A stretch of 64,000 nucleotides of DNA from positions 7,130,001-7,194,000 of the forward strand of contig NZ_CP066831.1 of the NCBI RefSeq assembly GCF_016598615.1. The letters are read 5' to 3'. Under the pieces are notes generated by a model. It had not been told where the DNA came from. It was given only the letters and a program-made list of their open reading frames with translations, and did no database searches. The position numbers and the translations under genes were made by a program. How positions within the stretch are numbered: position 1 is the stretch's first letter; each line of letters opens with the position of its first letter. Shown one piece after another: positions 1 to 64,000 of the stretch. Source of the DNA: Streptomyces liliifuscus. Lineage in GTDB: Bacteria > Actinomycetota > Actinomycetes > Streptomycetales > Streptomycetaceae.

Positions 1-272
1 CCTCCGGCATGTCCCCCGACCAGTTCGCCCAGGCGGTCGTCGAGGGCGGCCAGGTCCCGATGCTGGTCGGCGAGGTCGCCCGCGGCAAGGCCCTGGCCGT
101 CGTGGTCGAGGCCGCCACGGTGAAGGACACCAACGGCGAGCTGGTCGACCTGGACGACGAGGACGAGGACGAGGTCTCTGCCGAGGGCTCGACCGAGGAA
201 GCGTCCGAGGAGGCCACCGAGGCCCCCAAGGCCGACGCCTCAGAGTCCTCTGAGGAGAAGACCGAGGCCTGA
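1..272 (+). CDS. tig: Trigger factor, C-terminal part (5' end outside window)
   Basis: The open frame enters from the left edge (first full codon at base 3) and ends with TGA at 270-272. The segment [20 protein letters not shown] followed by a helical stretch and a long acidic Glu/Asp/Ser/Ala tail fits the C-terminal chaperone domain and disordered tail of actinobacterial trigger factor, the ribosome-bound peptidyl-prolyl isomerase that meets nascent chains at the exit tunnel. Its position directly before clpP1-clpP2-clpX is the classical tig-clpP-clpX neighbourhood, which supports the call. Only about 90 codons are present, so the ribosome-binding and isomerase domains cannot be checked. A strong hairpin follows 18 bp after the stop, so tig appears to be transcribed separately from the clp genes. 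Confidence 0.85.
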
Positions 273-290
273 TCGCCTCACCAGTACGTA

Positions 291-326
291 CTACGGGCCC
301 CCGGGACATGTCCTGGGGGCCCGTAG
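291..326 (+). terminator. Hairpin terminator after tig
   Basis: The 18-nt arm CTACGGGCCCCCGGGACA is followed immediately by its complement with a single G-U wobble, giving a 36-nt near-perfect palindrome. There is no U-tract, as is usual for Streptomyces terminators. Confidence 0.75.
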
Positions 327-334
327 GGCCTTCC

Positions 335-451
335 AGGGGCGCGGGGAACTGCGCGAGCGACCCACCACCGACCCGCACCCGCCGACGCACCATCCGTGGC
401 AGACGCGACCGCGCCCCCGCGGGGGCTGGCCGCGCGGTTCCCCGCGCCCCT
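335..451. repeat. Paired copies of a dispersed GC-rich intergenic repeat
   Basis: AGGGGCGCGGGGAACTGCGC at 335-354 is mirrored by an inverted copy at about 431-451, leaving roughly 75 nt between the arms. The same core recurs at 10046-10067 and as an inverted pair at 38995-39016 and 39077-39098, always between genes. The element looks like a Streptomyces intergenic palindromic family. No function can be read from it. Confidence 0.7.
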
Positions 452-494
452 TACGGGGCAGGCCGTAACCCCTGCTCACCCAGCGGAGCGCATG

Positions 495-508
495 CGCTCA
501 CAGCGAAC
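495..508 (-). promoter_or_regulatory. ClgR-type operator upstream of clpP1
   Basis: The bases CGC-TCACA-GCGAAC, read on the minus strand as GTTCGC-N5-GCG, match the known Streptomyces ClgR activator consensus. The site lies about 125 bp before the clpP1 start. A -10-like TAGGGT sits at 547-552. ClgR is a substrate of the ClpP protease it induces, so this would be the expected feedback site. Confidence 0.65.
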
Positions 509-632
509 AGTCACCTCTGCGGGATTCCCCGGAGGGACCCGCGCGTTAGGGTCCATGAGTACGAGGGCAGGGGAGTCCCCGGAGCCGTCCGACACGGCGC
601 GCACACGGGGTCCCACGCCCCCAGCAGAAGAC

Positions 633-1292
633 GTGAGACGGCCCGGCGCCGTCGTAAGACGAGCAGGTGGATACGTGACGAATCTGATGCCCACAGCCGC
701 CGGCGACCCCATCGGTGGTGGCCTCGGCGACCAGGTCTACAACCGGCTGCTCGGCGAGCGGATCATCTTCCTCGGCCAGGCGGTCGACGACGACATCGCC
801 AACAAGATCACGGCGCAGCTGCTGCTCCTTGCCTCCGACCCGGAGAAGGACATCTACCTCTACATCAACAGCCCCGGCGGCTCGATCACCGCTGGCATGG
901 CGATCTACGACACCATGCAGTACATCAAGAACGACGTGGTGACGATCGCGATGGGCATGGCGGCCTCCATGGGCCAGTTCCTGCTGAGCGCGGGTACTCC
1001 GGGCAAGCGCTTCGCGCTGCCGAACGCGGAGATCCTGATCCACCAGCCCTCGGCTGGCCTCGCCGGTTCCGCGTCGGACATCAAGATCCACGCCGAGCGA
1101 CTGCTGCACACCAAGAAGCGGATGGCGGAGCTGACCTCCTTCCACACCGGCCAGACCGTGGAGCAGATCACCCGCGACTCGGACCGGGACCGCTGGTTCG
1201 ACCCGATCGAGGCCAAGGCGTACGGCCTCATCGACGACATCATGCCCACCGCTGCCGGAATGCCTGGCGGCGGCGGCACCGGAGCGGCCTAG
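633..1292 (+). CDS. clpP1: ATP-dependent Clp protease proteolytic subunit ClpP1
   Basis: Serine peptidase subunit that forms the ClpP ring and, with ClpP2 and an unfoldase such as ClpX, degrades tagged and regulatory proteins in the cytoplasm. The Ser-His-Asp triad is visible: Ser112 in [10 protein letters not shown], His137 in ILIHQP, and an Asp in TRDSDRDRW; the 25-residue Ser-His spacing matches E. coli ClpP. The GTG at 633 gives 219 residues beginning [10 protein letters not shown], the length I remember for the S. coelicolor protein. The same frame is open back to 396, but that stretch has no homology and crosses the promoter and ClgR box, so the longer start is rejected. clpP2 follows after 102 bp. 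Regulation by ClgR is inferred from the upstream operator. Confidence 0.95.
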
Positions 1293-1394
1293 GTCGGCAC
1301 ACAGCCGACCCCGGTGCCGGCGTAGACCGGCACCAAGCCCCTCCGAGCCCCCAGCCGACCGCCTCAGCCCTTATCAGGCTTTCCAGGAGACACA

Positions 1395-2075
1395 GTGAAC
1401 GACTTCCCCGGCAGCGGCCTCTACGCCCGCACAGAGGCCGAGTACACCGGCCCTCGCGCGGAGTCCCGCTACGTCATCCCGCGCTTCGTCGAGCGCACCT
1501 CGCAGGGCGTCCGTGAGTACGACCCGTACGCGAAGCTCTTCGAGGAGCGCGTGATCTTCCTCGGCGTGCAGATCGACGACGCCTCCGCCAACGACGTCAT
1601 GGCGCAGCTGCTGTGCCTGGAGTCGATGGACCCCGACCGGGACATCTCGGTCTACATCAACAGCCCCGGTGGCTCCTTCACGGCACTCACTGCGATTTAC
1701 GACACGATGCAGTTCGTGAAGCCGGACGTTCAGACGGTCTGCATGGGCCAGGCGGCCTCGGCCGCCGCGATCCTGCTGGCCGCCGGTACGCCGGGCAAGC
1801 GCATGGCACTTCCCAACGCCCGCGTGCTGATCCACCAGCCGTACAGCGAGACCGGCCGAGGCCAGGTCTCGGACCTCGAAATCGCGGCCAACGAGATCCT
1901 TCGTATGCGTGCTCAGCTGGAAGACATGCTGGCCAAGCACTCGACGACGCCGATCGAGAAGATCCGCGAGGACATCGAGCGCGACAAGATCCTCACGGCC
2001 GAGGACGCCCTCGCGTACGGCCTGATCGACCAGATCATCTCGACCCGGAAGATGAACAACGCCTCGGTCGCGTGA
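1395..2075 (+). CDS. clpP2: ATP-dependent Clp protease proteolytic subunit ClpP2
   Basis: Second ClpP subunit, 226 residues, starting at GTG 1395. The triad residues are Ser122 in [10 protein letters not shown] and His147 in VLIHQP, with an Asp in the EDIERDKI region. In actinobacteria ClpP1 and ClpP2 are co-expressed and assemble into a mixed tetradecamer, and the tandem arrangement here fits that. The ClpP2 type is recognised by its long N-terminal stretch ([18 protein letters not shown]) before the core fold. The clpX start lies 160 bp downstream, so the three genes may be partly co-transcribed. Confidence 0.95.
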
Positions 2076-2235
2076 CGCAGCGCTGTATCGTCTGCCGCTC
2101 CTTGACGCGGTTCACGACAAAGTGAACCGCGCCAAGGGGGGCCCGAACGGGGGGCTCGGCAAGGTACCGTCGGACATAAGGCAGCACCAGGAGCCGCTGG
2201 ACCTAGGCGTCTCCCAGGCGAAGGGGAAGCACACC

Positions 2236-3522
<1,287 letters not shown>

Positions 3523-3543
3523 CATATTTGCGCACGTGAGGAG

Positions 3544-3576
3544 GAGGGCGCCCGGCGAAACCTGCTGAGCGCCCTC
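3544..3576 (+). terminator. Hairpin after clpX
   Basis: Perfect 8-bp arms GAGGGCGC and GCGCCCTC enclose a 17-nt loop, starting 21 bp after the clpX stop. Confidence 0.5.
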
Positions 3577-3650
3577 AGTCATTCTCCGTGTGGATCAAGC
3601 CAAACGCACCTCATCGATCATGGCATGTGCACCTCACGTGATCTATTTGC

Positions 3651-3679
3651 TTACTGCAAGGCAGACCATCTTGCAGTAA
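3651..3679. promoter_or_regulatory. Perfect inverted repeat before small secreted protein
   Basis: TTACTGCAAG (3651-3660) and CTTGCAGTAA (3670-3679) are perfect 10-bp inverted arms with a 9-bp spacer, ending 21 bp before the ATG of the secreted peptide gene. It could be a repressor operator (the TTGCAG core recalls sites before Streptomyces glycoside hydrolase genes) or an mRNA stem-loop. It is AT-richer than its surroundings. Confidence 0.5.
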
Positions 3680-3700
3680 GTGAAAACGGGAGGAAAGAGC

Positions 3701-3967
3701 ATGAAGATCAAGCGAGCCCTGACGGCGCTGGGTGTGGCTGTTGCGGCTGGGGTTGTGCCCATGGCGATGGCTACCCCTGCCCAGGCCGATCAGGTCGACT
3801 GTGTCCTTTACCTGAGATCCGAGGGCTATGCCATCGGTACTGGCGTTCGGGCGGCGTGTAATTTCGACACTTGGGCCGGTAGGCCGTTCTGTCAGGCCAA
3901 GCTGGCATCTCTGGGGATCACTAACACGTCGCACATAATTGAGGCGTGCAACAGAGCGAGCATCTGA
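3701..3967 (+). CDS. Small secreted Cys-repeat protein
   Basis: This 88-residue protein has a clear Sec signal peptide: basic start MKIKR, hydrophobic core, and likely cleavage after ATPAQA. The mature part of about 60 residues contains four Cys and an internal duplication. CVLYLRSEGYAIGTGVRAAC and CQAKLASLGITNTSHIIEAC each span 20 residues, with Cys at 1, Leu at 5, Gly at 9, Ala at 19, Cys at 20 and Asn next. Two intramolecular disulfides are likely. ATG 3701 is chosen because GGGAGG lies just before it. The function is unknown; small exported proteins with such C-x18-C units occur in streptomycetes. It sits alone between clpX and a convergent membrane protein gene and shares a bidirectional terminator with it. 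The inverted repeat upstream suggests dedicated control. Confidence 0.75.
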   Translation: MKIKRALTALGVAVAAGVVPMAMATPAQADQVDCVLYLRSEGYAIGTGVRAACNFDTWAGRPFCQAKLASLGITNTSHIIEACNRASI

Positions 3968-4013
3968 TGACTGCTTAAAGCCGTCAGCAGTTCTGCGCTG
4001 AGGGTTGAGTGCA

Positions 4014-4051
4014 GCGAAGGGGTCCCGGTCAACTGACCGGGACCCCTTCGC
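4014..4051. terminator. Bidirectional terminator
   Basis: GCGAAGGGGTCCCGGTCA is followed two bases later by its exact complement, giving 18-bp perfect arms. It lies between the convergent secreted-peptide gene and the Pro/Gln-rich membrane protein gene and can serve both. Confidence 0.85.
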
Positions 4052-4066
4052 CGTTGTATACGATGG

Positions 4067-5026
4067 TCAGATCTTGACGCGGACTTCCTTGCGGAGCTTG
4101 GCCGTCAGCTCGGCGGCCGCCGAGAGGTCGGCGCCCTTGCCCGCCATGGCGTTGGCCATGTCGATGTTGATGATGACGCCGAGCGTGCTGTGGTCACCCC
4201 AGATACACACCGGCATGCTGATCGACGAAGGGCCGGCGGCCGCGTCGCCGGACGCCTCGTCGTTCTTGAGCTTGGTTTCCTGGCACTTCAGGACCGCGCC
4301 GTCCAGCCCGCTGGGCGTGTAGCTCTTCGGGCTGCCGACGAGCTCGCCGTCATCGGAGTCCTTGGTGGCCTCGTCCTTCAGGTCGGCGAACATGGCGTCG
4401 ACGACCTTCTCCGGGTCTTCGATTTCACCGTACACGCCCATGAATTGGATCATGTTCTGCGACAGCGGGTTGCTCTCGTCCCCGGCCACGTAGCCCGCGT
4501 CGACGTCCTTGGCGTTCTTGACGCCGTGCTTCTCTGCCTTCTTGACGTCGCTCGCGTCGAAGCCGCCGCCACCGGCCTCTTCGCTCTTCTTGTACTCCGT
4601 GAGCACCGTCGCCGGAGTGGTCAGCTTGTGCGGGCCGTCGTCCGCGACGTCCGAGGAGCCGCTGCTGCCGCTTCCGACGACGAAGTACGCGCCGACCGCG
4701 ATCGCCGCCACGACAGCGACCGCGCCGATGATGAGGCCCGTCTTCTTCTTGCCGCCGCCGGGTGCGGGGGGCATCGGCGCGCCGTAGGGGGCGCCGGGGG
4801 GCTGCTGACCGTACGGCGGCTGCTGGCCGTAGCCGGGCTGCTGGGGCGGAACCCCGGGAGGGGCCTGCTGGGGGTACCCGTAGCCGGGCTGCTGCTGAGG
4901 CGCCTGCTGCGGGTATCCGTAGCCGGGCTGGGGGGCCTGCGGCTGCTGGCCGTAAGGACCCGGCTGACCGTACGGTCCGGGCTGCTGAGGCTGCCCGCCG
5001 TACGGGCCCGGCTGGTTGTAGCTCAT
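4067..5026 (-). CDS. Pro/Gln/Gly/Tyr-rich single-pass membrane protein
   Basis: A 319-residue protein. Residues 1 to about 95 are low-complexity Pro-Gly-Gln-Tyr repeats (GPYGQ, PGYGYPQQ), followed by a KKK stop-transfer and one hydrophobic segment (GLIIGAVAVVAAIAVGAYFVV). An extracellular domain of about 190 residues follows, rich in Lys/Asp with paired Cys (KCQETK ... MPVCIWGD). This is the common actinobacterial design of a cytosolic disordered Pro-rich tail, an anchor and an extracytoplasmic domain. GGAGGGGAAC precedes the ATG. No function is recognised. In related chromosomes I recall a hypothetical gene at this place between clpX and valS, so it is probably core, with the mobile element inserted just upstream of it. 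Confidence 0.8.
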   Translation of the reverse strand: MSYNQPGPYGGQPQQPGPYGQPGPYGQQPQAPQPGYGYPQQAPQQQPGYGYPQQAPPGVPPQQPGYGQQPPYGQQPPGAPYGAPMPPAPGGGKKKTGLIIGAVAVVAAIAVGAYFVVGSGSSGSSDVADDGPHKLTTPATVLTEYKKSEEAGGGGFDASDVKKAEKHGVKNAKDVDAGYVAGDESNPLSQNMIQFMGVYGEIEDPEKVVDAMFADLKDEATKDSDDGELVGSPKSYTPSGLDGAVLKCQETKLKNDEASGDAAAGPSSISMPVCIWGDHSTLGVIINIDMANAMAGKGADLSAAAELTAKLRKEVRVKI

Positions 5027-5111
5027 TCTGGGTTCCCCTCCAGATGCTTATGTGTTCCGAACATCTTGACGGAAGGTGCGAGGGTGCGGGACCGGCGGGG
5101 TGGATTGATGC

Positions 5112-5723
5112 CTAGTTGTTGATGGTCTGTTCCAGACACTCGACGTATCGACTGAGCCTGGCGGCCGAGTGCGCGGCCGCCGATGCGGCGTAGTACGGCT
5201 TCGACCACAGATGTCCATCAAGAGTGTGTGATTGCCGGAGAGCCCTGGTTGAAGCCCCTCGCATACGCTGGGCCAGGCTTGCGACGGATGTGTCGACCGG
5301 ATAGCGCACGACCAGGTGAACGTAGTTGGCCTTGCAGCGAATGTCCTCCACCTCCGACTTCAGGGACCGCGCGGCGTCGCGCATCGTGCGCTCTATGAGT
5401 GATCGCAAGTCATCTGTGAGCGCTGGGCTGTCTCGTGCCGTCACGAACGCAAGATGCGTTCGAAGGTCATGAAAGTCGGCGTTGCCACGATCTCGATCCT
5501 TTCCTTCTGCCGCATGGCGCTGCCGAGCGGACCGTTTGGGAGGGTGTGCGGCTCGCCAGACATCGAGTTCGGGTTGTGACCAGGTCGGGGTGCGGCCTGT
5601 GTAGGACGGGTGTGGGAAGTCGTTCTCCTTCCGGGAATTGAGGACGTAGATCACTTGGACGGTGACGCCGAGATACTCGGCTGCTTGTGCCGGTGTGAGT
5701 CGAGAGTCCGCCATATGTTTCAC
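5112..5723 (-). CDS. HTH-fused IS200-like (Y1/HUH) transposase, first catalytic His missing
   Basis: A 203-residue protein with two parts. Residues ~8-60 (LTPAQAAEYLGVTVQVIYVL ... W..PELDVWRAAH) form a winged HTH of the MerR/excisionase kind. Residues ~85-203 resemble Y1 transposases of IS200/IS605: HLAFVTARD replaces the usual HLVFVTKYR, then come the LWSKPYYAAS motif and the C-terminal helix with the candidate nucleophilic Tyr (LSRYVECLEQ). The HUH motif, normally DHVHL, reads NYVHL, so the first His is Tyr (TAC). Cleavage activity is therefore doubtful. Start is GTG 5723, or ATG 5714; the palindrome at 5722-5760 reaches into the start. The gene is divergent from tnpB. It could be a regulator derived from a transposase, a RAYT-like protein, or simply an inactivated TnpA. 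Confidence 0.7.
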   Translation of the reverse strand: MKHMADSRLTPAQAAEYLGVTVQVIYVLNSRKENDFPHPSYTGRTPTWSQPELDVWRAAHPPKRSARQRHAAEGKDRDRGNADFHDLRTHLAFVTARDSPALTDDLRSLIERTMRDAARSLKSEVEDIRCKANYVHLVVRYPVDTSVASLAQRMRGASTRALRQSHTLDGHLWSKPYYAASAAAHSAARLSRYVECLEQTINN

Positions 5724-5760
5724 GGTATGACAGACAAGTTGAACTTGTCTGTCATACGGT
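5722..5760. promoter_or_regulatory. 39-bp palindrome between the HTH-Y1 gene and tnpB
   Basis: GTATGACAGACAAGTT (5725-5740), a single central base, and AACTTGTCTGTCATAC (5742-5757) are perfect 16-bp arms, extended to 19 bp with one mismatch. The site overlaps the start codon of the minus-strand gene and lies 62 bp before the tnpB ATG, so it is placed to control both. A likely ligand is the HTH domain of the neighbouring protein. A folded single-strand transposase site is the alternative. Confidence 0.65.
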
Positions 5761-5821
5761 GAGTGCGCTGGTCGCCTTACAGGTGAGGCCAGTTGAGCCG
5801 CACTCGGGGAAGGGGGCGGAA

Positions 5822-7147
5822 ATGGCAGTTGGCAAGGGCAGTCGGACGAGGAAGCCGATCAAGGAACCCGCCGATGCCGGGCGCACCTATCGGCTCTGTC
5901 CCACACCTCAGCAGGCCGAGCGGCTTCTGCTGTGGGGCCACACCTGCCGGGCTGTCTGGAACGTAGCTCTGGAGCAGCGGCTCTATGTGTATCGGCAGAG
6001 GCGCGTGTACCTCCGGGCCGATGAGCAGTGCCGGTACCTGACCGAGGCTCGACGCGATCTCGAATGGATCGCGGATCTGCCCTCTCAGGCTCCGCAGCAA
6101 GTCCTCAGGCACCTCGATCGGGCCTACGACAATTTCTGGAACGAGGAGCATCCAGCTGGCTTCCCGCAGTTCAAGAAGCGCGGTGCGCGGATGGCGATTC
6201 CCCTCCCGGGGCAGGCCGTGCGTGTGACCCGGCTCAACCGCAAGTGGCCTTCGTACGTGTCCCCAAGCTGGGCGAGGTGAAGTTCAGGCTGACGCGTCCC
6301 CCTCGGAGGACGGATCAAGAGCGCGACGATCCGCACGGACGGCTCGGGGCATTGGTACGTCAGCTTCGGCGTCCACACCGGCAGGACGGTCGCCTCGCCG
6401 AACGAGCAGCCCCCCGTGGGTATGGACTTCGGCGTCAAGCAGTCGGCGTACCTGTCGGACGAGACTGCTCCGCGCCTCATGCCGCAGACCTTGACGGAAG
6501 GCGAGAAGCGCAGGCTCGCCGGATTGGAGCGCCGCAGGGAGCGGCAGCTCGCACATGCCAGGAAACACCGAGGCGGCAAGTACAGCCACCGCCTGCGCGA
6601 GACCCTGCGCGCCATCGCGGAACTGAGGGCGCGCCAAGCTCGTCGCCGTCTGGACTTCACGCACAAACTCACCACCGACCTGGCCAAGAGCCACGGCCTG
6701 GTCGCTGTCGAGGATCTTCGGGTGAAGCAGATGACGAAGAATGCCAGGGGCAGCCGTGTCGAACCTGGCATGCGCGTCGCTCAGAAGGCGGCCCTGAACC
6801 GGGGTGTGCTCGACAACCTGCCGGGTGAGAGACGCCGACAGCTCGTCTACAAGTGCCCCGTGTTCGGATCCGTTCTCGTTGCGGTGACTCCTGTGGGTAC
6901 CTCGCAGACCTGCGGTGTCTGCCGGCAGCGGGACCCGGCATCGCGCATCAGCCGGGACGTATTCGTCTGCACGAAGTGCGGACACACTGACGATGCCGAC
7001 CACAACGCGTCGGTCGTCATCCTTGCCCGCGGCCTTCGGACCGCAGTCGGCAAGGCTTCCGCCGCAGGGCATTGCGGTGAACAGCACGCAGGGGCGGGCC
7101 ATGCACGGCCCCACCATGTCCTGAGCTCGCCCGGGACGCACGCGTGA
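5822..7147 (+). pseudogene. tnpB: TnpB RNA-guided nuclease, broken by two compensating frameshifts
   Basis: The start is ATG 5822 (GGGGAAGGGGGCGG precedes it). The N-terminal part (TYRLCPTPQQAERLLLWGHT, HPAGFPQFKKR) is typical of TnpB. Near 6247 the homology moves to the -1 frame (AFVRVPKLGEVKFRLTRP) and returns to the original frame at a run of five C (6298-6302), giving GGRIKSATIRTDGSGHWYVSF. Without correction the frame stops at TGA 6278-6280. The rest is intact: RuvC Asp in GMDFGVK, Glu in VAVEDLRVK, final Asp in DDADHNAS, and the zinc knuckle TCGVC ... CTKC. The full reconstructed length is about 440 residues. TnpB is an RNA-guided nuclease that retains IS605-type elements by cutting the empty site. 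It could be a sequencing artefact, a recent pseudogene, or two mutations that nearly restored the frame. Confidence 0.75.
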
Positions 7148-7209
7148 ACCCCTGAACCCCTCATCCACCGCGGCCCCGGCCGTTGCGGATACCGAGGGCT
7201 ACAAGGAAT

Positions 7210-7239
7210 CCCTGCGGTGCACCCCAGGGAGGATGCCAA
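7210..7239 (+). other. Right end of TnpB element and probable reRNA scaffold end
   Basis: CCCTG-C-GGTGCACC-C-CAGGG forms a 20-nt hairpin with one C-C mismatch, flanked by GGAATC on the left and GAGGATGCCAA on the right. Known TnpB elements transcribe an RNA from the tnpB tail through this end, and the flanking host bases act as guide. Here the guide would begin at about 7240 (CAAGTAATCGAGTTTC), just upstream of the valS promoter. Confidence 0.5.
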
Positions 7240-7276
7240 CAAGTAATCGAGTTTCGGGACGCCCCGGCGACACCCC

Positions 7277-7282
7277 TAAACT
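7277..7282 (+). promoter_or_regulatory. -10 element of a leaderless valS promoter
   Basis: TAAACT ends exactly six bases before the GTG start of valS, and no Shine-Dalgarno is present. The same spacing recurs before folC, the CYTH-CHAD gene, the GNAT gene, two membrane protein genes and the leuS leader peptide. Confidence 0.55.
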
Positions 7283-7288
7283 GACCCC

Positions 7289-9946
7289 GTGACCGAGAAC
7301 GCTCAGCAGCAGACGCCAGCCAACGCCCCCGAACTGCCGACCCAGTACGCGCCGGCCGAGGTAGAGGGGAAGCTGTACGAGCGCTGGGTGGAACGGGGTT
7401 ACTTCGCCGCCGACGCGAAGAGTGAGAAGCCGCCGTACACCATCGTCATTCCGCCGCCGAACGTCACCGGCAGCCTCCACCTGGGCCATGCCTTCCAGCA
7501 CACGCTCATGGACGCCCTGACCCGCCGCAAGCGCATGCAGGGGTACGAGGCGCTCTGGCTGCCCGGCATGGACCACGCCGGTATCGCCACGCAGAACAAG
7601 GTCGAGCAGCAGCTTGCCGAGGAGGGCAAGTCGCGGCACGACCTCGGGCGCGAGGCGTTCGTCGAGCGCGTCTGGCAGTGGAAGGAGGAGTACGGCGGCA
7701 GGATCCTCGGGCAGATGCGCCGGCTCGGGGACGGCGTGGACTGGGACCGTGAGCGGTTCACCATGGACGAGGGGCTGTCCAAGGCCGTCCAGACCATCTT
7801 CAAGAAGCTGTACGACGACGAGCTGATCTACCGCGCCGAGCGCATCATCAACTGGTGTCCCCGCTGTCTGACGGCCATTTCGGACATCGAGGTCGAGTAC
7901 CAGGAGGACGACGGCGAGCTCGTCTCCATCAAGTACGGCGAGGGTGACGAGACCCTCGTCGTCGCCACCACGCGTGCCGAGACGATGCTCGGTGACACCG
8001 CCGTCGCCGTTCACCCCGACGACGAGCGCTACCGGCACCTCATCGGCAAGCGCATCAAGCTGCCGCTGACCGACCGTTCCATCCCCGTCGTCGCGGACGC
8101 GCACGTCGACCCCGAGTTCGGCACGGGTGCCGTCAAGGTCACCCCCGCCCACGACCCGAACGACTTCGCCATCGGCCGGCGCCACGGCCTGGAGTCGATC
8201 ACGGTCATGGACGAGCGGGCGATCATCACCGTCCACGGCCCCTTCGAGGGACTCGACCGCTACGAGGCGCGTTCCGCCATCGTCGGCGCACTGCGCTCGC
8301 AGGGCCGGATCGTCGCCGAGAAGCGTCCGTACGTCCACAGCGTCGGGCACTGCTCGCGCTGCCGGACCACCATCGAGCCGCGGCAGTCCCTGCAGTGGTG
8401 GGTCAAGGTCGGCCCGCTCGCGCAGGCCGCCGGTGACGCGGTCCGCGACGGCCGGGTGAAGATCCACCCCGAGGACATGTCGAAGCGGTACTTCGACTGG
8501 GTCGACAACCTCAACGACTGGAACATCTCGCGTCAGCTGTGGTGGGGCCACCGCATCCCGATCTGGTACGGCCCGAACGGCGAGACGGTCTGTGTCGGCC
8601 CCGACGAGCAGCCGCCGGGCACCGAGGCCGAGGGCTGGCGGCAGGACACCGACGTCCTCGACACCTGGTTCTCGTCCGGCCTGTGGCCGTTCTCCACGCT
8701 CGGCTGGCCCGAACAGACCCCGGACCTCAAGAAGTTCTATCCGACCGACGTCCTGCTCACCGGCCACGACATCATCTTCTTCTGGGTCGCCCGGATGATG
8801 ATGTTCGGTCTGTACGCGATGGACGGCGAGGTCCCCTTCAAGACCATCGCCCTGACCGGTCTGGTCCGTGACGAGCGCGGCAAGAAGATGTCGAAGTCGT
8901 TCGGCAACGTCGTCGACCCGCTCGACTGGATGGACGCGTACGGCTCCGACGCCGTCCGCTTCACCCTGGCCCGCGGCGCCAACCCCGGTACGGACGTGCC
9001 GATCGGCGAGGACTGGGTCCAGGCGTCCCGTAACTTCGCCAACAAGATCTGGAACGCCACGCGGTTCGCGCTGATGAACGGCGCGACGGTCGAGGGTCCG
9101 CTGCCGGACGCGTCCGAGATGTCGGCGACGGACCGGTGGATCCTCTCCCGGCTCAACAAGACCGTCGCCGAAGTCGACGCGTTCTACGAGGACTTCCAGT
9201 TCGCGAAGCTCTCCGACGCGCTGTACCACTTCGCGTGGGACGAGGTCTTCGACTGGTACGTCGAGCTGTCGAAGACGACGTTCATGGCGGGCGGCGCGGC
9301 CGCCGACGTCAGCAAGCGGGTCCTCGGCGAGGTCCTGGACGTCACGCTGCGGCTGCTGCACCCGGTCGTCCCGTTCGTCACGGAGACGCTCTGGACCACG
9401 CTCACCGGTGGCGAGTCCGTCGTGATCGCGGACTGGCCCAAGGCTGTGCTGGTTCCTGGGGCTGACGCCCCGGGCGGCTTCCGTGATGCCGGTGCCGAGC
9501 GCGAGATCGAGATGCTTCAGCAGGTCATCACGGAGGTCCGCCGCTTCCGTGCCGACCAGGGGCTGCAGCCCGGCCAGCGGGTTCCGGCCCGGCTGACCCT
9601 CGACGGGACGGCTTTCGCCCCGCACGAGGCGGCCATCCGCCAGCTGCTGCGGCTCCAGCCCGAGGGCGACGCCTTCGCGGCCACGGCGACCCTGCCGGTC
9701 GCGGGCGCTCAGGTCGCGCTCGACCTCTCCGGCACGATCGATGTGGCGGCCGAGCGGAAGCGGCTTGCCAAGGACCTGGCCGCCGCCGAGAAGGAGAAGG
9801 CGCAGGCGAACGCGAAGCTCGGCAACGAGGCGTTCCTCGCGAAGGCGCCGGATCATGTCGTGGACAAGATCCGGGGGCGGCTTGCCAAGGCGGACGAGGA
9901 CATCGCCCGTATCCAGACCCAGCTGGAGGGGCTGCCGGAGGCGTAG
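7289..9946 (+). CDS. valS: Valine--tRNA ligase
   Basis: Class I aminoacyl-tRNA synthetase charging tRNA-Val in the cytoplasm. The HIGH box is HLGH (residues 64-67, in [12 protein letters not shown]) and the KMSKS box is at 533-537 ([10 protein letters not shown]). Between them lies the large CP1 editing domain, with [10 protein letters not shown] and [11 protein letters not shown] typical of valyl editing. [11 protein letters not shown] motif marks the Val/Ile/Leu group. The C-terminus is the charged coiled-coil arm specific to ValRS. At 885 residues it is of usual length. GTG 7289 is preceded by a -10 at leaderless distance. folC follows after 170 bp holding a dispersed repeat. Confidence 0.97.
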
Positions 9947-10045
9947 GCGGCGCACGCCTTCGCCCGGGGGCGGGTGCCGTGGCCGGGCCCCCGTCATCGA
10001 GCGCTCCCGCCGGTTCGTTGTCGGCCGCGGGACCGTCGTGGCTTG

Positions 10046-10067
10046 TCGCGCAGTTCCCCGCGCCCCT
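10046..10067 (-). repeat. Single copy of the dispersed GC-rich intergenic repeat
   Basis: TCGCGCAGTTCCCCGCGCCC is the minus-orientation copy of the core seen at 335 and 39077. It is followed by CTGAAGGGGGCTGCGCCCTC, which can also fold. It fills the valS-folC gap. Confidence 0.65.
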
Positions 10068-10116
10068 GAAGGGGGCTGCGCCCTCCCAGGGGCGGGGGGC
10101 TCCGTAGACTGGGGGT

Positions 10117-11631
10117 GTGAGTGAGTTCCCGCACGACAGCAGTGAGTCAGACCCGGCCGACCCGTTCGACGAGATCGTCGAGGCGGAGACCGGGCGTGAT
10201 CCCGATCTCGCCGTGATCGAGGCCGGCAGCCGTACCCTGCGCACGCAGGGCGGGCCGCCGGAGTCCGACATTCCCACGCGCCCGGCCGACCAGGAGACCG
10301 ACAAGGCGCTCCGTGAGGTCGAGGCCGAGCTCGCGACGCGCTGGGGCGAGACCAAGCTGGAGCCGTCCGTGAGCCGCATCTCCGCGCTCATGGACGTGCT
10401 GGGGGAGCCGCAGCGCGCGTATCCCTCCATCCACATCACGGGGACGAACGGCAAGACGTCGACCGCCCGCATGATCGAGGCCCTCCTCGGCGCCTTCGAC
10501 CTGCGCACCGGGCGGTACACCTCGCCGCACGTCCAGTCGATCACCGAGCGCATCAGCCTGGACGGCGCCGCGATCTCCGCCGACCGGTTCGTGGAGACGT
10601 ACCGGGACATCCAGCCGTACGTCGAGATGGTCGACTCCCAGCAGGAGTTCCGCCTCTCCTTCTTCGAGGTCCTCACGGGCATGGCGTACGCGGCCTTCGC
10701 GGACGCGCCCGTCGACGTGGCCGTCGTGGAGGTGGGGATGGGCGGCAGCTGGGACGCCACGAACGTGATCGACGGGGACGTCGCCGTCGTGACCCCGATC
10801 GATCTGGACCACACCGACCGCCTCGGTACCACCCCCGGGGAGATCGCCAAGGAGAAGGCCGGGATCGTCAAGCAGGACGCGACGGTGATCCTGGCCCAGC
10901 AGCCCGTCGACGCCGCCCAGGTGATGCTCAAGAAGGCCGTCGAGGTCGATGCCACAGTCGCCCGCGAGGGGCTCGAGTTCGGCGTCGTGAGCCGCCAGGT
11001 CGCCGTCGGCGGGCAGCTGCTGACCCTCCGGGGGCTGGGCGGGGAGTACGACGAGGTGTACATCCCGCTGCACGGGGCGTACCAGGCGCACAACGCGGCG
11101 GTGGCGCTCGCCGCGGTGGAGGCGTTCTTCGGGGTCGGGTCCCAGCGGCCCGAGCCGCTCGACATCGACACGGTCCGCAAGGCCTTCGCTGCGGTGTCCT
11201 CGCCCGGGCGGCTGGAGATCGTGCGGCGGTCGCCGACGGTCGTGCTGGACGCCGCGCACAATCCGGCGGGGGCACGGGCGACCGCCGAGGGTGTCCGTGA
11301 GGTCTTCGACTTCAGCCGGCTGATCGGTGTCGTGGGGTCGAGCGGGGACAAGAACGTACGGGGGCTGCTGGAGGCCTTCGAGCCGATCTTCACCGAGGTC
11401 GTCGTCACGCAGAACTCCAGCCACCGGGCCATGGACGTGGACTCGCTCGCCGCGATCGCCGTCGAGGTGTTCGGGGACGACCGGGTGCAGGTCGAGTCCC
11501 GGCTGGACGATGCCCTGGAGGCCGCGATCACGCTGGCCGAGGAGGAGGCGGAGTACGCGGGGGCCGGGGTGCTGGTGACCGGTTCCGTGATCACTGTGGG
11601 CGAGGCCCGGTTGCTGCTGGGGAGGGGCTGA
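10117..11631 (+). CDS. folC: Bifunctional folylpolyglutamate synthase/dihydrofolate synthase
   Basis: Mur-ligase-fold enzyme that joins glutamate to dihydropteroate and lengthens the polyglutamate tail of folates. The ATP loop GTNGKTST starts at residue 109 (HITGTNGKTSTARMIEALL). Further family blocks are YTSPHVQSITERI, ATNVIDGDVAVVTPIDLDHT, GEIAKEKAGI and VVLDAAHNPAGA. At 504 residues it has a ~70-residue acidic N-terminal extension compared with short homologues, common in Streptomyces. A -10-like TAGACT ends six bases before GTG 10117, so the mRNA is probably leaderless. A DUF4233-type gene starts 3 bp after the stop, implying co-transcription. Confidence 0.95.
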   Translation: MSEFPHDSSESDPADPFDEIVEAETGRDPDLAVIEAGSRTLRTQGGPPESDIPTRPADQETDKALREVEAELATRWGETKLEPSVSRISALMDVLGEPQRAYPSIHITGTNGKTSTARMIEALLGAFDLRTGRYTSPHVQSITERISLDGAAISADRFVETYRDIQPYVEMVDSQQEFRLSFFEVLTGMAYAAFADAPVDVAVVEVGMGGSWDATNVIDGDVAVVTPIDLDHTDRLGTTPGEIAKEKAGIVKQDATVILAQQPVDAAQVMLKKAVEVDATVAREGLEFGVVSRQVAVGGQLLTLRGLGGEYDEVYIPLHGAYQAHNAAVALAAVEAFFGVGSQRPEPLDIDTVRKAFAAVSSPGRLEIVRRSPTVVLDAAHNPAGARATAEGVREVFDFSRLIGVVGSSGDKNVRGLLEAFEPIFTEVVVTQNSSHRAMDVDSLAAIAVEVFGDDRVQVESRLDDALEAAITLAEEEAEYAGAGVLVTGSVITVGEARLLLGRG

Positions 11632-11634
11632 TCC

Positions 11635-11988
11635 GTGCGTACGCTCTGTGCTTCGACGCTGATCGGTGAGTTCTTCGTCATCGGTTTCGCGGGGCTCGTC
11701 GCGATGAAGGATCCCGATCTGTCCATGGCCACGGTCTGGACGGTGAGTGGGGTCGCGATGGTGTTGTGCCTGTTGCTCTGCGGGATGATCACGCGGCCGG
11801 GGGGTGTCCAGCTGGGGTGGGCGCTGCAGGTCGTGCTGATCGCCAGCGGGTTCGTCGTGCCGACCATGTTCTTCCTCGGTGCCGTCTTCGCCGCCCTGTG
11901 GTGGGCCTCGGTCCACTTCGGCCGCAAGGTGGAGGAGGCGAAGGCGCGGTTCGCCGCGCAGGCCGAGACCGGGGGTAACACGGCGTAG
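11635..11988 (+). CDS. DUF4233-type small membrane protein
   Basis: A 117-residue protein with three or four hydrophobic helices (LIGEFFVIGFAGLVAM, VWTVSGVAMVLCLLLCG, LGWALQVVLIASGFVVP, MFFLGAVFAALWWASVHFG) and a charged cytosolic tail. Actinobacterial genomes regularly have such a DUF4233 protein directly after folC, and the 3-bp gap here repeats that pattern. The function is unknown. The start GTG 11635 is fixed by the adjacent folC stop. Confidence 0.8.
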   Translation: MRTLCASTLIGEFFVIGFAGLVAMKDPDLSMATVWTVSGVAMVLCLLLCGMITRPGGVQLGWALQVVLIASGFVVPTMFFLGAVFAALWWASVHFGRKVEEAKARFAAQAETGGNTA

Positions 11989-12208
11989 GCGTGATATTCA
12001 GCCTCTCCGGCGTCTGAGGAGCGGGGGTTCGGGGGCGGAGCCCCTGAGTCAGGGACGGGAATGGGTAGGGGCGGCGGGGGCGAAAACAGCCGGGTCGGCC
12101 GGTATCGGACCGGCCCTCCCCGTAGCAGCTGACGCTGCGTAACACGCACCCGGACACGCCCTGTAGCCTCGGTCATCCGCACATCTGTGACCCGAAGGAG
12201 CCACCACC
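11989..12208. other. Intergenic region with a GC-rich fold-back
   Basis: The bases around 12025-12044 (GGGGTTC, GGGGGCG, GAGCCCC) can fold back, a motif common between Streptomyces genes; a related CTCCGCCCCC stretch is found at 38937. A TAGCCT at about 12165 may be the -10 of ndk. No coding signal is seen. Confidence 0.4.
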
Positions 12209-12622
12209 GTGAGCCAGCGCACCCTCGTCCTTCTCAAGCCCGACGCGGTCCGTCGCGGCCTGACCGGCGAGATCATCAGCCGCATCGAGCGCAAGGCCGG
12301 CTGGGAGATCACCGCGCTGGAGCTGCGCACGCTGGACCAGGACACGCTGGAGCAGCACTACGGCGAGCACAAGGGCAAGCCCTTCTACGAGCCCCTGGTC
12401 GCCTTCATGGCCTCCGGCCCGGTCGTGGCGCTGGTCGTCGAGGGCGAGCGCGTCATCGAGGGCGTACGGGCACTCGCGGGCCCGACCGACCCGATCGCCG
12501 CCGCCCCCGGCTCCATCCGTGGCGACTTCGGTGTCATCGTCCGGGAGAACCTGATCCACGCCTCCGACTCCGAGGAGTCCGCCGAGCGAGAGCTGAAGAT
12601 CTTCTTCCCGGGCCTCGCCTGA
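12209..12622 (+). CDS. ndk: Nucleoside diphosphate kinase
   Basis: Transfers the gamma phosphate from ATP to nucleoside diphosphates through a phospho-His intermediate, balancing NTP pools. It has 137 residues, the standard length. The N-terminal block TLVLLKPDAVRRGLTGEI and the active site NLIHASDSEESAERE with the catalytic His are visible. GTG 12209 is preceded by GAAGGAG at good spacing. A long repeat block separates it from mreB. Confidence 0.97.
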   Translation: MSQRTLVLLKPDAVRRGLTGEIISRIERKAGWEITALELRTLDQDTLEQHYGEHKGKPFYEPLVAFMASGPVVALVVEGERVIEGVRALAGPTDPIAAAPGSIRGDFGVIVRENLIHASDSEESAERELKIFFPGLA

Positions 12623-12699
12623 CCGCTCCCCGACGGACCACCGACCCGCCACACCCCGAGGCCCACACCACTGGCGGGCCGAGGGGTGCGGTGCATGGC

Positions 12700-13775
12700 A
12701 CCCGGCGCCGGCACCCGGGAGACTCCCCCAGGCCCCAGGCTGGGACCTGGCTCCATTCCCGGCAGCCCAGGGTCCGGCCTGCCAGGCGTGGGCGCGCCCA
12801 GGAGACCGGTTCTGCGCCCGGCAGGCCAGGCTGCCGGGCGCAGTGAACCCGGGCCTGGCAGCCGGGCGGTGGGCGCCCGGGGCACCGGTTCTGTGCCTGG
12901 CAAGCCGGCAAACCCGGCAGGCCCAGGCCGCTGGGCGAGCAAGCTTGGGCCCGGGCTCAGCGTCCGGGGTTCAGCGAGCCCAGCCGAGATCCGGGGCTCA
13001 GCGAGTCCGGGCCCAGTATCCGGGGCTCAGCGAGCCCAGGCACGGCAAGCCCAGGCCCAGCAAGCCCGGACCCAGAGCCCAAGCCCGGCATCCCGGTGCT
13101 CAGCGAGTCCGGGCCCGGCATCCGGGGCCCAGCGAGCCCGGAGCCAGCCCCCGGAGCTCAGCAAGCCCAGACTCAGCACCCGGGCCCGCGAGCCCGGCCC
13201 CAGCATCCGGGGCTCTTTGGGCCCAAGCCCGGCATCCCAAGGCTCAGAACCCCGGGCCCAGCAAGCCCGGGCCCAGCAAGCCCGAGCCCGGCAGGCCCAG
13301 GCCGCTGGGCCGGCAAGCCCGAGCCCGGACTCAGCCTGCGGGGCTCAGCGAGCCGAGGCGCGACATCCCGGGCCCAGCGCCCGGACCCAGAGCCCAAGCC
13401 CGGCATCCCAAGCCCAGCAAGCCCAGACCCAGTACCCGGGCCCCGCGAGCCCAGCCCCAGCCTCCGAGGCTCAGCAAGCCCAGACTCAGCACCCGGGCCC
13501 CCGAGGCTCAGTGGGCCCAAGCCCGGCACCCCCAGGCTCAGCAAGCCCAGACTCAGCACCCGGGCCCCCGAGGCTCAGTGGGCCCAAGCCCGGCACCCCC
13601 AGGCCCAGCAAGCCCAAGCCCCGCAGCCCAGTCTCAGCAATCTCGGGTCCAAGCAAGCCCAGCCCAGTAGTCCAGGCCCAGCAAGCCCGGGCTAAGCTCC
13701 GGCTTCCCAGGTCCAGCAAACCGAAGCCCCGCATCCCAGACCCCGCCGCCCCGCCCCGTCACCCGTTGTTCAGTC
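12700..13775. repeat. GC-rich tandem repeat block between ndk and mreB
   Basis: About 1.1 kb built from degenerate units of the type GCCCAGCAAGCCCGG and GGCTCAGCAAGCCC. The clearest part is two identical 67-bp copies (13467-13533 and 13534-13600) followed by a decaying third. A further repeated phrase (CCGGCAGGCCCAGGCCGCTG) occurs near 12917 and 13289. All three plus frames and some minus frames are open over long distances because the unit lacks stop triplets. The 67-bp period is not a multiple of three, so conserved coding is unlikely. The block is probably a minisatellite-like intergenic region that could affect transcription or structure upstream of mreB. Confidence 0.85.
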
Positions 13776-13902
13776 CGCACCCACCCGTTCGTCCCGTCGG
13801 GAACCCGCTTCACCAGGAATCTTCTGATGTCATGTCAGGCACCTGGGCTTCTGACCTGGGAGCGGCGCACAATGGCTGCTGTCGGTTGGCATATGCGTGG
13901 CG

Positions 13903-13926
13903 ATCGAGGGAACGCGTTCCCCCGAT
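13903..13926. promoter_or_regulatory. 24-bp palindrome upstream of mreB
   Basis: ATCGAGGGAACG followed directly by CGTTCCCCCGAT is a 12+12 palindrome with one mismatch, about 170 bp before the mreB ATG and just after the repeat block. It looks like a dimeric regulator site. The regulator is unknown. Confidence 0.45.
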
Positions 13927-14095
13927 GGACCGTCTCCAGAAGCGGGGCGGCACGTCATCTGGTCACAATGGCGAAGACCCTCGCGCGGTGTTCGTGCAGG
14001 CGAGACTACGATGGAAGCCTTCACGTCACAGCGCTCACCCTCGCCGACCTAAAAAGCCATCAAAAGCTCCACTTGGGAAGGCCAGACGAATCCTG

Positions 14096-15127
14096 ATGGG
14101 GAACTCAATGTCGTTCATCGGCCGTGACATGGCTGTCGACCTCGGGACCGCCAACACGCTGGTGTACGTCAGGGGTCGCGGGATCGTACTCAACGAGCCG
14201 TCCGTCGTCGCGATCAACACCAACACCGGTGGCATCCTCGCGGTCGGCGCGGAAGCGAAGAAGATGATCGGGCGGACGCCGGGCAACATCGTTGCCGTGC
14301 GCCCGCTGAAGGACGGTGTCATCGCCGACTTCGAGATCACCGAGCGCATGCTCCGCTACTTCATCCTGAAGATCCACAAGCGGCGCTATCTCGCCCGTCC
14401 TCGCGTCGTCGTCTGTGTGCCCTCGGGCATCACGGGCGTCGAGCGCCGTGCCGTCATCGAGGCGTCGTCCCAGGCCGGCGCCCGCCAGGTGCACATCATC
14501 GAGGAGCCCATGGCCGCGGCCATCGGCTCCGGCCTGCCGGTCCACGAGGCCACGGGCAACATGGTGGTGGACATCGGCGGCGGCACCACGGAGGTCGCGG
14601 TCATCTCGCTCGGCGGAATCGTCACGGCACAGTCCATCCGTGTCGCCGGCGACGAGCTGGACAACGCGATCATCCAGCACATCAAGAAGGAGTACTCGCT
14701 CCTTCTCGGTGAGCGGACGGCCGAGCAGATCAAGATCACGATCGGTTCCGCGTACGACCTCGACAATGACGAACACACCGAAATCCGCGGCCGGGACCTG
14801 GTCTCCGGCCTCCCGAAGACCGTAGTCATCTCGGCCGCCGAAGTCCGCAAGGCGATCGAGGAGCCCGTCAACGCCATCGTGGACGCGGTCAAGACCACCC
14901 TCGACAAGTGCCCGCCGGAGCTGTCCGGCGACGTCATGGACCGCGGGATCGTGCTCACCGGTGGTGGCGCCCTGCTGCGCGGTCTCGACGAGCGGCTGCG
15001 TCGCGAGACCGGCATGCCGATCCATATCGCGGAGGATCCGCTCGACAGCGTGGCGCTCGGCTCCGGCAAGTGCGTCGAGGAGTTCGAGGCGCTCCAGCAG
15101 GTTCTGGACGCCCAGCCGCGCAGATGA
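14096..15127 (+). CDS. mreB: Rod shape-determining protein MreB
   Basis: Actin-like ATPase that polymerises under the membrane. In streptomycetes it serves mainly spore-wall synthesis rather than hyphal growth. It has 343 residues. The phosphate-1 region is [21 protein letters not shown], here cited by its key residues D, G and T; phosphate-2 is [18 protein letters not shown] and the adenosine motif is [18 protein letters not shown] 14096 ([11 protein letters not shown]) is chosen; the frame is open far upstream through the repeats but without homology. A hairpin follows, so mreC may be partly uncoupled. It is the first gene of the mre-pbp2-rodA cluster. Confidence 0.96.
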
Positions 15128-15141
15128 AGTAACTCTTCGAT

Positions 15142-15177
15142 TCCGCCGTACGGGATGATCCCTTCTCGTACGGCGGA
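15142..15177 (+). terminator. Hairpin between mreB and mreC
   Basis: CCGCCGTACG and CGTACGGCGG are perfect 10-bp arms around a 14-nt loop, 15 bp after the mreB stop. It may reduce read-through, setting mreB apart from mreC-rodA. Confidence 0.65.
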
Positions 15178-15299
15178 TCGTTGATATTCAGGCATAAGCT
15201 CCCCCATAACGCCGCCCCGCGGGTCCGCGCTCCGGGTACTCCGGGGATCTTCCGGGTGAGCCATACACGTATTCGACGAGGAAGGCACGGCCGCCGCAC

Positions 15300-16244
15300 G
15301 TGAGGGACACACGAGAGAGCCGGCTGCTCTTGGTGCTGCTGATCGCCATCGCGTTCGCTTTGATCACGGTGGACATCCGCGGTGGCAAGGATTCGCCGGT
15401 CGACGGTGCCCGGCAGGCCGCCGCCACGGTCTTCGGCCCGATCGAGGACGGGGTGTCCTCCGCGGTCGACCCCGTCGGCAACGCGATCGAGGCCGTGAAG
15501 GGATCCGGCGGCCGCCACGACCGCATCGCCCAACTGGAGCGCGACAACGCCGCGTTGAAGGCGAAGCTGGGCAGCGACGACCGTAACCGCAGCCGCCTCA
15601 AACAGCTCGACAAGGTCCTCAAGACGGCCGGCGCCGGGCAGTACGGCATCAAGGGCGCCGAGGTCATCGCCATAGGAGCGGCCCAGGGCTTCTCCTGGAC
15701 CGTGACCATCGACGTCGGCGCGAACGACGGCATCAAGCGCGACATGACCGTCCTGAACGGAGACGGGCTGGTCGGGCGCGTCACCACCGTGGGGCCCAGC
15801 ACCGCCACCGTGCTGCTCGCCAACGACCCCGACTTCACGGTCGGCACGCGCATGGAGGCCACCGACGAGCTGGGCTTCGCCTCCGGCCAGGGGGACCGCC
15901 CGCTGCGCGTGGAGCTGCTCAACGGCAAGGCCAAGATCAGGAAGGGTGACCGGCTGGTCACCTTCGGATCCCAGGCCGACCGGCCGTTCGTGCCCGGTGT
16001 CCCCGTCGGCATCGTGTCCCGCGTCGACCCCTCCGGCGGCGACCTGACCCGCACGCTCTACGTCACGCCGTACGTGTCCTTCACCAAGCTCGACATCGTC
16101 GGCGTCGTCGTCCAGGCCCCGCGCAAGGACCCACGTGACGACGTGCTGCCGCCCAAACCGGAGCCAACGCCCACGCCGACCGTGACCGTGACGGTCACGC
16201 CCTCGGCGAACGCGCCCGCCGACGGTCTGCAGCAAGAGCAGTAG
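15300..16244 (+). CDS. mreC: Rod shape-determining protein MreC
   Basis: Bitopic protein that scaffolds the cell-wall elongation complex outside the membrane. Its 314 residues contain an N-terminal hydrophobic anchor (LLLVLLIAIAFALITVDI), a coiled coil (IAQLERDNAALKAKLGSDDR) and the beta-barrel MreC domain (IGAAQGFSWTVTIDVGANDG; GLVGRVTTVGPSTATVLLAN). The C-terminal tail is Pro/Thr-rich. GTG 15300 is used. mreD follows after 19 bp. Confidence 0.95.
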   Translation: MRDTRESRLLLVLLIAIAFALITVDIRGGKDSPVDGARQAAATVFGPIEDGVSSAVDPVGNAIEAVKGSGGRHDRIAQLERDNAALKAKLGSDDRNRSRLKQLDKVLKTAGAGQYGIKGAEVIAIGAAQGFSWTVTIDVGANDGIKRDMTVLNGDGLVGRVTTVGPSTATVLLANDPDFTVGTRMEATDELGFASGQGDRPLRVELLNGKAKIRKGDRLVTFGSQADRPFVPGVPVGIVSRVDPSGGDLTRTLYVTPYVSFTKLDIVGVVVQAPRKDPRDDVLPPKPEPTPTPTVTVTVTPSANAPADGLQQEQ

Positions 16245-16263
16245 GAAGTAGGAGCTGAATCCC

Positions 16264-16944
16264 ATGCGCTTCAACCGAATGCTGCTCTCCACCACCCTCG
16301 TGGTCGTCGCCCTGGTGATCCAGGTGAGCGTCCTGGCCCGGCTCCACCTGCCGGGCGCCGTCCCCGATCTGCTGCTGCTCACCGTCCTCGGCCTCGCCCT
16401 GGTCTACGGCCATGTCGGCGGCGCCCTCATCGGCTTCGGTGCGGGCCTGCTCGCCGACCTGGCCCCGCCCGCCGACCACGCCGCCGGGCGCTACGCCCTC
16501 GTGCTGTGTGTCATCGGCTACCTCGCCGGACTCGCCAAGCCCGAGAACGGCCAGCTCAAGTCAGCGACCGGCCCGATGGCCGTGGTCGTCGCCGCCGCGG
16601 TCGGATCCACGCTCCTGTACGCGGGAGTGGGCGCCCTCGTCGGCGACACCGCCGCCCGCCATGTGGGCCTGAGCAGCCTGCTGTTCACGGCTGCCCTGTA
16701 CGACCTGCTGCTCGCCCCGTTCGTCGTACCCGGGATCATGGCCCTGGCCCGGCGCGCCGAGAACGACCCGCTCGCCGAAGCCGGTGGCGGCGGCGGTTCC
16801 GGCAAGAAACCCGACGTCACCGCGGGCTGGCTGTCCTCCGGCACGGGTCTGAGCATCGGCAGCCAGCGCGGCGGCCTGAGAGTCAAGGCGGCCAGGGCGC
16901 GCGTCGCGCGTGCGGGACGCATCAAGGGGGTCAAGCGGCTGTGA
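16264..16944 (+). CDS. mreD: Rod shape-determining protein MreD
   Basis: Polytopic inner-membrane partner of MreC. It has 226 residues with about five hydrophobic segments (LLSTTLVVVALVIQVSVLA, LLLLTVLGLALVYGHVGGAL and others) and a basic C-terminal tail (RVKAARARVARAGRIKGVKR). The tail is longer than in E. coli MreD, as is usual in actinobacteria. It lies between mreC and pbp2, with 79 bp before the next start. Confidence 0.9.
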   Translation: MRFNRMLLSTTLVVVALVIQVSVLARLHLPGAVPDLLLLTVLGLALVYGHVGGALIGFGAGLLADLAPPADHAAGRYALVLCVIGYLAGLAKPENGQLKSATGPMAVVVAAAVGSTLLYAGVGALVGDTAARHVGLSSLLFTAALYDLLLAPFVVPGIMALARRAENDPLAEAGGGGGSGKKPDVTAGWLSSGTGLSIGSQRGGLRVKAARARVARAGRIKGVKRL

Positions 16945-17023
16945 GAGCGGCGCTCACGACAACTGCACACCGTGTGGGCTCTCACGAGGTCGGCACACCG
17001 CAAGAGCTGAGGGAGGGGGATCA

Positions 17024-19279
17024 GTGACCAACATCCCGGAGACCGGCCGGACCCCAAGGGTCCAGATCCGGCTCGTCGTCATCCAGATCCTCGTGCTCTC
17101 GCTCCTGGGCACTCTCGGCGGGCGCCTGTGGTACCTCCAGATCCGCAACGGCGACGAGTACGCCAAGGAGGCCTCCGGCAACCACGTCCAGCAGGTCGTC
17201 AGCCCCGCCGTGCGCGGCTCGATCCTGGACGCCCGCGGAGTGCCGATCGCCGACAACGAGACGCGGCTCGTGGTCTCCGCGTCCCGCACCGAACTGCTGA
17301 AGATGAAGGACGACGGCGACGCCGTCCTCACCAAGCTCGCACGCGTCCTCGGCATGAAGGCCAAGGACGTGATGGACAAGGTCCGGCTGTGCGACTCGAA
17401 GACGCCGCAGCCGTGCTGGAACGGCTCGCCCTACCAGCCGATCCCCATCACCGACGAGGCCACGGCCAAGCAGGCGCTGCAGATCCGCGAGCGTGCCGAG
17501 GACTTCCCCGGCATCACCGCCGAGCCGCAGGCCGTCCGCCGCTACGCCGCCCCCGGCGAGGCCAACACCGCGCAGGTCCTCGGCTATCTCTCGCCCGTCA
17601 CCGACGAGGAGATCACCAAGGCCAAGGACACCGACTCGCCGTATCTGCGCTCCGACCAGGTCGGCCGCTCGGGCCTCGAGCGCGAGTACGACAAGGAACT
17701 GCGCGGCAAGGCCGGTGTCACCCGCTACGAGGTCGACAATCTCGGCCGCGTCATCGGCCAGGCCAAGAGCGACGAGGCCGAGCCCGGTGCCAACGTCGTC
17801 ACCAGCATCGACTCCCGCGTCCAGCGCGTCGCCGAGTACGAGCTGAACGAGGCGATGAAGGACGCCCGCGACGAATTCGACGACAACACCGGCGAGAACT
17901 ACAAGGCCGACTCCGGAGCGGTCGTCGTCATGGAGGCCAAGACCGGCCGTGTCGTCGCGATGGCGTCCAACCCGTCGTACGACCCGAACGCCTGGGTCGG
18001 CGGCATCTCCGGCAAGGACTACGCCAAGCTCACCGGCAAGGGCTCCAACTACCCGCTCCTGAACCGCGCGATCCAGGGCCAGTCCGCCCCCGGCTCCGTC
18101 TTCAAGGTCATCCCGACGGCCGCCGCGGTCAACGCGGGCTACTCCTTCGACGGCCCCTACGAGTGCTCCAGCTCGTACTCCATCGGCGGCCAGGTCTTCA
18201 AGAACTTCGAGTCGAAGGGGTACGGCCCGATCAGCCTCGGCCGCGCCCTTGAGGTCTCCTGCGACACCGTCTTCTACCGGCTCTCCCACGAGGAGTGGAA
18301 GCGGGACGGCGGCATCAAGCCGAAGAAGAACGCCAAGGACTGGTTCTACAAGACGGCCCACCAGTTCGGCCTCGGCAAGGTGACCGGCATCGACCTGCCG
18401 AACGAGGTCGCCGGCCGCGTCCCCGACCGCCAGTGGAAGCTGGACTACTGGAAGGCGAACAAGGACGCCTGGTGCAAGTACGGCAAGAAGGGCGGCTCGT
18501 ACGCCCAGCAGATCGCGTACGAGAACTGCCTCGAAGGCAACCGGATGCGTGCCGGTGACTCCGTCAACTACTCCATCGGCCAGGGTGACACGCTCGTCAC
18601 CCCGATCCAGATGGCGACGATCTACGGGGCGATTTCCAACGGCGGCACCCTCTACGACCCGACCGTCGGCAAGGCGATCATCAGCCCCGACGGCAAGACG
18701 GTCCAGGAGATCAAGCCGAAGTCGCACGGCAAGCTGCCGATGACGCGGAAGACGCGCGACGCCATAGACGGTGCCCTCGCGGGAGTCGCGACCCGCGGTT
18801 CGGCCGCCTGGCGGTTCGGCGGCTGGCCGCAGGACAAGATCCCGCTGCACGCCAAGACGGGTACGGCCGAGGTCTACGGCAAGCAGACGACCTCGTGGTT
18901 CACCACGTACACCAAGGACTACACGGTCGTCATGACCATCTCCCAGGGTGGTACGGGCTCCGGTGCCTCGGCCCCCGCCGTGCGCAAGATCTACAACGCG
19001 CTGTACGGCATCTCCGAGGACGGCACGATCGACAAGAAGAAGGCCCTGCTCTACAGCCCGCAGAAGAGCCTCCCGAAGATCGAGGCCGACGGTTCGATCG
19101 ACTCCCCGAAGGTCGAGAAGTACCCGGCCAAAGAGGAGCAGGCCTCCGAGGAGGGCGGGCAGCAGCCGGTGTCCGGTGACGACCCGGCCGCCACCGTGCC
19201 CAACCCCAACACCGGTGACAACCGCGACGCCCGAAGGCGCTCGGCCCGCCCGAGGAAGAGGCGGAGGACGCTCACATGA
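17024..19279 (+). CDS. mrdA: Penicillin-binding protein 2 (class B transpeptidase)
   Basis: Monofunctional peptidoglycan transpeptidase working with RodA. A single N-terminal membrane anchor (IRLVVIQILVLSLLGTLGG) is followed by the PBP dimerisation domain (RGSILDARGVPIADNETRLV) and the transpeptidase domain. The active-site Ser358 is in PGSVFK (SxxK) and KTG is at 611-613 (HAKTGTAEVYG). GTG 17024 has GGGAGGGGG in front and gives 751 residues. The C-terminal Glu/Gly/Pro-rich tail ends in a very basic stretch. The stop overlaps the rodA start (ATGA), so the transpeptidase and its glycosyltransferase are translationally coupled. Confidence 0.95.
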   Translation: MTNIPETGRTPRVQIRLVVIQILVLSLLGTLGGRLWYLQIRNGDEYAKEASGNHVQQVVSPAVRGSILDARGVPIADNETRLVVSASRTELLKMKDDGDAVLTKLARVLGMKAKDVMDKVRLCDSKTPQPCWNGSPYQPIPITDEATAKQALQIRERAEDFPGITAEPQAVRRYAAPGEANTAQVLGYLSPVTDEEITKAKDTDSPYLRSDQVGRSGLEREYDKELRGKAGVTRYEVDNLGRVIGQAKSDEAEPGANVVTSIDSRVQRVAEYELNEAMKDARDEFDDNTGENYKADSGAVVVMEAKTGRVVAMASNPSYDPNAWVGGISGKDYAKLTGKGSNYPLLNRAIQGQSAPGSVFKVIPTAAAVNAGYSFDGPYECSSSYSIGGQVFKNFESKGYGPISLGRALEVSCDTVFYRLSHEEWKRDGGIKPKKNAKDWFYKTAHQFGLGKVTGIDLPNEVAGRVPDRQWKLDYWKANKDAWCKYGKKGGSYAQQIAYENCLEGNRMRAGDSVNYSIGQGDTLVTPIQMATIYGAISNGGTLYDPTVGKAIISPDGKTVQEIKPKSHGKLPMTRKTRDAIDGALAGVATRGSAAWRFGGWPQDKIPLHAKTGTAEVYGKQTTSWFTTYTKDYTVVMTISQGGTGSGASAPAVRKIYNALYGISEDGTIDKKKALLYSPQKSLPKIEADGSIDSPKVEKYPAKEEQASEEGGQQPVSGDDPAATVPNPNTGDNRDARRRSARPRKRRRTLT

Positions 19280-20475
19280 CCGGCGCGAACGGATTCTCCG
19301 TCTCCGGATACGGACCCGAACGCTCCAGCTGGTCGCGGCTGTTCGCCCGCGACTCGCTGGCCCGCAGGCTCGACTGGCCGATACTGTTCTCGGCCATCGC
19401 GCTCTCCCTGATCGGCGCGGCCCTCGTCTACTCGGCGACCCGCAACCGCACCGAGCTCAACCAGGGCGACCCGTACTACTTCCTGTTCCGGCATCTGCTC
19501 AACACGGGCATCGGCTTCGCCCTGATGATCGGCACGGTCTGGCTCGGCCACCGCACCCTGCGCACGGCCGTACCGATCCTGTACGGGATCTCCGTCTTCC
19601 TGATCCTGCTTGTGCTGACCCCGCTCGGCGCGACCATCAACGGCGCGCACGCGTGGATCGTCATCGGCGGCGGCTTCTCGCTCCAGCCCTCCGAGTTCGT
19701 GAAGATCACGATCATCCTGGGCATGGCGATGCTGCTCGCTGCCCGGGTCGACGCCGGAGACAAGCCCTACCCCGACCACCGCACGGTTCTGCAGTCCCTG
19801 GGTCTGGCCGCCGTACCGATACTGATCGTGCTGCTCATGCCCGACCTCGGCTCGGTCATGGTCATGGTGATCGTCGTGCTGGGTGTGCTGCTCGCCTCCG
19901 GCGCCTCCAACCGCTGGGTCTTCGGGTTGATCGGCGCCGGCGCCCTCGGCGCGATCGCGGTCTGGCAGCTCAAGATCCTCGACGAGTACCAGATCAACCG
20001 CTTCGCGGCCTTCGCCAACCCCGAGCTCGACCCGGCGGGCGTCGGCTACAACACCAACCAGGCGCGTATCGCGATCGGCTCCGGCGGTCTCTTCGGCACC
20101 GGCCTCGGCAAGGGTTCGCAGACCACGGGCCAGTTCGTGCCCGAGCAGCAGACGGACTTCGTCTTCACGGTCGCGGGCGAGGAGCTCGGCTTCGTCGGCG
20201 CCGGACTGATCCTGGTCCTGCTGGGCATCGTGCTGTGGCGGGCCTGCCGCATCGCCCGCGAGACGACCGAGCTGTACGGCACGATCGTCGCCGCCGGGAT
20301 CATCGCCTGGTTCGCCTTCCAGTCGTTCGAGAACGTCGGCATGACCCTCGGCATCATGCCGGTGGCGGGTCTACCACTGCCTTTCGTGTCCTACGGAGGC
20401 TCTTCGATGTTCGCCGTCTGGGTGGCCGTGGGACTCCTGCAATCGATCCGCGTCCAACGACCGATGTCGGCCTAG
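19276..20475 (+). CDS. rodA: Rod shape-determining protein RodA (SEDS glycosyltransferase)
   Basis: Multi-pass SEDS-family peptidoglycan polymerase that pairs with the class B PBP just upstream. It has 399 residues and about ten hydrophobic segments. Family motifs include GATINGAHAWIVIGGGFSLQ, PSEFVKI, LMPDLGSVMV, NQARIAIGSGGLFGTGLGKG and VAGEELGFVGA near the C-terminal SEDS signature. ATG 19276 overlaps the pbp2 stop by 4 bp. It is the last gene of the mre cluster. Confidence 0.95.
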   Translation: MTGANGFSVSGYGPERSSWSRLFARDSLARRLDWPILFSAIALSLIGAALVYSATRNRTELNQGDPYYFLFRHLLNTGIGFALMIGTVWLGHRTLRTAVPILYGISVFLILLVLTPLGATINGAHAWIVIGGGFSLQPSEFVKITIILGMAMLLAARVDAGDKPYPDHRTVLQSLGLAAVPILIVLLMPDLGSVMVMVIVVLGVLLASGASNRWVFGLIGAGALGAIAVWQLKILDEYQINRFAAFANPELDPAGVGYNTNQARIAIGSGGLFGTGLGKGSQTTGQFVPEQQTDFVFTVAGEELGFVGAGLILVLLGIVLWRACRIARETTELYGTIVAAGIIAWFAFQSFENVGMTLGIMPVAGLPLPFVSYGGSSMFAVWVAVGLLQSIRVQRPMSA

Positions 20476-20513
20476 TGCACATGTGAGGGCTGCCCATGAG
20501 CCGGATTCGCGAC

Positions 20514-20519
20514 TAGATT
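20514..20519 (+). promoter_or_regulatory. -10 element of a leaderless promoter (CYTH-CHAD gene)
   Basis: TAGATT ends six bases before ATG 20526, with no Shine-Dalgarno between, so transcription probably begins at the start codon. Confidence 0.5.
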
Positions 20520-20525
20520 CGGTTC

Positions 20526-22040
20526 ATGGCGGACACAAAGCGGGAGATCGAGCGTAAATACGAAGCCGATGAGAGCGCCGGACTGTCGGATCTGCCGGAC
20601 CTGACAAAGGTCTCCGGCGTCTCGGCCGTCATCGACAAGGGCGTCGCCGAACTCGACGCGACCTACTACGACACGCCCGATCAACGGCTCGCCGCCGCGT
20701 CGCTCACCCTGCGCCGCCGCACCGGGGGCGACGACGCGGGCTGGCACCTGAAACTGCCGGTCTCCGAAGGCGTACGGGACGAGATCCACGCCCCGCTCTC
20801 CGACACCGTGCCCCGGACGCTCGGCGGGCTCGTCCGCTCCCGGGTGCGCGACGCCGAACTGGTCCCCGTCGTGCGGCTGCGGTCGGCCCGTGACATCCGC
20901 CACCTCGTCGACGACTCCGGGGGCCTGCTCGCCGAGATCAGTGTCGACCGCGTACACGCCGAGCGGCTCAGCGGCGGCGACGGCACCACCGAATGGACCG
21001 AGATCGAGGTCGAGCTGGCCGACGACGGCGACCCCGCCTTCCTCGACAAGGTCGAGAAGAAACTCCGCAAGGCCGGCGTCTCCCGCTCCAAGTCCGCGTC
21101 CAAGCTGGCCAGGGCCCTCGGGGAGACGGGCCAGGCGCCCCGCAAGCAGGCCGTCGTGGAAGCGGCACCCGTCACCTCGGGCGACCACGTCCTCGCGTAC
21201 GTACGGGCCCAGCGCGACGCGATCATCGAGCTCGACCCCGCCGTCCGGCGCGACGTGTACGACTCCGTGCACAGCATGCGCGTCGCCACCCGCCGGATGC
21301 GCAGCGCCTTCCGCTCGTACGGGAAGATCCTGGACCGGGCCGTCACAGACCCGATCGGCGACGAGCTGAAGTGGCTGGCCGGGGAACTGGGCGTCGACCG
21401 TGACCAGGAGGTCCTGACCGAGCGGCTGACGGCGGCCCTCGCCGCACTCCCGCGTGCCCAGCTCACCGGGCCGGTCCGCACCCGGATCCGCACCTGGTCG
21501 CACGCCCGCCGCTCCGGCTCCCGGCGCCGGCTGATCGCGGTCCTCGACGGCAGGCGCTACCTGGACCTGCTCACCGCCCTGGACACGCTCCTCGCCACTC
21601 CGCCGCTGCTCAAGGCCGCCTCGGGCGAACCGGAAAAGGTGATCTCCAAGGCCGTGCACAAGGACTTCGACAAGCTGTCCGGACTGATCGCGGAAGCCAT
21701 CGACTCTCCGCCGGGCCCGGACCGTGACCTCGCGATCCACGAGGCCCGCAAGAAGGCCAAGCGCACCCGGTACTCGGCGGAGGCGGCCACCCCCGCCCTC
21801 GGCAAACCCGCGAAGAGCCTGACGAGCGACATGAAGTCCCTGCAGAACCTGCTCGGCGAGCACCAGGACAGCGTCATGGCCCGTGAGGCCCTGCGCGACG
21901 TCGCGACCCAGGCGCACGCGGCGGGGGAGAACGCCTTCACGTACGGGGTGCTGTACGGGCGTGAGGAGCGGGCGGCGGAGGGCGTCGAGGCCGGGCTGCC
22001 GGGGGCGTGGGAGACGATCCGGAGCGGGACGGTGTTCTGA
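20526..22040 (+). CDS. CYTH and CHAD domain protein
   Basis: A 504-residue fusion. The N-terminal CYTH (triphosphate tunnel) domain carries the ExExK signature as EIERKYE and further charged strands (TLRRRTGGDDAGWHLKLP, EWTEIEVEL). The C-terminal half is a CHAD domain of helices rich in His, Arg and Lys (VHSMRVATRRMRSAFRSYG, IHEARKKAKRTRYSAEAA). CHAD domains bind inorganic polyphosphate, and CYTH enzymes hydrolyse triphosphates or adenylate nucleotides, so a polyphosphate- or triphosphate-linked role is likely. It is transcribed from its own probable leaderless promoter after rodA. Confidence 0.9.
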   Translation: MADTKREIERKYEADESAGLSDLPDLTKVSGVSAVIDKGVAELDATYYDTPDQRLAAASLTLRRRTGGDDAGWHLKLPVSEGVRDEIHAPLSDTVPRTLGGLVRSRVRDAELVPVVRLRSARDIRHLVDDSGGLLAEISVDRVHAERLSGGDGTTEWTEIEVELADDGDPAFLDKVEKKLRKAGVSRSKSASKLARALGETGQAPRKQAVVEAAPVTSGDHVLAYVRAQRDAIIELDPAVRRDVYDSVHSMRVATRRMRSAFRSYGKILDRAVTDPIGDELKWLAGELGVDRDQEVLTERLTAALAALPRAQLTGPVRTRIRTWSHARRSGSRRRLIAVLDGRRYLDLLTALDTLLATPPLLKAASGEPEKVISKAVHKDFDKLSGLIAEAIDSPPGPDRDLAIHEARKKAKRTRYSAEAATPALGKPAKSLTSDMKSLQNLLGEHQDSVMAREALRDVATQAHAAGENAFTYGVLYGREERAAEGVEAGLPGAWETIRSGTVF

Positions 22041-22158
22041 GGATCTCCGCTCCGGTCGGTGGGGATCTCCGCTCCGGACGGCGGACGGGGGGTGGCTCCC
22101 GGCACGTTAGGCTGGATGGTCACCCCTGTCGGATCTCACCCCACCAAAGGTTTGCGAG

Positions 22159-24120
22159 ATGTCTGCCGAAGTCGCTGCATCGGTGTTCCCGCAGCTCGAA
22201 GCTCTGCTCCCGCATGTGCAGAAGCCGATCCAGTACGTCGGCGGAGAGCTCAACTCCACGGTCAAGCCCTGGGAGACCACTGACGTCCGCTGGGCGCTCA
22301 TGTACCCGGACGCGTACGAGGTCGGACTGCCCAACCAGGGTGTCATGATCCTTTACGAGGTCCTGAACGAGCGTGAGGGCGTTCTCGCCGAGCGCACGTA
22401 CAGCGTGTGGCCGGACCTGGAGGAGCTCATGCGCGAGCACCGGGTCCCGCAGTTCACGGTGGACAGCCACCGCCCGGTGAAGGCCTTCGACGTGTTCGGC
22501 CTGTCCTTCTCCACGGAGCTGGGCTACACGAACATGCTGACCGCGCTTGACCTGGCGGGCATCCCGCTGGAGTCCAAGGACCGTACGCTCGACGACCCGA
22601 TCGTGCTGGCCGGCGGTCACGCGGCCTTCAACCCCGAGCCGATCGCCGACTTCGTCGACGCGGTGATCATCGGCGACGGCGAGCAGGCCGTGCTCGACAT
22701 GACCGACATCATCCGCGCCTGGAAGTCGGAGGGCATGCCGGGCGGCCGCGAGGAGGTCCTGTTCCGCCTCGCGAAGACGGGATCGGTGTACATCCCGGCG
22801 TTCTACGACGTCGAGTACCTCGCCGACGGCCGGATCGCCCGAGTGGTCCCCAACAAGTCGGGTGTCCCGTGGCGGGTGTCGAAGCACACGGTCATGGACC
22901 TGGACGAGTGGCCGTACCCGAAGCAGCCCCTCGTCCCGCTGGCCGAGACCGTCCACGAGCGCATGTCGGTGGAGATCTTCCGCGGCTGCACGCGCGGCTG
23001 CCGCTTCTGCCAGGCGGGCATGATCACCCGCCCGGTGCGCGAGCGCTCCATCACGGGCATCGGCGACATGGTGGAGAAGGGCCTGAAGGCGACGGGCTTC
23101 GAGGAGGTGGGCCTGCTGTCCCTCTCCTCGGCGGACCACTCGGAGATCGGCGACATCGCGAAGGGCCTGGCGGATCGGTACGAGGAGGACAAGATCGGCC
23201 TGTCCCTCCCGTCGACCCGCGTGGACGCCTTCAACGTCGACCTGGCCAACGAGCTGACGAGGAACGGCCGGCGCTCGGGCCTCACCTTCGCCCCCGAGGG
23301 CGGCTCCGAGCGCATGCGCAAGGTCATCAACAAGATGGTCTCGGAAGAGGACCTGATCCGTACGGTCTCCACGGCGTACGGCAACGGCTGGCGCCAGGTG
23401 AAGCTCTACTTCATGTGCGGCCTGCCGACGGAGACCGACGAGGACGTCCTGCAGATCGCGGACATGGCGATGAACGTGATCGCCGAGGGCCGCAAGGTCT
23501 CCGGCCAGAACGACATCCGCTGCACGGTGTCGATCGGCGGCTTCGTCCCCAAGCCCCACACTCCCTTCCAGTGGGCCCCGCAGCTGTCGGCGGAGGAGAC
23601 GGACGTACGCCTCGGAAAGCTCCGCGACAAGATCCGCGGCGACAAGAAGTACGGCCGCTCCATCGGTTTCCGCTACCACGACGGCAAGCCGGGCATCGTC
23701 GAGGGCCTGCTCTCCCGCGGTGACCGCCGCATCGGCTCCGTGATCCGCGCGGTCTACGAGGACGGCGGCCGCTTCGACGGCTGGCGCGAGCACTTCTCGT
23801 ACGACCGCTGGATGCAGTGCGCCGAGAAGACGCTCCCCGCCTTCGGCGTAGACGTCGACTGGTACACGACCCGCGAGCGCACCTACGAAGAGGTCCTCCC
23901 CTGGGACCACCTGGACTCCGGCCTCGACAAGGACTGGCTCTGGGAGGACTGGCAGGACTCCCTCGACGAAACAGAGGTCGAGGACTGCCGGTGGACACCC
24001 TGCTTCGACTGCGGGGTCTGCCCCCAGATGGACACCTCCATCCAGATCGGCCCCACAGGCAAGAAGCTGCTCCCCCTGACGGTCAAGAAGGACCCTGCGA
24101 CGAGCGGGCACACGCACTGA
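22159..24120 (+). CDS. TIGR03960-type B12-binding radical SAM protein
   Basis: A 653-residue radical SAM protein. A cobalamin-binding-like N-terminal half (VRWALMYPDAYEVGLPNQGV; DPIVLAGGHAAFNP) precedes the radical SAM core with C277-x3-C281-x2-C284 in FRGCTRGCRFCQAG, binding the [4Fe-4S] cluster. A C-terminal Cys cluster (CFDCGVCPQ) may hold another cluster. The partner protein (TIGR03936 family), fused or adjacent in many bacteria, lies at 29676-30485, about 5.5 kb downstream and separated by accessory genes. The substrate is not known. The gene ends at a bidirectional terminator. Confidence 0.9.
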   Translation: MSAEVAASVFPQLEALLPHVQKPIQYVGGELNSTVKPWETTDVRWALMYPDAYEVGLPNQGVMILYEVLNEREGVLAERTYSVWPDLEELMREHRVPQFTVDSHRPVKAFDVFGLSFSTELGYTNMLTALDLAGIPLESKDRTLDDPIVLAGGHAAFNPEPIADFVDAVIIGDGEQAVLDMTDIIRAWKSEGMPGGREEVLFRLAKTGSVYIPAFYDVEYLADGRIARVVPNKSGVPWRVSKHTVMDLDEWPYPKQPLVPLAETVHERMSVEIFRGCTRGCRFCQAGMITRPVRERSITGIGDMVEKGLKATGFEEVGLLSLSSADHSEIGDIAKGLADRYEEDKIGLSLPSTRVDAFNVDLANELTRNGRRSGLTFAPEGGSERMRKVINKMVSEEDLIRTVSTAYGNGWRQVKLYFMCGLPTETDEDVLQIADMAMNVIAEGRKVSGQNDIRCTVSIGGFVPKPHTPFQWAPQLSAEETDVRLGKLRDKIRGDKKYGRSIGFRYHDGKPGIVEGLLSRGDRRIGSVIRAVYEDGGRFDGWREHFSYDRWMQCAEKTLPAFGVDVDWYTTRERTYEEVLPWDHLDSGLDKDWLWEDWQDSLDETEVEDCRWTPCFDCGVCPQMDTSIQIGPTGKKLLPLTVKKDPATSGHTH

Positions 24121-24168
24121 CGTGAGTGAGGCGCTGCGGCGCGTCGTGGAGGTGCTGGGGGACGGCAG

Positions 24169-24203
24169 CAGGGCCCGGACCGTGTATAGCGGTCCGGGCC
24201 CTG
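24169..24203. terminator. Bidirectional terminator
   Basis: CAGGGCCCGGACCG (24169-24182) and CGGTCCGGGCCCTG (24190-24203) form a perfect 14-bp stem with a 7-nt loop between two convergent genes. Confidence 0.8.
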
Positions 24204-24237
24204 GTCTGTGCGGTGCCGCCCTTGCGGCGGCGGTGTG

Positions 24238-24459
24238 TCAGCTCTGGGTGGTGTCGTCGTCCGCCTGCGTGGCGCCCTCAGCCTCAGCTGCGCCTGTCTT
24301 CTCGCGCATCTTGCGCACCAGCTCGGCCTTTCGGTCGGCTGCGCTCTGGCGGTCGAGGTTGCGGTACGGGCCGTTGTTCTGCCGTTCGGTGCGGGACAGC
24401 TTCTTGCGCTTGCCGCCGCCCATGCCCACGGGATTGTTGATGTTCTTGCTCACGGTCAC
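24238..24459 (-). CDS. Small basic conserved protein (DUF6243-like)
   Basis: A 73-residue soluble, very charged protein: MTVSKNINNPVGMGGGKRKK, then RTERQNNGPYRNLDRQSAAD, a basic helix and an acidic tail. The N-terminal half is the pattern I recall for the Streptomyces DUF6243 family; the function is unknown. ATG 24459 has a purine-rich GGGAGAACC stretch upstream on the minus strand. It is convergent with the radical SAM gene and shares its terminator. Confidence 0.75.
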   Translation of the reverse strand: MTVSKNINNPVGMGGGKRKKLSRTERQNNGPYRNLDRQSAADRKAELVRKMREKTGAAEAEGATQADDDTTQS

Positions 24460-24719
24460 GGGTTCTCCCGGTAATGATGTGAAGTGATCTACGGATTCGT
24501 CGGTGGGGGACGGGCGGCGACGTCGAAGGGCGTCAGCGGGGGCCCGTCACGCTCTCACTCGTAAATCGGCGTCTGGAAGAACATGTCAAAGACGTTACCC
24601 GGTTCCGTCGGCCCCGCGCACCAACCTTTTCGCTCGGAGTCGCCTGGGTGGGTGCTCTTGGTTCGCGTGGTGGCTTTCGGCTTCCTAGCGTGGCGGTATC
24701 CGCTACGGAGGAGGCAAGC

Positions 24720-25226
24720 ATGCCGGCGAGTGGTCCTTCGTGGGGGCGCTCCGGTGACGGCCCTGCCCCTCCTGGTGCCGGGCAGTGGGCGGCGCCGGCC
24801 GGGCCTCCGGGGAAGCAGGGGCGGAACCGTTCGTGTCTGTGGGGCTGCGTCGGAGCTCTGGCCGCGGTGGTCGTCGTCATTGTCGTCGTGGTTGTGCTGG
24901 TGATCGTGCTGGCGGGTTCGATCGAGAACCCCGGGAATCCCGAGAATCCGCCGTCGGCCGATGTGAGGGTCACGTCCTGTGCCGTCGATGCGGCAACGCG
25001 GCTGCCCTCGGCCGGACTTGAGATCCACAACCACAGCTCGAAGACCTCGACGTACGGCGTCACTGTCGAGTTCAGGGCCCCGGACGGGACGCGTGTGTCC
25101 GAGGGCGCGGCCCTGTCCCTGACCGTCGCGTCCGGTCAGAAGGTGACGACCACGGCTGCCGGCAAGGACCAGGTCACGCAGAAAGTGACGTGCAAGGTGA
25201 CGAAGGTGAACCGGATCGCGGGCTGA
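24720..25226 (+). CDS. Membrane-anchored protein with Ig-like (FxLYD-type) domain
   Basis: A 168-residue protein with a Pro/Gly-rich cytosolic start, a very hydrophobic Val/Ile segment (AAVVVVIVVVVVLVIVLAG) and an extracellular beta domain (SAGLEIHNHSSKTSTYGVTV ... FRAPDGTRV) with two Cys that likely pair. The pattern fits FxLYD/DUF4352-like Ig-fold domains of actinobacterial surface proteins. ATG 24720 is chosen for the GGAGGAGG seven bases before it; the frame opens earlier at 24648. The function is unknown. Confidence 0.75.
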   Translation: MPASGPSWGRSGDGPAPPGAGQWAAPAGPPGKQGRNRSCLWGCVGALAAVVVVIVVVVVLVIVLAGSIENPGNPENPPSADVRVTSCAVDAATRLPSAGLEIHNHSSKTSTYGVTVEFRAPDGTRVSEGAALSLTVASGQKVTTTAAGKDQVTQKVTCKVTKVNRIAG

Positions 25227-25368
25227 GCCGCCCCGCACGCACTCCGTGCGCCTCCGCGAAGTGGGGGAGAGGTGCGCGATCGCAGACTAGAGTCGTCTGG
25301 TTACGGTCAGTTGTGGGGTCGGGGTTCGGTGGCAGGGCCTCGGAGTTGTGGGGGAGGGCCTGTAGAGC

Positions 25369-27480
25369 ATGAGTCGTCGCTCGAATGGGTTGGTCGGGAT
25401 CTGGGCCGAGGTCCAGCGGCAGCAGCAGCGCCAGGTGGAGGAACGGGCGCGGCAGCAGCGGGAGTTCGACAGGCAACAGCGGTACCAGCAGAGGGAGTTG
25501 GCACGCAGTCGGCGTGAGCATCAGGCCGCGTACCGGCAGCAGCGGGAGGCCGACGCGAGGCGGCGTACCGAGGAGTTGGACGCGCGGGTCGAGTCCTTGC
25601 GGGGGTTGCTGGCCGCCGGGTGCCGGGCGCCGGCATTCGGGACCGCGCAGCTCGCCCGCGCCGAGCAGGTGGAGCCCTTCGCGCCCGGGCCGCTGGCGTA
25701 TCCGCGGCCGATGCCCGATCCGAATCAGTATCAGGCGCAGGGCGGTTGGGGGCTCGGTGCGGGCCGGCGGGCCCAGGCACAGGCCGAGGCGCGCGCCCGG
25801 TTCGAGCGCGACTGGCAGGCAGCACAGGCCGCGGAGGGGCAGCGCCTGCAGCAACTGGCCGCCTACCAGCGGCAGTACGAGCAGTGGGCCGACAGCCGGC
25901 TGAGCGAAATCCGTCAACACAACGCCGGTGTCGCCGAGATGGCCGCCGGGCTCCGCGACGGTGACCCCGAGGCCGTGGTGGAGTACTTCTCCGCGGCCCT
26001 CTACGCCTCCTCCGCCTGGCCCGAGGACCTGCCGCGCCAGGTGACGGCCGCGTACGACTCGCCCGCGCGACAACTGGTGCTCAACTGGGAGCTGCCCGGG
26101 TACGACGTCGTACCCGAGGTGAAGCTCGTGCGGTACATGCCCGGCGCCGATCAGGACAAGGAGGCGCCCCGGCCCGCTTCCCAGCGCCGCGCGCTGTACC
26201 GGGACGTGCTCGCGCAGTGCGTCCTCCTCGTCCTGCACGATCTCTTCGCGGCGGACGAGTTCGGGGCACTGGAGTCGGTGGCGCTCAACGGGTTCGTCGA
26301 CGATCACGACCCGGCGACGGGCAGGCAGGCGCGGATCTTCCTGGCCACGGTCATGGCGCCCCGCTCCGTCTTCACGGGACTCCGTCTGGAGCAGGTCAGC
26401 GCCGTCGACTGCCTGGTGGACGGCTTACGGGGACAGCTGTCGGCACGGCCCGACCAGCGTGCGGTCGTACGGCCCGGCCGGCGGCCCGAGGACGTCGGCA
26501 ACGGCGTCGTCACCCACGGGGGCGACGAGGAGCCGGATCTGTACGAGATGGACCCGATCGCCTTCGAGTCGCTGGTCGCGGAGCTGTTCCGGGCCATGGG
26601 CATGCAGGCAGTTACGACCCAGCGGTCGAACGACGGCGGCGTGGACGTCGACGCGCTGGACCCGACGCCGATCCGGGGCGGCAAGATCGTCGTGCAGGTG
26701 AAGCGCTATCGCAACACCGTGCCGCCGACCGCCGTCCGCGACCTGTTCGGCACGGTCCAGGACGCGGGCGCCAACAAGGGCGTCCTCGTCACCACCTCCG
26801 GCTTCGGCCCCGGTTCGCACACCTTCGCCAACGGCAAACCCCTGGAACTCGTCGCGGGCAACGAACTCGTCGACCTCCTGCACCGGCACGGGCTGCGCGG
26901 GCGCCTCGGAAACTCCGGCGGCCCGATTCCCGCCCAGCGCACACCGGAAGGACGCACACCGGAAGGACGCACACCGGACGCCGACGACGGGACGGACGAC
27001 CACAACAGGCTCGGCATGTTCTGGACCGGCCAGGTCGCCCTGGACGTCTGCGCGCTCGTCTGCCACGGCAACCGGGTGCTGAGCGACGAGCACTTCGTCT
27101 TCTTCAACAACCCCCGGACACCGGACGGTACGGTCCGCGCGCTCACCGCCGCCGCACCGGACAAGGCGGCGATCCGGGTGTCCTTCGACGCGCTGCCCGA
27201 GCGGGCCGACCGGCTCGTCCTCGTCGCCGCCGTCGACCCCGAGATCAATCCCGAGGCGGATCTCTCCGGCTTCACCGAGGCGGGCATCCGGCTGTCGGAC
27301 GCCTCGGGAACCGAGCTGGGCCGCCTCGACGTGTCCGACGGCCGGGCCGACGAGACCGCGTTGGTCCTGGGCTCCTTCCGCCGACGAGCGGGCGGCGACT
27401 GGGACTTCGTACTCGGCGGCAAGGGATATCGGGGCGGTCTGGAGGAACTGATCCGGGAGTACGGGATCGACGTGGACTAG
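25369..27480 (+). CDS. Coiled-coil / Mrr-type nuclease / TerD fusion protein
   Basis: A 703-residue three-part protein. Residues 1-210 are Gln/Arg/Glu-rich coiled coil. The middle (about 215-390) is unassigned alpha/beta. Residues ~392-505 are an Mrr-like restriction endonuclease domain (DPIAFESLVAELFRAMGMQA, GGVDVDA with Asp426/428, then VQVKRY with Lys445: a PD-(D/E)xK site). A linker holds three TPEGR-type repeats. Residues ~535-703 are a TerD domain (LDVCALVCHGNRVLSDEHFV, FFNNPRTPDGTV, FTEAGIRLSDASG, ETALVLGSFRRR, WDFVLGG), though acidic Ca-binding positions look reduced. TerD domains belong to stress or phage-response Ter systems, and fusions to DNA-processing enzymes are known from comparative studies. 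Codon 353 is TTA, so bldA-dependent translation is expected. Confidence 0.85.
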   Translation: MSRRSNGLVGIWAEVQRQQQRQVEERARQQREFDRQQRYQQRELARSRREHQAAYRQQREADARRRTEELDARVESLRGLLAAGCRAPAFGTAQLARAEQVEPFAPGPLAYPRPMPDPNQYQAQGGWGLGAGRRAQAQAEARARFERDWQAAQAAEGQRLQQLAAYQRQYEQWADSRLSEIRQHNAGVAEMAAGLRDGDPEAVVEYFSAALYASSAWPEDLPRQVTAAYDSPARQLVLNWELPGYDVVPEVKLVRYMPGADQDKEAPRPASQRRALYRDVLAQCVLLVLHDLFAADEFGALESVALNGFVDDHDPATGRQARIFLATVMAPRSVFTGLRLEQVSAVDCLVDGLRGQLSARPDQRAVVRPGRRPEDVGNGVVTHGGDEEPDLYEMDPIAFESLVAELFRAMGMQAVTTQRSNDGGVDVDALDPTPIRGGKIVVQVKRYRNTVPPTAVRDLFGTVQDAGANKGVLVTTSGFGPGSHTFANGKPLELVAGNELVDLLHRHGLRGRLGNSGGPIPAQRTPEGRTPEGRTPDADDGTDDHNRLGMFWTGQVALDVCALVCHGNRVLSDEHFVFFNNPRTPDGTVRALTAAAPDKAAIRVSFDALPERADRLVLVAAVDPEINPEADLSGFTEAGIRLSDASGTELGRLDVSDGRADETALVLGSFRRRAGGDWDFVLGGKGYRGGLEELIREYGIDVD

Positions 27481-27608
27481 CGTCCTCGCCGCGCCGGGCG
27501 AAGGCACCGGGCGAGTCCGTCAGGCGAGGCTCCGGTCCACGCCGGTCCACGACGGCCCCCGGTGGAAAAGCCGTGGCCCGGCCTCGCCCCGCGGACCACA
27601 ATGAGGCG

Positions 27609-28142
27609 ATGCCGCAGCTCATCAGCCCCGACCCCCGGTTCCGGCTCTCCTTCCTCGACGCCGTCCGCGAAGACGTGGCCGAGGGGGAGTACTTCGGCGA
27701 CACCCTCAAGCGGGAGCTCGCCGTGCACGGCGACGACTGGCAGGAGCCGGACGGCTTCGCGCGCTATGTCGCGGCCGTCCGTGAGGAGGAGTTGGAGGAG
27801 GGTCGGCGGCCCGAGGGCTTCGTACCGGGCAGCTGGTTCTGGTACGTGGACGGGGACGACTATCTGGGCCGGATCCAGATACGGCACCGGCTCACCCCGC
27901 AGCTGCGCGACTTCGGCGGTCACATCGGCTACGGCGTACGGCCGACGGCGCGCAGGAAGGGGTACGCGACGGCCATGCTCCGGGACGTCCTGCCGCACGC
28001 GCGTGATCTCGGGCTCGACCGGGTCCTCGTCACCTGCGACACCACCAACATCGGCTCCCGCAAGGTGATCGAGGCCAATGGTGGAGAGTTCGAGGACGAA
28101 CGGGGCGGAAAGCTGCGGTTCTGGATCCGTACGGGCCATTGA
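27609..28142 (+). CDS. GNAT-family N-acetyltransferase
   Basis: A 177-residue protein with the GNAT fold: acetyl-CoA loop GYGVRPTARRKGYATAMLRD (R/Q-x-x-G-x-A type), then LGLDRVLVTCDTTNIGSRKV and IEANGGEFED as in ribosomal-protein and small-molecule acetyltransferases. The substrate is not identifiable. ATG 27609 is favoured because the homologous region begins there and a -10-like CACAAT ends six bases upstream. The frame is open far upstream only as a shadow of the Mrr-TerD gene. Confidence 0.85.
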   Translation: MPQLISPDPRFRLSFLDAVREDVAEGEYFGDTLKRELAVHGDDWQEPDGFARYVAAVREEELEEGRRPEGFVPGSWFWYVDGDDYLGRIQIRHRLTPQLRDFGGHIGYGVRPTARRKGYATAMLRDVLPHARDLGLDRVLVTCDTTNIGSRKVIEANGGEFEDERGGKLRFWIRTGH

Positions 28143-28157
28143 TGCGTCCTCGTTGAT

Positions 28158-29540
28158 ATGGACCTGGAGAAGTCGCCGCAGCCCGCGCCGCGTGAGTCGC
28201 CTGTGCCGCGTGGGACGCCCGCGCAGCCCGAGTCGCCTGTGGCGCCCGTGGCGTCCGGTGCGCAAGGCGTGCCCGCGCGGCGGGAGGACACCGCTCCCGA
28301 GGGCTGCCTCGCCGTCGCGATCCGTATTCCGGTGCGGATCGTGGTGCTGGTGCTGGTCGTGCCCGTACGGATGGTGTGGGACGCGTTGGTCGTCGGCGGG
28401 CGTTTCCTCAAGGACACGCTGTTCCGGCCCCTGGGGCGGGCGGTCATGTGGGTGTTCGCACCTGTGGGGCGGGCCCTCGGGTGGCTGGTGGAGGGGACCG
28501 CGACCGTCGTCGCGTGGCTGCTGACCGGCCTCGGGAACGCCCTGGTCTGGCTGGGCAAGCTGCTGTTCGTCTGGCCGTGGGTGGCGCTCTGGCGGTACGT
28601 GGCCGTGCCGCTGGGCCGCGCCCTGGCCTGGCTCGGGAACGTGCTGCTCGTCGTCCCCGCCGTCTGGCTGTACGAGCGAGTGCTGACGCCCGTCGGACAC
28701 GGAGTGGTGTGGGCGCTGCGGGGGATCGGGGCCGGGTGCGCCTGGCTGTGGCGGGTGTCGGTCGTCGCTCCCTCCCGCTGGTTGTACCGGGCGCTGCTCG
28801 CACCGACCGGGCGGGGTTTCGCCTGGGCCGCGCTGGGGCTGTGGGGCGCCATCACATGGGTCGGCCGCGGTGTGTGGGCGGGCGTGACATGGGCTTCCCT
28901 GGGCCTCTGGGCGGGTGTCGTATGGGTCGCGCGTGGTGTGTGGTCCGGTGTCGTATGGGTCTCCCGTGGTCTGTGGGCCGGCGTGACATGGATCGGCGGA
29001 GGGCTGTGGGCCGCCATGACATGGCTGGGGCGTGGGATCTGGACGGGCGTGACCTGGATCGCCATGGTCGTCGGGACGCTCCTGCGGTGGATCTTCGTCG
29101 TGCCCGCGGTCGCCCTGTGGCGCTGGGTGCTCGCACCCGTCGGGCGGGGCATCGCCGTCGTCGCGCGGGAGATCGGCGAAGCCCTGGGACACGCGTGGCG
29201 CGTCGCCGGGTACATCTCCCTCGCCGTCGGACGCTTCCTCGGGCGACTCTTCCGGTGGATCTTCGTGGAGCCGGTGCGATGGGCGTACAAGAGTGTGCTC
29301 ACCCCCGTCGGACATCTCGTACGGGACGCCGTCTGGCGGCCCGCCGCGGAGGCCGCCCGGAGCGTGGGCCGTACCACCCGGCAGGCCCTGGCGAGCGCCC
29401 GTGAGACGGCACGGCAGACCCGGGCCGACATCCGGCGCATGGTGTTCGGGGCGCCGCGCGAACCTGAGCCGGTCGCCCTGGCCAAGCCCCGGAGCGAGCC
29501 CGAGCCGGTGCGCCTGGCCAAGCCCGGCGGTGGCCTGTAG
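28158..29540 (+). CDS. Trp-rich amphipathic repeat membrane protein
   Basis: A 460-residue protein with a Pro-rich N-terminus (1-55), then almost continuous Trp/Val/Leu/Gly-rich sequence, and a basic C-terminal region (TRQALASARETARQTRADIR). Residues 227-303 are seven consecutive 11-residue units of the form G-[LVI]-W-x-[GA]-[VIM]-[TV]-W-x-x-x, for example GLWAGVVWVAR and GVWSGVVWVSR. Longer repeats with the phrase P-[VLT]-G-[RH] (FAPVGRALGW, VPLGRALAWL, TPVGHGVVWA, APTGRGFAWA, APVGRGIAVV) surround them. The pattern suggests stacked membrane helices or in-plane amphipathic helices. I recognise no family. It starts 15 bp after the GNAT gene, so the two are probably co-transcribed. Confidence 0.75.
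   Translation: MDLEKSPQPAPRESPVPRGTPAQPESPVAPVASGAQGVPARREDTAPEGCLAVAIRIPVRIVVLVLVVPVRMVWDALVVGGRFLKDTLFRPLGRAVMWVFAPVGRALGWLVEGTATVVAWLLTGLGNALVWLGKLLFVWPWVALWRYVAVPLGRALAWLGNVLLVVPAVWLYERVLTPVGHGVVWALRGIGAGCAWLWRVSVVAPSRWLYRALLAPTGRGFAWAALGLWGAITWVGRGVWAGVTWASLGLWAGVVWVARGVWSGVVWVSRGLWAGVTWIGGGLWAAMTWLGRGIWTGVTWIAMVVGTLLRWIFVVPAVALWRWVLAPVGRGIAVVAREIGEALGHAWRVAGYISLAVGRFLGRLFRWIFVEPVRWAYKSVLTPVGHLVRDAVWRPAAEAARSVGRTTRQALASARETARQTRADIRRMVFGAPREPEPVALAKPRSEPEPVRLAKPGGGL
28836..29066 (+). repeat. Seven 33-bp tandem repeats inside the Trp-rich gene
   Basis: Seven in-frame 33-bp units encode 11-residue repeats with Trp at positions 3 and 8. The DNA copies differ at many bases while the protein pattern is kept, which points to selection on the protein. 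Confidence 0.85.
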
Positions 29541-29675
29541 TCCGGGCCGGACCGCTCCCGGGGGGAACCTGCGGGCGCCGAGACACGTACTCTAGGTAGC
29601 AGTACGACCGCACTCACGAAGGACTGAACGACACTGGGCAAGCGACAGCCCGAAGGCCCGCCGCCCGCACCCGCG

Positions 29676-30485
29676 GTGCAGCGCATCCGACTGCGTTACA
29701 CCAAGCGCGGCCGCCTCCGGTTCACCAGCCACCGCGACTTCCAGCGTGCTTTCGAGCGTGCGCTGCGCCGCGCCGAGGTGCCCATGGCGTACTCGGCGGG
29801 GTTCACCCCACACCCGAAGGTGTCGTACGCCAATGCCGCACCCACCGGCACGGGCAGTGAGGCCGAGTACCTGGAGATCGCGCTCACCGACGCGCGCGAC
29901 CCCGAGAAGCTGCGCCTGCTCCTCGACGAGTCGATGCCTGTCGGGCTCGACATCATCGACGCCGTGGAGGCCCGTACGTCGGGTCTCGCCGACCGGCTCA
30001 CCGCGTCCGTATGGGAGCTGCGCCTCGACGGCGTGACCCCCGAGGACGCGGAGCGCGCGGTCGACGCCTTCACGTCGGCCGAGGCGGTCGAGGTCCAGCG
30101 CAAGACGAAGAACGGCATGCGCACCTTCGACGCCCGCGGCGCGGTCGCGAGCCTGGAGGCGCACACAGCACAATCAGAGGCACACACGGCACAGCCCGGG
30201 ACGCACAGTCCACAGGCTGATAGGCCGAGCGACCAGGCCTGTGCGATACTGCGGCTGGTTGTTCGGCACGTGACGCCTGCCGTTCGACCTGACGACGTCC
30301 TGTCCGGTCTCCGAGCTGTGGCCGACCTGGCGCCGCCGGTCCCCGCAGCGGTGACCAGGCTGGCGCAGGGGCTTTTCGATGAAGAGACCGGCACGGTGAC
30401 CGACCCGCTCGCGCCCGACCGCGAGGCAGTGGCTGCCGCCCCACCCACGGCCGCGACCGCTGCCGCCGCGAAGGCGCCGGCGTAA
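29676..30485 (+). CDS. TIGR03936-type radical-SAM-associated protein (DUF2344)
   Basis: A 269-residue protein beginning VQRIRLRYTKRGRLRFTSHR, with DFQRAFERALRRAEVPMAYS and GFTPHPKVSYANAAPTGTGS, the hallmark of the partner of TIGR03960 B12 radical SAM proteins (here at 22159-24120). The precise reaction is unknown. The start is uncertain. GTG 29676 has no Shine-Dalgarno, while an in-frame CTG at 29634 (LGKRQPEGPPPAPA) has GAAGGA nine bases upstream and encodes a plausible N-terminus. A degenerate EAHTAQ repeat (three copies) sits near residue 165. rne follows. Confidence 0.85.
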   Translation: MQRIRLRYTKRGRLRFTSHRDFQRAFERALRRAEVPMAYSAGFTPHPKVSYANAAPTGTGSEAEYLEIALTDARDPEKLRLLLDESMPVGLDIIDAVEARTSGLADRLTASVWELRLDGVTPEDAERAVDAFTSAEAVEVQRKTKNGMRTFDARGAVASLEAHTAQSEAHTAQPGTHSPQADRPSDQACAILRLVVRHVTPAVRPDDVLSGLRAVADLAPPVPAAVTRLAQGLFDEETGTVTDPLAPDREAVAAAPPTAATAAAAKAPA

Positions 30486-30581
30486 GGAAGGTCCCGCGTA
30501 AGGACGAACGTCGAAGCGCCGCCCTCGTATCCGGGAGCCACCTGGGTCGGGCAGCGCACCGACCAGAAGACTTTCGCCAGG

Positions 30582-30604
30582 CCGTACGCACACATGGCGT
30601 ACGG
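30582..30604 (+). other. Stem-loop in the rne leader region
   Basis: CCGTACGC and GCGTACGG are perfect 8-bp arms around a 7-nt loop, about 130 bp before the RNase E/G start. In E. coli the rne 5' leader carries stem-loops for autoregulation; a similar role here is inference. Confidence 0.4.
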
Positions 30605-30734
30605 AACCGGCGAGACAGGACACAGAGAGCTCCCGTGCGGCGCCCGCGCCCCGGACGGCGGCACCGCGCATCGCGCGAGCCGCGGACGTCACCGGATCCG
30701 CGGCGCCCGGGAGCCTGACGGGAGATCCACCCGC

Positions 30735-33700
30735 ATGCTCGAACCGACCGAACCCGCTGAGCCCTCCAACGGCTCCGAGAACAGCACTCCCAGCGACACC
30801 CTGCCGCCGCGCAGGCGTCGTCGCGCCGCGTCCCGCCCCGCGGGACCGCCCTCCGGGAACCCCGAGGGCGAGAGCGTGGCCGGGACCACCGCGCCGGCCA
30901 TACCGGCCGTGAGCTCCACCGATCTCGTGACGGAGGAGCCGGAGGAGACCGAAGAGGCGGCTGTGGCCGCTGAAGCGGTGACCGCCGAGAAGGCTGTCAC
31001 TGAGACGTCTGTCACCGACGAGCCGGCGGCCGAGGCTGCCCCAGCGCCGCGTACGCGCCGTCGGGCCACCCGTCGTGCGTCCGCCCCCGCCGGTGCGCCG
31101 CAGGCCGCCGAGACGGCGCAGGCCGCTGGGGCCGGAGCGCCCGGCGCGACCGCCGTGACCGAAGAGGCCGTCGTCGCCGCTCCGGCCGTACAGGCGGAGC
31201 CCGAGGCGCCCGTCGCCGAGCCCGTGGCCGAGGAGCCCGCAGCCGAGGCTGCTCCGGCGCCCCGTACACGCCGTCGCGCCACGCGCCGCGCCACCGCACC
31301 CGCCGGTGCGCCCACCGAGACCGAGGCCGCCGAGGTCGTAGTGACCGCTGGGGCCGAAGAGGCCGCCGTGGCCTCGACCCCTGCCACGACCACCGCCCCG
31401 GCCGAAGCCGAAGCCGAAGCCGAAGAGGCGCCGGCCGTCGAGGCCGAGGACGCCGCACCCAAGGGCCGTACGCGCCGCCGGGCCACCCGTCGGGCCACCG
31501 CGCCCACCGGCGCGCCGCAGGCCGAGGCCGAGGTGCCCGTGACGGCGCCCGCCGAGGCCCCCGCCGAGCCCGCCCGCCGCGCCACCCCGCCCGAGGCGGA
31601 GCGCGCCGAGACCCCCACCGCGACCGAGCCCGTCGAGGCCGATGTCCGCGACGAGCGCAGGGAGGCCCCCGTGGCCGCTGCCAAGAACGACCGGGCCCCC
31701 GAGGCCGACACCACCACCGACGTCGAGGACGGCGCCCCGCGCCGCGCCCGCCGCCGTGCCACGCGCAAGGCCGCCGGAGGCTTCGCCGCGCCCGCGCCCG
31801 ACAAGAGCGCGGAGACCGAGAAGGACTCCTCGCGGCGCCCCGCGCGTCCCGCGGTCGCCGTGTTCCAGGCGCCCGTGTTCACCGAGCCGATGTTCCAGAC
31901 GCCGGAGCGCGCCGCGGCCGCCGCCGCTGCCGAGGCCGCCGACGAGCCCGAGGACGTCGTGGAGCCGGTCCAGGAGGCCGCCCCCGTCGCCGAGGAGGAG
32001 ACCGGCGGATCGCGCAGGCGCCGCCGCAGGAAGGCCGAGGAGCCCGCCGCCCCCGTGGCGGAGGCCCCCGAGCCCGAGGAGGAGCCCGTCGACGAGGAGT
32101 CCGCTGAGGACACCGCCGACGACTCCGCCGAGGGTGACGACGGCGAGGAGACCGGTTCGCGCCGTCGGCGCCGTCGTGGCGGCCGTCGCCGCCGCCGGGG
32201 CGAGTCCGCCGAGGCGGACGGCGACTCGGCCGACGGTGACGACTACACCGCCGAGCAGTCCGAACAGGCTGCCCAGGACGCCGAGGACACCGCCGAGCAG
32301 ACGGAAGAGGACGCCGAGGACGAGCGCGAGGAGTCGGGCGGCTCCAGCAGCAGCCGTCGCCGTCGTCGCCGCCGTCGTCGCGCCGGTGACTCGTCCGGCG
32401 AGGCCGAGTCGGGCGACAGCGACCCCGAGCGCACGGTCGTCAAGGTCCGTGAGCCGCGCAGCAAGAAGGAAGAGCGGGCCGACGCCTCGGACGAGGTGCA
32501 GTCCATCAAGGGCTCGACCCGTCTGGAGGCCAAGAAGCAGCGCCGCCGCGAGGGGCGCGAGCAGGGCCGCCGCCGTGTTCCGATCATCACCGAGGCCGAG
32601 TTCCTGGCCCGCCGTGAGGCCGTCGAGCGCGTGATGGTCGTCCGCCAGAGCGGCGAGCGCACCCAGATCGGCGTCCTTGAGGACAACGTGCTCGTCGAGC
32701 ACTACGTCAACAAGGAGCAGTCGACCTCGTACGTCGGCAACGTCTACCTGGGCAAGGTCCAGAACGTGCTGCCGTCGATGGAGGCCGCCTTCATCGACAT
32801 CGGCAAGGGCCGCAACGCCGTGCTGTACGCCGGTGAGGTCAACTTCGAGGCGCTGGGCATGGCCAACGGCCCCCGCCGCATCGAGAGCGCGCTGAAGTCC
32901 GGCCAGTCGGTCCTCGTGCAGGTCACCAAGGACCCGATCGGCCACAAGGGCGCCCGCCTCACCAGCCAGGTCTCCCTCCCCGGCCGCTACCTGGTCTACG
33001 TGCCCGAGGGCTCGATGACCGGCATCAGCCGCAAGCTGCCCGACACCGAGCGCGCGCGTCTGAAGACCATCCTCAAGAAGATCGTCCCCGAGGACGCGGG
33101 CGTCATCGTGCGCACCGCCGCCGAGGGCGCGAGCGAGGACGAGCTGCGCCGTGACGTCGAGCGGCTCCAGGCGCAGTGGGAGGACATCCAGAAGAAGGCG
33201 AAGGGCGGCAACGCGCCGACGCTGCTCTACGGCGAGCCGGACATGACCGTCCGCGTCGTCCGCGACATCTTCAACGAGGACTTCACCAAGGTCATCGTGA
33301 GCGGCGACGAGGCGTGGGAGACCATCCACGGGTACGTGGCCCATGTCGCGCCCGACCTGGCCGACCGCCTGTCGAGGTGGACCTCCGAGGTCGACGTCTT
33401 CGCGACGTACCGGATCGACGAGCAGCTCGCCAAGGCGCTGGACCGCAAGGTCTGGCTGCCGAGCGGCGGTTCGCTGGTCATCGACAAGACCGAAGCGATG
33501 ATCGTCATCGACGTCAACACCGGCAAGTTCACCGGTCAGGGCGGCAACCTCGAAGAGACGGTCACCAGGAACAACCTGGAGGCGGCCGAGGAGATCGTGC
33601 GCCAGCTGCGGCTGCGCGACCTCGGCGGCATCGTCGTCATCGACTTCATCGACATGGTCCTGGAGTCCAACCGCGATCTGGTGCTGCGCCGCCTCCTGGA

Positions 33701-34904
33701 GTGCCTGGGACGCGACCGTACGAAGCACCAGGTCGCCGAGGTGACCTCGCTGGGCCTCGTCCAGATGACCCGTAAGCGGGTCGGCCAGGGCCTGCTGGAG
33801 TCGTTCTCCGAGACCTGCGTCCACTGCAACGGCCGTGGCGTGATCGTGCACATGGAGCAGCCCACCTCCGCCGGAGGCGGCGGCAAGCGCAAGAAGCGCG
33901 GCCGTGGCGGCGCCGACCAGACCCACGACCACGAGCACACGCACGAGACGGAGACGGCCGAGCCCGAGGAGACGGAAGCCGAGGTCGTCGCGGAGGCCGC
34001 CGAGCCGGTCGCGCTGCCCGAGCCCGAGTTCGTACCGGACGAGGACCTCTACAGCAGCGCCGCCGAGGCGGAGGCCGCGGCCACGCGTGGCCGTTCGCGG
34101 CGTCGTGCCGGTCGGCGCGCGTCGGCCCCGGCGGGTGCGCCGAGGTCCGAGAGCCGTCGCTCCGAGCGCCGCTCGGAGGCTCCTACGGCCCAGTCCGTGA
34201 CGTCGGAGGACGAGGTCGGGCGTCCCGTGCAGCCGGAGCAGGCCGCCACCGCGCAGGCCGAGCCCGCCGCTGCCGAGGACCCGGTGGTCGAGGCCCCGGC
34301 GGCCGCGGCCCCCGCCGTCGAGGACGCCGCGCCCAAGGGGCGTACGCGCCGTCGGGCGACCCGCAAGGCCACCGCGCCCGCCGGTTCGCCCAAGGCCGCG
34401 GAGGAGACCGTGGTGACCGTCACCGAGCCGGTCGCCGCACCCGTCGAGTCCAAGGCGGAGCCGGTCGCCGAGCCCGAGCCGCAGCCGGAGCCCGCCACGG
34501 ACAGCGCCGCCCCGCCGCGGGCGCGCCGCCGTGCGGTCCGTAAGGCCACCGCTCCGACCGCGCCCGCGGAGACGGCCGTCGTGGTCGTCCCCTCGGCCTC
34601 GGCGGAGGCTCCCGCGGAAGCCCGGACGGAGGCCGCCGAGGCCCCTGCCGACGCCCCTGCGGAGGCGTCCGGCGACGGAGAGGCCCCAGCCAAGAAGACG
34701 GCCCGCAAGACGGTCAAGAAGGCGACCGCCAAGAAGGCCGCGGCGAAGAAGACGACGACGGCCAAGAAGACGGCCGCCAAGAAGACCGTGGCCAAGAAGA
34801 CGGCGAAGACCGCCAAGACGGCCGCGAAGTCGACGTCGAAGAAGACCGCGGCGGCGGAGCAGCAGACTCCGTCCACCGTCACGGCCTCCACCGACGAGGG
34901 CTGA
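30735..34904 (+). CDS. rne: Ribonuclease E/G family endoribonuclease
   Basis: Endoribonuclease that starts mRNA decay and processes rRNA and tRNA. It has 1389 residues, with the catalytic core in the middle as in Streptomyces RNase ES: S1 domain (STSYVGNVYLGKVQNVLPSM), DNase I-like region with Asp926 (VIDVNTGKFTG) and Asp970 (VVIDFIDM), and the Zn-link C1028VHC1031. Long disordered arms carry seven copies of a basic box (RTRRRATRRATAPAGAP-like; four before, three after the core), acidic Glu/Ala stretches, RRRRRRGGRRRRR-type clusters, and a histone-H1-like Lys/Ala C-terminus. ATG 30735 (MLEPTEPAEPS) is preferred; the frame opens earlier at 30594. It is followed by an exceptional terminator. 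Confidence 0.93.
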   Translation: MLEPTEPAEPSNGSENSTPSDTLPPRRRRRAASRPAGPPSGNPEGESVAGTTAPAIPAVSSTDLVTEEPEETEEAAVAAEAVTAEKAVTETSVTDEPAAEAAPAPRTRRRATRRASAPAGAPQAAETAQAAGAGAPGATAVTEEAVVAAPAVQAEPEAPVAEPVAEEPAAEAAPAPRTRRRATRRATAPAGAPTETEAAEVVVTAGAEEAAVASTPATTTAPAEAEAEAEEAPAVEAEDAAPKGRTRRRATRRATAPTGAPQAEAEVPVTAPAEAPAEPARRATPPEAERAETPTATEPVEADVRDERREAPVAAAKNDRAPEADTTTDVEDGAPRRARRRATRKAAGGFAAPAPDKSAETEKDSSRRPARPAVAVFQAPVFTEPMFQTPERAAAAAAAEAADEPEDVVEPVQEAAPVAEEETGGSRRRRRRKAEEPAAPVAEAPEPEEEPVDEESAEDTADDSAEGDDGEETGSRRRRRRGGRRRRRGESAEADGDSADGDDYTAEQSEQAAQDAEDTAEQTEEDAEDEREESGGSSSSRRRRRRRRRAGDSSGEAESGDSDPERTVVKVREPRSKKEERADASDEVQSIKGSTRLEAKKQRRREGREQGRRRVPIITEAEFLARREAVERVMVVRQSGERTQIGVLEDNVLVEHYVNKEQSTSYVGNVYLGKVQNVLPSMEAAFIDIGKGRNAVLYAGEVNFEALGMANGPRRIESALKSGQSVLVQVTKDPIGHKGARLTSQVSLPGRYLVYVPEGSMTGISRKLPDTERARLKTILKKIVPEDAGVIVRTAAEGASEDELRRDVERLQAQWEDIQKKAKGGNAPTLLYGEPDMTVRVVRDIFNEDFTKVIVSGDEAWETIHGYVAHVAPDLADRLSRWTSEVDVFATYRIDEQLAKALDRKVWLPSGGSLVIDKTEAMIVIDVNTGKFTGQGGNLEETVTRNNLEAAEEIVRQLRLRDLGGIVVIDFIDMVLESNRDLVLRRLLECLGRDRTKHQVAEVTSLGLVQMTRKRVGQGLLESFSETCVHCNGRGVIVHMEQPTSAGGGGKRKKRGRGGADQTHDHEHTHETETAEPEETEAEVVAEAAEPVALPEPEFVPDEDLYSSAAEAEAAATRGRSRRRAGRRASAPAGAPRSESRRSERRSEAPTAQSVTSEDEVGRPVQPEQAATAQAEPAAAEDPVVEAPAAAAPAVEDAAPKGRTRRRATRKATAPAGSPKAAEETVVTVTEPVAAPVESKAEPVAEPEPQPEPATDSAAPPRARRRAVRKATAPTAPAETAVVVVPSASAEAPAEARTEAAEAPADAPAEASGDGEAPAKKTARKTVKKATAKKAAAKKTTTAKKTAAKKTVAKKTAKTAKTAAKSTSKKTAAAEQQTPSTVTASTDEG

Positions 34905-34909
34905 GCACC

Positions 34910-34976
34910 CGCGCAATCGAAGACGCCCCCTGGCCTGCGGTCGGACCGCAGGCCAGGGGGCGTCTTCGATTGCGCG
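34910..34976. terminator. Perfect 32-bp stem terminator after rne
   Basis: The arms 34910-34941 and 34945-34976 are exact complements with a 3-nt loop. They begin CGCGCAATCGAAGACGCCCC, seven bases after the rne stop. This is far longer than a usual terminator stem. Confidence 0.85.
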
Positions 34977-35029
34977 GACGACGCTCCGTCAGGGGAAGCG
35001 AACTGCCGTGATTTCCGCCCGGTTTGGGA

Positions 35030-35052
35030 GCTCCTGACATGCTTTCAGGAGC
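35030..35052. promoter_or_regulatory. Inverted repeat upstream of the PLD-like gene
   Basis: GCTCCTGA and TCAGGAGC form 8-bp arms with a 7-bp spacer, about 130 bp before the start, in an AT-richer promoter-like stretch. It may be an operator. Confidence 0.4.
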
Positions 35053-35184
35053 ATCACGGTCATCACAATTACCCCCCGCCTCTTGGAAGGCGATCATCTA
35101 CCTGTAAAACTCATGCAGTCATAGGCGTGAACACACGGGTGCGCGTTGGGGAGACGCTCACACGTGTCAGGGGAGGGGATTGGA

Positions 35185-36537
35185 ATGGCGCGCGTGCGCC
35201 TGAAGGGCACTGGGCGACACCGTGCCGTAAAGCCGGTCAAGGGCGGGCGCCAGGCCGTCGCACTGGCGACGGTGCTGTCCGCGGCGGGTGGACAGGCCGT
35301 CATGTCGGCGGGTACCGCGCAGGCCGTGGACAACCCGGCGTGGACCGAGGGGCCGATCTTCAACGACCCGCTCGGTACGGCCGACGAGCAGACCGCGATC
35401 CGTACGAGGCTCATCGAGCTGACGAACGCCGCGCTGCCCGGCTCCACCATCAAGGTCGCGGTCTACCACGTCTGGGAGGCCTCGGTCGTCAACGCGCTCG
35501 TGGCGGCGAAGAACCGCGGCGTAGACGTCCAGGTGCTGCTCGACGAGTCCAGCATCAGCGACCGCCCCACCAACACCGCGTACGGCACGCTGGCCTCGGG
35601 GCTCGGCACGGACCGTACGCAGGGTTCGTACGTCGCGACCTGCCCGGAGAACAAGTCGTGCCTCGGCGACCCGAAGTTCGGGCAGTCGATCATGCACAAC
35701 AAGTTCTGGCTGTTCTCGGCGGTCAAGGGCGCCACGAACGTGGTCGTCGAGACCACCTCGAACTCCACGCCGTCGGCGCACACCAAGTTCTTCAACGACG
35801 CGCTGCTGCTGCCGAACAACCCGACGATGTACGACGCCTACGCGGACTACTTCGACACGATGGTCGCGCAGGACTGGGAGTCCTGGAACTACCGCACGGT
35901 GAGCAACGGCCTCTACAAGGCGTACTTCTTCCCGCGGGCCGGCAACACCCGGGCCACCGACACGGTGTACTCGATCCTCAACAACGTGACCTGCAAGTAC
36001 AAGGACACCGCGGGGGTCACGCAGTCGACCAAGGTCCGGGTGGCGATCTTCAAGATCACGCGGCTGGCCATCGCGGAGAAGCTGGTCTCGCTGAAGAAGG
36101 CGGGCTGCTCCGTGAGCATCGTCTACGCCGAGTCGGACAGCGCCAAGAGCAGCGGCGGCACCGCGGGCACGTGGGAGAAGATGCACACCACCGGCGGCCC
36201 GACCGTGCGCTGCTACAACGACGACCGGGACCCGCTGAACCCCGGCCAGAAGCTGTCGACGCCGTACATCATCCACTCCAAGTACATCCTCATCGACGGC
36301 ATGTACGACGGCGTGAAGAACAAGGTCAGCTTCACCGGCTCCGGCAACTACACGGGCCCGGCGCTGCGCGAGAACGACGAGTCGATCGTGAAGGTCGACG
36401 ACGACGCCGTGCACGACATGTACAAGGTCCACTTCGACCGGGTGACCAAGGCGGCCTACCCGGGCACCGCGGACACCACGGACCTGTGCAAGGGCGTGAA
36501 GCCGCTGCCCGACGACGGTGAGAAGCCGACCACGTAG
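35185..36537 (+). CDS. Secreted phospholipase D-like protein
   Basis: A 450-residue exported protein. A long basic N-region (MARVRLKGTGRHRAVKPVKG) precedes a hydrophobic stretch ending AGTAQA, typical of Streptomyces signal peptides. Two PLD-superfamily half-sites are present: HNK at residues 171-173 (IMHNKFWLF) and HSK at 364-366 with the following Asp (IIHSKYILID). Paired HKD motifs imply phosphodiesterase action on phospholipid or nucleic acid; which one is not clear. Late Ser/Gly/Asn (TGSGNYTGPALREND) matches the GSxN element. ATG 35185 has GGGGAGGGG upstream. rplU follows with its own promoter. Confidence 0.88.
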   Translation: MARVRLKGTGRHRAVKPVKGGRQAVALATVLSAAGGQAVMSAGTAQAVDNPAWTEGPIFNDPLGTADEQTAIRTRLIELTNAALPGSTIKVAVYHVWEASVVNALVAAKNRGVDVQVLLDESSISDRPTNTAYGTLASGLGTDRTQGSYVATCPENKSCLGDPKFGQSIMHNKFWLFSAVKGATNVVVETTSNSTPSAHTKFFNDALLLPNNPTMYDAYADYFDTMVAQDWESWNYRTVSNGLYKAYFFPRAGNTRATDTVYSILNNVTCKYKDTAGVTQSTKVRVAIFKITRLAIAEKLVSLKKAGCSVSIVYAESDSAKSSGGTAGTWEKMHTTGGPTVRCYNDDRDPLNPGQKLSTPYIIHSKYILIDGMYDGVKNKVSFTGSGNYTGPALRENDESIVKVDDDAVHDMYKVHFDRVTKAAYPGTADTTDLCKGVKPLPDDGEKPTT

Positions 36538-36578
36538 GTCCAGGTCAGGTCCTGGCAAGGAGCCGCCCCCGACCCGGT

Positions 36579-36607
36579 TTGACCCCCAGGTCGGGGCCCC
36601 GTAACCT
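36579..36607 (+). promoter_or_regulatory. Housekeeping-type promoter for rplU-rpmA
   Basis: TTGACC (36579-36584), a 17-bp spacer and TAACCT (36602-36607) match the vegetative sigma consensus. This leaves about 130 nt of 5' leader before the rplU GTG. Confidence 0.7.
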
Positions 36608-36746
36608 TGACCCTCGGTGTGTTCACTGACGCACCGCATTCCCGTAAACCTCTTCCTCCCGGTGGCTCGCGCCCCGGGAGAGGCCGCCTGCTTTCCTCGG
36701 CGGCTGGACTGCGGGGATTCCGATTTCGAGCGAGAGAGAGATCCGC

Positions 36747-37067
36747 GTGTACGCCATCGTGCGCAGCGGTGGTCGCCAGCACAAGGTTGCTGTCGGCGAC
36801 ATCGTTGAGGTTGACAAGATTTCCACTGCCAAGGTTGGCGACACGGTCGAGCTCTCGACCCTGCTCGTTGTCGACGGCGACGCCGTGACGAGCGACCCGT
36901 GGGTCCTCGCCGGCATCAAGGTCCAGGCCGAGATCGTGGATCACCACAAGGGTGTGAAGATCGACATCCTTCGCTACAAGAACAAGACCGGCTACCGCCG
37001 TCGTCAGGGCCACCGCCAGCAGTACACGGCGATCAAGGTCACTGAGATCCCCGCGGCTGCGAAGTAA
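36747..37067 (+). CDS. rplU: 50S ribosomal protein L21
   Basis: A 106-residue 23S rRNA-binding protein of the large subunit. It begins [20 protein letters not shown] and ends with the conserved basic block [23 protein letters not shown] 36747 follows GAGAGAGAG. rpmA starts 14 bp after the stop; the L21-L27-Obg order is widely conserved. Confidence 0.97.
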
Positions 37068-37081
37068 GGGACTGAGGAGAG

Positions 37082-37336
37082 ATGGCACACAAGAAGGGCG
37101 CATCGTCCACCCGGAACGGTCGCGACTCCAATGCTCAGCGGCTCGGCGTGAAGCGCTTCGGCGGTCAGGTCGTCAACGCCGGTGAGATCCTGGTCCGCCA
37201 GCGCGGCACCCACTTCCACCCCGGCGCCAGCGTCGGCCGCGGCAAGGACGACACGCTGTTCGCCCTCGCCGCCGGTGCGGTGGAGTTCGGTACTCACCGT
37301 GGCCGCAAGGTCGTGAACATCGTTCCGGTCGCCTGA
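37082..37336 (+). CDS. rpmA: 50S ribosomal protein L27
   Basis: An 84-residue protein near the peptidyl transferase centre. It begins [20 protein letters not shown] and contains [28 protein letters not shown] precedes the ATG. It lacks the cleavable N-terminal extension found in Firmicutes. A strong hairpin follows. Confidence 0.97.
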
Positions 37337-37350
37337 CCGGATCTTTCGCG

Positions 37351-37391
37351 AGGCGGACCTCACTTCCCGTACGGGAAGCGGGTCCGCCTTT
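37351..37391 (+). terminator. Compound hairpin terminator after rpmA
   Basis: The outer arms AGGCGGACC and GGTCCGCCT enclose an inner perfect palindrome CTTCCCGTACGGGAAG, followed by TTT. It lies between rpmA and obg, so obg likely has its own promoter. Confidence 0.8.
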
Positions 37392-37484
37392 CGCGTGTTT
37401 TAACTGAGTAGTGATCACTGAGCGGCGAATGCCGCCGGGTGATCATCGATGAGAGATTTCCGTACGTAACTGGAGGCACATCCC

Positions 37485-38921
37485 ATGACCACCTTCGTGG
37501 ACCGCGTCGAGCTGCATGTCGCCGCGGGTAGCGGAGGTCACGGCTGTGCCTCCGTCCACCGTGAGAAGTTCAAGCCGCTCGGCGGCCCGGACGGCGGCAA
37601 CGGCGGCCGTGGCGGTGACGTGATCCTGGTCGTCGACCAGTCCGTCACCACCCTCCTCGACTACCACCACTCCCCGCACCGCAAGGCCACCAGCGGCAAG
37701 CCCGGCGAGGGCGACAACCGCTCCGGCAAGGACGGCCAGGACCTGGTCCTGCCAGTGCCGGACGGCACGGTGATCCAGGACAAGGCGGGGAACGTACTCG
37801 CGGACCTGGTGGGCCAGGGCACGACCTACGTCGCCGCACAGGGCGGCCGGGGCGGCCTCGGCAACGCGGCGCTGGCCTCGGCCCGCCGCAAGGCGCCCGG
37901 CTTCGCGCTGCTCGGCGTGCCCGGTGACCTCCGGGACATCGTCCTGGAGCTGAAGACCGTCGCGGACGTCGCGCTCGTCGGCTACCCGAGCGCGGGCAAG
38001 TCCTCGCTGATCTCGGTCCTGTCGGCCGCCAAGCCGAAGATCGCGGACTACCCGTTCACGACCCTCGTCCCCAACCTCGGTGTGGTGACGGCGGGTTCGA
38101 CCGTCTACACGATCGCGGACGTGCCGGGACTGATCCCCGGGGCGAGCCAGGGCAAGGGCCTCGGCCTGGAGTTCCTGCGCCATGTGGAGCGCTGCGAGGT
38201 GCTCGTCCACGTCCTCGACACGGCGACCCTGGAGTCCGACCGCGACCCGGTCTCCGACCTCGACATCATCGAGGAGGAGCTGAAGCAGTACGGCGGCCTC
38301 GGCAACCGGCCGCGTCTCGTCGTCCTCAACAAGATCGACGTAACGGACGGCAAGGACCTGGCCGAGATGGTCCGGCCGGACCTGGAGGCGCGCGGCTACC
38401 AGGTCTTCGAAGTCTCGGCGGTGGCCCACACGGGCCTCAAGGAACTCTCCTTCGCCCTCGCCGGCATGGTCGCGACGGCCCGTGCGGCGAAGCCCGAGGA
38501 GGAGGCCACCCGTATCGTCATCCGCCCGAAGGCGGTCGACGACGCCGGCTTCACGGTGGTCCAGGAAGAGGACGGGCTCTACCGCGTACGGGGCGAGAAG
38601 CCCGAGCGCTGGGTCCGTCAGACCGACTTCAGCAACGACGAGGCCGTCGGGTACCTCGCCGACCGGCTCAACCGCCTCGGTGTGGAGGACGCGCTGATGA
38701 AGGCGGGGGCCCGGCACGGTGACGGCGTCGCCATCGGGCCCGAGGACAACGCGGTCGTCTTCGACTGGGAGCCGACGGTCATGGCGGGGGCCGAGATGCT
38801 CGGTCGCCGTGGCGAGGACCACCGGTTCGAGGCGCCTCGGCCCGCCGTTACCCGGCGGCGCGAGAAGCAGGCGGAGCGGGACGAGGCGGACCAGGAGTTC
38901 GACGACTTCGACCCGTTCTAG
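37485..38921 (+). CDS. obg: GTPase Obg
   Basis: Ribosome-associated GTPase needed for 50S assembly; in Streptomyces its level affects the onset of aerial growth. Its 478 residues comprise the glycine-rich Obg fold ([20 protein letters not shown]), the G domain ([35 protein letters not shown]) and the C-terminal OCT domain ([20 protein letters not shown]). The C-terminal tail is charged. ATG 37485 with GGAGGCAC upstream. It is followed by inverted repeat elements and a bidirectional terminator. Confidence 0.96.
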
Positions 38922-38972
38922 AGACGGCAACCGGGGGCTCCGCCCCCAGGCCCCCACCGGCTTGTTCGCACA

Positions 38973-39120
38973 CTGCGGGTGCGGTGGGGGCCGTTCGCGC
39001 AGTTCCCCGCGCCCCTAAAAGCGACAGGTGACCGTCGGCGGGAAGCGGCAGGTGACCGCCGGCCCCAGCCATCTTCAGGGGCGCGGGGAACTGCGCGACC
39101 AGCCCCCACCGCACCCGCAG
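38973..39120. repeat. 44-nt near-perfect inverted repeat (dispersed element pair)
   Basis: The arms 38973-39016 and 39077-39120 are inverted copies with only a few mismatches around the 22-nt core. The 60-nt loop itself holds a tandem duplication of GGCAGGTGACCG-type sequence. It belongs to the same family as 335-451 and 10046-10067. It can form a long cruciform or RNA stem between obg and the following convergent gene. Confidence 0.75.
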
Positions 39121-39146
39121 CCGAAAACGAAACGCGCACCAAAACA

Positions 39147-39181
39147 GGAAGAGGGCCCGGAGACACTCCGGGCCCTCTTCC
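39147..39181. terminator. Bidirectional terminator
   Basis: GGAAGAGGGCCCGGAG and its exact complement form 16-bp arms around a 3-nt loop, between obg and the convergent membrane transferase gene. Confidence 0.85.
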
Positions 39182-39202
39182 ACGTGCTCCCCGCGGCAGC
39201 GG

Positions 39203-41287
39203 CTACGCGTTGACGGAGTCGTCCGCCTCGTTCGGGTCCTGCGCGGCCTCCTCGGCCGCGTCCTCCTTCGCGGAGCGCGGGGAGGGGATCTCCGCGGCGA
39301 GGCGGGACTCCATACGCACGCGCCGCTCGTCGGCCAGGGTGCAGAGGTCGTCGATCGCCGCGTCGAAGCGGGCCAGCGACGGCGGGTCGGACGGGCCGAG
39401 CAGGTGCTCCTTGAGCTCGGCACGGGCGGCCGTGAACCGGTCCTTCTCCGGGTGGCGGACCGACTCCAGGAGCGCCGGCACACCTCCCGCCTTGGGCGTC
39501 AGGATGGCGCCCGCGGACACCGTCGGGAACCCCGCGCGGAACGCCGCCTCGGACATCCCCGAGGTGTTGGCGACCGCGTACGGCTTCTCGCTCGACAGCC
39601 AGTCGGAGACGACCGACGAGACATCGCTGATCAGCAGGTCCGCCTGGTTGAAGCAGGCGAAGATGGCCGGCCGCGCGTCCGTGATGATCTCGTGCTCCCA
39701 CTCCGGGAAGGACGCCCAGTAGGCCTTCTCCCAGGCCAGCGTGGCCTCGACGATGGCCGCCTCGCGGTCGCCCCGCGGCGCGCCCTGGAGCAGCATCCGC
39801 TCCATCTCGTCCGCACTCTCACGGAAGTCGGTGGACGTGAGCTTGTCCAACTCGGCCGTGCGGCGCGTCAGTTCGGCGGCGGCACCGGCGTCCGGACGGG
39901 CGCCGGACCTCTTGGTGTTGGCCTCGCGGATCATCGCCATGATGCGCTGGTTCGCGGCGCCCGCGCGCGGGTCGACGGAACCGGTCATCGGGTGCGGCTT
40001 GTAGAGGAGCCGTACGCCCTCGTCGGCGAGCAGCCGCTTCACGATGTTCTCGCCGGCCAGCACCACCGAGGTGTTGCCGGGGTTGCCGTCCCAGCCCTCC
40101 CACGTGGGGGCGTACAGCACGGTCGTGTACGTGCCCGTCGGCGCCCCGGAGTAGGGGCGGATCGGCGCCAGCTGCGGGCGGCCGACCTCCACGATGTCCT
40201 TGTCCTCGACGCCGACCTCGGCCAGCGCGTACCGCTCGCGCGCCGCGGGACCGGCCACCCACACCTCGTCGTACGCCTTCGCGTACGGGTTGCAGGAGGA
40301 CAGCTTGTCGGACTCGCCGTGGTTGATGAAGGCGTGCTTGATCGTGGGGATGCGCAGGACCTGTGAGGTCTTCGCGGCGTTGGCCGGGTGCAGCATCATC
40401 TTCAGCGTCGAGTTCTCCAGCGAGAACATCGTCGAGACCTTGGGGAAGCAGATGACCGGGACGTCCGTGGCGTCGATCTTCTGCACCATGAAGCGCTCAC
40501 GCAGCACGATCAGCGGCTTGGCGTCGACCGAGGAGAGCGTGGAGAGCCACATGTTCGCCTGGTACGCGGAGGTCGTGCCGCCCGAGAAGTACATGGCGAC
40601 GGTCGGCCGGTAGTCGGCCAGCCACTTGTCCAGCCACTCCATGACCTTCTGCTCGCTCTTGGCGCGCTTCTTGGGCAGCAGCCAGGTGGCGAGGTAGGCG
40701 GTGCCGCCGCCGATCAGGACGAGCGCGATGCCGACGCCGATGGCGCCCCAGTACGCGTCCGTGGTGGCCGCGGTGACCATCAGGCCGGCCGTGGTCGGGA
40801 TCGAGAAGGTGAGCAGGCGGTGACCCGGGCGTCGGGCCAGGACGCGCGGCGGCGCGGCGCTCAGGCGCAGCGCGGACGCGTCGATGTTGCGGGTGACGAT
40901 CGGCAGCGTACGGGTGCGGCGGACCACGACCGCGGCGGCCTGGCAGGCGAAGTGCAGGGCGTAGAAGAGGCACAGCGCGATCAGCAGCGGAGCCTGCTCG
41001 CGCGTCGGGTTGATGCCCTCGATCCGCAGGAGCCCCACCAGGATCAGCATGTCGCGCAGCAACTGCCGGACCGTGACGTCGAAGCGGACCTTGCCCAGGA
41101 GCGAGAGCAGACCGGGGTCCCGGTACTGCAGGAACACGTCGAGGGCGAGCCCGGCGGCGCTCGCGGCGATGAACACCGGGACGTTCGGCAGCAGAGCGGA
41201 GACGATCTGCGCCGTGAAGAGCGCGAACATCGAGAGCAGCGCCGACAGCTGCACGATGCGGCGGGGGGCGAGTCCGGCGGAGGGCAC
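39203..41287 (-). CDS. Membrane-bound CDP-glycerol glycerophosphotransferase-like protein
   Basis: A 694-residue protein. The first ~220 residues carry about six hydrophobic segments (IVQLSALLSMFALFTAQIV, APLLIALCLFYALHFACQAA, AIGVGIALVLIGGGTAYLAT). The rest resembles TagF/TagB-type transferases: HGESDKLSSCNPYAKAYDEV, VGRPQLAPIR, TTVLYAPTWEGW, RLLYKPHP and LLISDVSSVVSDWLSSEKPY. Such enzymes add glycerol- or ribitol-phosphate units to wall teichoic-type polymers. The membrane half is unusual for classical TagF, so the polymer is uncertain. The C-terminal ~40 residues are acidic. It is divergent from proB, with 336 bp between. Confidence 0.8.
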   Translation of the reverse strand: MPSAGLAPRRIVQLSALLSMFALFTAQIVSALLPNVPVFIAASAAGLALDVFLQYRDPGLLSLLGKVRFDVTVRQLLRDMLILVGLLRIEGINPTREQAPLLIALCLFYALHFACQAAAVVVRRTRTLPIVTRNIDASALRLSAAPPRVLARRPGHRLLTFSIPTTAGLMVTAATTDAYWGAIGVGIALVLIGGGTAYLATWLLPKKRAKSEQKVMEWLDKWLADYRPTVAMYFSGGTTSAYQANMWLSTLSSVDAKPLIVLRERFMVQKIDATDVPVICFPKVSTMFSLENSTLKMMLHPANAAKTSQVLRIPTIKHAFINHGESDKLSSCNPYAKAYDEVWVAGPAARERYALAEVGVEDKDIVEVGRPQLAPIRPYSGAPTGTYTTVLYAPTWEGWDGNPGNTSVVLAGENIVKRLLADEGVRLLYKPHPMTGSVDPRAGAANQRIMAMIREANTKRSGARPDAGAAAELTRRTAELDKLTSTDFRESADEMERMLLQGAPRGDREAAIVEATLAWEKAYWASFPEWEHEIITDARPAIFACFNQADLLISDVSSVVSDWLSSEKPYAVANTSGMSEAAFRAGFPTVSAGAILTPKAGGVPALLESVRHPEKDRFTAARAELKEHLLGPSDPPSLARFDAAIDDLCTLADERRVRMESRLAAEIPSPRSAKEDAAEEAAQDPNEADDSVNA

Positions 41288-41623
41288 GGAATGGGCTCCT
41301 GCGAGGGATGCGACGGATGGGGGGAAACATGGGGGTCGGCCTCGTCATGCCTCGCGAATCCCCGCGATTTCTCGCGGATCCTCGTGCCAGTGGGAAGCCG
41401 ATCCCTGACCGTATGACTTCGGCGGGCCCGCTAGCAATCTTGCGTGAGATCATTCACCGTATTTCGGGCTAAAAAGACTGGAACCTGTGAGCTGGTTCTC
41501 TCGTCTTCCTCACTCGGGCCTCCGCGGCCCGCATGCCGTCCGCCACTCGAAACGCGGCGGCGCCGGCCACCCTCGGTCACGTAGATTGCACAGACCGGGC
41601 TGGTCGGAACATTGGGGTACAGC
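41288..41623. other. Divergent promoter region before proB
   Basis: Holds a CCGCGA-TTTC-TCGCGG hairpin (41362-41377), an AT-richer stretch at 41430-41480 with GGCTAAAAAGACT, and TAGATT at 41582-41587 as possible proB -10. No gene is seen. Confidence 0.4.
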
Positions 41624-42775
41624 GTGTCAGCGGCAAGGCAGGCGGCAGTGCAGGCGGCGAGGCCGGGAGTGGCGGAGGCCCGCAGGATCGTCGTCAAGGT
41701 GGGTTCCTCGTCCCTGACCACCGCGTCCGGAGGCCTCGACGCCGACCGCGTGGACGCCCTCGTGGACGTCCTGGCCAAGGGGCGCAGCGGCGGTGAGAAG
41801 GAGATCGTCCTCGTCTCGTCCGGCGCCATCGCCGCGGGCCTCGCCCCGCTGGGCCTGCGCCGCCGTCCCAGGGACCTGGCCCGTCAGCAGGCCGCCGCCA
41901 GCGTCGGCCAGGGCCTCCTGGTCGCCCGCTACACCGCCTCCTGCGCCCGCTACGGCGTCCGTGTCGGCCAGGTGCTGCTCACCTCCGACGACATGAGCCG
42001 CCGAGCCCACCACCGCAACGCCTCGCGCACCCTCGACAAGCTCCTCGCGATGGGCGCCCTGCCCGTCGTCAACGAGAACGACACCGTCGCCACGGACGAG
42101 ATCCGCTTCGGCGACAACGACCGGCTCGCCGCCCTCGTCGCCCACCTCGTCCGCGCCGACCTGCTGGTCCTCCTCTCCGACGTGGACGGGGTGTACGACG
42201 GCGACCCCAGCAAGCCCGGCACGTCACGGATAGCGGAAGTGCGCACCCCGGCCGACCTCGCGCACGTGGACATCGGCAGCGCGGGCAAGGCGGGCGTCGG
42301 CACCGGCGGAATGGTCACCAAGGTCGAGGCGGCCCGCATCGCGGCCGCGGCCGGTATCCCCGTGGTGCTGACGAGCGCGGTGCACGCCGCGGACGCCCTC
42401 GCGGGCCGGGACACCGGCACGTACTTCCACTCCACGGGCCGCCGCTCGGCCGACCGTCTGCTGTGGCTCCAGCACGCGTCAACCCCGCAGGGTGCCCTCA
42501 CCCTCGACGACGGGGCCGTGCGCGCGGTCGTCGAGCGGCGTACGTCCCTGCTGCCGGCCGGTATCGCGGGCGTCGAGGGCGACTTCGCCGCGGGCGATCC
42601 CGTCGAACTGCGCGACAGCGCGGGACGGGCCGTCGCCCGGGGGCTGGTGAACTTCGACGCCAAGGAGATCCCGCAGCTGATCGGCCGCTCCACGCACGAG
42701 CTGGCCCGCGAGCTGGGTCCGGCGTACGAACGCGAAGTCGTACACAGGGACGATCTGGTGCTGCTCCACCCGTAA
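41624..42775 (+). CDS. proB: Glutamate 5-kinase
   Basis: First step of proline synthesis: phosphorylates glutamate to gamma-glutamyl phosphate. It has 383 residues with an amino-acid-kinase domain (RRIVVKVGSSSLTT; LVSSGAIAAGLAPLGL; PVVNENDTVATDEIRFGDND; GTGGMVTKVEAARIAAAAGI) and a C-terminal PUA domain. GTG 41624 is preferred (GGGGTA five bases upstream) over TTG 41612. The next enzyme, ProA, is 0.7 kb downstream with one small gene between. Product inhibition by proline is usual in the family. Confidence 0.95.
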   Translation: MSAARQAAVQAARPGVAEARRIVVKVGSSSLTTASGGLDADRVDALVDVLAKGRSGGEKEIVLVSSGAIAAGLAPLGLRRRPRDLARQQAAASVGQGLLVARYTASCARYGVRVGQVLLTSDDMSRRAHHRNASRTLDKLLAMGALPVVNENDTVATDEIRFGDNDRLAALVAHLVRADLLVLLSDVDGVYDGDPSKPGTSRIAEVRTPADLAHVDIGSAGKAGVGTGGMVTKVEAARIAAAAGIPVVLTSAVHAADALAGRDTGTYFHSTGRRSADRLLWLQHASTPQGALTLDDGAVRAVVERRTSLLPAGIAGVEGDFAAGDPVELRDSAGRAVARGLVNFDAKEIPQLIGRSTHELARELGPAYEREVVHRDDLVLLHP

Positions 42776-42905
42776 ACGGCCGAAAGGAAGGCCCCCGCCG
42801 GTGGACGTTCCGTAAAACCGTCACACGGAGGCTTCCCACCTGCTCAACTTTGTTTCAGGGAGACCCCCTCAGTCCGAGCGGACCCATTGCGTAAAGGAGG
42901 CCGTC

Positions 42906-43373
42906 GTGAGACGAGTGCGCCCTGGGGCGGCGGCGTCCCGCGGTGGTGTCGGCTCCCGGGTGGCCGGCGAGGAGCGGGCTCTGACCAGCGTCGCGGCCGG
43001 CGACACCTACGAGGTCGAGGAGCCGCAGGACCTGCCGAGGCTCTGGCACGTCACGCTGAGCGTCTCGGGGGCCGAAGCCCCGCTGAAGGAGGTCAGGCGC
43101 GGTCTTGAACAGCTCGCCCACGACCACCCCTTTCTGCTGACCAGCCGCTATGCCAACGACCACGCGGAGATCCGCTACTGGGAAGAGGCCCGCGACCTGC
43201 ACGACGCCGCCGCCGTCGCGCTGCGCCTGTGGGGCGAGCACCGCCAGACCGCGAAACTGCCGCCCTGGGAGATCGTCGGCCTGGAGGTCATCGACCGCGA
43301 GACCTACCACCAGCGCATCGCCGAGGGATACGGACCGCTGCCGGCGACACCTGTGGGCGTACACCCTTTCTAG
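42906..43373 (+). CDS. Conserved hypothetical protein between proB and proA
   Basis: A 155-residue soluble protein. After a variable basic start the conserved part is [81 protein letters not shown] recall similar proteins at this position in other streptomycetes; the function is unknown. GTG 42906 follows AAAGGAGG. Its place inside the proline locus may reflect co-transcription only. Confidence 0.75.
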
Positions 43374-43447
43374 GGGCATTTCAGGACCTGTCTCGCGGTG
43401 TGGGACAACGGCTGAACAGCTCTCGCGGGCGCACTACCCTGCGGGAT

Positions 43448-44734
43448 ATGACCACGCTCTCGCCGTACGACTCGATGTCCCCGGTCACCCAGGCCGCCTA
43501 CCGTGCCAAGGGCGCCGCCGCCGACCTCGCCCCGCTCCCGCGGGCCGAGAAGGACGACGCGTTGCTCGCGATCGCGGACGCGCTCGAGGTCCGTACGAGC
43601 GAGATCGTCGAGGCCAACGCCAAGGACATCGAGCGCGCCCGTGAGGCAGGCACCAGCGAGTCGATCATCGACCGGCTGACGCTCACCCCCGAGCGGATCC
43701 GCGCGATCGCCTCCGACGTGCGTGACGTGGTGGCACTGCCCGACCCGGTCGGCGAGGTCGTCCGTGGCTCGACCCTGCCCAACGGCATCGACCTGCGCCA
43801 GGTCCGCGTCCCGCTCGGCGTGGTCGGCATCATCTACGAGGCCCGCCCGAACGTGACCGTCGACGCGGCCGCCCTCTGTCTGAAGTCCGGCAACGCGGTG
43901 CTCCTGCGCGGCTCGTCCTCCGCCTACGAGTCCAACACCGCCCTCGTACGGGTCCTGCGCGACGCGGTGGGCGGCTCGGGCCTGCCCGCCGACGCCGTCC
44001 AGCTCGTGCCGGGCGAGGGCCGCGAGTCCGTGCGGGAGCTGATGCGCGCCCGCGGTCTCGTCGACGTGCTCATCCCGCGCGGCGGCGCCTCCCTGATCCA
44101 GACGGTCGTCCAGGAGTCCATCGTCCCGGTCATCGAGACCGGCACCGGCAACTGCCACGTCTACGTCGACGCGCGGGCCGACCTCGACATGGCGATCGAC
44201 ATCCTGATCAACTCCAAGGCGCAGCGGCCCAGCGTCTGCAACGCCGCCGAGACGCTCCTCGTCCACCAGGACATCGCGCCCGAGTTCCTGCCGCGCGCCC
44301 TCGACGCCCTCGCCGAGGCCGGGGTCACCGTGCACGGGGACGAGCGCGTTCTCGGCTACGCCAAGGACTCCAAGGCCACCGTCGTCGAGGCGACGACCGA
44401 GGACTGGGAGACCGAGTACCTGTCGTACGACATCGCGGCGGCCGTCGTCGACTCGCTGGAGCGCGCCGTCGAGCACATCCGGCTGTGGACCTCCGGCCAC
44501 ACCGAGGCGATCGTCACCACCTCGCAGCAGGCCGCCCGCCGGTTCACCCAGCTGGTCGACTCCACGACGGTCGCCGTGAACGCGTCCACGCGCTTCACCG
44601 ACGGCGGCCAGTTCGGCTTCGGCGCCGAGATCGGGATCTCCACGCAGAAGCTGCACGCGCGGGGGCCGATGGGGCTGCCGGAGCTGACGAGCACGAAGTA
44701 CATCGTCACCGGCGACGGGCACATCCGCCGCTGA
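43448..44734 (+). CDS. proA: Gamma-glutamyl phosphate reductase
   Basis: NADPH-dependent reductase making glutamate semialdehyde from the ProB product. It has 428 residues with an aldehyde dehydrogenase-like fold: [55 protein letters not shown], and the catalytic Cys in [18 protein letters not shown] 43448 ([15 protein letters not shown]) is preferred. A TACCCT -10 ends seven bases before it, so the mRNA may be leaderless. The frame opens earlier at 43229 without homology. Confidence 0.95.
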
Positions 44735-44933
44735 GGGGGCCGTGGAGGGCTCCCGGAGGACTCGCGAAGGACTCCGCGAAGGGCTCGCGAAGGGGCTCTC
44801 GGGGACGTGGCGAGGGGCGCTCGGAGAACTCGCCGAGAAAACCCCGCACGGAGTGTTTGGGGGCCTCGCCCGGAAAGCGTCTCGTCAGGCGGATGAATTT
44901 CCATACCGTCTGCCCAAATTGACCACCCCGGTC

Positions 44934-44939
44934 TACTCT
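44934..44939 (+). promoter_or_regulatory. -10 of a leaderless promoter
   Basis: TACTCT ends six bases before GTG 44946. The surrounding CTACTCTGRAT sequence is repeated before the next gene (45601). Confidence 0.5.
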
Positions 44940-44945
44940 GGATCC

Positions 44946-45536
44946 GTGCCGGAGGACGTGGGGGGCACGCCGTTCCCTGACGGCTGGGAGCCCGACGACG
45001 ACCGCGACCGCGGGGGTGCGGACGAAGAGTTCGCCTCCGTGGTCTTCGACGAGGCCTTTGTGCGGGCGGCCACGGTTCACGAACCGACCGCCGTCGAGCG
45101 CCTCCTTGCCGCCGCCCAGGCGAGAGCCGAGGCCTCCGAGGCCGAAGCGCGCCGGACACACCCCCGAGGGGTACGCGGCGACGACGAGTTCCACGACGAC
45201 GGATTCGGACCCGACGGCCGTGGTGATTTCGGCCACGACCCGGAACTGGACGACCTCGACGACCGTGACGTCCTGCACGGCGGCTACGGCAACCCGGGGA
45301 CGTACGGGAAACAGGCCCGCTGGCACCGTCCCGTCGCCTGGATGCTCGCCCTCGTGATGGGGATCGGCATGGTCGCGCTCGCTTTCACGGCCGTCTACCG
45401 GGGAGCTTCCTCGGGCAGCCGGGACCAGGTCCCGCCGCCCGCCTCCACAGGCCTCGAACAGGGAAGCGGAGTGGGTCCCTCGGCCTCGGCCGACTATTCC
45501 CAGCCAGCCGTCTCGGCGGTGCCGCGCACGCCGTAG
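44946..45536 (+). CDS. Single-pass membrane protein with SVVFDExFVRAA motif
   Basis: A 196-residue protein: an acidic cytosolic N-terminus with the motif EEFASVVFDEAFVRAA, an Ala/Glu helix, an Asp/Gly-rich stretch, one membrane segment (AWMLALVMGIGMVALAFTAV) and a short Ser/Pro-rich outer tail. The next gene encodes a protein with the same motif in the same topological position. GTG 44946 is preferred because of the leaderless -10; the 200 bp before it are low-complexity CTCGCGAAGG repeats. The function is unknown. Confidence 0.75.
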   Translation: MPEDVGGTPFPDGWEPDDDRDRGGADEEFASVVFDEAFVRAATVHEPTAVERLLAAAQARAEASEAEARRTHPRGVRGDDEFHDDGFGPDGRGDFGHDPELDDLDDRDVLHGGYGNPGTYGKQARWHRPVAWMLALVMGIGMVALAFTAVYRGASSGSRDQVPPPASTGLEQGSGVGPSASADYSQPAVSAVPRTP

Positions 45537-45601
45537 GGCTTCCGTGAGGTCCTGTCAGAACTTGTCGTGTACCAGGGCGTTTACCTGAGGTCCCTGAGAC
45601 C

Positions 45602-45607
45602 TACTCT
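45602..45607 (+). promoter_or_regulatory. -10 of a leaderless promoter
   Basis: TACTCT ends six bases before ATG 45614; a weak -35 TTTACC lies at 45580-45585. Confidence 0.5.
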
Positions 45608-45613
45608 GAATGT

Positions 45614-46681
45614 ATGGGCGGACCTGGAGACCCACCTGAGGGGACCCCCGAGGGTGCTCCTGGTGGTGGCGAGGAAGAGTATCGATCCGTCGTCTTCGAC
45701 GAGTCGTTCGTCCGGGCTGCCCGCCTCCAGGAGTTCTCCGCGCAGGAGCGGATCGGCGACCACACCCCGGCCGTCCGCCGCCGCCCGCCGATGCGCAGGG
45801 GCCTGTCCCGGCAGGCGCTGATCCTCGTCCTGCTGATCGCCGTGGCCTTCGGCACCGCGATCTACATGGGCGTACGCCATCCGTACCAGACGCCCGCCGC
45901 CAAGCATCCCGAGCCGCTGCGGATGACCGTGATACCGCTCGCGCCGCAGAGCGCCGTGCCCGGCTCCACGGACATCGATTCGCTGTACGCGCACAGCCCG
46001 GCCGACCAGTTCCGCATCGGAGCCGAGGGCATCACGCTGCCCGCCTCCCGGCGCACCGCCCACTTCTCCGACAGCCAGGTCGTCACCGCCCTGACCACGG
46101 CGAAGGACTACCTCGTCGAGTCGTCGCTCGACCCGGACGTCCTCACCGGCGGCGCCACCCGGTCCGTGCGGATACGGCTCGACCCGCAGCAGCTCGACCA
46201 GTTCGACCAGAGCTTCGAGCGGCCGACCGCGGACGGACGGCACGCGCCCACCGGCTGGCTGGTCCGTTTCGACCCCAACCAGGCGGAGCTGGCCGACAGC
46301 AAGATCCGGGTGCAGGGCACGCTGTCGGCCGCCGAGACCGACTCCGACACCCTTGAGGTCAGCGCCGACCACACCTTCGTCTACGCCCTGCGGCCGACCG
46401 GCTCGGACGAGAAGGCCAAGGCCTCGCTGTTCACCGTGCGGCGCGAGCTGCACTTCCGGTTCGACCGCGACGACCTGCGCATGCACCAGACCGAGCTGGT
46501 CGTCTCGTACGTCCAGGCCGGGCCGCTGGCCTGCGCCGAGGACGCGACGAACCATCTGCGCCCGCTGCTCGCGGGCGAGACGGCCAGGGCGGGCGGCCCG
46601 GCCGGCACCGACCCGTACGCGACGGGCAGCGCCACGTCACTGTGCGGATCACTGGCGGCGAGCGCCCAGCCGAAGCTGTAG
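45614..46681 (+). CDS. Membrane protein with SVVFDExFVRAA motif and large outer domain
   Basis: A 355-residue protein: N-terminal Gly/Pro/Glu stretch, motif EEYRSVVFDESFVRAA, one membrane helix (ALILVLLIAVAFGTAIYMGV), then an outer domain of about 270 residues with two late Cys pairs (GPLACAEDA, SLCGSLA). Its N-terminal motif is shared with the preceding gene product, but the outer domain is absent there. The two probably act together. No enzyme motif is seen. It is convergent with the M48 protease gene across a repeat region. Confidence 0.78.
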   Translation: MGGPGDPPEGTPEGAPGGGEEEYRSVVFDESFVRAARLQEFSAQERIGDHTPAVRRRPPMRRGLSRQALILVLLIAVAFGTAIYMGVRHPYQTPAAKHPEPLRMTVIPLAPQSAVPGSTDIDSLYAHSPADQFRIGAEGITLPASRRTAHFSDSQVVTALTTAKDYLVESSLDPDVLTGGATRSVRIRLDPQQLDQFDQSFERPTADGRHAPTGWLVRFDPNQAELADSKIRVQGTLSAAETDSDTLEVSADHTFVYALRPTGSDEKAKASLFTVRRELHFRFDRDDLRMHQTELVVSYVQAGPLACAEDATNHLRPLLAGETARAGGPAGTDPYATGSATSLCGSLAASAQPKL

Positions 46682-46735
46682 ATCGGCCTCCTCAGCCCTC
46701 TCGGCCCCTCGGCCTTCTGGACCTTCTGGTTGTTT

Positions 46736-47045
46736 GGGCCGCCGCGTGTGCGGGCTGGCCCCTGGGCCGCCGCGTGCCGACTGGCTGTCTGGGCCGCCGC
46801 GTCCGGGCTGGCTGCTTGGGCCGCCGCTTGCCGCTTGTCCGGACTGGCCGCCTGGGCCGCCGTGCCCTGAGCCGTGGTTCGGGGGCTGAGCTGTGGCTCC
46901 GGCCCCGGCTTCCGGCTCCAGCCTGACGGTGGCTCCGGCCCGGCTCCTGGCTCCGGCTCAGCTGTGGCTCCGGACCCGACTGGCTCCCCGGGCTGCCGTG
47001 CCCCGAGCCGTGCTTCAGGCACTGAGCTGTGGCGCCGGACCCGCC
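46736..47045. repeat. Low-complexity repeat region between convergent genes
   Basis: GGGCCGCCGCG-type units recur at 46736, 46764, 46791, 46818 and 46854 (spacing mostly 27-28 bp). A second unit of about 47 bp (CGTGCCC.GAGCCGTG..TTC ... CTGAGCTGTGG) appears near 46861 and 46999. The whole 46682-47192 gap has no convincing gene. It may be a decayed coding tail or a repeat that forms structure between convergent genes. Confidence 0.65.
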
Positions 47046-47192
47046 TTCTGGCTTCGGGACCCGGCTTCCGGGTTCGGACCGGCTGTGGCTCAGGGGGCTT
47101 CCGAGGGCCGGGATTGCGGCACGCTCCGGGTCGGGCCGGCCCCCGCCTTCGAGGGGCGGCCCGAGCCCGGGCTGAGGGCGGCGCTTCCGCGC

Positions 47193-48314
47193 TCAGGCCC
47201 TGCCGTTGCTTCCGTTGGGGCTTTCGTCGTCCGGGCCGTCGGTGGGCGGCTGGTCCTGCGGGGAGCTGCTGCTTGCGCCTCCGCCGCCGGTCGCGAAGCC
47301 GCCGAAGCCGCGCCGGACCCGGCCGCCGAGGTCGCCCGCGCCGCCCGCGATGTCGCTGACCAGCTTCATCAGCGGGTCCTTCGAGTTCTTGACGTCCGTG
47401 GCGTAGCTGGCGGCCGACTGACGGAAGGAGTCCGTGACCGAGGTGTCCCCGTCCTCGTCCCGGCGCGGGTAGTGGCCGTCCATGATCCGCTGGTAGTCGC
47501 GGGACTCGGCCCACTTCTTCAGCTCGGCCGCGCGGACCGTGGTGAAGGGGTGGGAGCGGGGCATGACGTTGAGGATCTTGAGCACGGAGTCGCGGAGGTC
47601 GCCCCCGGCCTCGTACTCCTCGGCCTGGGCGAGGAACGCGTCCACGTTCATCTCGTGGAGGTGGTTGCCGCCCGCGATCTTCATCAGGCCGCGCATCGAG
47701 GCCTTCAGGTCCTGGCCGACCAGGAGACCGGCGCGGTCCGCGGACAGCTCGGACTTGCGGAACCACTCGCGCAGGGCGGTCACGATCGCCATGATCGCGA
47801 GGTTGCCCAGCGGTATCCACGCCACTCGCAGGGCGAGGCTGGTCAGGAAGAGCAGGATCGTGCGGTAGACGGAGTGGCCGGACAGCGCGTGGCCCACCTC
47901 GTGGCCGATGACCGCCCTCATCTCCTCCTCGTCGAGCAGCTCGACGAGGCCGGTGGTGACGACGATGATCGGCTCGTCCAGACCGATGCACATGGCGTTC
48001 GGCTGCGGGTCCTGGTTGACGTACATCGGCGGGACCTTCTCCAGGTCCAGGATGTAACAGGCGTCGCGCAGCATGACGTTCAGGTGAGTGAACTGGGCGT
48101 CCGAGACGCGCACGGAGTCCGACAGGAACAGCAGCCTCAGACTGCGCTCCGGGAGCAGGCCGCTGAGCGCCTTGAAAACGGTGTCGAAGCCGCTGAGCTT
48201 GCGCAGGGCGACCAGGGCCGAGCGGTCCGCCGGGTGTTCGTACGCCCGGGAGGAGATCCCCTCGAAGCGCCGGCGCTGCCTGCTCGGTACGTTCTCGTGG
48301 CTTTCTTCTGGCAT
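47193..48314 (-). CDS. M48-family metalloprotease
   Basis: A 373-residue zinc metalloprotease resembling HtpX/Ste24-type enzymes. The zinc motif is in AVIGHEVGHALSGHS (HExxH), with hydrophobic segments nearby (RTILLFLTSLALRVAW, LGNLAIMAIVTALREW), so it is membrane-bound with a cytosolic active site. The C-terminus is Gly/Ser/Asp-rich. ATG 48314 (MPEESHENVPS) is chosen because GGGGGA lies six bases upstream; the frame continues to 48353. A likely role is membrane protein quality control. It is divergent from a 51-residue membrane protein gene. Confidence 0.88.
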   Translation of the reverse strand: MPEESHENVPSRQRRRFEGISSRAYEHPADRSALVALRKLSGFDTVFKALSGLLPERSLRLLFLSDSVRVSDAQFTHLNVMLRDACYILDLEKVPPMYVNQDPQPNAMCIGLDEPIIVVTTGLVELLDEEEMRAVIGHEVGHALSGHSVYRTILLFLTSLALRVAWIPLGNLAIMAIVTALREWFRKSELSADRAGLLVGQDLKASMRGLMKIAGGNHLHEMNVDAFLAQAEEYEAGGDLRDSVLKILNVMPRSHPFTTVRAAELKKWAESRDYQRIMDGHYPRRDEDGDTSVTDSFRQSAASYATDVKNSKDPLMKLVSDIAGGAGDLGGRVRRGFGGFATGGGGASSSSPQDQPPTDGPDDESPNGSNGRA

Positions 48315-48415
48315 GTGGTCCCCCATGCGTTTGATTGCCTTCTGTGCCCCCAAGGCGGGGTCCAGCCTAGGCGGATATACCGTGGACGGGCAGTACAGCG
48401 AAGGAGTAGTACGTC

Positions 48416-48571
48416 ATGGAGCATCTCCCCGAGCCCTGGCTCACCGAGGCCGCGAGCGCCGCCCAGCAGCAAGGGGCGGGGAATCTCCTCCGTGTCGTGC
48501 TGATCGTGATGGTCGTCGGCTGTGTGCTGACTGCCTGGTTCCTTCTGCGCGGCTACAAACGGGACGAGTGA
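48416..48571 (+). CDS. 51-residue membrane protein
   Basis: MEHLPEPWLTEAASAAQQQG, then one hydrophobic segment (LLRVVLIVMVVGCVLTAWFL) and a short basic end (LRGYKRDE). GAAGGAG lies eight bases before ATG 48416, and third-position GC is consistent with coding. It begins ~100 bp from the divergent protease gene. The function is unknown; it could be a small partner of a membrane complex. Confidence 0.6.
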   Translation: MEHLPEPWLTEAASAAQQQGAGNLLRVVLIVMVVGCVLTAWFLLRGYKRDE

Positions 48572-48803
48572 GGCCGGGCGGAAGGTTCCCGACCCCTTAG
48601 ACCCGCGGAGGGTTCCGGACGGTTGAGACGGCCGGCAGGATCTCTCGGCGGACGCCGGGAGGCACGCTCCGCCGAGGCCGATGGTTCGGGGTGCCGGAGG
48701 CCGGGCAGTCCTGACGGCGGAGTCGGAGTGATACCGGCGACAGCCCCCGCTTACGATGTGCGGAAGTCTTTATCCCGCCCACACCGAATAGGTCCTGCCG
48801 AAG

Positions 48804-48968
48804 ATGAGCTTCCACAGCACCGCTGCCCAGTTGGTCACACTTGCCGCCGAGGGCGAGGAGCACGGCGGCAACCACGAGAGCCTCAGCCCCTACCTGACCG
48901 GCGGCGGGGCCTTCTTCATCCTGATGCTGCTGCTGTGGATCACCACCCGCTTCAACCGGGACCGCTGA
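48804..48968 (+). CDS. 54-residue membrane protein upstream of nadD
   Basis: [20 protein letters not shown], a His/Gly stretch ([11 protein letters not shown]), one hydrophobic helix ([18 protein letters not shown]) and NRDR. A -10-like TACGAT is at 48752-48757. I recall a similar short gene before nadD in Streptomyces. The function is unknown. Confidence 0.65.
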
Positions 48969-49015
48969 CGCCCGCGCGACCGGACCCGTCGTCGGGGCCG
49001 GTAGGGTCTGCACGC

Positions 49016-49690
49016 ATGGGAGAGCAGGACATGCCTACCGGTCCGGCGGGCGGCACGGCGCGGAGCGCACGGCGCGGCCCGGGAAACGGCCCGTCGAACC
49101 CGGGAAAGCGCCGCCTCGGCGTCATGGGCGGAACGTTCGACCCGATCCACCACGGGCACCTCGTGGCGGCCAGTGAGGTCGCCGCGCAGTTCCACCTCGA
49201 CGAAGTGGTGTTCGTGCCGACCGGACAGCCATGGCAGAAGACCGACCGCAAGGTCTCCCCGGCTGAGGACCGCTATCTGATGACGGTCATCGCGACCGCC
49301 GAGAACCCGCAGTTCTCCGTGAGCCGCATCGACATCGACCGCGGCGGCCCGACCTACACCACGGACACCCTGCGCGATCTCCGGGTGCTCAACCCCGACA
49401 CGGATCTCTTCTTCATCACCGGCGCCGACGCACTTGGTCAGATCCTCACCTGGCGCGACGCCGAAGAACTGTTCTCCCTCGCGCACTTCATCGGGGTCAC
49501 CCGGCCCGGCCACATACTGACCGACACCGGTCTGCCGGAGGGCGGTGTATCGCTCGTCGAGGTCCCCGCGCTCGCCATCTCGTCCACAGACTGCCGTGTG
49601 AGGGTCGCGAAGGGCGACCCGGTCTGGTACCTGGTGCCGGACGGTGTGGTGCGCTACATCGACAAGCGAGAGCTGTACCGCGGCGAGTGA
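49016..49690 (+). CDS. nadD: Nicotinate-nucleotide adenylyltransferase
   Basis: Adenylates nicotinate mononucleotide to deamido-NAD in NAD synthesis. It has 224 residues. The nucleotidyltransferase HxGH motif is in [19 protein letters not shown], and the second motif is [20 protein letters not shown] (ISST). The N-terminus has a ~35-residue basic/Gly extension. A TAGGGT at 49002-49007 is eight bases from ATG 49016, close to leaderless spacing. The next gene starts 16 bp after the stop. Confidence 0.93.
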
Positions 49691-49706
49691 GCCGAGAGGG
49701 GCACCG

Positions 49707-51533
49707 GTGAACGACCGATACGACGCTGGGTACGGGGGCGACCAGTACGAGCTCGTCGGCTACGACGAGTTCGGGCAGCCTGTGTACCGGCAGGTGCCGT
49801 CACCTTCCCAGACTCCGCACACTCCGGGGGCCCCGCAGGCCCAGCAGGAGTACGGCTCGTACGACCCCTACGGGGGGCAGGCGCAGGGGTACGGGCAAGG
49901 ACACCAGGGACAGCAGGCGTACCAGGGGCAGCAGGGGCACCAGGACCACGTGGGCCACCAGGATCACCAGGGGCAGGGATACGGGCAGGGGTACGGGTAC
50001 GACCCGTACGCGATGGGCCAGCAGGGGCAGCAGGCGTCGCCCGTGGTGTCGTATGACACGGGTCAGCAGCAACCTGTGGCGCCCTATGACACCGGTCAGC
50101 AGCAGGCCCACGTCGCGGAGCAGACCGCCTACATCCCGCAGCAGGCGCGCCCCGCCCAGTCCCCGGAGCAGTCGGGGCGGCCGGAGTCTCCGGAGTCCCC
50201 GGAGGGCGGGCGGCAGGGCGAAGGGCCGCAGGGTGAACGCGAGTACCGGACCGAGCAGTTCGCCTTCGTGGAGGAGCAGCCGGAGAACTCCGAAGACGTC
50301 ATCGACTGGCTGAAGTTCACCGAGAACCGCACCGAGCGGCGCGAGGAGGCCAAGCGCCGGGCGCGCGGCCGTGTCGTCGCCCTGGTCGTGGCGCTCGCGC
50401 TGGTCGCGGTCGGCGGCGTCGGCTACCTCTGGTACGACGGCAGGCTGCCGGGAACGTCCTCCGAGTCGGCGTCCGGGACGACCACCGCCGGCGGCGCCCA
50501 GAACCGTGACGTGATCATCGTCCATCTGCACAACACCAAGGGCGGCGGTACGGCGACGGCGCTGCTCGTCGACAACACCACCACCAAGCAGGGCGCCACC
50601 GTCCTGCTGCCCAACTCCCTTGCCCTGACGGACGACAACGGCACCACGACCACGCTCGCCAAGTCGGTCGACGACGACGGGTCCTCCGGGACGCGCGACG
50701 AGATCGACACCGTGCTCGGGACCGACGTCGAGGGCACCTGGCGTCTCGACACCCCGTACCTCAACAACCTCGTCGAACTCGTCGGCAACATCGATGTCGA
50801 CACCAACGCGGACGTGCCGGACCCGGACGCGAAGAAGAAGGGCGAGGCGCCTCTCGTCAAGAAGGGCGAGGAGCAGACGCTGAGCGGCAAGATGGCCGTC
50901 GCGTACGCCACGTACCGCGCCTCGGGGGAGTCGCAGAACGCTCAGCTGGAGCGGTTCGGCCAGGTCATGCAGGCAGTGCTGCGCAAGCTGTCGTCGGACC
51001 CGCAGGCCGCGACGACCACCGTGCAGACGCTCGCGCAGATCCTCGACCCCTCGCTGAGCGACAAGGACCTGGGCGCGTTCCTGGCCAAGCTCGCCGACCG
51101 GGCCAAGGGCGGCGACTACAAGACGGCGCTGCTGCCGGTCCAGACGGACGGCAGGCTCAGCGCGCAGGCCAGCGACAGCGTGGTCAAGGACGTGCTCGGC
51201 GGCGCCGCGAAGAGTCCCGAGAAGGGTGCGGCCGTCCAGGTCGGCATCCGCAACTCGACGGGTGACAAGGACGCCACCGAACAGGCCCGGGTGGTCCTGC
51301 TGAACGGCGGCTACACCTTCGTCGACGGCGGCGAGACCGATGTCGCCGAGGCCGTGTCCCAGATCACATACACCGACGCCGCGAAGAAGGACGACGCGGT
51401 GGAGGTCGCCAAGACGCTGGGCCTGCCGACCAGTTCGGTGAAGAAGGGCAAGACCACGTCGAACGCGGATGTGTCGGTCGTACTGGGCCAGGACTACAAG
51501 GTGGGTGGCTCGGCGGGTTCGTCGGGCGGGTGA
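49707..51533 (+). CDS. LCP (LytR-CpsA-Psr)-like protein with LytR C-terminal domain
   Basis: A 608-residue protein. Residues 1-190 are a Gln/Gly/Tyr-rich cytosolic tail (GYDEFGQPVYRQVPSPSQ; repeated YDTGQQQ), followed by a charged linker, one membrane segment (VVALVVALALVAVGGVGYLW), an LCP-like domain and a LytR_C domain (VQVGIRNSTGDKDATEQARV). LCP enzymes attach polymers to peptidoglycan. Here the usual Asp/Arg positions seem altered: the canonical PRD stretch reads LLPNSLAL and the RSDTM region reads GTATALLVDN. Catalysis may be lost. It is probably co-transcribed with nadD; rsfS follows after 377 bp. Confidence 0.8.
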   Translation: MNDRYDAGYGGDQYELVGYDEFGQPVYRQVPSPSQTPHTPGAPQAQQEYGSYDPYGGQAQGYGQGHQGQQAYQGQQGHQDHVGHQDHQGQGYGQGYGYDPYAMGQQGQQASPVVSYDTGQQQPVAPYDTGQQQAHVAEQTAYIPQQARPAQSPEQSGRPESPESPEGGRQGEGPQGEREYRTEQFAFVEEQPENSEDVIDWLKFTENRTERREEAKRRARGRVVALVVALALVAVGGVGYLWYDGRLPGTSSESASGTTTAGGAQNRDVIIVHLHNTKGGGTATALLVDNTTTKQGATVLLPNSLALTDDNGTTTTLAKSVDDDGSSGTRDEIDTVLGTDVEGTWRLDTPYLNNLVELVGNIDVDTNADVPDPDAKKKGEAPLVKKGEEQTLSGKMAVAYATYRASGESQNAQLERFGQVMQAVLRKLSSDPQAATTTVQTLAQILDPSLSDKDLGAFLAKLADRAKGGDYKTALLPVQTDGRLSAQASDSVVKDVLGGAAKSPEKGAAVQVGIRNSTGDKDATEQARVVLLNGGYTFVDGGETDVAEAVSQITYTDAAKKDDAVEVAKTLGLPTSSVKKGKTTSNADVSVVLGQDYKVGGSAGSSGG

Positions 51534-51910
51534 CGGGCGCGTGACCGGCGGTGCCTTCGGGGTGCCCGGGCCGCGTGGCGGTCGGGCACTCGCCGCCGGC
51601 CGCCGGTACGGACACCGGGTCCAGGCGCCGGGGCCAGGCCCTCGTAGAGCCCCTCGTCCAGGCGCTGGGCGTGTCCGGGTGCGGGTCCGGAGGCCCCGGG
51701 GCGCCCGCGGCATGATCGGTTAATCACGTGGGGTGCTGTCGGCGGTCCGTGAGACCCTTGGGGTAGGGCCTGCCCGGCGGAGCAGGCCGGAGGCGTGCGA
51801 AGGCGTCCGGCAAGCGTGGATGCGCGTGCCGGACCCCGCTTCTCCGGCATGATCCGCCGCACAGGCCCCAACCCCTCGGGGACACCTGACCGTCTACGGA
51901 AAGCCTTGTA
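51534..51910. other. Intergenic region upstream of rsfS
   Basis: GC-rich sequence with several imperfect direct repeats (GCATGATC near 51710 and 51849) and no convincing gene. The rsfS promoter probably lies here; GACCGTCTACGG at 51888-51899 includes a possible -10. Confidence 0.35.
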
Positions 51911-52357
51911 GTGACCGCCACTGACCGCTCTATCGAGCTCATCACCACCGCCGCGCAGGCGGCCGCAGACAAGCTCGCGCACGACATCATCGCGTACGAC
52001 GTCAGCGACGTGCTGTCGATCACGGACGCCTTCCTGCTGGCCTCCGCGCCCAACGACCGCCAGGTCAAGTCGATCGTCGACGAGATCGAGGAGCGGCTGA
52101 ACAAGGAGCTCGGCACGAAGCCGGTGCGCCGCGAGGGCGACCGCGACGCCCGCTGGATCCTGCTCGACTACGTGGACATCGTGGTGCACGTCCAGCACAG
52201 CGAGGAGCGGGTGTTCTACGCGCTGGAGCGGCTCTGGAAGGACTGCCCCGAGCTCGATCTGCCCGCGGACGCGAAGGCCACGCGCGGCAAGGGCGCCGAG
52301 CACGCCGAGCTCCAGGACGCGGAGGACGCCGCCGAACTGCGCGGAGAGCTTCGGTGA
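51911..52357 (+). CDS. rsfS: Ribosome silencing factor RsfS
   Basis: Small protein that binds L14 and blocks subunit joining when nutrients are low. It has 148 residues with the RsfS/YbeB/Iojap domain (DVLSITDAFLLASAPNDRQV, DARWILLDYVDIVVHVQHSE, ERVFYALERLWKDCP) and an acidic tail. GTG 51911 is used. The stop overlaps the next start by 4 bp (GTGA). Confidence 0.93.
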   Translation: MTATDRSIELITTAAQAAADKLAHDIIAYDVSDVLSITDAFLLASAPNDRQVKSIVDEIEERLNKELGTKPVRREGDRDARWILLDYVDIVVHVQHSEERVFYALERLWKDCPELDLPADAKATRGKGAEHAELQDAEDAAELRGELR

Positions 52358-53055
52358 CCGCCGGGGCGGGGCATCCGGTGCCGGACGGCAGGCCGCTGTC
52401 CGAGGCCGGGAAGAAGGCGGGCCGGGGGCGCCGCGTCATCCTGTGGCGCCACGGCCAGACGTTGTGGAACGTGGAGCGCCGCTTCCAGGGCACGACGGAC
52501 GTCGAGCTCACCGAGACCGGCGTGGGCCAGGCCCGCCGCGCCGCCCGGCTGCTCGCGTCCCTGAAGCCCGACGCGATCGTCGCCTCGGACCTGAAGCGGG
52601 CCGCGAACACGGCCGCCGAGCTGTCCGTGCTCACCGACCTCGACATCACCCACGACGAGGGCCTGCGCGAGACCTACGCGGGCGTCTGGCAGGGCCTGAC
52701 GCACGAGGAGATCATCGAGCGGTACGGCGACCAGTACACGGCGTGGAAGCGCGGCGAGCCGGTGCGCCGGGGCGGCGGCGAACTGGAGACCGAGGTCGCC
52801 GACCGCGCGGCCCCGGTGGTCCTCCGGCACGCCGACAAGCTCCCGGACGACGGCACGCTCGTGGTCGTCAGCCACGGCGGCACGATCCGCACCACCATCG
52901 GCCGCCTCCTCGGCCTGGAGTCCCAGCACTGGGAGAGCCTCGGCGGCCTCTCCAACTGCTGCTGGTCCGTCCTCGGCGAGGGCGCCCGCGGCTGGCGACT
53001 GCTGGAGCACAACGCGGGGACGCTCCCCGAGCCGGTGCTGGGAGACGACGACTAG
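52354..53055 (+). CDS. Histidine phosphatase family protein
   Basis: A 233-residue phosphoglycerate-mutase-like enzyme. The catalytic RHG is in ILWRHGQTLWNVERRFQG; the second His is in LVVVSHGGTIRTTIGRLLG. Glu and Arg of the pocket are plausible (LRETYAGVWQGLTHEEIIER). The true substrate is unknown. GTG 52354 overlaps rsfS by 4 bp, so the two are coupled in translation. Confidence 0.88.
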   Translation: MTAGAGHPVPDGRPLSEAGKKAGRGRRVILWRHGQTLWNVERRFQGTTDVELTETGVGQARRAARLLASLKPDAIVASDLKRAANTAAELSVLTDLDITHDEGLRETYAGVWQGLTHEEIIERYGDQYTAWKRGEPVRRGGGELETEVADRAAPVVLRHADKLPDDGTLVVVSHGGTIRTTIGRLLGLESQHWESLGGLSNCCWSVLGEGARGWRLLEHNAGTLPEPVLGDDD

Positions 53056-53198
53056 GCGCTCCGCCGGCAGCCTTTCGGGCTTCCGGCCGGGCCGCTCCTT
53101 CGAGGCGCCCGTGGCGTCCGTCGCGAGCCGTCGCGGGGCACTTCCGGGGCACGTCGCCGGGTGTTCCGTCCGGCCCCCGATGCCCCGCGGGACCGGAT

Positions 53199-53228
53199 TT
53201 CACTTTCCGGCTGGTCGCAGGCTAAAGT
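53199..53228 (+). promoter_or_regulatory. Promoter of tRNA-Ala (first copy)
   Basis: TTCACT (53199-53204), an 18-bp spacer and TAAAGT (53223-53228) lie 43 bp before the mature tRNA. Confidence 0.5.
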
Positions 53229-53271
53229 TCTTCTTGTTCCGCCGCCGGGAAGCCGGGTCGGACACCCGCAA

Positions 53272-53344
53272 GGGGCTGTAGCTCAGTTGGTAGAGCGCCT
53301 GCATGGCATGCAGGAGGTCAGGAGTTCAATTCTCCTTAGCTCCA
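53272..53344 (+). tRNA. tRNA-Ala (anticodon GGC)
   Basis: 73 nt without encoded CCA. The acceptor GGGGCTG pairs with TAGCTCC, the D-arm is AGCTCAGTTGGTAGAGC, the anticodon stem is CCTGC/GCAGG with loop ATGGCAT (anticodon GGC, reads GCC), and the T-arm is AGGAG-TTCAATT-CTCCT. A U-tract terminator follows. Confidence 0.95.
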
Positions 53345-53348
53345 CAGA

Positions 53349-54251
53349 TCAGCTCAGCAGATCGATGATCCCGTTCCCATCAGGGGGCGGGATTTTTCGT
53401 GCCCTCGGCTGCCGTCGGATTTCCCTCAGCCGCGCGGCCCGCGCACTCGTCTCCTCGTCGGCCGGCCGGTAGACCACGACCCGGCACTCCGGCATCCCGT
53501 CGACCGACAACGACACCGACGTCATCCGCAACTCGCCCACCGCCACGTGCCGGAACGTCTTCACGCGCGGTCCCGGCGGCGTCACGTCCCCGTTCCGCCA
53601 CAGCCGGGCGAAGTGCCCGCTGACCTCCGACAGCCTGCGTATGAAGTCCTCCCACACGGGCTCGCCGACATGTCTTCCGTACGCAGCCCGCAGCGTCGCC
53701 ACCATGACCGGCAGCTCGCTCTCCCGGAACACCAGCGGACAGTCCTCCTCCGAGGCCGTGAACAGCGTCCACAGCGCGTTGCGGACACCACCGCCGGCCG
53801 GGCGTGTCTCCGGCACGAAGAACACGTCCCGGTAAGCCGGGTTGGTCGCGAGGATGTCGTACCGCGCGTTGTAGACCACCGCCGGGCTCGGGTCGAGGGC
53901 GTCGACGATCTCCTGGACCTCCGGCCCCAGGGACAGCGTCGTCGACTCGAAGCCGTGGGTGTACGGCACCTCCGCCAGGTCGTACAGATGCTCGCGCTCC
54001 GGCTGGTCGAGCCGCAGCGTGCGCGCCACGGCGTCCAGCACCTGGGGCGACGCGTTGATCGGCCGGCCCTGCTCCAGCCACGTGTACCAGGTGACGCCGA
54101 CCCCCGACAGCTGCGCCACCTCCTCGCGCCGCAGCCCGGGCGTGCGGCGGCGCAGCCCCGGCGGCATCCCCACATCGGCCGGTGTCACCCGCGCCCGCCT
54201 GCTCCGCAGGAAGGCGGCCAGCTCCGGCCGACGCCGCTGTGTCGTGGCCAT
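53349..54251 (-). CDS. XRE/MmyB-like transcriptional regulator
   Basis: A 300-residue protein: N-terminal HTH of the XRE type (LRREEVAQLSGVGVTWYTWL, EQGRPINASPQVLDAVART) and a PAS-like MmyB ligand-binding domain (ALDPSPAVVYNARYDILATN, EDCPLVFRESELPVMVATLR). These regulators usually repress adjacent genes in response to a small hydrophobic ligand. ATG 54251 (MATTQRRRPELAAF) is preferred, with GGGGGAT upstream; alternatives are at 54260 and 54269. It is divergent from a DHA2 exporter and probably controls it. Its last codons overlap the tRNA terminator. Confidence 0.88.
   Translation of the reverse strand: MATTQRRRPELAAFLRSRRARVTPADVGMPPGLRRRTPGLRREEVAQLSGVGVTWYTWLEQGRPINASPQVLDAVARTLRLDQPEREHLYDLAEVPYTHGFESTTLSLGPEVQEIVDALDPSPAVVYNARYDILATNPAYRDVFFVPETRPAGGGVRNALWTLFTASEEDCPLVFRESELPVMVATLRAAYGRHVGEPVWEDFIRRLSEVSGHFARLWRNGDVTPPGPRVKTFRHVAVGELRMTSVSLSVDGMPECRVVVYRPADEETSARAARLREIRRQPRARKIPPPDGNGIIDLLS
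53368..53397 (+). terminator. Intrinsic terminator after first tRNA-Ala
   Basis: ATCCCGTTCCC and GGGGGCGGGAT pair over 11 bp (two G-U) around loop ATCA, followed by TTTTT. A U-tract is rare in this genome type. It lies inside the 3' end of the convergent regulator gene. Confidence 0.8.
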
Positions 54252-54298
54252 CGTCGTCACATCCCCCATCGTCGACCCCGGACCCCGCCCCTGCCAGG

Positions 54299-54315
54299 TG
54301 CTGTCAGTACCAGCA
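54299..54315. promoter_or_regulatory. Candidate operator in divergent regulator/exporter region
   Basis: TGCTG-TCAGTAC-CAGCA is a short inverted repeat midway between the two divergent starts, a natural place for MmyB-like repressor binding. Confidence 0.35.
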
Positions 54316-54363
54316 TCGGCGGGCTCTCCACACCCGTACCCGCCCGCCGCCACGCTCGATGCC

Positions 54364-55845
54364 ATGACGACGACAACCCCAGCGGGCCCGGACTCCGCAC
54401 CCGGATCCGGCCCCGGACCAAGGCCTGCCCCAAGTAAAACTCCCGGCACTGACAATCGCCCCGCCCGACTGCTCGCGATCGTCCTCGCCGCCCAGTTCAT
54501 GGCGCTCCTCGACGTCTTCATCGTCAATGTCGCGGTCCCCACCATCGGCGCCGAACTCCACGCCTCCGGCGCCGAATTGCAGCTGGTGGTCGCCGGATAC
54601 GCCATCACGTACTCCGTCCTGCTGATCACCGGCGCCCGCCTGGGCGACCTGCTCGGCCACCGCCGCGTCTATCTGACCGGCCTCGCGCTGTTCACGACGG
54701 CCTCGCTCGCCTGCGGACTCGCCCAGGGCACGGGCGAGTTGATCGCCTTCCGGCTGATCCAGGGAGCCGGCTCGGCCGTGATGATCCCGCAGGTCCTCAG
54801 CCTCATCCAGCGGAACTTCACCGGTGAGGCCAGGGGCAGGGCCCTCGGCCTGTACGCGGCGGTCCTCGCGACCGGCGCCGCGGCCGGGCAGGTGGCCGGC
54901 GGAGTCCTGGTCAGCGCTGACCTGTTCGGCACGGGCTGGCGCCCTGTCTTCCTGGTGAACGTGCCCGTGGGCCTCGTACTGCTGGTGCTCGGGGCGCGCG
55001 TCCTGCCGCGCGACGACACACGCGCCCCGGAGCGCGCGCACCGGCTCGATCTGCCGGGCCTGGTGCTCCTGGGCGCGGCCGTGTCGTCGCTCACGGTGCC
55101 GCTGGTGCTCGGGCAGGAGGAGGACTGGCCCCTGTGGTCCTGGCTGTCGCTCGCGGCCGCCGCGGTCGCCTTCGCCCTGTTCTGCGCGTACGAGTCCCGG
55201 CTCGCCCGGCGCGGCGGCACCCCGCTGATCGCGCCCAGGGTGCTGCGCCACCCCGGCATGGGGCTCGCGGTCTTCCGGATCATGGCCGTGATGGCGGTCA
55301 ACGGAGGCTTCCTGTTCGTGCTCACCCTGCACATCCAGGGCGGCCTCGGCTTCAGCGCGCTGCGCGCGGGACTCACCTTCGCGCCGACCGCGGTGGTCTT
55401 CGGGCTGGTCGGGCTGACCTGGCGTGGATGGCCCGCATCCTGGCAACGCGCCCTGATCCCGGCCGGGTTCGCCCTCGCCGCGGTCTCCGTCGCGGGCGTG
55501 GGACTGGCACTGCGGGACGGCCACGGAGCCGGCTTCTGGCTGTACGTGGCGTTCGCCGGCGTCGGCACAGGGCTCGCGCTGGGCTTCAGTCCCACGCTCA
55601 CGCGGGCCCTCGCCACCGTGCGCCCCGAGGACGCGGCGGACGCCAGCGGCCTCCTCGCCACGGTCACCCAGCTCGGTCAGCTGATCGGAGTCGCGGTGTT
55701 CGGCACACTCTTCTTGAATCGGCTTGAGTCACTTGGGGCCTCGGGGGCGTATACCTCTTCGGACGCGCTTCTCGTCTGCATGTTCGCGCTGGCCGCGACC
55801 GCCGCGACGGGTGCCGTGTCCGGACTGGTACGAAGGCGTCGCTGA
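54364..55845 (+). CDS. DHA2-family MFS drug exporter
   Basis: A 493-residue 14-helix proton-driven exporter of the EmrB/QacA group. The first helix carries LDVFIVNVAVPTIGAELH (motif D1-like), loop 2-3 has GARLGDLLGHRRVYLTGLAL (motif A), and helix 5 has GLYAAVLATGAAAGQVAGGV (motif C-like). The C-terminal tail is VRRRR. ATG 54364 is chosen; the Pro/Gly-rich start is cytosolic. It is divergent from the MmyB-like regulator, suggesting ligand-induced export. The substrate is unknown. Confidence 0.88.
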   Translation: MTTTTPAGPDSAPGSGPGPRPAPSKTPGTDNRPARLLAIVLAAQFMALLDVFIVNVAVPTIGAELHASGAELQLVVAGYAITYSVLLITGARLGDLLGHRRVYLTGLALFTTASLACGLAQGTGELIAFRLIQGAGSAVMIPQVLSLIQRNFTGEARGRALGLYAAVLATGAAAGQVAGGVLVSADLFGTGWRPVFLVNVPVGLVLLVLGARVLPRDDTRAPERAHRLDLPGLVLLGAAVSSLTVPLVLGQEEDWPLWSWLSLAAAAVAFALFCAYESRLARRGGTPLIAPRVLRHPGMGLAVFRIMAVMAVNGGFLFVLTLHIQGGLGFSALRAGLTFAPTAVVFGLVGLTWRGWPASWQRALIPAGFALAAVSVAGVGLALRDGHGAGFWLYVAFAGVGTGLALGFSPTLTRALATVRPEDAADASGLLATVTQLGQLIGVAVFGTLFLNRLESLGASGAYTSSDALLVCMFALAATAATGAVSGLVRRRR

Positions 55846-55911
55846 CCGTATTGGCCCGGCCGTGGCAGAATCAAACGGCCGGAAGGGGCGGCCCGACGGG
55901 AGGGAGTGGCG

Positions 55912-56085
55912 ATGCCTGCGAGCATCCTCGGGGAGGTCGACGACCTTTCCGAATCCGAGGTGATACGGGACCGGATCACCCGCCTCGACTGCCCTTCCTG
56001 CGGTTCGGCCCATGTCGCCCTGCTTTTCGGCGACAGTGGCGGAATTTCCTACGTGTGCACGGCCTGCGGCCACAGCTGGAGCTGA
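55912..56085 (+). CDS. 57-residue zinc-ribbon protein
   Basis: MPASILGEVDDLSESEVIRD followed by a four-Cys zinc ribbon: CPSCGSAHV ... YVCTACGHSWS. GGAGGGAG lies eight bases before ATG 55912. The next zinc-binding gene starts 3 bp after the stop, so both are co-transcribed. The function is unknown; the fold resembles small rubredoxin-like or RNA-binding ribbons. Confidence 0.7.
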   Translation: MPASILGEVDDLSESEVIRDRITRLDCPSCGSAHVALLFGDSGGISYVCTACGHSWS

Positions 56086-56088
56086 TCG

Positions 56089-56322
56089 ATGGGTGCACAC
56101 AGGCGCAAGTGCGATTGGTGCGGCAGTGGTACGCCCATCGTGCGCGACATGGAACCGGTCAACCACGACTACCAGTACTGGTGCGAGGAGTGCGCTCGGG
56201 CGCTGATCATAAAAGGCGACCCGATCGAGACGTACCGCGAGCTGGAGGGCGAGCCGATCTACGGCCGGCTGCTCGACGAGCACTGCACGCTCAAGCGGTT
56301 CTATTCCTTCGCCACTGCCTGA
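56089..56322 (+). CDS. 77-residue zinc-binding protein
   Basis: Contains CDWCGSGT and WCEECARALI, a four-Cys zinc site, then a helical acidic C-terminal half (LEGEPIYGRLLDEHCTLKRF). It begins 3 bp after the previous zinc-ribbon gene and its start overlaps the expected ribosome footprint, suggesting coupling. The function is unknown. Confidence 0.75.
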   Translation: MGAHRRKCDWCGSGTPIVRDMEPVNHDYQYWCEECARALIIKGDPIETYRELEGEPIYGRLLDEHCTLKRFYSFATA

Positions 56323-56679
56323 CGCCGACCGGGGTTTCGCCACATGGTGACCCCGGTCATGGCCGGCAATGTGAAAGTGGCCTCTCCGTAGAGGGTCGAC
56401 AACGTCAACACGACGCCGCTGGAGTGCTCTCCACGCGGTCCCGCGGCCGCGGGACCGCCAGGGCCCCACTGAGACGGTGAGCGTCGCTGAGACGACCGCA
56501 GAGGCCCTCTCCAGGGCGTGCAGCGGCGGGGCGGGCACCCGCGCGGCCAGGGGCCGGAAGCCGGCGCTGTCCGTCGTGACCATTCGGCCTGTCCGCGCGT
56601 ACCGGAAACGATTTGGCGGTGCACGGAGGGACCGGTAATGTTGGCGTCGCCGCCGGGGAGATCCGGTGGAACACCGCGA
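56323..56679. other. Non-coding stretch before second tRNA-Ala, with its promoter
   Basis: No gene is supported. A hairpin GCGGTCCCGCGG-type palindrome lies near 56440. TTGGCG (56613-56618), a 17-bp spacer and TAATGT (56636-56641) form a good tRNA promoter 39 bp before the mature tRNA. Confidence 0.5.
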
Positions 56680-56752
56680 GGGGCTATAGCTCAGTTGGTA
56701 GAGCACCTGCATGGCATGCAGGGGGTCAGGAGTTCAAATCTCCTTAGCTCCA
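56680..56752 (+). tRNA. tRNA-Ala (anticodon GGC), second copy
   Basis: 73 nt, no encoded CCA, anticodon loop ATGGCAT. It differs from the first copy at about four bases (for example GGGGCTA instead of GGGGCTG, and AAAT in the T-loop). Same anticodon, so it is a true duplicate. Confidence 0.95.
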
Positions 56753-56761
56753 CAGCAGATG

Positions 56762-56796
56762 AAGGCGGGTCATCCGATCAGGATGGCCCGCCTTTT
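56762..56796 (+). terminator. Intrinsic terminator after second tRNA-Ala
   Basis: AAGGCGGGTCATCC and GGATGGCCCGCCTT pair with one G-U around a short loop, followed by TTTT. Confidence 0.8.
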
Positions 56797-56881
56797 GCGT
56801 TGACCCGCTCTTGTCCGTCTCTTGCGCCGGCTCCTGTGCGCGGTTCGGTTCGGCGGCCCGGTCTCCCGGGCCGCCGGTGCG

Positions 56882-58504
56882 TCAGCGGCCGCGGCCCAGG
56901 GCTCGGCGGCCGCCGCCACCGCCCTCGCGTACGGCGGGGAGGTTCTGGCGGGGAGCCGCTCCGCGGGTGTCCTCCTCCAGGCGCAGCGCGAGCGCCGGGC
57001 AGCGGCGTACGGCACGCAGCGCCTTCGCCTCCGCGTACCGGGGCACCCCCGCCTGCGCGACGGTCGGGAAACCGTCGGCGCCCAGCTGGAAGACCTCCGG
57101 GAGGATGTCCGCGCACAGGCCGTGTCCGCGGCACAGTGTCCAGTCGACGTAGATCTTCTGGCGGCTGGGACCCTGCTCGGGCTCCGCCTGGCCGCCCGGG
57201 ATGCCGGTGGGCTGCTGGCCGCCCTCGAAGAGCGGCAGAACGCCCTCCACGGGCCGTCCGCAGCCGTTGCCGAGGACATGTGCGGCCAGGTCGTCCGTGA
57301 ACGCCTTGATGGTCGACTCCAGGAACATCGCGGAGCCGTCCGGGTGCGAGCACGCGCCGCGCCGCTTCACGGCGTTGGCGACCTGCTTGAGGGCCTCCAG
57401 GGCGGCCGGGCCGCCGCCGTTGAGGATGTCCTCCATGCCGCGCGCCGCGGCGGGCAGCCCGAGGTAGCAGGGACCGCACTGCCCCGCGCTCTCCTCCGCC
57501 AGCCACTGCGCCACCCGCAGCGACTCGCCCAGCGGGCAGGTCGCCGTACTGATCGGCAGGATCGCGCCCGCGCCGAGCGCACCGCCCACCGCGTCAAGGG
57601 AGTTGCGCGAGACGATCGTCTCGTTGACCGTCGCGGAGTCGATCCACTTGCCGTGGTACCCGCCGGTCAGGACGCCCTGCGGGACCGGCGGGGCGCCGGC
57701 CAGCTGCAGGATGTACCGCAGCGGTACGCCGGTGGGGGCCTCGATCACCATCGGGCGGGCGACCGCTCCGGAGACGGTGAGCATGACCGTGCCGGGCTCG
57801 TCGTACAGACCGGTGTTGCCGTAGCGCTCGGCGCCGATGCGCGCGGCGATCGCCAGCTGGGCGAACGTCTCGGCGTTCGACAGCAGGGTGGGCGCGCCAC
57901 CGACACCGTTCTGCGAGGCGCTGGTCTTGCGGCCCGGCGGGATCGCGGGACCGCCGTCGATGGAGCGGACGAGCGAGGCCGCCGCTCCGGTCACCATGCG
58001 CACCGGGTTGCGCTGCACGCGCGCGCGGATGGTCGCTCCGCGCCGGTTGGTCAGCCCGCGCTCGGAGAGCGCCGCCTCCATCGAGCGCTGCGTGGACTCG
58101 CGGGTCACACCGACGACCAGGGTGCGTGCGCCCAGCGCCTCGGCGACCAGCAGGGCGCCGTCCAGGATCAGGTGCGGGGCACGGTTGATCATCACCGTGT
58201 CCTTGCGGCAGGCGGGTTCGTCCTCGCTTCCGTTGACGACGACCACGGGACGTACACCGCGGCGGATCGCCGCCTCGGCGACCGACCGCAGTTTCTTGTG
58301 GAACGGGAAGCCCGCGCCACCGCGGCCCTTCAGATTGATGCGTTCGGAGAGCTGCGCGAGCTGCTCGCCGCCCATCGGCTCGAGCGGCCCGTGCACCTTC
58401 AGGTGCATGGGCAGGTCGAGTCTCTCGACGAGATCGAAACCGGAGGTGAGCTGGGGAAGGCCCACCACTCGGACTTCGGGGACGTCGGGAAGGGCCTCGT
58501 TCAC
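56882..58504 (-). CDS. NuoF-like flavoprotein with SLBB and C-terminal ferredoxin domain
   Basis: A 540-residue relative of the 51-kDa subunit of complex I: FMN/NADH motif KGRGGAGFPFHKKL, VVVNGSEDEPACRKD, an SLBB-like region (EAPTGVPLRYILQLAG) and the iron-sulfur region SAGQCGPC ... GACSHPDG. In canonical NuoF the first ligand is Cys (SCGQC); here it is Ala, so only three of four Cys remain. A fused C-terminal ferredoxin domain has C-x2-H-x2-C (CRGHGLC) and CP (RRCPALAL). It starts at GTG 58504, which overlaps by one base the stop of the membrane gene upstream, so a flavin/Fe-S to membrane-haem electron route is likely. Confidence 0.85.
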   Translation of the reverse strand: MNEALPDVPEVRVVGLPQLTSGFDLVERLDLPMHLKVHGPLEPMGGEQLAQLSERINLKGRGGAGFPFHKKLRSVAEAAIRRGVRPVVVVNGSEDEPACRKDTVMINRAPHLILDGALLVAEALGARTLVVGVTRESTQRSMEAALSERGLTNRRGATIRARVQRNPVRMVTGAAASLVRSIDGGPAIPPGRKTSASQNGVGGAPTLLSNAETFAQLAIAARIGAERYGNTGLYDEPGTVMLTVSGAVARPMVIEAPTGVPLRYILQLAGAPPVPQGVLTGGYHGKWIDSATVNETIVSRNSLDAVGGALGAGAILPISTATCPLGESLRVAQWLAEESAGQCGPCYLGLPAAARGMEDILNGGGPAALEALKQVANAVKRRGACSHPDGSAMFLESTIKAFTDDLAAHVLGNGCGRPVEGVLPLFEGGQQPTGIPGGQAEPEQGPSRQKIYVDWTLCRGHGLCADILPEVFQLGADGFPTVAQAGVPRYAEAKALRAVRRCPALALRLEEDTRGAAPRQNLPAVREGGGGGRRALGRGR

Positions 58505-59832
58505 TAAAAGCCTCCGGAAGGCGCGTTCCAGGGTTCGCCGTTGCTGGGTGCCTCGTAGGGACCGGGCTGCGTTTCAGTGGCGGGACCGCTGTTGTACATG
58601 TCGTTCGGGTTGTACGTACCGAGGGGGTCGTTCGTCTCACCGGTGTCGTACACATCACTTGTGCCGTACGTGGGGACGGCACCGGTGTCGTACATGCCGT
58701 TCGCGTCGTATGTGGGAATGGTCCCGGTGTCGTACGTCGGCGTACCGGCGGGGCGCGGCGGGGCCTCGTAGAGCGGCGGGGACGGGGTCGGCCAGCGGGC
58801 CCCGGAGTTGCCGTCGACGCGCGGCATCGCCTCCGTGGCCTGCATGTCCATCGGTACCTGCATGCGCTGGGTGGGGTCGGGCGTCAGCGGGTCCTGCGCG
58901 CGCGGGGTGTTGACGGCCCGGTAGGCGGCCGCGAAGCCGCCGGTGTCCGTGAGGGACCCGGTGTCCGTGAAGGACGCCGAGTCCTGGAGGGCGGAGCGCT
59001 GCGGGGACTGGTACGACCCGGACGGGGACGACGTCCGCTGCGAGGGGACCGGCATGTCGGGGAAGCCGGGCCGACCGCCACCGCCGCCGGGCAGCGAGGA
59101 GGCACCGGCACGGCGTGCCCCGGGCTCTTCGCGGTAGGGCCGGTTGTCGCTGTCGAGCAGGGACAGGACGCGCCCGGCGACCTTCCGCTTGAACGGCAGG
59201 GGGGCCGACCGCAGGAGCAGTGCGCCCATGACGGCGACCAGGGACAGGCTGTACAGGATCACGAAGACCGGCTTCGCCTCGCGCCCGGCGAAGAGGCCGT
59301 GGATCAGGGCCGAGCACCAGGCGGGGTAGGCCAGCATGTGCAGCGCGCGCCAGCGACCGGCGACCTGCACGGGGGACGAGAAGGCACTGCGCAGCGCGCC
59401 GGTGAGGGCCGTGACGACCATCAGGAGGCCGGCCAGGGTGCCGAAACCGATGAGCCCGTCGGTGCCGGTGACGCCCAGGCCGAAGGGGATCACGACCGCG
59501 ATGGCCGAGGTGTGGTCGAGGACGAGCTTGACCGAGACGTGCAGCAGCAGGAAGCCCACCGAGGCCACCGCCGTGCTCCGGTGCACGGCCTGGGCTATCA
59601 GCCTCTGGCGCGTGTTGAGGAAGACCCGGTCGGTCGCTACGAGCCCCCAGAGCACCGAGAGGGTGAGGGACACGAGCGACAGAACGCCCGCGCCGAAGTT
59701 GAGGAAGTCGCGGAATCCGTCACCTCCGACCACTACGACGAGGGGTATCAGCAGCAAAGCGGCAGCCGTCACTCCACCCCGGACCGATCGGCTCGGCTGG
59801 GTGAGCGTGCTGTTGTTGCGGCGAGAGTTCAT
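58504..59832 (-). CDS. Multi-pass membrane protein, ferric-reductase/cytochrome b-like
   Basis: A 442-residue protein with about six hydrophobic segments in residues 15-210. Candidate haem His lie in two helices (QAVHRSTAVASVGFLLLHVS and WRALHMLAYPAWCSALIHGL), as in ferric-reductase-like b-type proteins. The C-terminal 220 residues are cytosolic, Pro/Ser-rich and end in repeated YDTG units (PTYDTGTIPTYDANGMYDTG). ATG 59832 (MNSRRNNSTLTQPS, GGAG upstream) is preferred over 59892. It is coupled by a one-base overlap to the NuoF-like gene. Confidence 0.8.
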   Translation of the reverse strand: MNSRRNNSTLTQPSRSVRGGVTAAALLLIPLVVVVGGDGFRDFLNFGAGVLSLVSLTLSVLWGLVATDRVFLNTRQRLIAQAVHRSTAVASVGFLLLHVSVKLVLDHTSAIAVVIPFGLGVTGTDGLIGFGTLAGLLMVVTALTGALRSAFSSPVQVAGRWRALHMLAYPAWCSALIHGLFAGREAKPVFVILYSLSLVAVMGALLLRSAPLPFKRKVAGRVLSLLDSDNRPYREEPGARRAGASSLPGGGGGRPGFPDMPVPSQRTSSPSGSYQSPQRSALQDSASFTDTGSLTDTGGFAAAYRAVNTPRAQDPLTPDPTQRMQVPMDMQATEAMPRVDGNSGARWPTPSPPLYEAPPRPAGTPTYDTGTIPTYDANGMYDTGAVPTYGTSDVYDTGETNDPLGTYNPNDMYNSGPATETQPGPYEAPSNGEPWNAPSGGF

Positions 59833-60081
59833 GGGGGCAACTCCGAACAGTTCGGGAAAGCGGTCCCGCTGCCGCACTCTAGGTCGAGCCATACCGAGGG
59901 GTACGAGGTTTGAGTTATTGCGCTGTTATCAAAGGGCAGTGAGGGAGTTGTGATGTCCCTTAGAGGCCCTTACGCGAAGTAACTTTTGACTCTTGTTCAA
60001 CTTCTGTCGACCTGGCGCGGACGTGACACGCAGTGCCGCAGCGTAGCCGAAAGCGCGTCGCGGTCCGCTCGGCCGCTGCGG

Positions 60082-60087
60082 TACCCT
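60082..60087 (+). promoter_or_regulatory. -10 of leuS leader transcript
   Basis: TACCCT ends six bases before the ATG of the leader peptide, so that peptide is probably translated from a leaderless start. Confidence 0.5.
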
Positions 60088-60093
60088 GACGCC

Positions 60094-60132
60094 ATGCGTG
60101 CCGTACGCCTTCTGCTTAGCGAGCCGCGCTGA
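60094..60132 (+). CDS. leuS leader peptide (Leu-rich)
   Basis: A 12-residue open frame, [12 protein letters not shown]. Three consecutive Leu codons (CTT CTG CTT) are found, including the rare CTT twice. A hairpin and an intrinsic terminator follow before leuS. This is the layout of ribosome-mediated attenuation: lack of charged tRNA-Leu stalls the ribosome on the Leu codons and prevents the terminator. Attenuators of this type are known for leucine genes in Streptomyces. Confidence 0.7.
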
Positions 60133-60138
60133 TCAATC

Positions 60139-60201
60139 CCGGTCGCCGGAAAACCGCGACCGGCATCGGCGCGGCGCCCCCTCCTGTGCGAGGGGTTTTT
60201 T
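60139..60201 (+). terminator. leuS attenuator (pause hairpin and terminator)
   Basis: CCGGTCGC/GCGACCGG (60139-60163) forms the first hairpin. CCCCTC-CTGTGC-GAGGGG (60178-60195) followed by six T is an intrinsic terminator, 47 bp before the leuS start. The bases between offer alternative pairings for an antiterminator. Confidence 0.75.
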
Positions 60202-60248
60202 CATTTCCTGAGCCGCTGGCAGAGACGATCGATGGAGCTTTGAGGATC

Positions 60249-63125
60249 ATGAGCGAGACGAACAACGCTGCCGCCTCCGAGGTGGCCGCGCCGCACCGCT
60301 ACACGGCCGCCATGGCCGAGCAGATCGAGGCACGCTGGCAGGACTTCTGGGACGCCGACGGCACGTACGAGGCCCCCAACCCGAAGGGTGACCTGGCCGG
60401 GGACCCCTCGCTGGTCGCCAAGCCCAAGAAGTTCATCATGGACATGTTCCCGTACCCCTCCGGTGCGGGCCTGCACGTCGGTCACCCCCTGGGCTACATC
60501 GCCACCGATGTATTCGCCCGGTACCAGCGCATGACCGGCCACAACGTCCTGCACACCCTGGGCTTCGACGCCTTCGGCCTGCCCGCCGAGCAGTACGCCG
60601 TGCAGACCGGCACGCACCCGCGCGTGTCCACCGAGGCCAACATCGAGAACATGAAGATCCAGCTGCGCCGGCTGGGCCTGGGCCACGACAGGCGCCGGTC
60701 GTTCGCCACGATCGACCCGGACTACTACAAGTGGACCCAGTGGATCTTCCTGCAGATCTTCAACGCCTGGTACGACGACGAGGCGGGCAAGGCCCGTCCG
60801 ATCGCCGACCTGGTCGCACAGTTCCAGACCGGTGAGCGCGCCGTACCCGGTGGACGTTCCTGGAGCGGGCTGACCGACGTCGAGCGCGCCGACATCCTGA
60901 GCGAGTACCGCCTGGCCTACGCCTCCGACGCGCCCGTCAACTGGTGTCCCGGGCTGGGCACCGTCCTGGCCAACGAGGAGGTCACCGCCGACGGCCGCTC
61001 CGAGCGCGGCAACTTCCCCGTCTTCAAGGCCAAGCTGCGCCAGTGGAACATGCGGATCACCGCCTACGCGGACCGCCTGCTGGACGACCTGGACGCGCTG
61101 GACTGGCCCGAGGCCATCAAGCTGCAGCAGCGCAACTGGATCGGCCGCTCCGAGGGCGCCCGCGTCGACTTCCCCGTGGACGGCGAGGCCATCACGGTCT
61201 TCACCACCCGCCCGGACACCCTGTTCGGCGCCAGCTACATGGTCCTGGCGCCCGAGCACCCGCTGGTCGAGAAGTTCACCCCGGCCACCTGGCCCGAGGG
61301 CACCCACGACGTCTGGACGGGCGGGCACGCCACCCCCGCGGAGGCCGTCGCCGCCTACCGCGCGCAGGCCGCCTCCAAGTCCGACGTGGAGCGGCAGGCC
61401 GAGGCCAAGGACAAGACCGGCGTCTTCATCGGCGCGTACGCGACCAACCCGGTCAACGGCGAGCAGATCCCCGTCTTCATCGCCGACTACGTCCTGATGG
61501 GCTACGGCACCGGCGCGATCATGGCTGTACCGGCGGGCGACCAGCGCGACTTCGAGTTCGCGCGCGCCTTCGAGCTGCCGATCCACTGCATCGTCGAGCC
61601 GACCGACGGGCGCGGCACCGACACGTCGACGTGGGAGAACGCCTTCGGGGCGTACGACGCGAAGATCATCAACTCCGCCAACGACGACATCTCGCTGGAC
61701 GGCATGGCCGTTGCCGACGCAAAGGCGCGCGTCACCGAGTGGATGGAGCGCAAGGGCATCGGCCACGGCACCGTCAACTTCCGGCTGCGCGACTGGCTGT
61801 TCAGCCGCCAGCGCTACTGGGGCGAGCCCTTCCCGATCGTCTACGACGAGGACGGCATCGCCCACCCGCTGCCCGAGTCGATGCTGCCCCTGGAACTGCC
61901 CGAGGTCGAGGACTACTCGCCGCGCACCTTCGACCCGGACGACGCGAACACCTCCCCGGAGACCCCGCTGTCCCGCAACGAGGACTGGGTCGACGTCACG
62001 CTGGACCTGGGCGACGGCCGAGGCCCGCGCAAGTACCGCCGCGAGACCAACACCATGCCCAACTGGGCCGGTTCCTGCTGGTACGAGCTGCGCTACCTGG
62101 ACCCGCACAACTCCGAGAAGCTGGTCGACCCGGAGATCGAGCAGTACTGGATGGGGCCGCGCGAGGGCCAGCCGCACGGCGGTGTCGACCTGTACGTCGG
62201 CGGCGCCGAACACGCCGTGCTGCACCTGCTGTACGCGCGCTTCTGGTCCAAGGTGCTGTTCGACCTGGGGCACGTCTCCTCGGTCGAGCCGTTCCACAAG
62301 CTGTTCAACCAGGGCATGATCCAGGCCTACGTGTACCGCGACAGCCGTGGCATCGCCGTACCGGCCGCCGAGGTGGAGGAGCGCGACGGCGCCTACTTCC
62401 ACGAGGGCGAGAAGGTCTCCCGGCTGCTGGGCAAGATGGGCAAGTCCCTGAAGAACGCGGTCACTCCGGACGAGATCTGCGCCGAGTACGGGGCGGACAC
62501 GCTGCGTCTGTACGAGATGGCGATGGGCCCCCTGGACGTGTCGCGGCCGTGGGACACGCGCGCGGTGGTGGGCCAGTTCCGGCTGCTGCAGCGGCTGTGG
62601 CGCAACGTCGTCGACGAGGCGACCGGTGCGGTCACCGTCGTCGACACCGAGCCGGACGAGCAGACGCTGCGCGCCCTGCACAAGGCCATCGACGGCGTAC
62701 GCCAGGACCTGGAGGGCATGCGCTTCAACACCGCCATCGCCAAGGTCACCGAGCTGAACAACCACCTGACCAAGGTGGGCGGTCCGGTCTCGCGTACGGT
62801 CGCCGAGTCGCTGGTGCTGCTGGTCGCGCCGCTGGCCCCGCACATCGCCGAGGAGCTGTGGCGCAAGCTGGGCCACCCGGACTCCGTCGTGCACCGGGAC
62901 TTCCCGGTGGCCGACCCGGCGTACGTCGTGGACGAGACCGTGACCTGCGTCGTGCAGATCAAGGGCAAGGTCAAGGCGCGCCTGGAGGTCTCCCCGTCGA
63001 TCTCGGACGAGGAGCTGGAGAAGGTGGCGCTGAGCGACGAGAAGGTGGTCGCCGCGCTGGACGGGGCGGGGATCCGCAAGGTCATCGTGCGGGCGCCGAA
63101 GCTGGTGAACATCGTTCCCGCGTAG
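60249..63125 (+). CDS. leuS: Leucine--tRNA ligase
   Basis: Class I synthetase charging tRNA-Leu. It has 958 residues, with HVGH at residues 76-79 ([16 protein letters not shown]), the large CP1 editing domain ([39 protein letters not shown]), a KMSKS-like box KMGKS at 729-733, and the C-terminal anticodon-binding and LeuRS-specific domains. ATG 60249 has GAGG five bases before it. The frame opens earlier at 60186. Expression is expected to rise on leucine starvation through the attenuator. Confidence 0.96.
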
Positions 63126-63227
63126 CTTCCAGGTAGGTCCCGCGTGGTTTCCGTGCAGGTGGTTCCTGTGCAGACGGAGGGCCCGAGAGGGTCGGGGCAG
63201 TTCCCCTGGTCGGGGTAGTCCTCTACG

Positions 63228-63268
63228 GGCAGGTTGGGGGTTCCGCTGGAACCCTCGGCCTGCCTTTT
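63228..63268 (+). terminator. Terminator after leuS
   Basis: GGCAGG/CCTGCC and inner GGGTTCC/GGAACCC stems, separated by a small internal loop, followed by TTTT. Confidence 0.7.
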
Positions 63269-63330
63269 CCGTTTACCGTGGAAGAGCCGGCCGGCACCGT
63301 CGGCACTGGACCGCACGCGAGAGGATCGTC

Positions 63331-64000
63331 ATGGAAGCCGTGGGCGTAGTCGTGGCGCTGATCTTCTTGCTGTTCGTGGCGCTGGGCGCGTATGCCACGG
63401 TGAAGGTGGTCGGCGCGGCCAAGCGCGGCGTGGACCGCACCGTCGCGCAGGCCCGCCGCACGGTGGAGGACTCCACGCTCAGGGCGAAGACCTTCGCCCA
63501 GCCGGGACCCCAGGGCGAGATCGCCCAACTGCGCCTCTCCTTGCGTACGTCGATGCGTGCCACCCAGGACGCGCTGCACGCGGGCGTGACGGAGGACGAG
63601 TCGCTGAAGGAGTCCCTGGCACTCTTCGAGCGGCTCAGCGCTCACGGCCACGAGCTGGACGGCGACCTGAAGCGGCTGGAGCGCGAGCCGGACCGGGCCC
63701 GCCTCGCCGAGCGCCTTCCCTCACTGCGGGAGCGCACGGAGCGGATAACGCAGTCGGCGGACGCCCTGCGCTGGGCGGCCCGCGACCGCGCCCAGCGCTT
63801 CGGGAACGACGACCTGGACTCGCTGAGCACCCAGATCGACATGGAGGCGGGCGCGCTGCGGCACTGGACGACGGAGCCGTCTTCCACGGGGACATCGGAG
63901 CCGTCCTCCGCTGGCTCGCCCGGTCCTTCCGTGGGGTCGCCCGGCTCCTCTGCGGGGATGCCCGGTCCGTCCGCGGGAGCAGGGGTGCCGGATCCGTCCG
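63331..64000 (+). CDS. Membrane-anchored coiled-coil protein (3' end outside window)
   Basis: Open from ATG 63331 to the right edge (223 codons). It starts MEAVGVVVALIFLLFVALGA (N-terminal anchor) and continues with a long helical region (QLRLSLRTSMRATQDALHAG, LKESLALFERLSAHGHELDG, LRERTERITQSADALRWAAR), then a Ser/Pro/Gly-rich tail with GSPGPS-type repeats. GAGAGGATC precedes the ATG. The design suggests a peripheral scaffold with a disordered end. The function is unknown and the C-terminus is missing. Confidence 0.7.
   Translation, partial: MEAVGVVVALIFLLFVALGAYATVKVVGAAKRGVDRTVAQARRTVEDSTLRAKTFAQPGPQGEIAQLRLSLRTSMRATQDALHAGVTEDESLKESLALFERLSAHGHELDGDLKRLEREPDRARLAERLPSLRERTERITQSADALRWAARDRAQRFGNDDLDSLSTQIDMEAGALRHWTTEPSSTGTSEPSSAGSPGPSVGSPGSSAGMPGPSAGAGVPDPS

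What the first reader, a model, noticed from the sequence alone, without database searches (positions are those of the whole stretch)
5110..7239. TnpB element whose partner is an HTH-fused Y1-like protein lacking the first HUH histidine
The minus-strand gene joins a MerR/excisionase-like winged HTH to an IS200-type Y1 domain. The canonical DHVHL motif reads NYVHL, while the Tyr helix (LSRYVECLEQ) and the LWSKPYYAAS motif are kept. This is seen directly. HTH-plus-serine-recombinase fusions are known (IS607), but an HTH joined to a Y1/HUH domain with an altered His suggests a transposase turned into a DNA-binding regulator, or a different chemistry.
Basis: partly seen in the sequence, partly recalled or inferred. 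Interest (0 to 1): 0.75.

Follow-up and report, generated by a model that had tools for sequence, protein, structure and literature searches.

The report
Transposase probably turned TnpB regulator
Next to a gene for an RNA-guided DNA-cutting protein (TnpB), this Streptomyces carries a gene in which an excisionase-like DNA-binding head is fused to a transposase that has lost its metal-binding catalytic residues, yet selection still preserves it, probably because it now works as a switch that binds a large palindrome between the two genes.

Summary
Window 5112-5714(-) encodes an Xis/MerR-like HTH (residues 4-62) fused to an IS200-type Y1 domain (85-199). The first HUH His is Tyr134 (NYVH). It is not a fresh mutation: S. 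phaeochromogenes has the same insertion with HTH, NYVH and Leu, plus an uninterrupted tnpB. Between the two copies the protein is under purifying selection (omega 0.18; codon-position changes 12/4/33), after a very long branch arising among ordinary TnpAs. A 43-bp palindrome, perfect in the sister copy and unique in the genome, lies between the divergent starts. Related stand-alone HTH genes lie divergent from TnpB-type genes in 12 of 17 loci of other Streptomyces. Best reading: a transposase exapted as a dimeric repressor of itself and tnpB, like CvkR with cas12k. Altered chemistry is unlikely; DNA binding is untested. No other HTH-Y1 fusion was found. His-to-Tyr alone recurs in unrelated TnpAs, including DR0177 of a degenerate ISDra2 copy, so by itself it signals nothing new.

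The parts
5101..5110 (.). left junction zone; host homology ends at about 5100. The 9-13 bp before the insertion differ from every empty site (usually ..CACCGTTAC); TTGAT at 5105-5109
   Evidence: empty-site alignments; shared with L032
5112..5714 (-). HTH-Y1 fusion protein, ATG at 5714 (open frame from GTG 5723)
   Evidence: purifying selection
5538..5714 (-). Xis/MerR-like winged HTH, residues 4-62
   Evidence: PHROG_597/66; AF2 pLDDT about 90; best solved match RdfS excisionase 8dgl, Z 7.8 over 59 residues
5127..5471 (-). Y1 (IS200-type HUH) domain, residues 85-199
   Evidence: Pfam; 2f4f Z 14.4, rmsd 2.1 over 104 residues
5316..5327 (-). NYVH replacing [DN]HVH; Tyr134 at 5322-5324
5145..5147 (-). 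Tyr193, nucleophile position, kept
5133..5135 (-). Leu197 at the Tyr+4 position, Gln in canonical TnpA (third metal ligand)
5720..5762 (.). 43-bp palindrome with 21-nt arms (one mismatch here, perfect in L032); proposed operator between both starts
   Evidence: (z -8.4); single copy in the genome
5822..7147 (+). tnpB (RNA-guided endonuclease), RuvC and zinc-finger motifs present; frame broken by 1-nt indels near 6246, 6298 and 7109; uninterrupted in L032
7180..7239 (+). right end / putative omega-RNA 3' part (GGAATC-hairpin-AGGATGCCAA)
   Evidence: aligned with nine related tnpB elements; conserved with L032; junction at 7239/7240
7240..7259 (+). host flank, predicted omega-RNA guide (CAAGTAATCGAGTTTCGGGA)
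   Evidence: empty-site junction; inferred from the known TnpB mechanism

Best explanation
An IS605-type element inserted between a lipoprotein-like gene and valS in an ancestor of this strain and S. phaeochromogenes. Its divergent partner gene encodes a TnpA whose Y1 domain gained an N-terminal excisionase-type HTH, lost two metal ligands (His to Tyr, Gln to Leu), diverged greatly and is now maintained as a protein. I propose that it binds, as a dimer held together by the Y1 core, the 43-bp palindrome between the two starts, and represses its own gene and tnpB; it no longer nicks DNA. Shown: domains, ligand loss, shared insertion, selection, palindrome and its uniqueness, divergent layout. 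Inferred: dimer, operator binding, repression of both genes, loss of nicking.
For: Fold and domains. NYVH and Leu at Tyr+4 against canonical motifs. Shared insertion in L032 with the same changes. dN/dS 0.175 overall, Y1 core 0.195; fewer nonsynonymous changes than expected, p 3e-8 and 2e-5; codon positions 12/4/33, p 1e-6. Stem branch 5.6 changes per site, most others below 0.5. Palindrome: perfect in L032; 1/43 differences against 10/64 in the rest of the spacer, p 0.047; fold z -8.4; no second copy in 11.3 Mb with up to 3 mismatches. Related stand-alone HTHs divergent from TnpB-type genes in 12 of 17 loci of other Streptomyces genomes, start gaps mostly 47-120 bp, with a conserved inverted repeat (TAGCTGA..TCAGCTA) in the long-TnpB type. 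Precedent: CvkR, divergent next to cas12k, binds a palindrome and represses (PMC9938897).
Against: No binding or expression data. Only one sister sequence, so selection rests on one pair. Element dS (0.24; tnpB 0.16) exceeds that of valS and clpX (0.09, 0.07), unexplained apart from codon constraint on those genes. The palindrome's lower divergence is only marginally significant. If the tnpB indels are real, tnpB is no longer a useful target in this strain. A sigma-70-type promoter scan found nothing. HTH resemblance to Xis is below cut-off in Pfam and NCBIfam.
Confidence: 0.55

Rival explanations
1. A chimeric, dead TnpA: a neutral fossil left beside tnpB with no present function.
For: Unique fusion, single copy, left end not clean, tnpB broken in this assembly; the same His-to-Tyr change stands in DR0177, part of a published degenerate ISDra2* copy (PMC2806898).
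Against: Both copies open and under protein-level purifying selection after the losses; palindrome kept.
Confidence: 0.17
2. Xis-like accessory: the protein binds DNA architecturally at element ends or at the palindrome to control excision or retention by another transposase acting in trans, rather than transcription.
For: HTH resembles excisionases; Y1 cores bind hairpins and a long hairpin-forming palindrome is present.
Against: The palindrome is internal, between starts, not at the ends; no related copies elsewhere in the genome or in 393 genus genomes.
Confidence: 0.15
3. A still active transposase with altered chemistry, with Tyr134 or another residue in place of the lost ligands.
For: Tyr193, fold and W motif kept; His-to-Tyr occurs in three lineages.
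Against: The Gln ligand is lost as well; close relatives of the two other Tyr proteins keep His; no second copy.
Confidence: 0.06
4. Domesticated regulator of a host gene, for instance valS, with tnpB incidental.
For: Fixed next to valS in two species; predicted guide lies in the valS upstream region.
Against: The palindrome occurs only between the two element genes.
Confidence: 0.05

Closest known systems
IS200/IS605 TnpA (Y1, subclass 1.1 of PMC6006769)
   Same: Fold, Tyr nucleophile, W motif, divergent tnpB; nested among actinobacterial TnpAs in the tree
   Different: N-terminal HTH; first His and Gln ligand lost; very long branch; single copy
CvkR, MerR-type repressor of type V-K CAST (PMC9938897)
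   Same: DNA-binding gene next to and divergent from the RNA-guided nuclease gene, palindromic site in the promoter region
   Different: CvkR has no Y1 domain; 15-nt motif against 43 bp; regulation shown there, not here
Excisionases (RdfS 8dgl, PHROG_66)
   Same: Winged HTH fold of residues 1-61
   Different: Stand-alone, about 70 aa; act with integrases
IS607 TnpA
   Same: N-terminal HTH plus recombinase domain, next to tnpB (PMC9956272)
   Different: Catalytic domain is a serine recombinase
DR0177 of degenerate ISDra2* (PDB 2fyx)
   Same: Tyr for the first His; fold match Z 14.2
   Different: No HTH; close relative L138 keeps His

Membership tests
IS200/IS605 Y1 transposase | Y1 fold | tested here: met
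IS200/IS605 Y1 transposase | HUH motif with both His | tested here: not met
   NYVH in both copies
IS200/IS605 Y1 transposase | Y motif Y---Q | tested here: not met
   Tyr193 kept, Gln is Leu197
IS200/IS605 Y1 transposase | core only, no added domain | tested here: not met
   HTH residues 4-62
IS200/IS605 Y1 transposase | subterminal hairpins at both ends, insertion 3' of a tetra/pentanucleotide | tested here: inconclusive
   right-end hairpin fits relatives; left end weak; host site TTAC or TTGAT unresolved
RNA-guided TnpB | OrfB/TNB domains and RuvC residues | tested here: met
   frame broken in this assembly, uninterrupted in L032
CvkR-like nuclease-linked repressors | HTH gene divergent from the nuclease gene with a palindrome in the shared start region | tested here: met
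CvkR-like nuclease-linked repressors | binding and repression | not testable with these tools
   needs gel shift and transcript data
CvkR-like nuclease-linked repressors | homology to CvkR itself | not tested
   the CvkR sequence was not compared; likeness claimed is of layout only
Xis-type HTH | winged HTH fold and profile match | tested here: inconclusive
   PHROG_66 1e-7; RdfS Z 7.8; Pfam and NCBIfam below cut-off

The most novel reading that the evidence does not exclude
Streptomyces TnpB elements recurrently carry a divergent Xis-like HTH repressor of tnpB (the CvkR principle outside CRISPR), and here a dead Y1 transposase was captured as that repressor's dimer core.
Probability: 0.4. Interest if true: 0.7.

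Novelty: new variant of a known kind. Interest (0 to 1): 0.55.

Why it matters
It would show how a transposase can change from DNA cutter to controller of its own RNA-guided nuclease while still inside the element, and would point to a class of small tnpB regulators. How TnpB expression is controlled is, as far as I know, little studied. The N-terminal HTH architecture is not among the 12 subclasses described in PMC6006769.

Tried and rejected
Relatives in IMG/VR: none. Phages and plasmids: no full-length match. Class-wide sample: no other fusion; L111, whose match reached into the HTH region, is a canonical TnpA. Idea that Tyr marks a family of active YVH transposases: rejected, since relatives of DR0177 read DHVH/DHIH. 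Rfam gave only chance miRNA hits on the palindrome. Operator regulon in the host: none. A precise left-end model (TTAC target with eroded left end, against TTGAT target) was not resolved. Foldseek against PDB listed no HTH protein for residues 1-61 among its best rows; VIA-align listed one.

Full report
Observation. The minus-strand frame 5112-5723 is real and continuous. The C-terminal two thirds match Y1_Tnp (E 9.6e-17) and pass the NCBIfam IS200 cut-off; the N-terminus matches phage excisionase/regulator families (PHROG_597 3e-9, PHROG_66 1e-7). AlphaFold2 gives a winged HTH (pLDDT about 90), a loose linker and a Y1 core. The core aligns to IS200-type transposases (2f4f Z 14.4, rmsd 2.1, 104 residues) and residues 1-61 to the RdfS excisionase (Z 7.8, rmsd 3.5, 59 residues), a modest score.

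Catalytic residues. In the canonical Y1 proteins collected, the motif is [DN]H[VI]H, and Y[IV]xxQ wherever that stretch was read. Here it is NYVH, and Gln is Leu197. In this family the two His and the Gln hold the metal (knowledge of IS608/ISDra2 structures, from memory), so one ligand is left. His-to-Tyr is a single transition and has arisen on separate branches: L113, and DR0177, which belongs to a copy called degenerate in PMC2806898.

Not a fresh lesion. S. phaeochromogenes (L032) carries the insertion at the same clpX-valS site with the same HTH, NYVH and Leu. Both copies share the odd left junction, so insertion and losses predate the split. Since then the protein changed 31 times synonymously and 18 times not (omega 0.175; p 3e-8), the Y1 core alone 20 and 13 (omega 0.195; p 2e-5), with codon positions 12/4/33. 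A protein without function would not be expected to show this. The caveats are one pair of sequences and an element dS two to three times that of valS and clpX.

Origin. In a maximum-likelihood tree the pair sits among actinobacterial TnpAs on a stem of 5.6 changes per site, while most other branches are below 0.5: fast change followed by constraint, as expected for a new role, though long branches make the exact place unsure. The nearest tnpB genes (55-61%) belong to elements that are mostly tnpB-only; one has an ordinary tnpA.

Ends. About 30 aligned genomes have the empty site. The right junction is 7239/7240 and matches the right-end pattern of related elements. On the left, host homology runs to about 5100; the CACCGTTAC that precedes the junction in most empty sites is missing from the occupied site.

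Palindrome. TCACGGTATGACAGACAAGTT-G-AACTTGTCTGTCATACCGTGA is perfect in L032 and has one mismatch here. It lies between the HTH-Y1 ATG (5714) and the tnpB start (5822), varies less than the rest of the spacer (1/43 against 10/64, p 0.047), and is unique in the genome. It ranks second among palindromes of the 64-kb window; the best (34909-34977) is elsewhere.

Module elsewhere. HTHs 44-65% identical to this one occur as stand-alone genes of about 60-85 aa in Streptomyces. In 12 of 17 loci from other genomes a TnpB-type gene lies divergent, with starts mostly 47-120 bp apart: a ~670-aa TnpB-like protein with a TNB domain (ten loci, one of them split by an insertion and one a remnant), an IS607-type TnpB inserted at guaB (L043), and another TnpB (L033). 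Three of the remaining five lie at contig edges. The long type has a conserved inverted repeat in the spacer. This parallels CvkR and the Arc-type genes next to cas12k (PMC9938897).

Mechanism. The most economical model is that HTH-Y1, dimerised by its Y1 core, sits on the palindrome and represses both genes. Layout, palindrome, ligand loss and selection are shown; dimer, binding and repression are inferred.

Verdict. Real and unusual; a new variant of a known kind; not evidence for new chemistry.

Noticed in passing
L034-L042 (e.g. L036:1841-3844), Streptomyces: A ~670-aa TnpB-like protein family (TNB domain only in Pfam) divergent from a small Xis-like HTH gene, with an inverted repeat between them; scores below the cut-off of the named TnpB families.
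   Followed up: partly
L043:4086-5905: IS607-type TnpB with a ~73-aa HTH-only divergent partner, inserted at or within a guaB-like gene.
   Followed up: partly
L113: Otherwise canonical TnpA in another genus with DYVH instead of DHVH and Gln kept.
   Followed up: partly
window 34909-34977: Perfect 69-bp palindrome with 34-nt arms.
   Followed up: no
window 6246, 6298, 7109: Three single-base homopolymer differences in tnpB against the sister copy: real decay or assembly error.
   Followed up: partly
L047:4125-4298 (same genome as the window): A second, similar HTH in the same genome beside DnaB-like and AAA-like replication genes, perhaps an integrative element.
   Followed up: no
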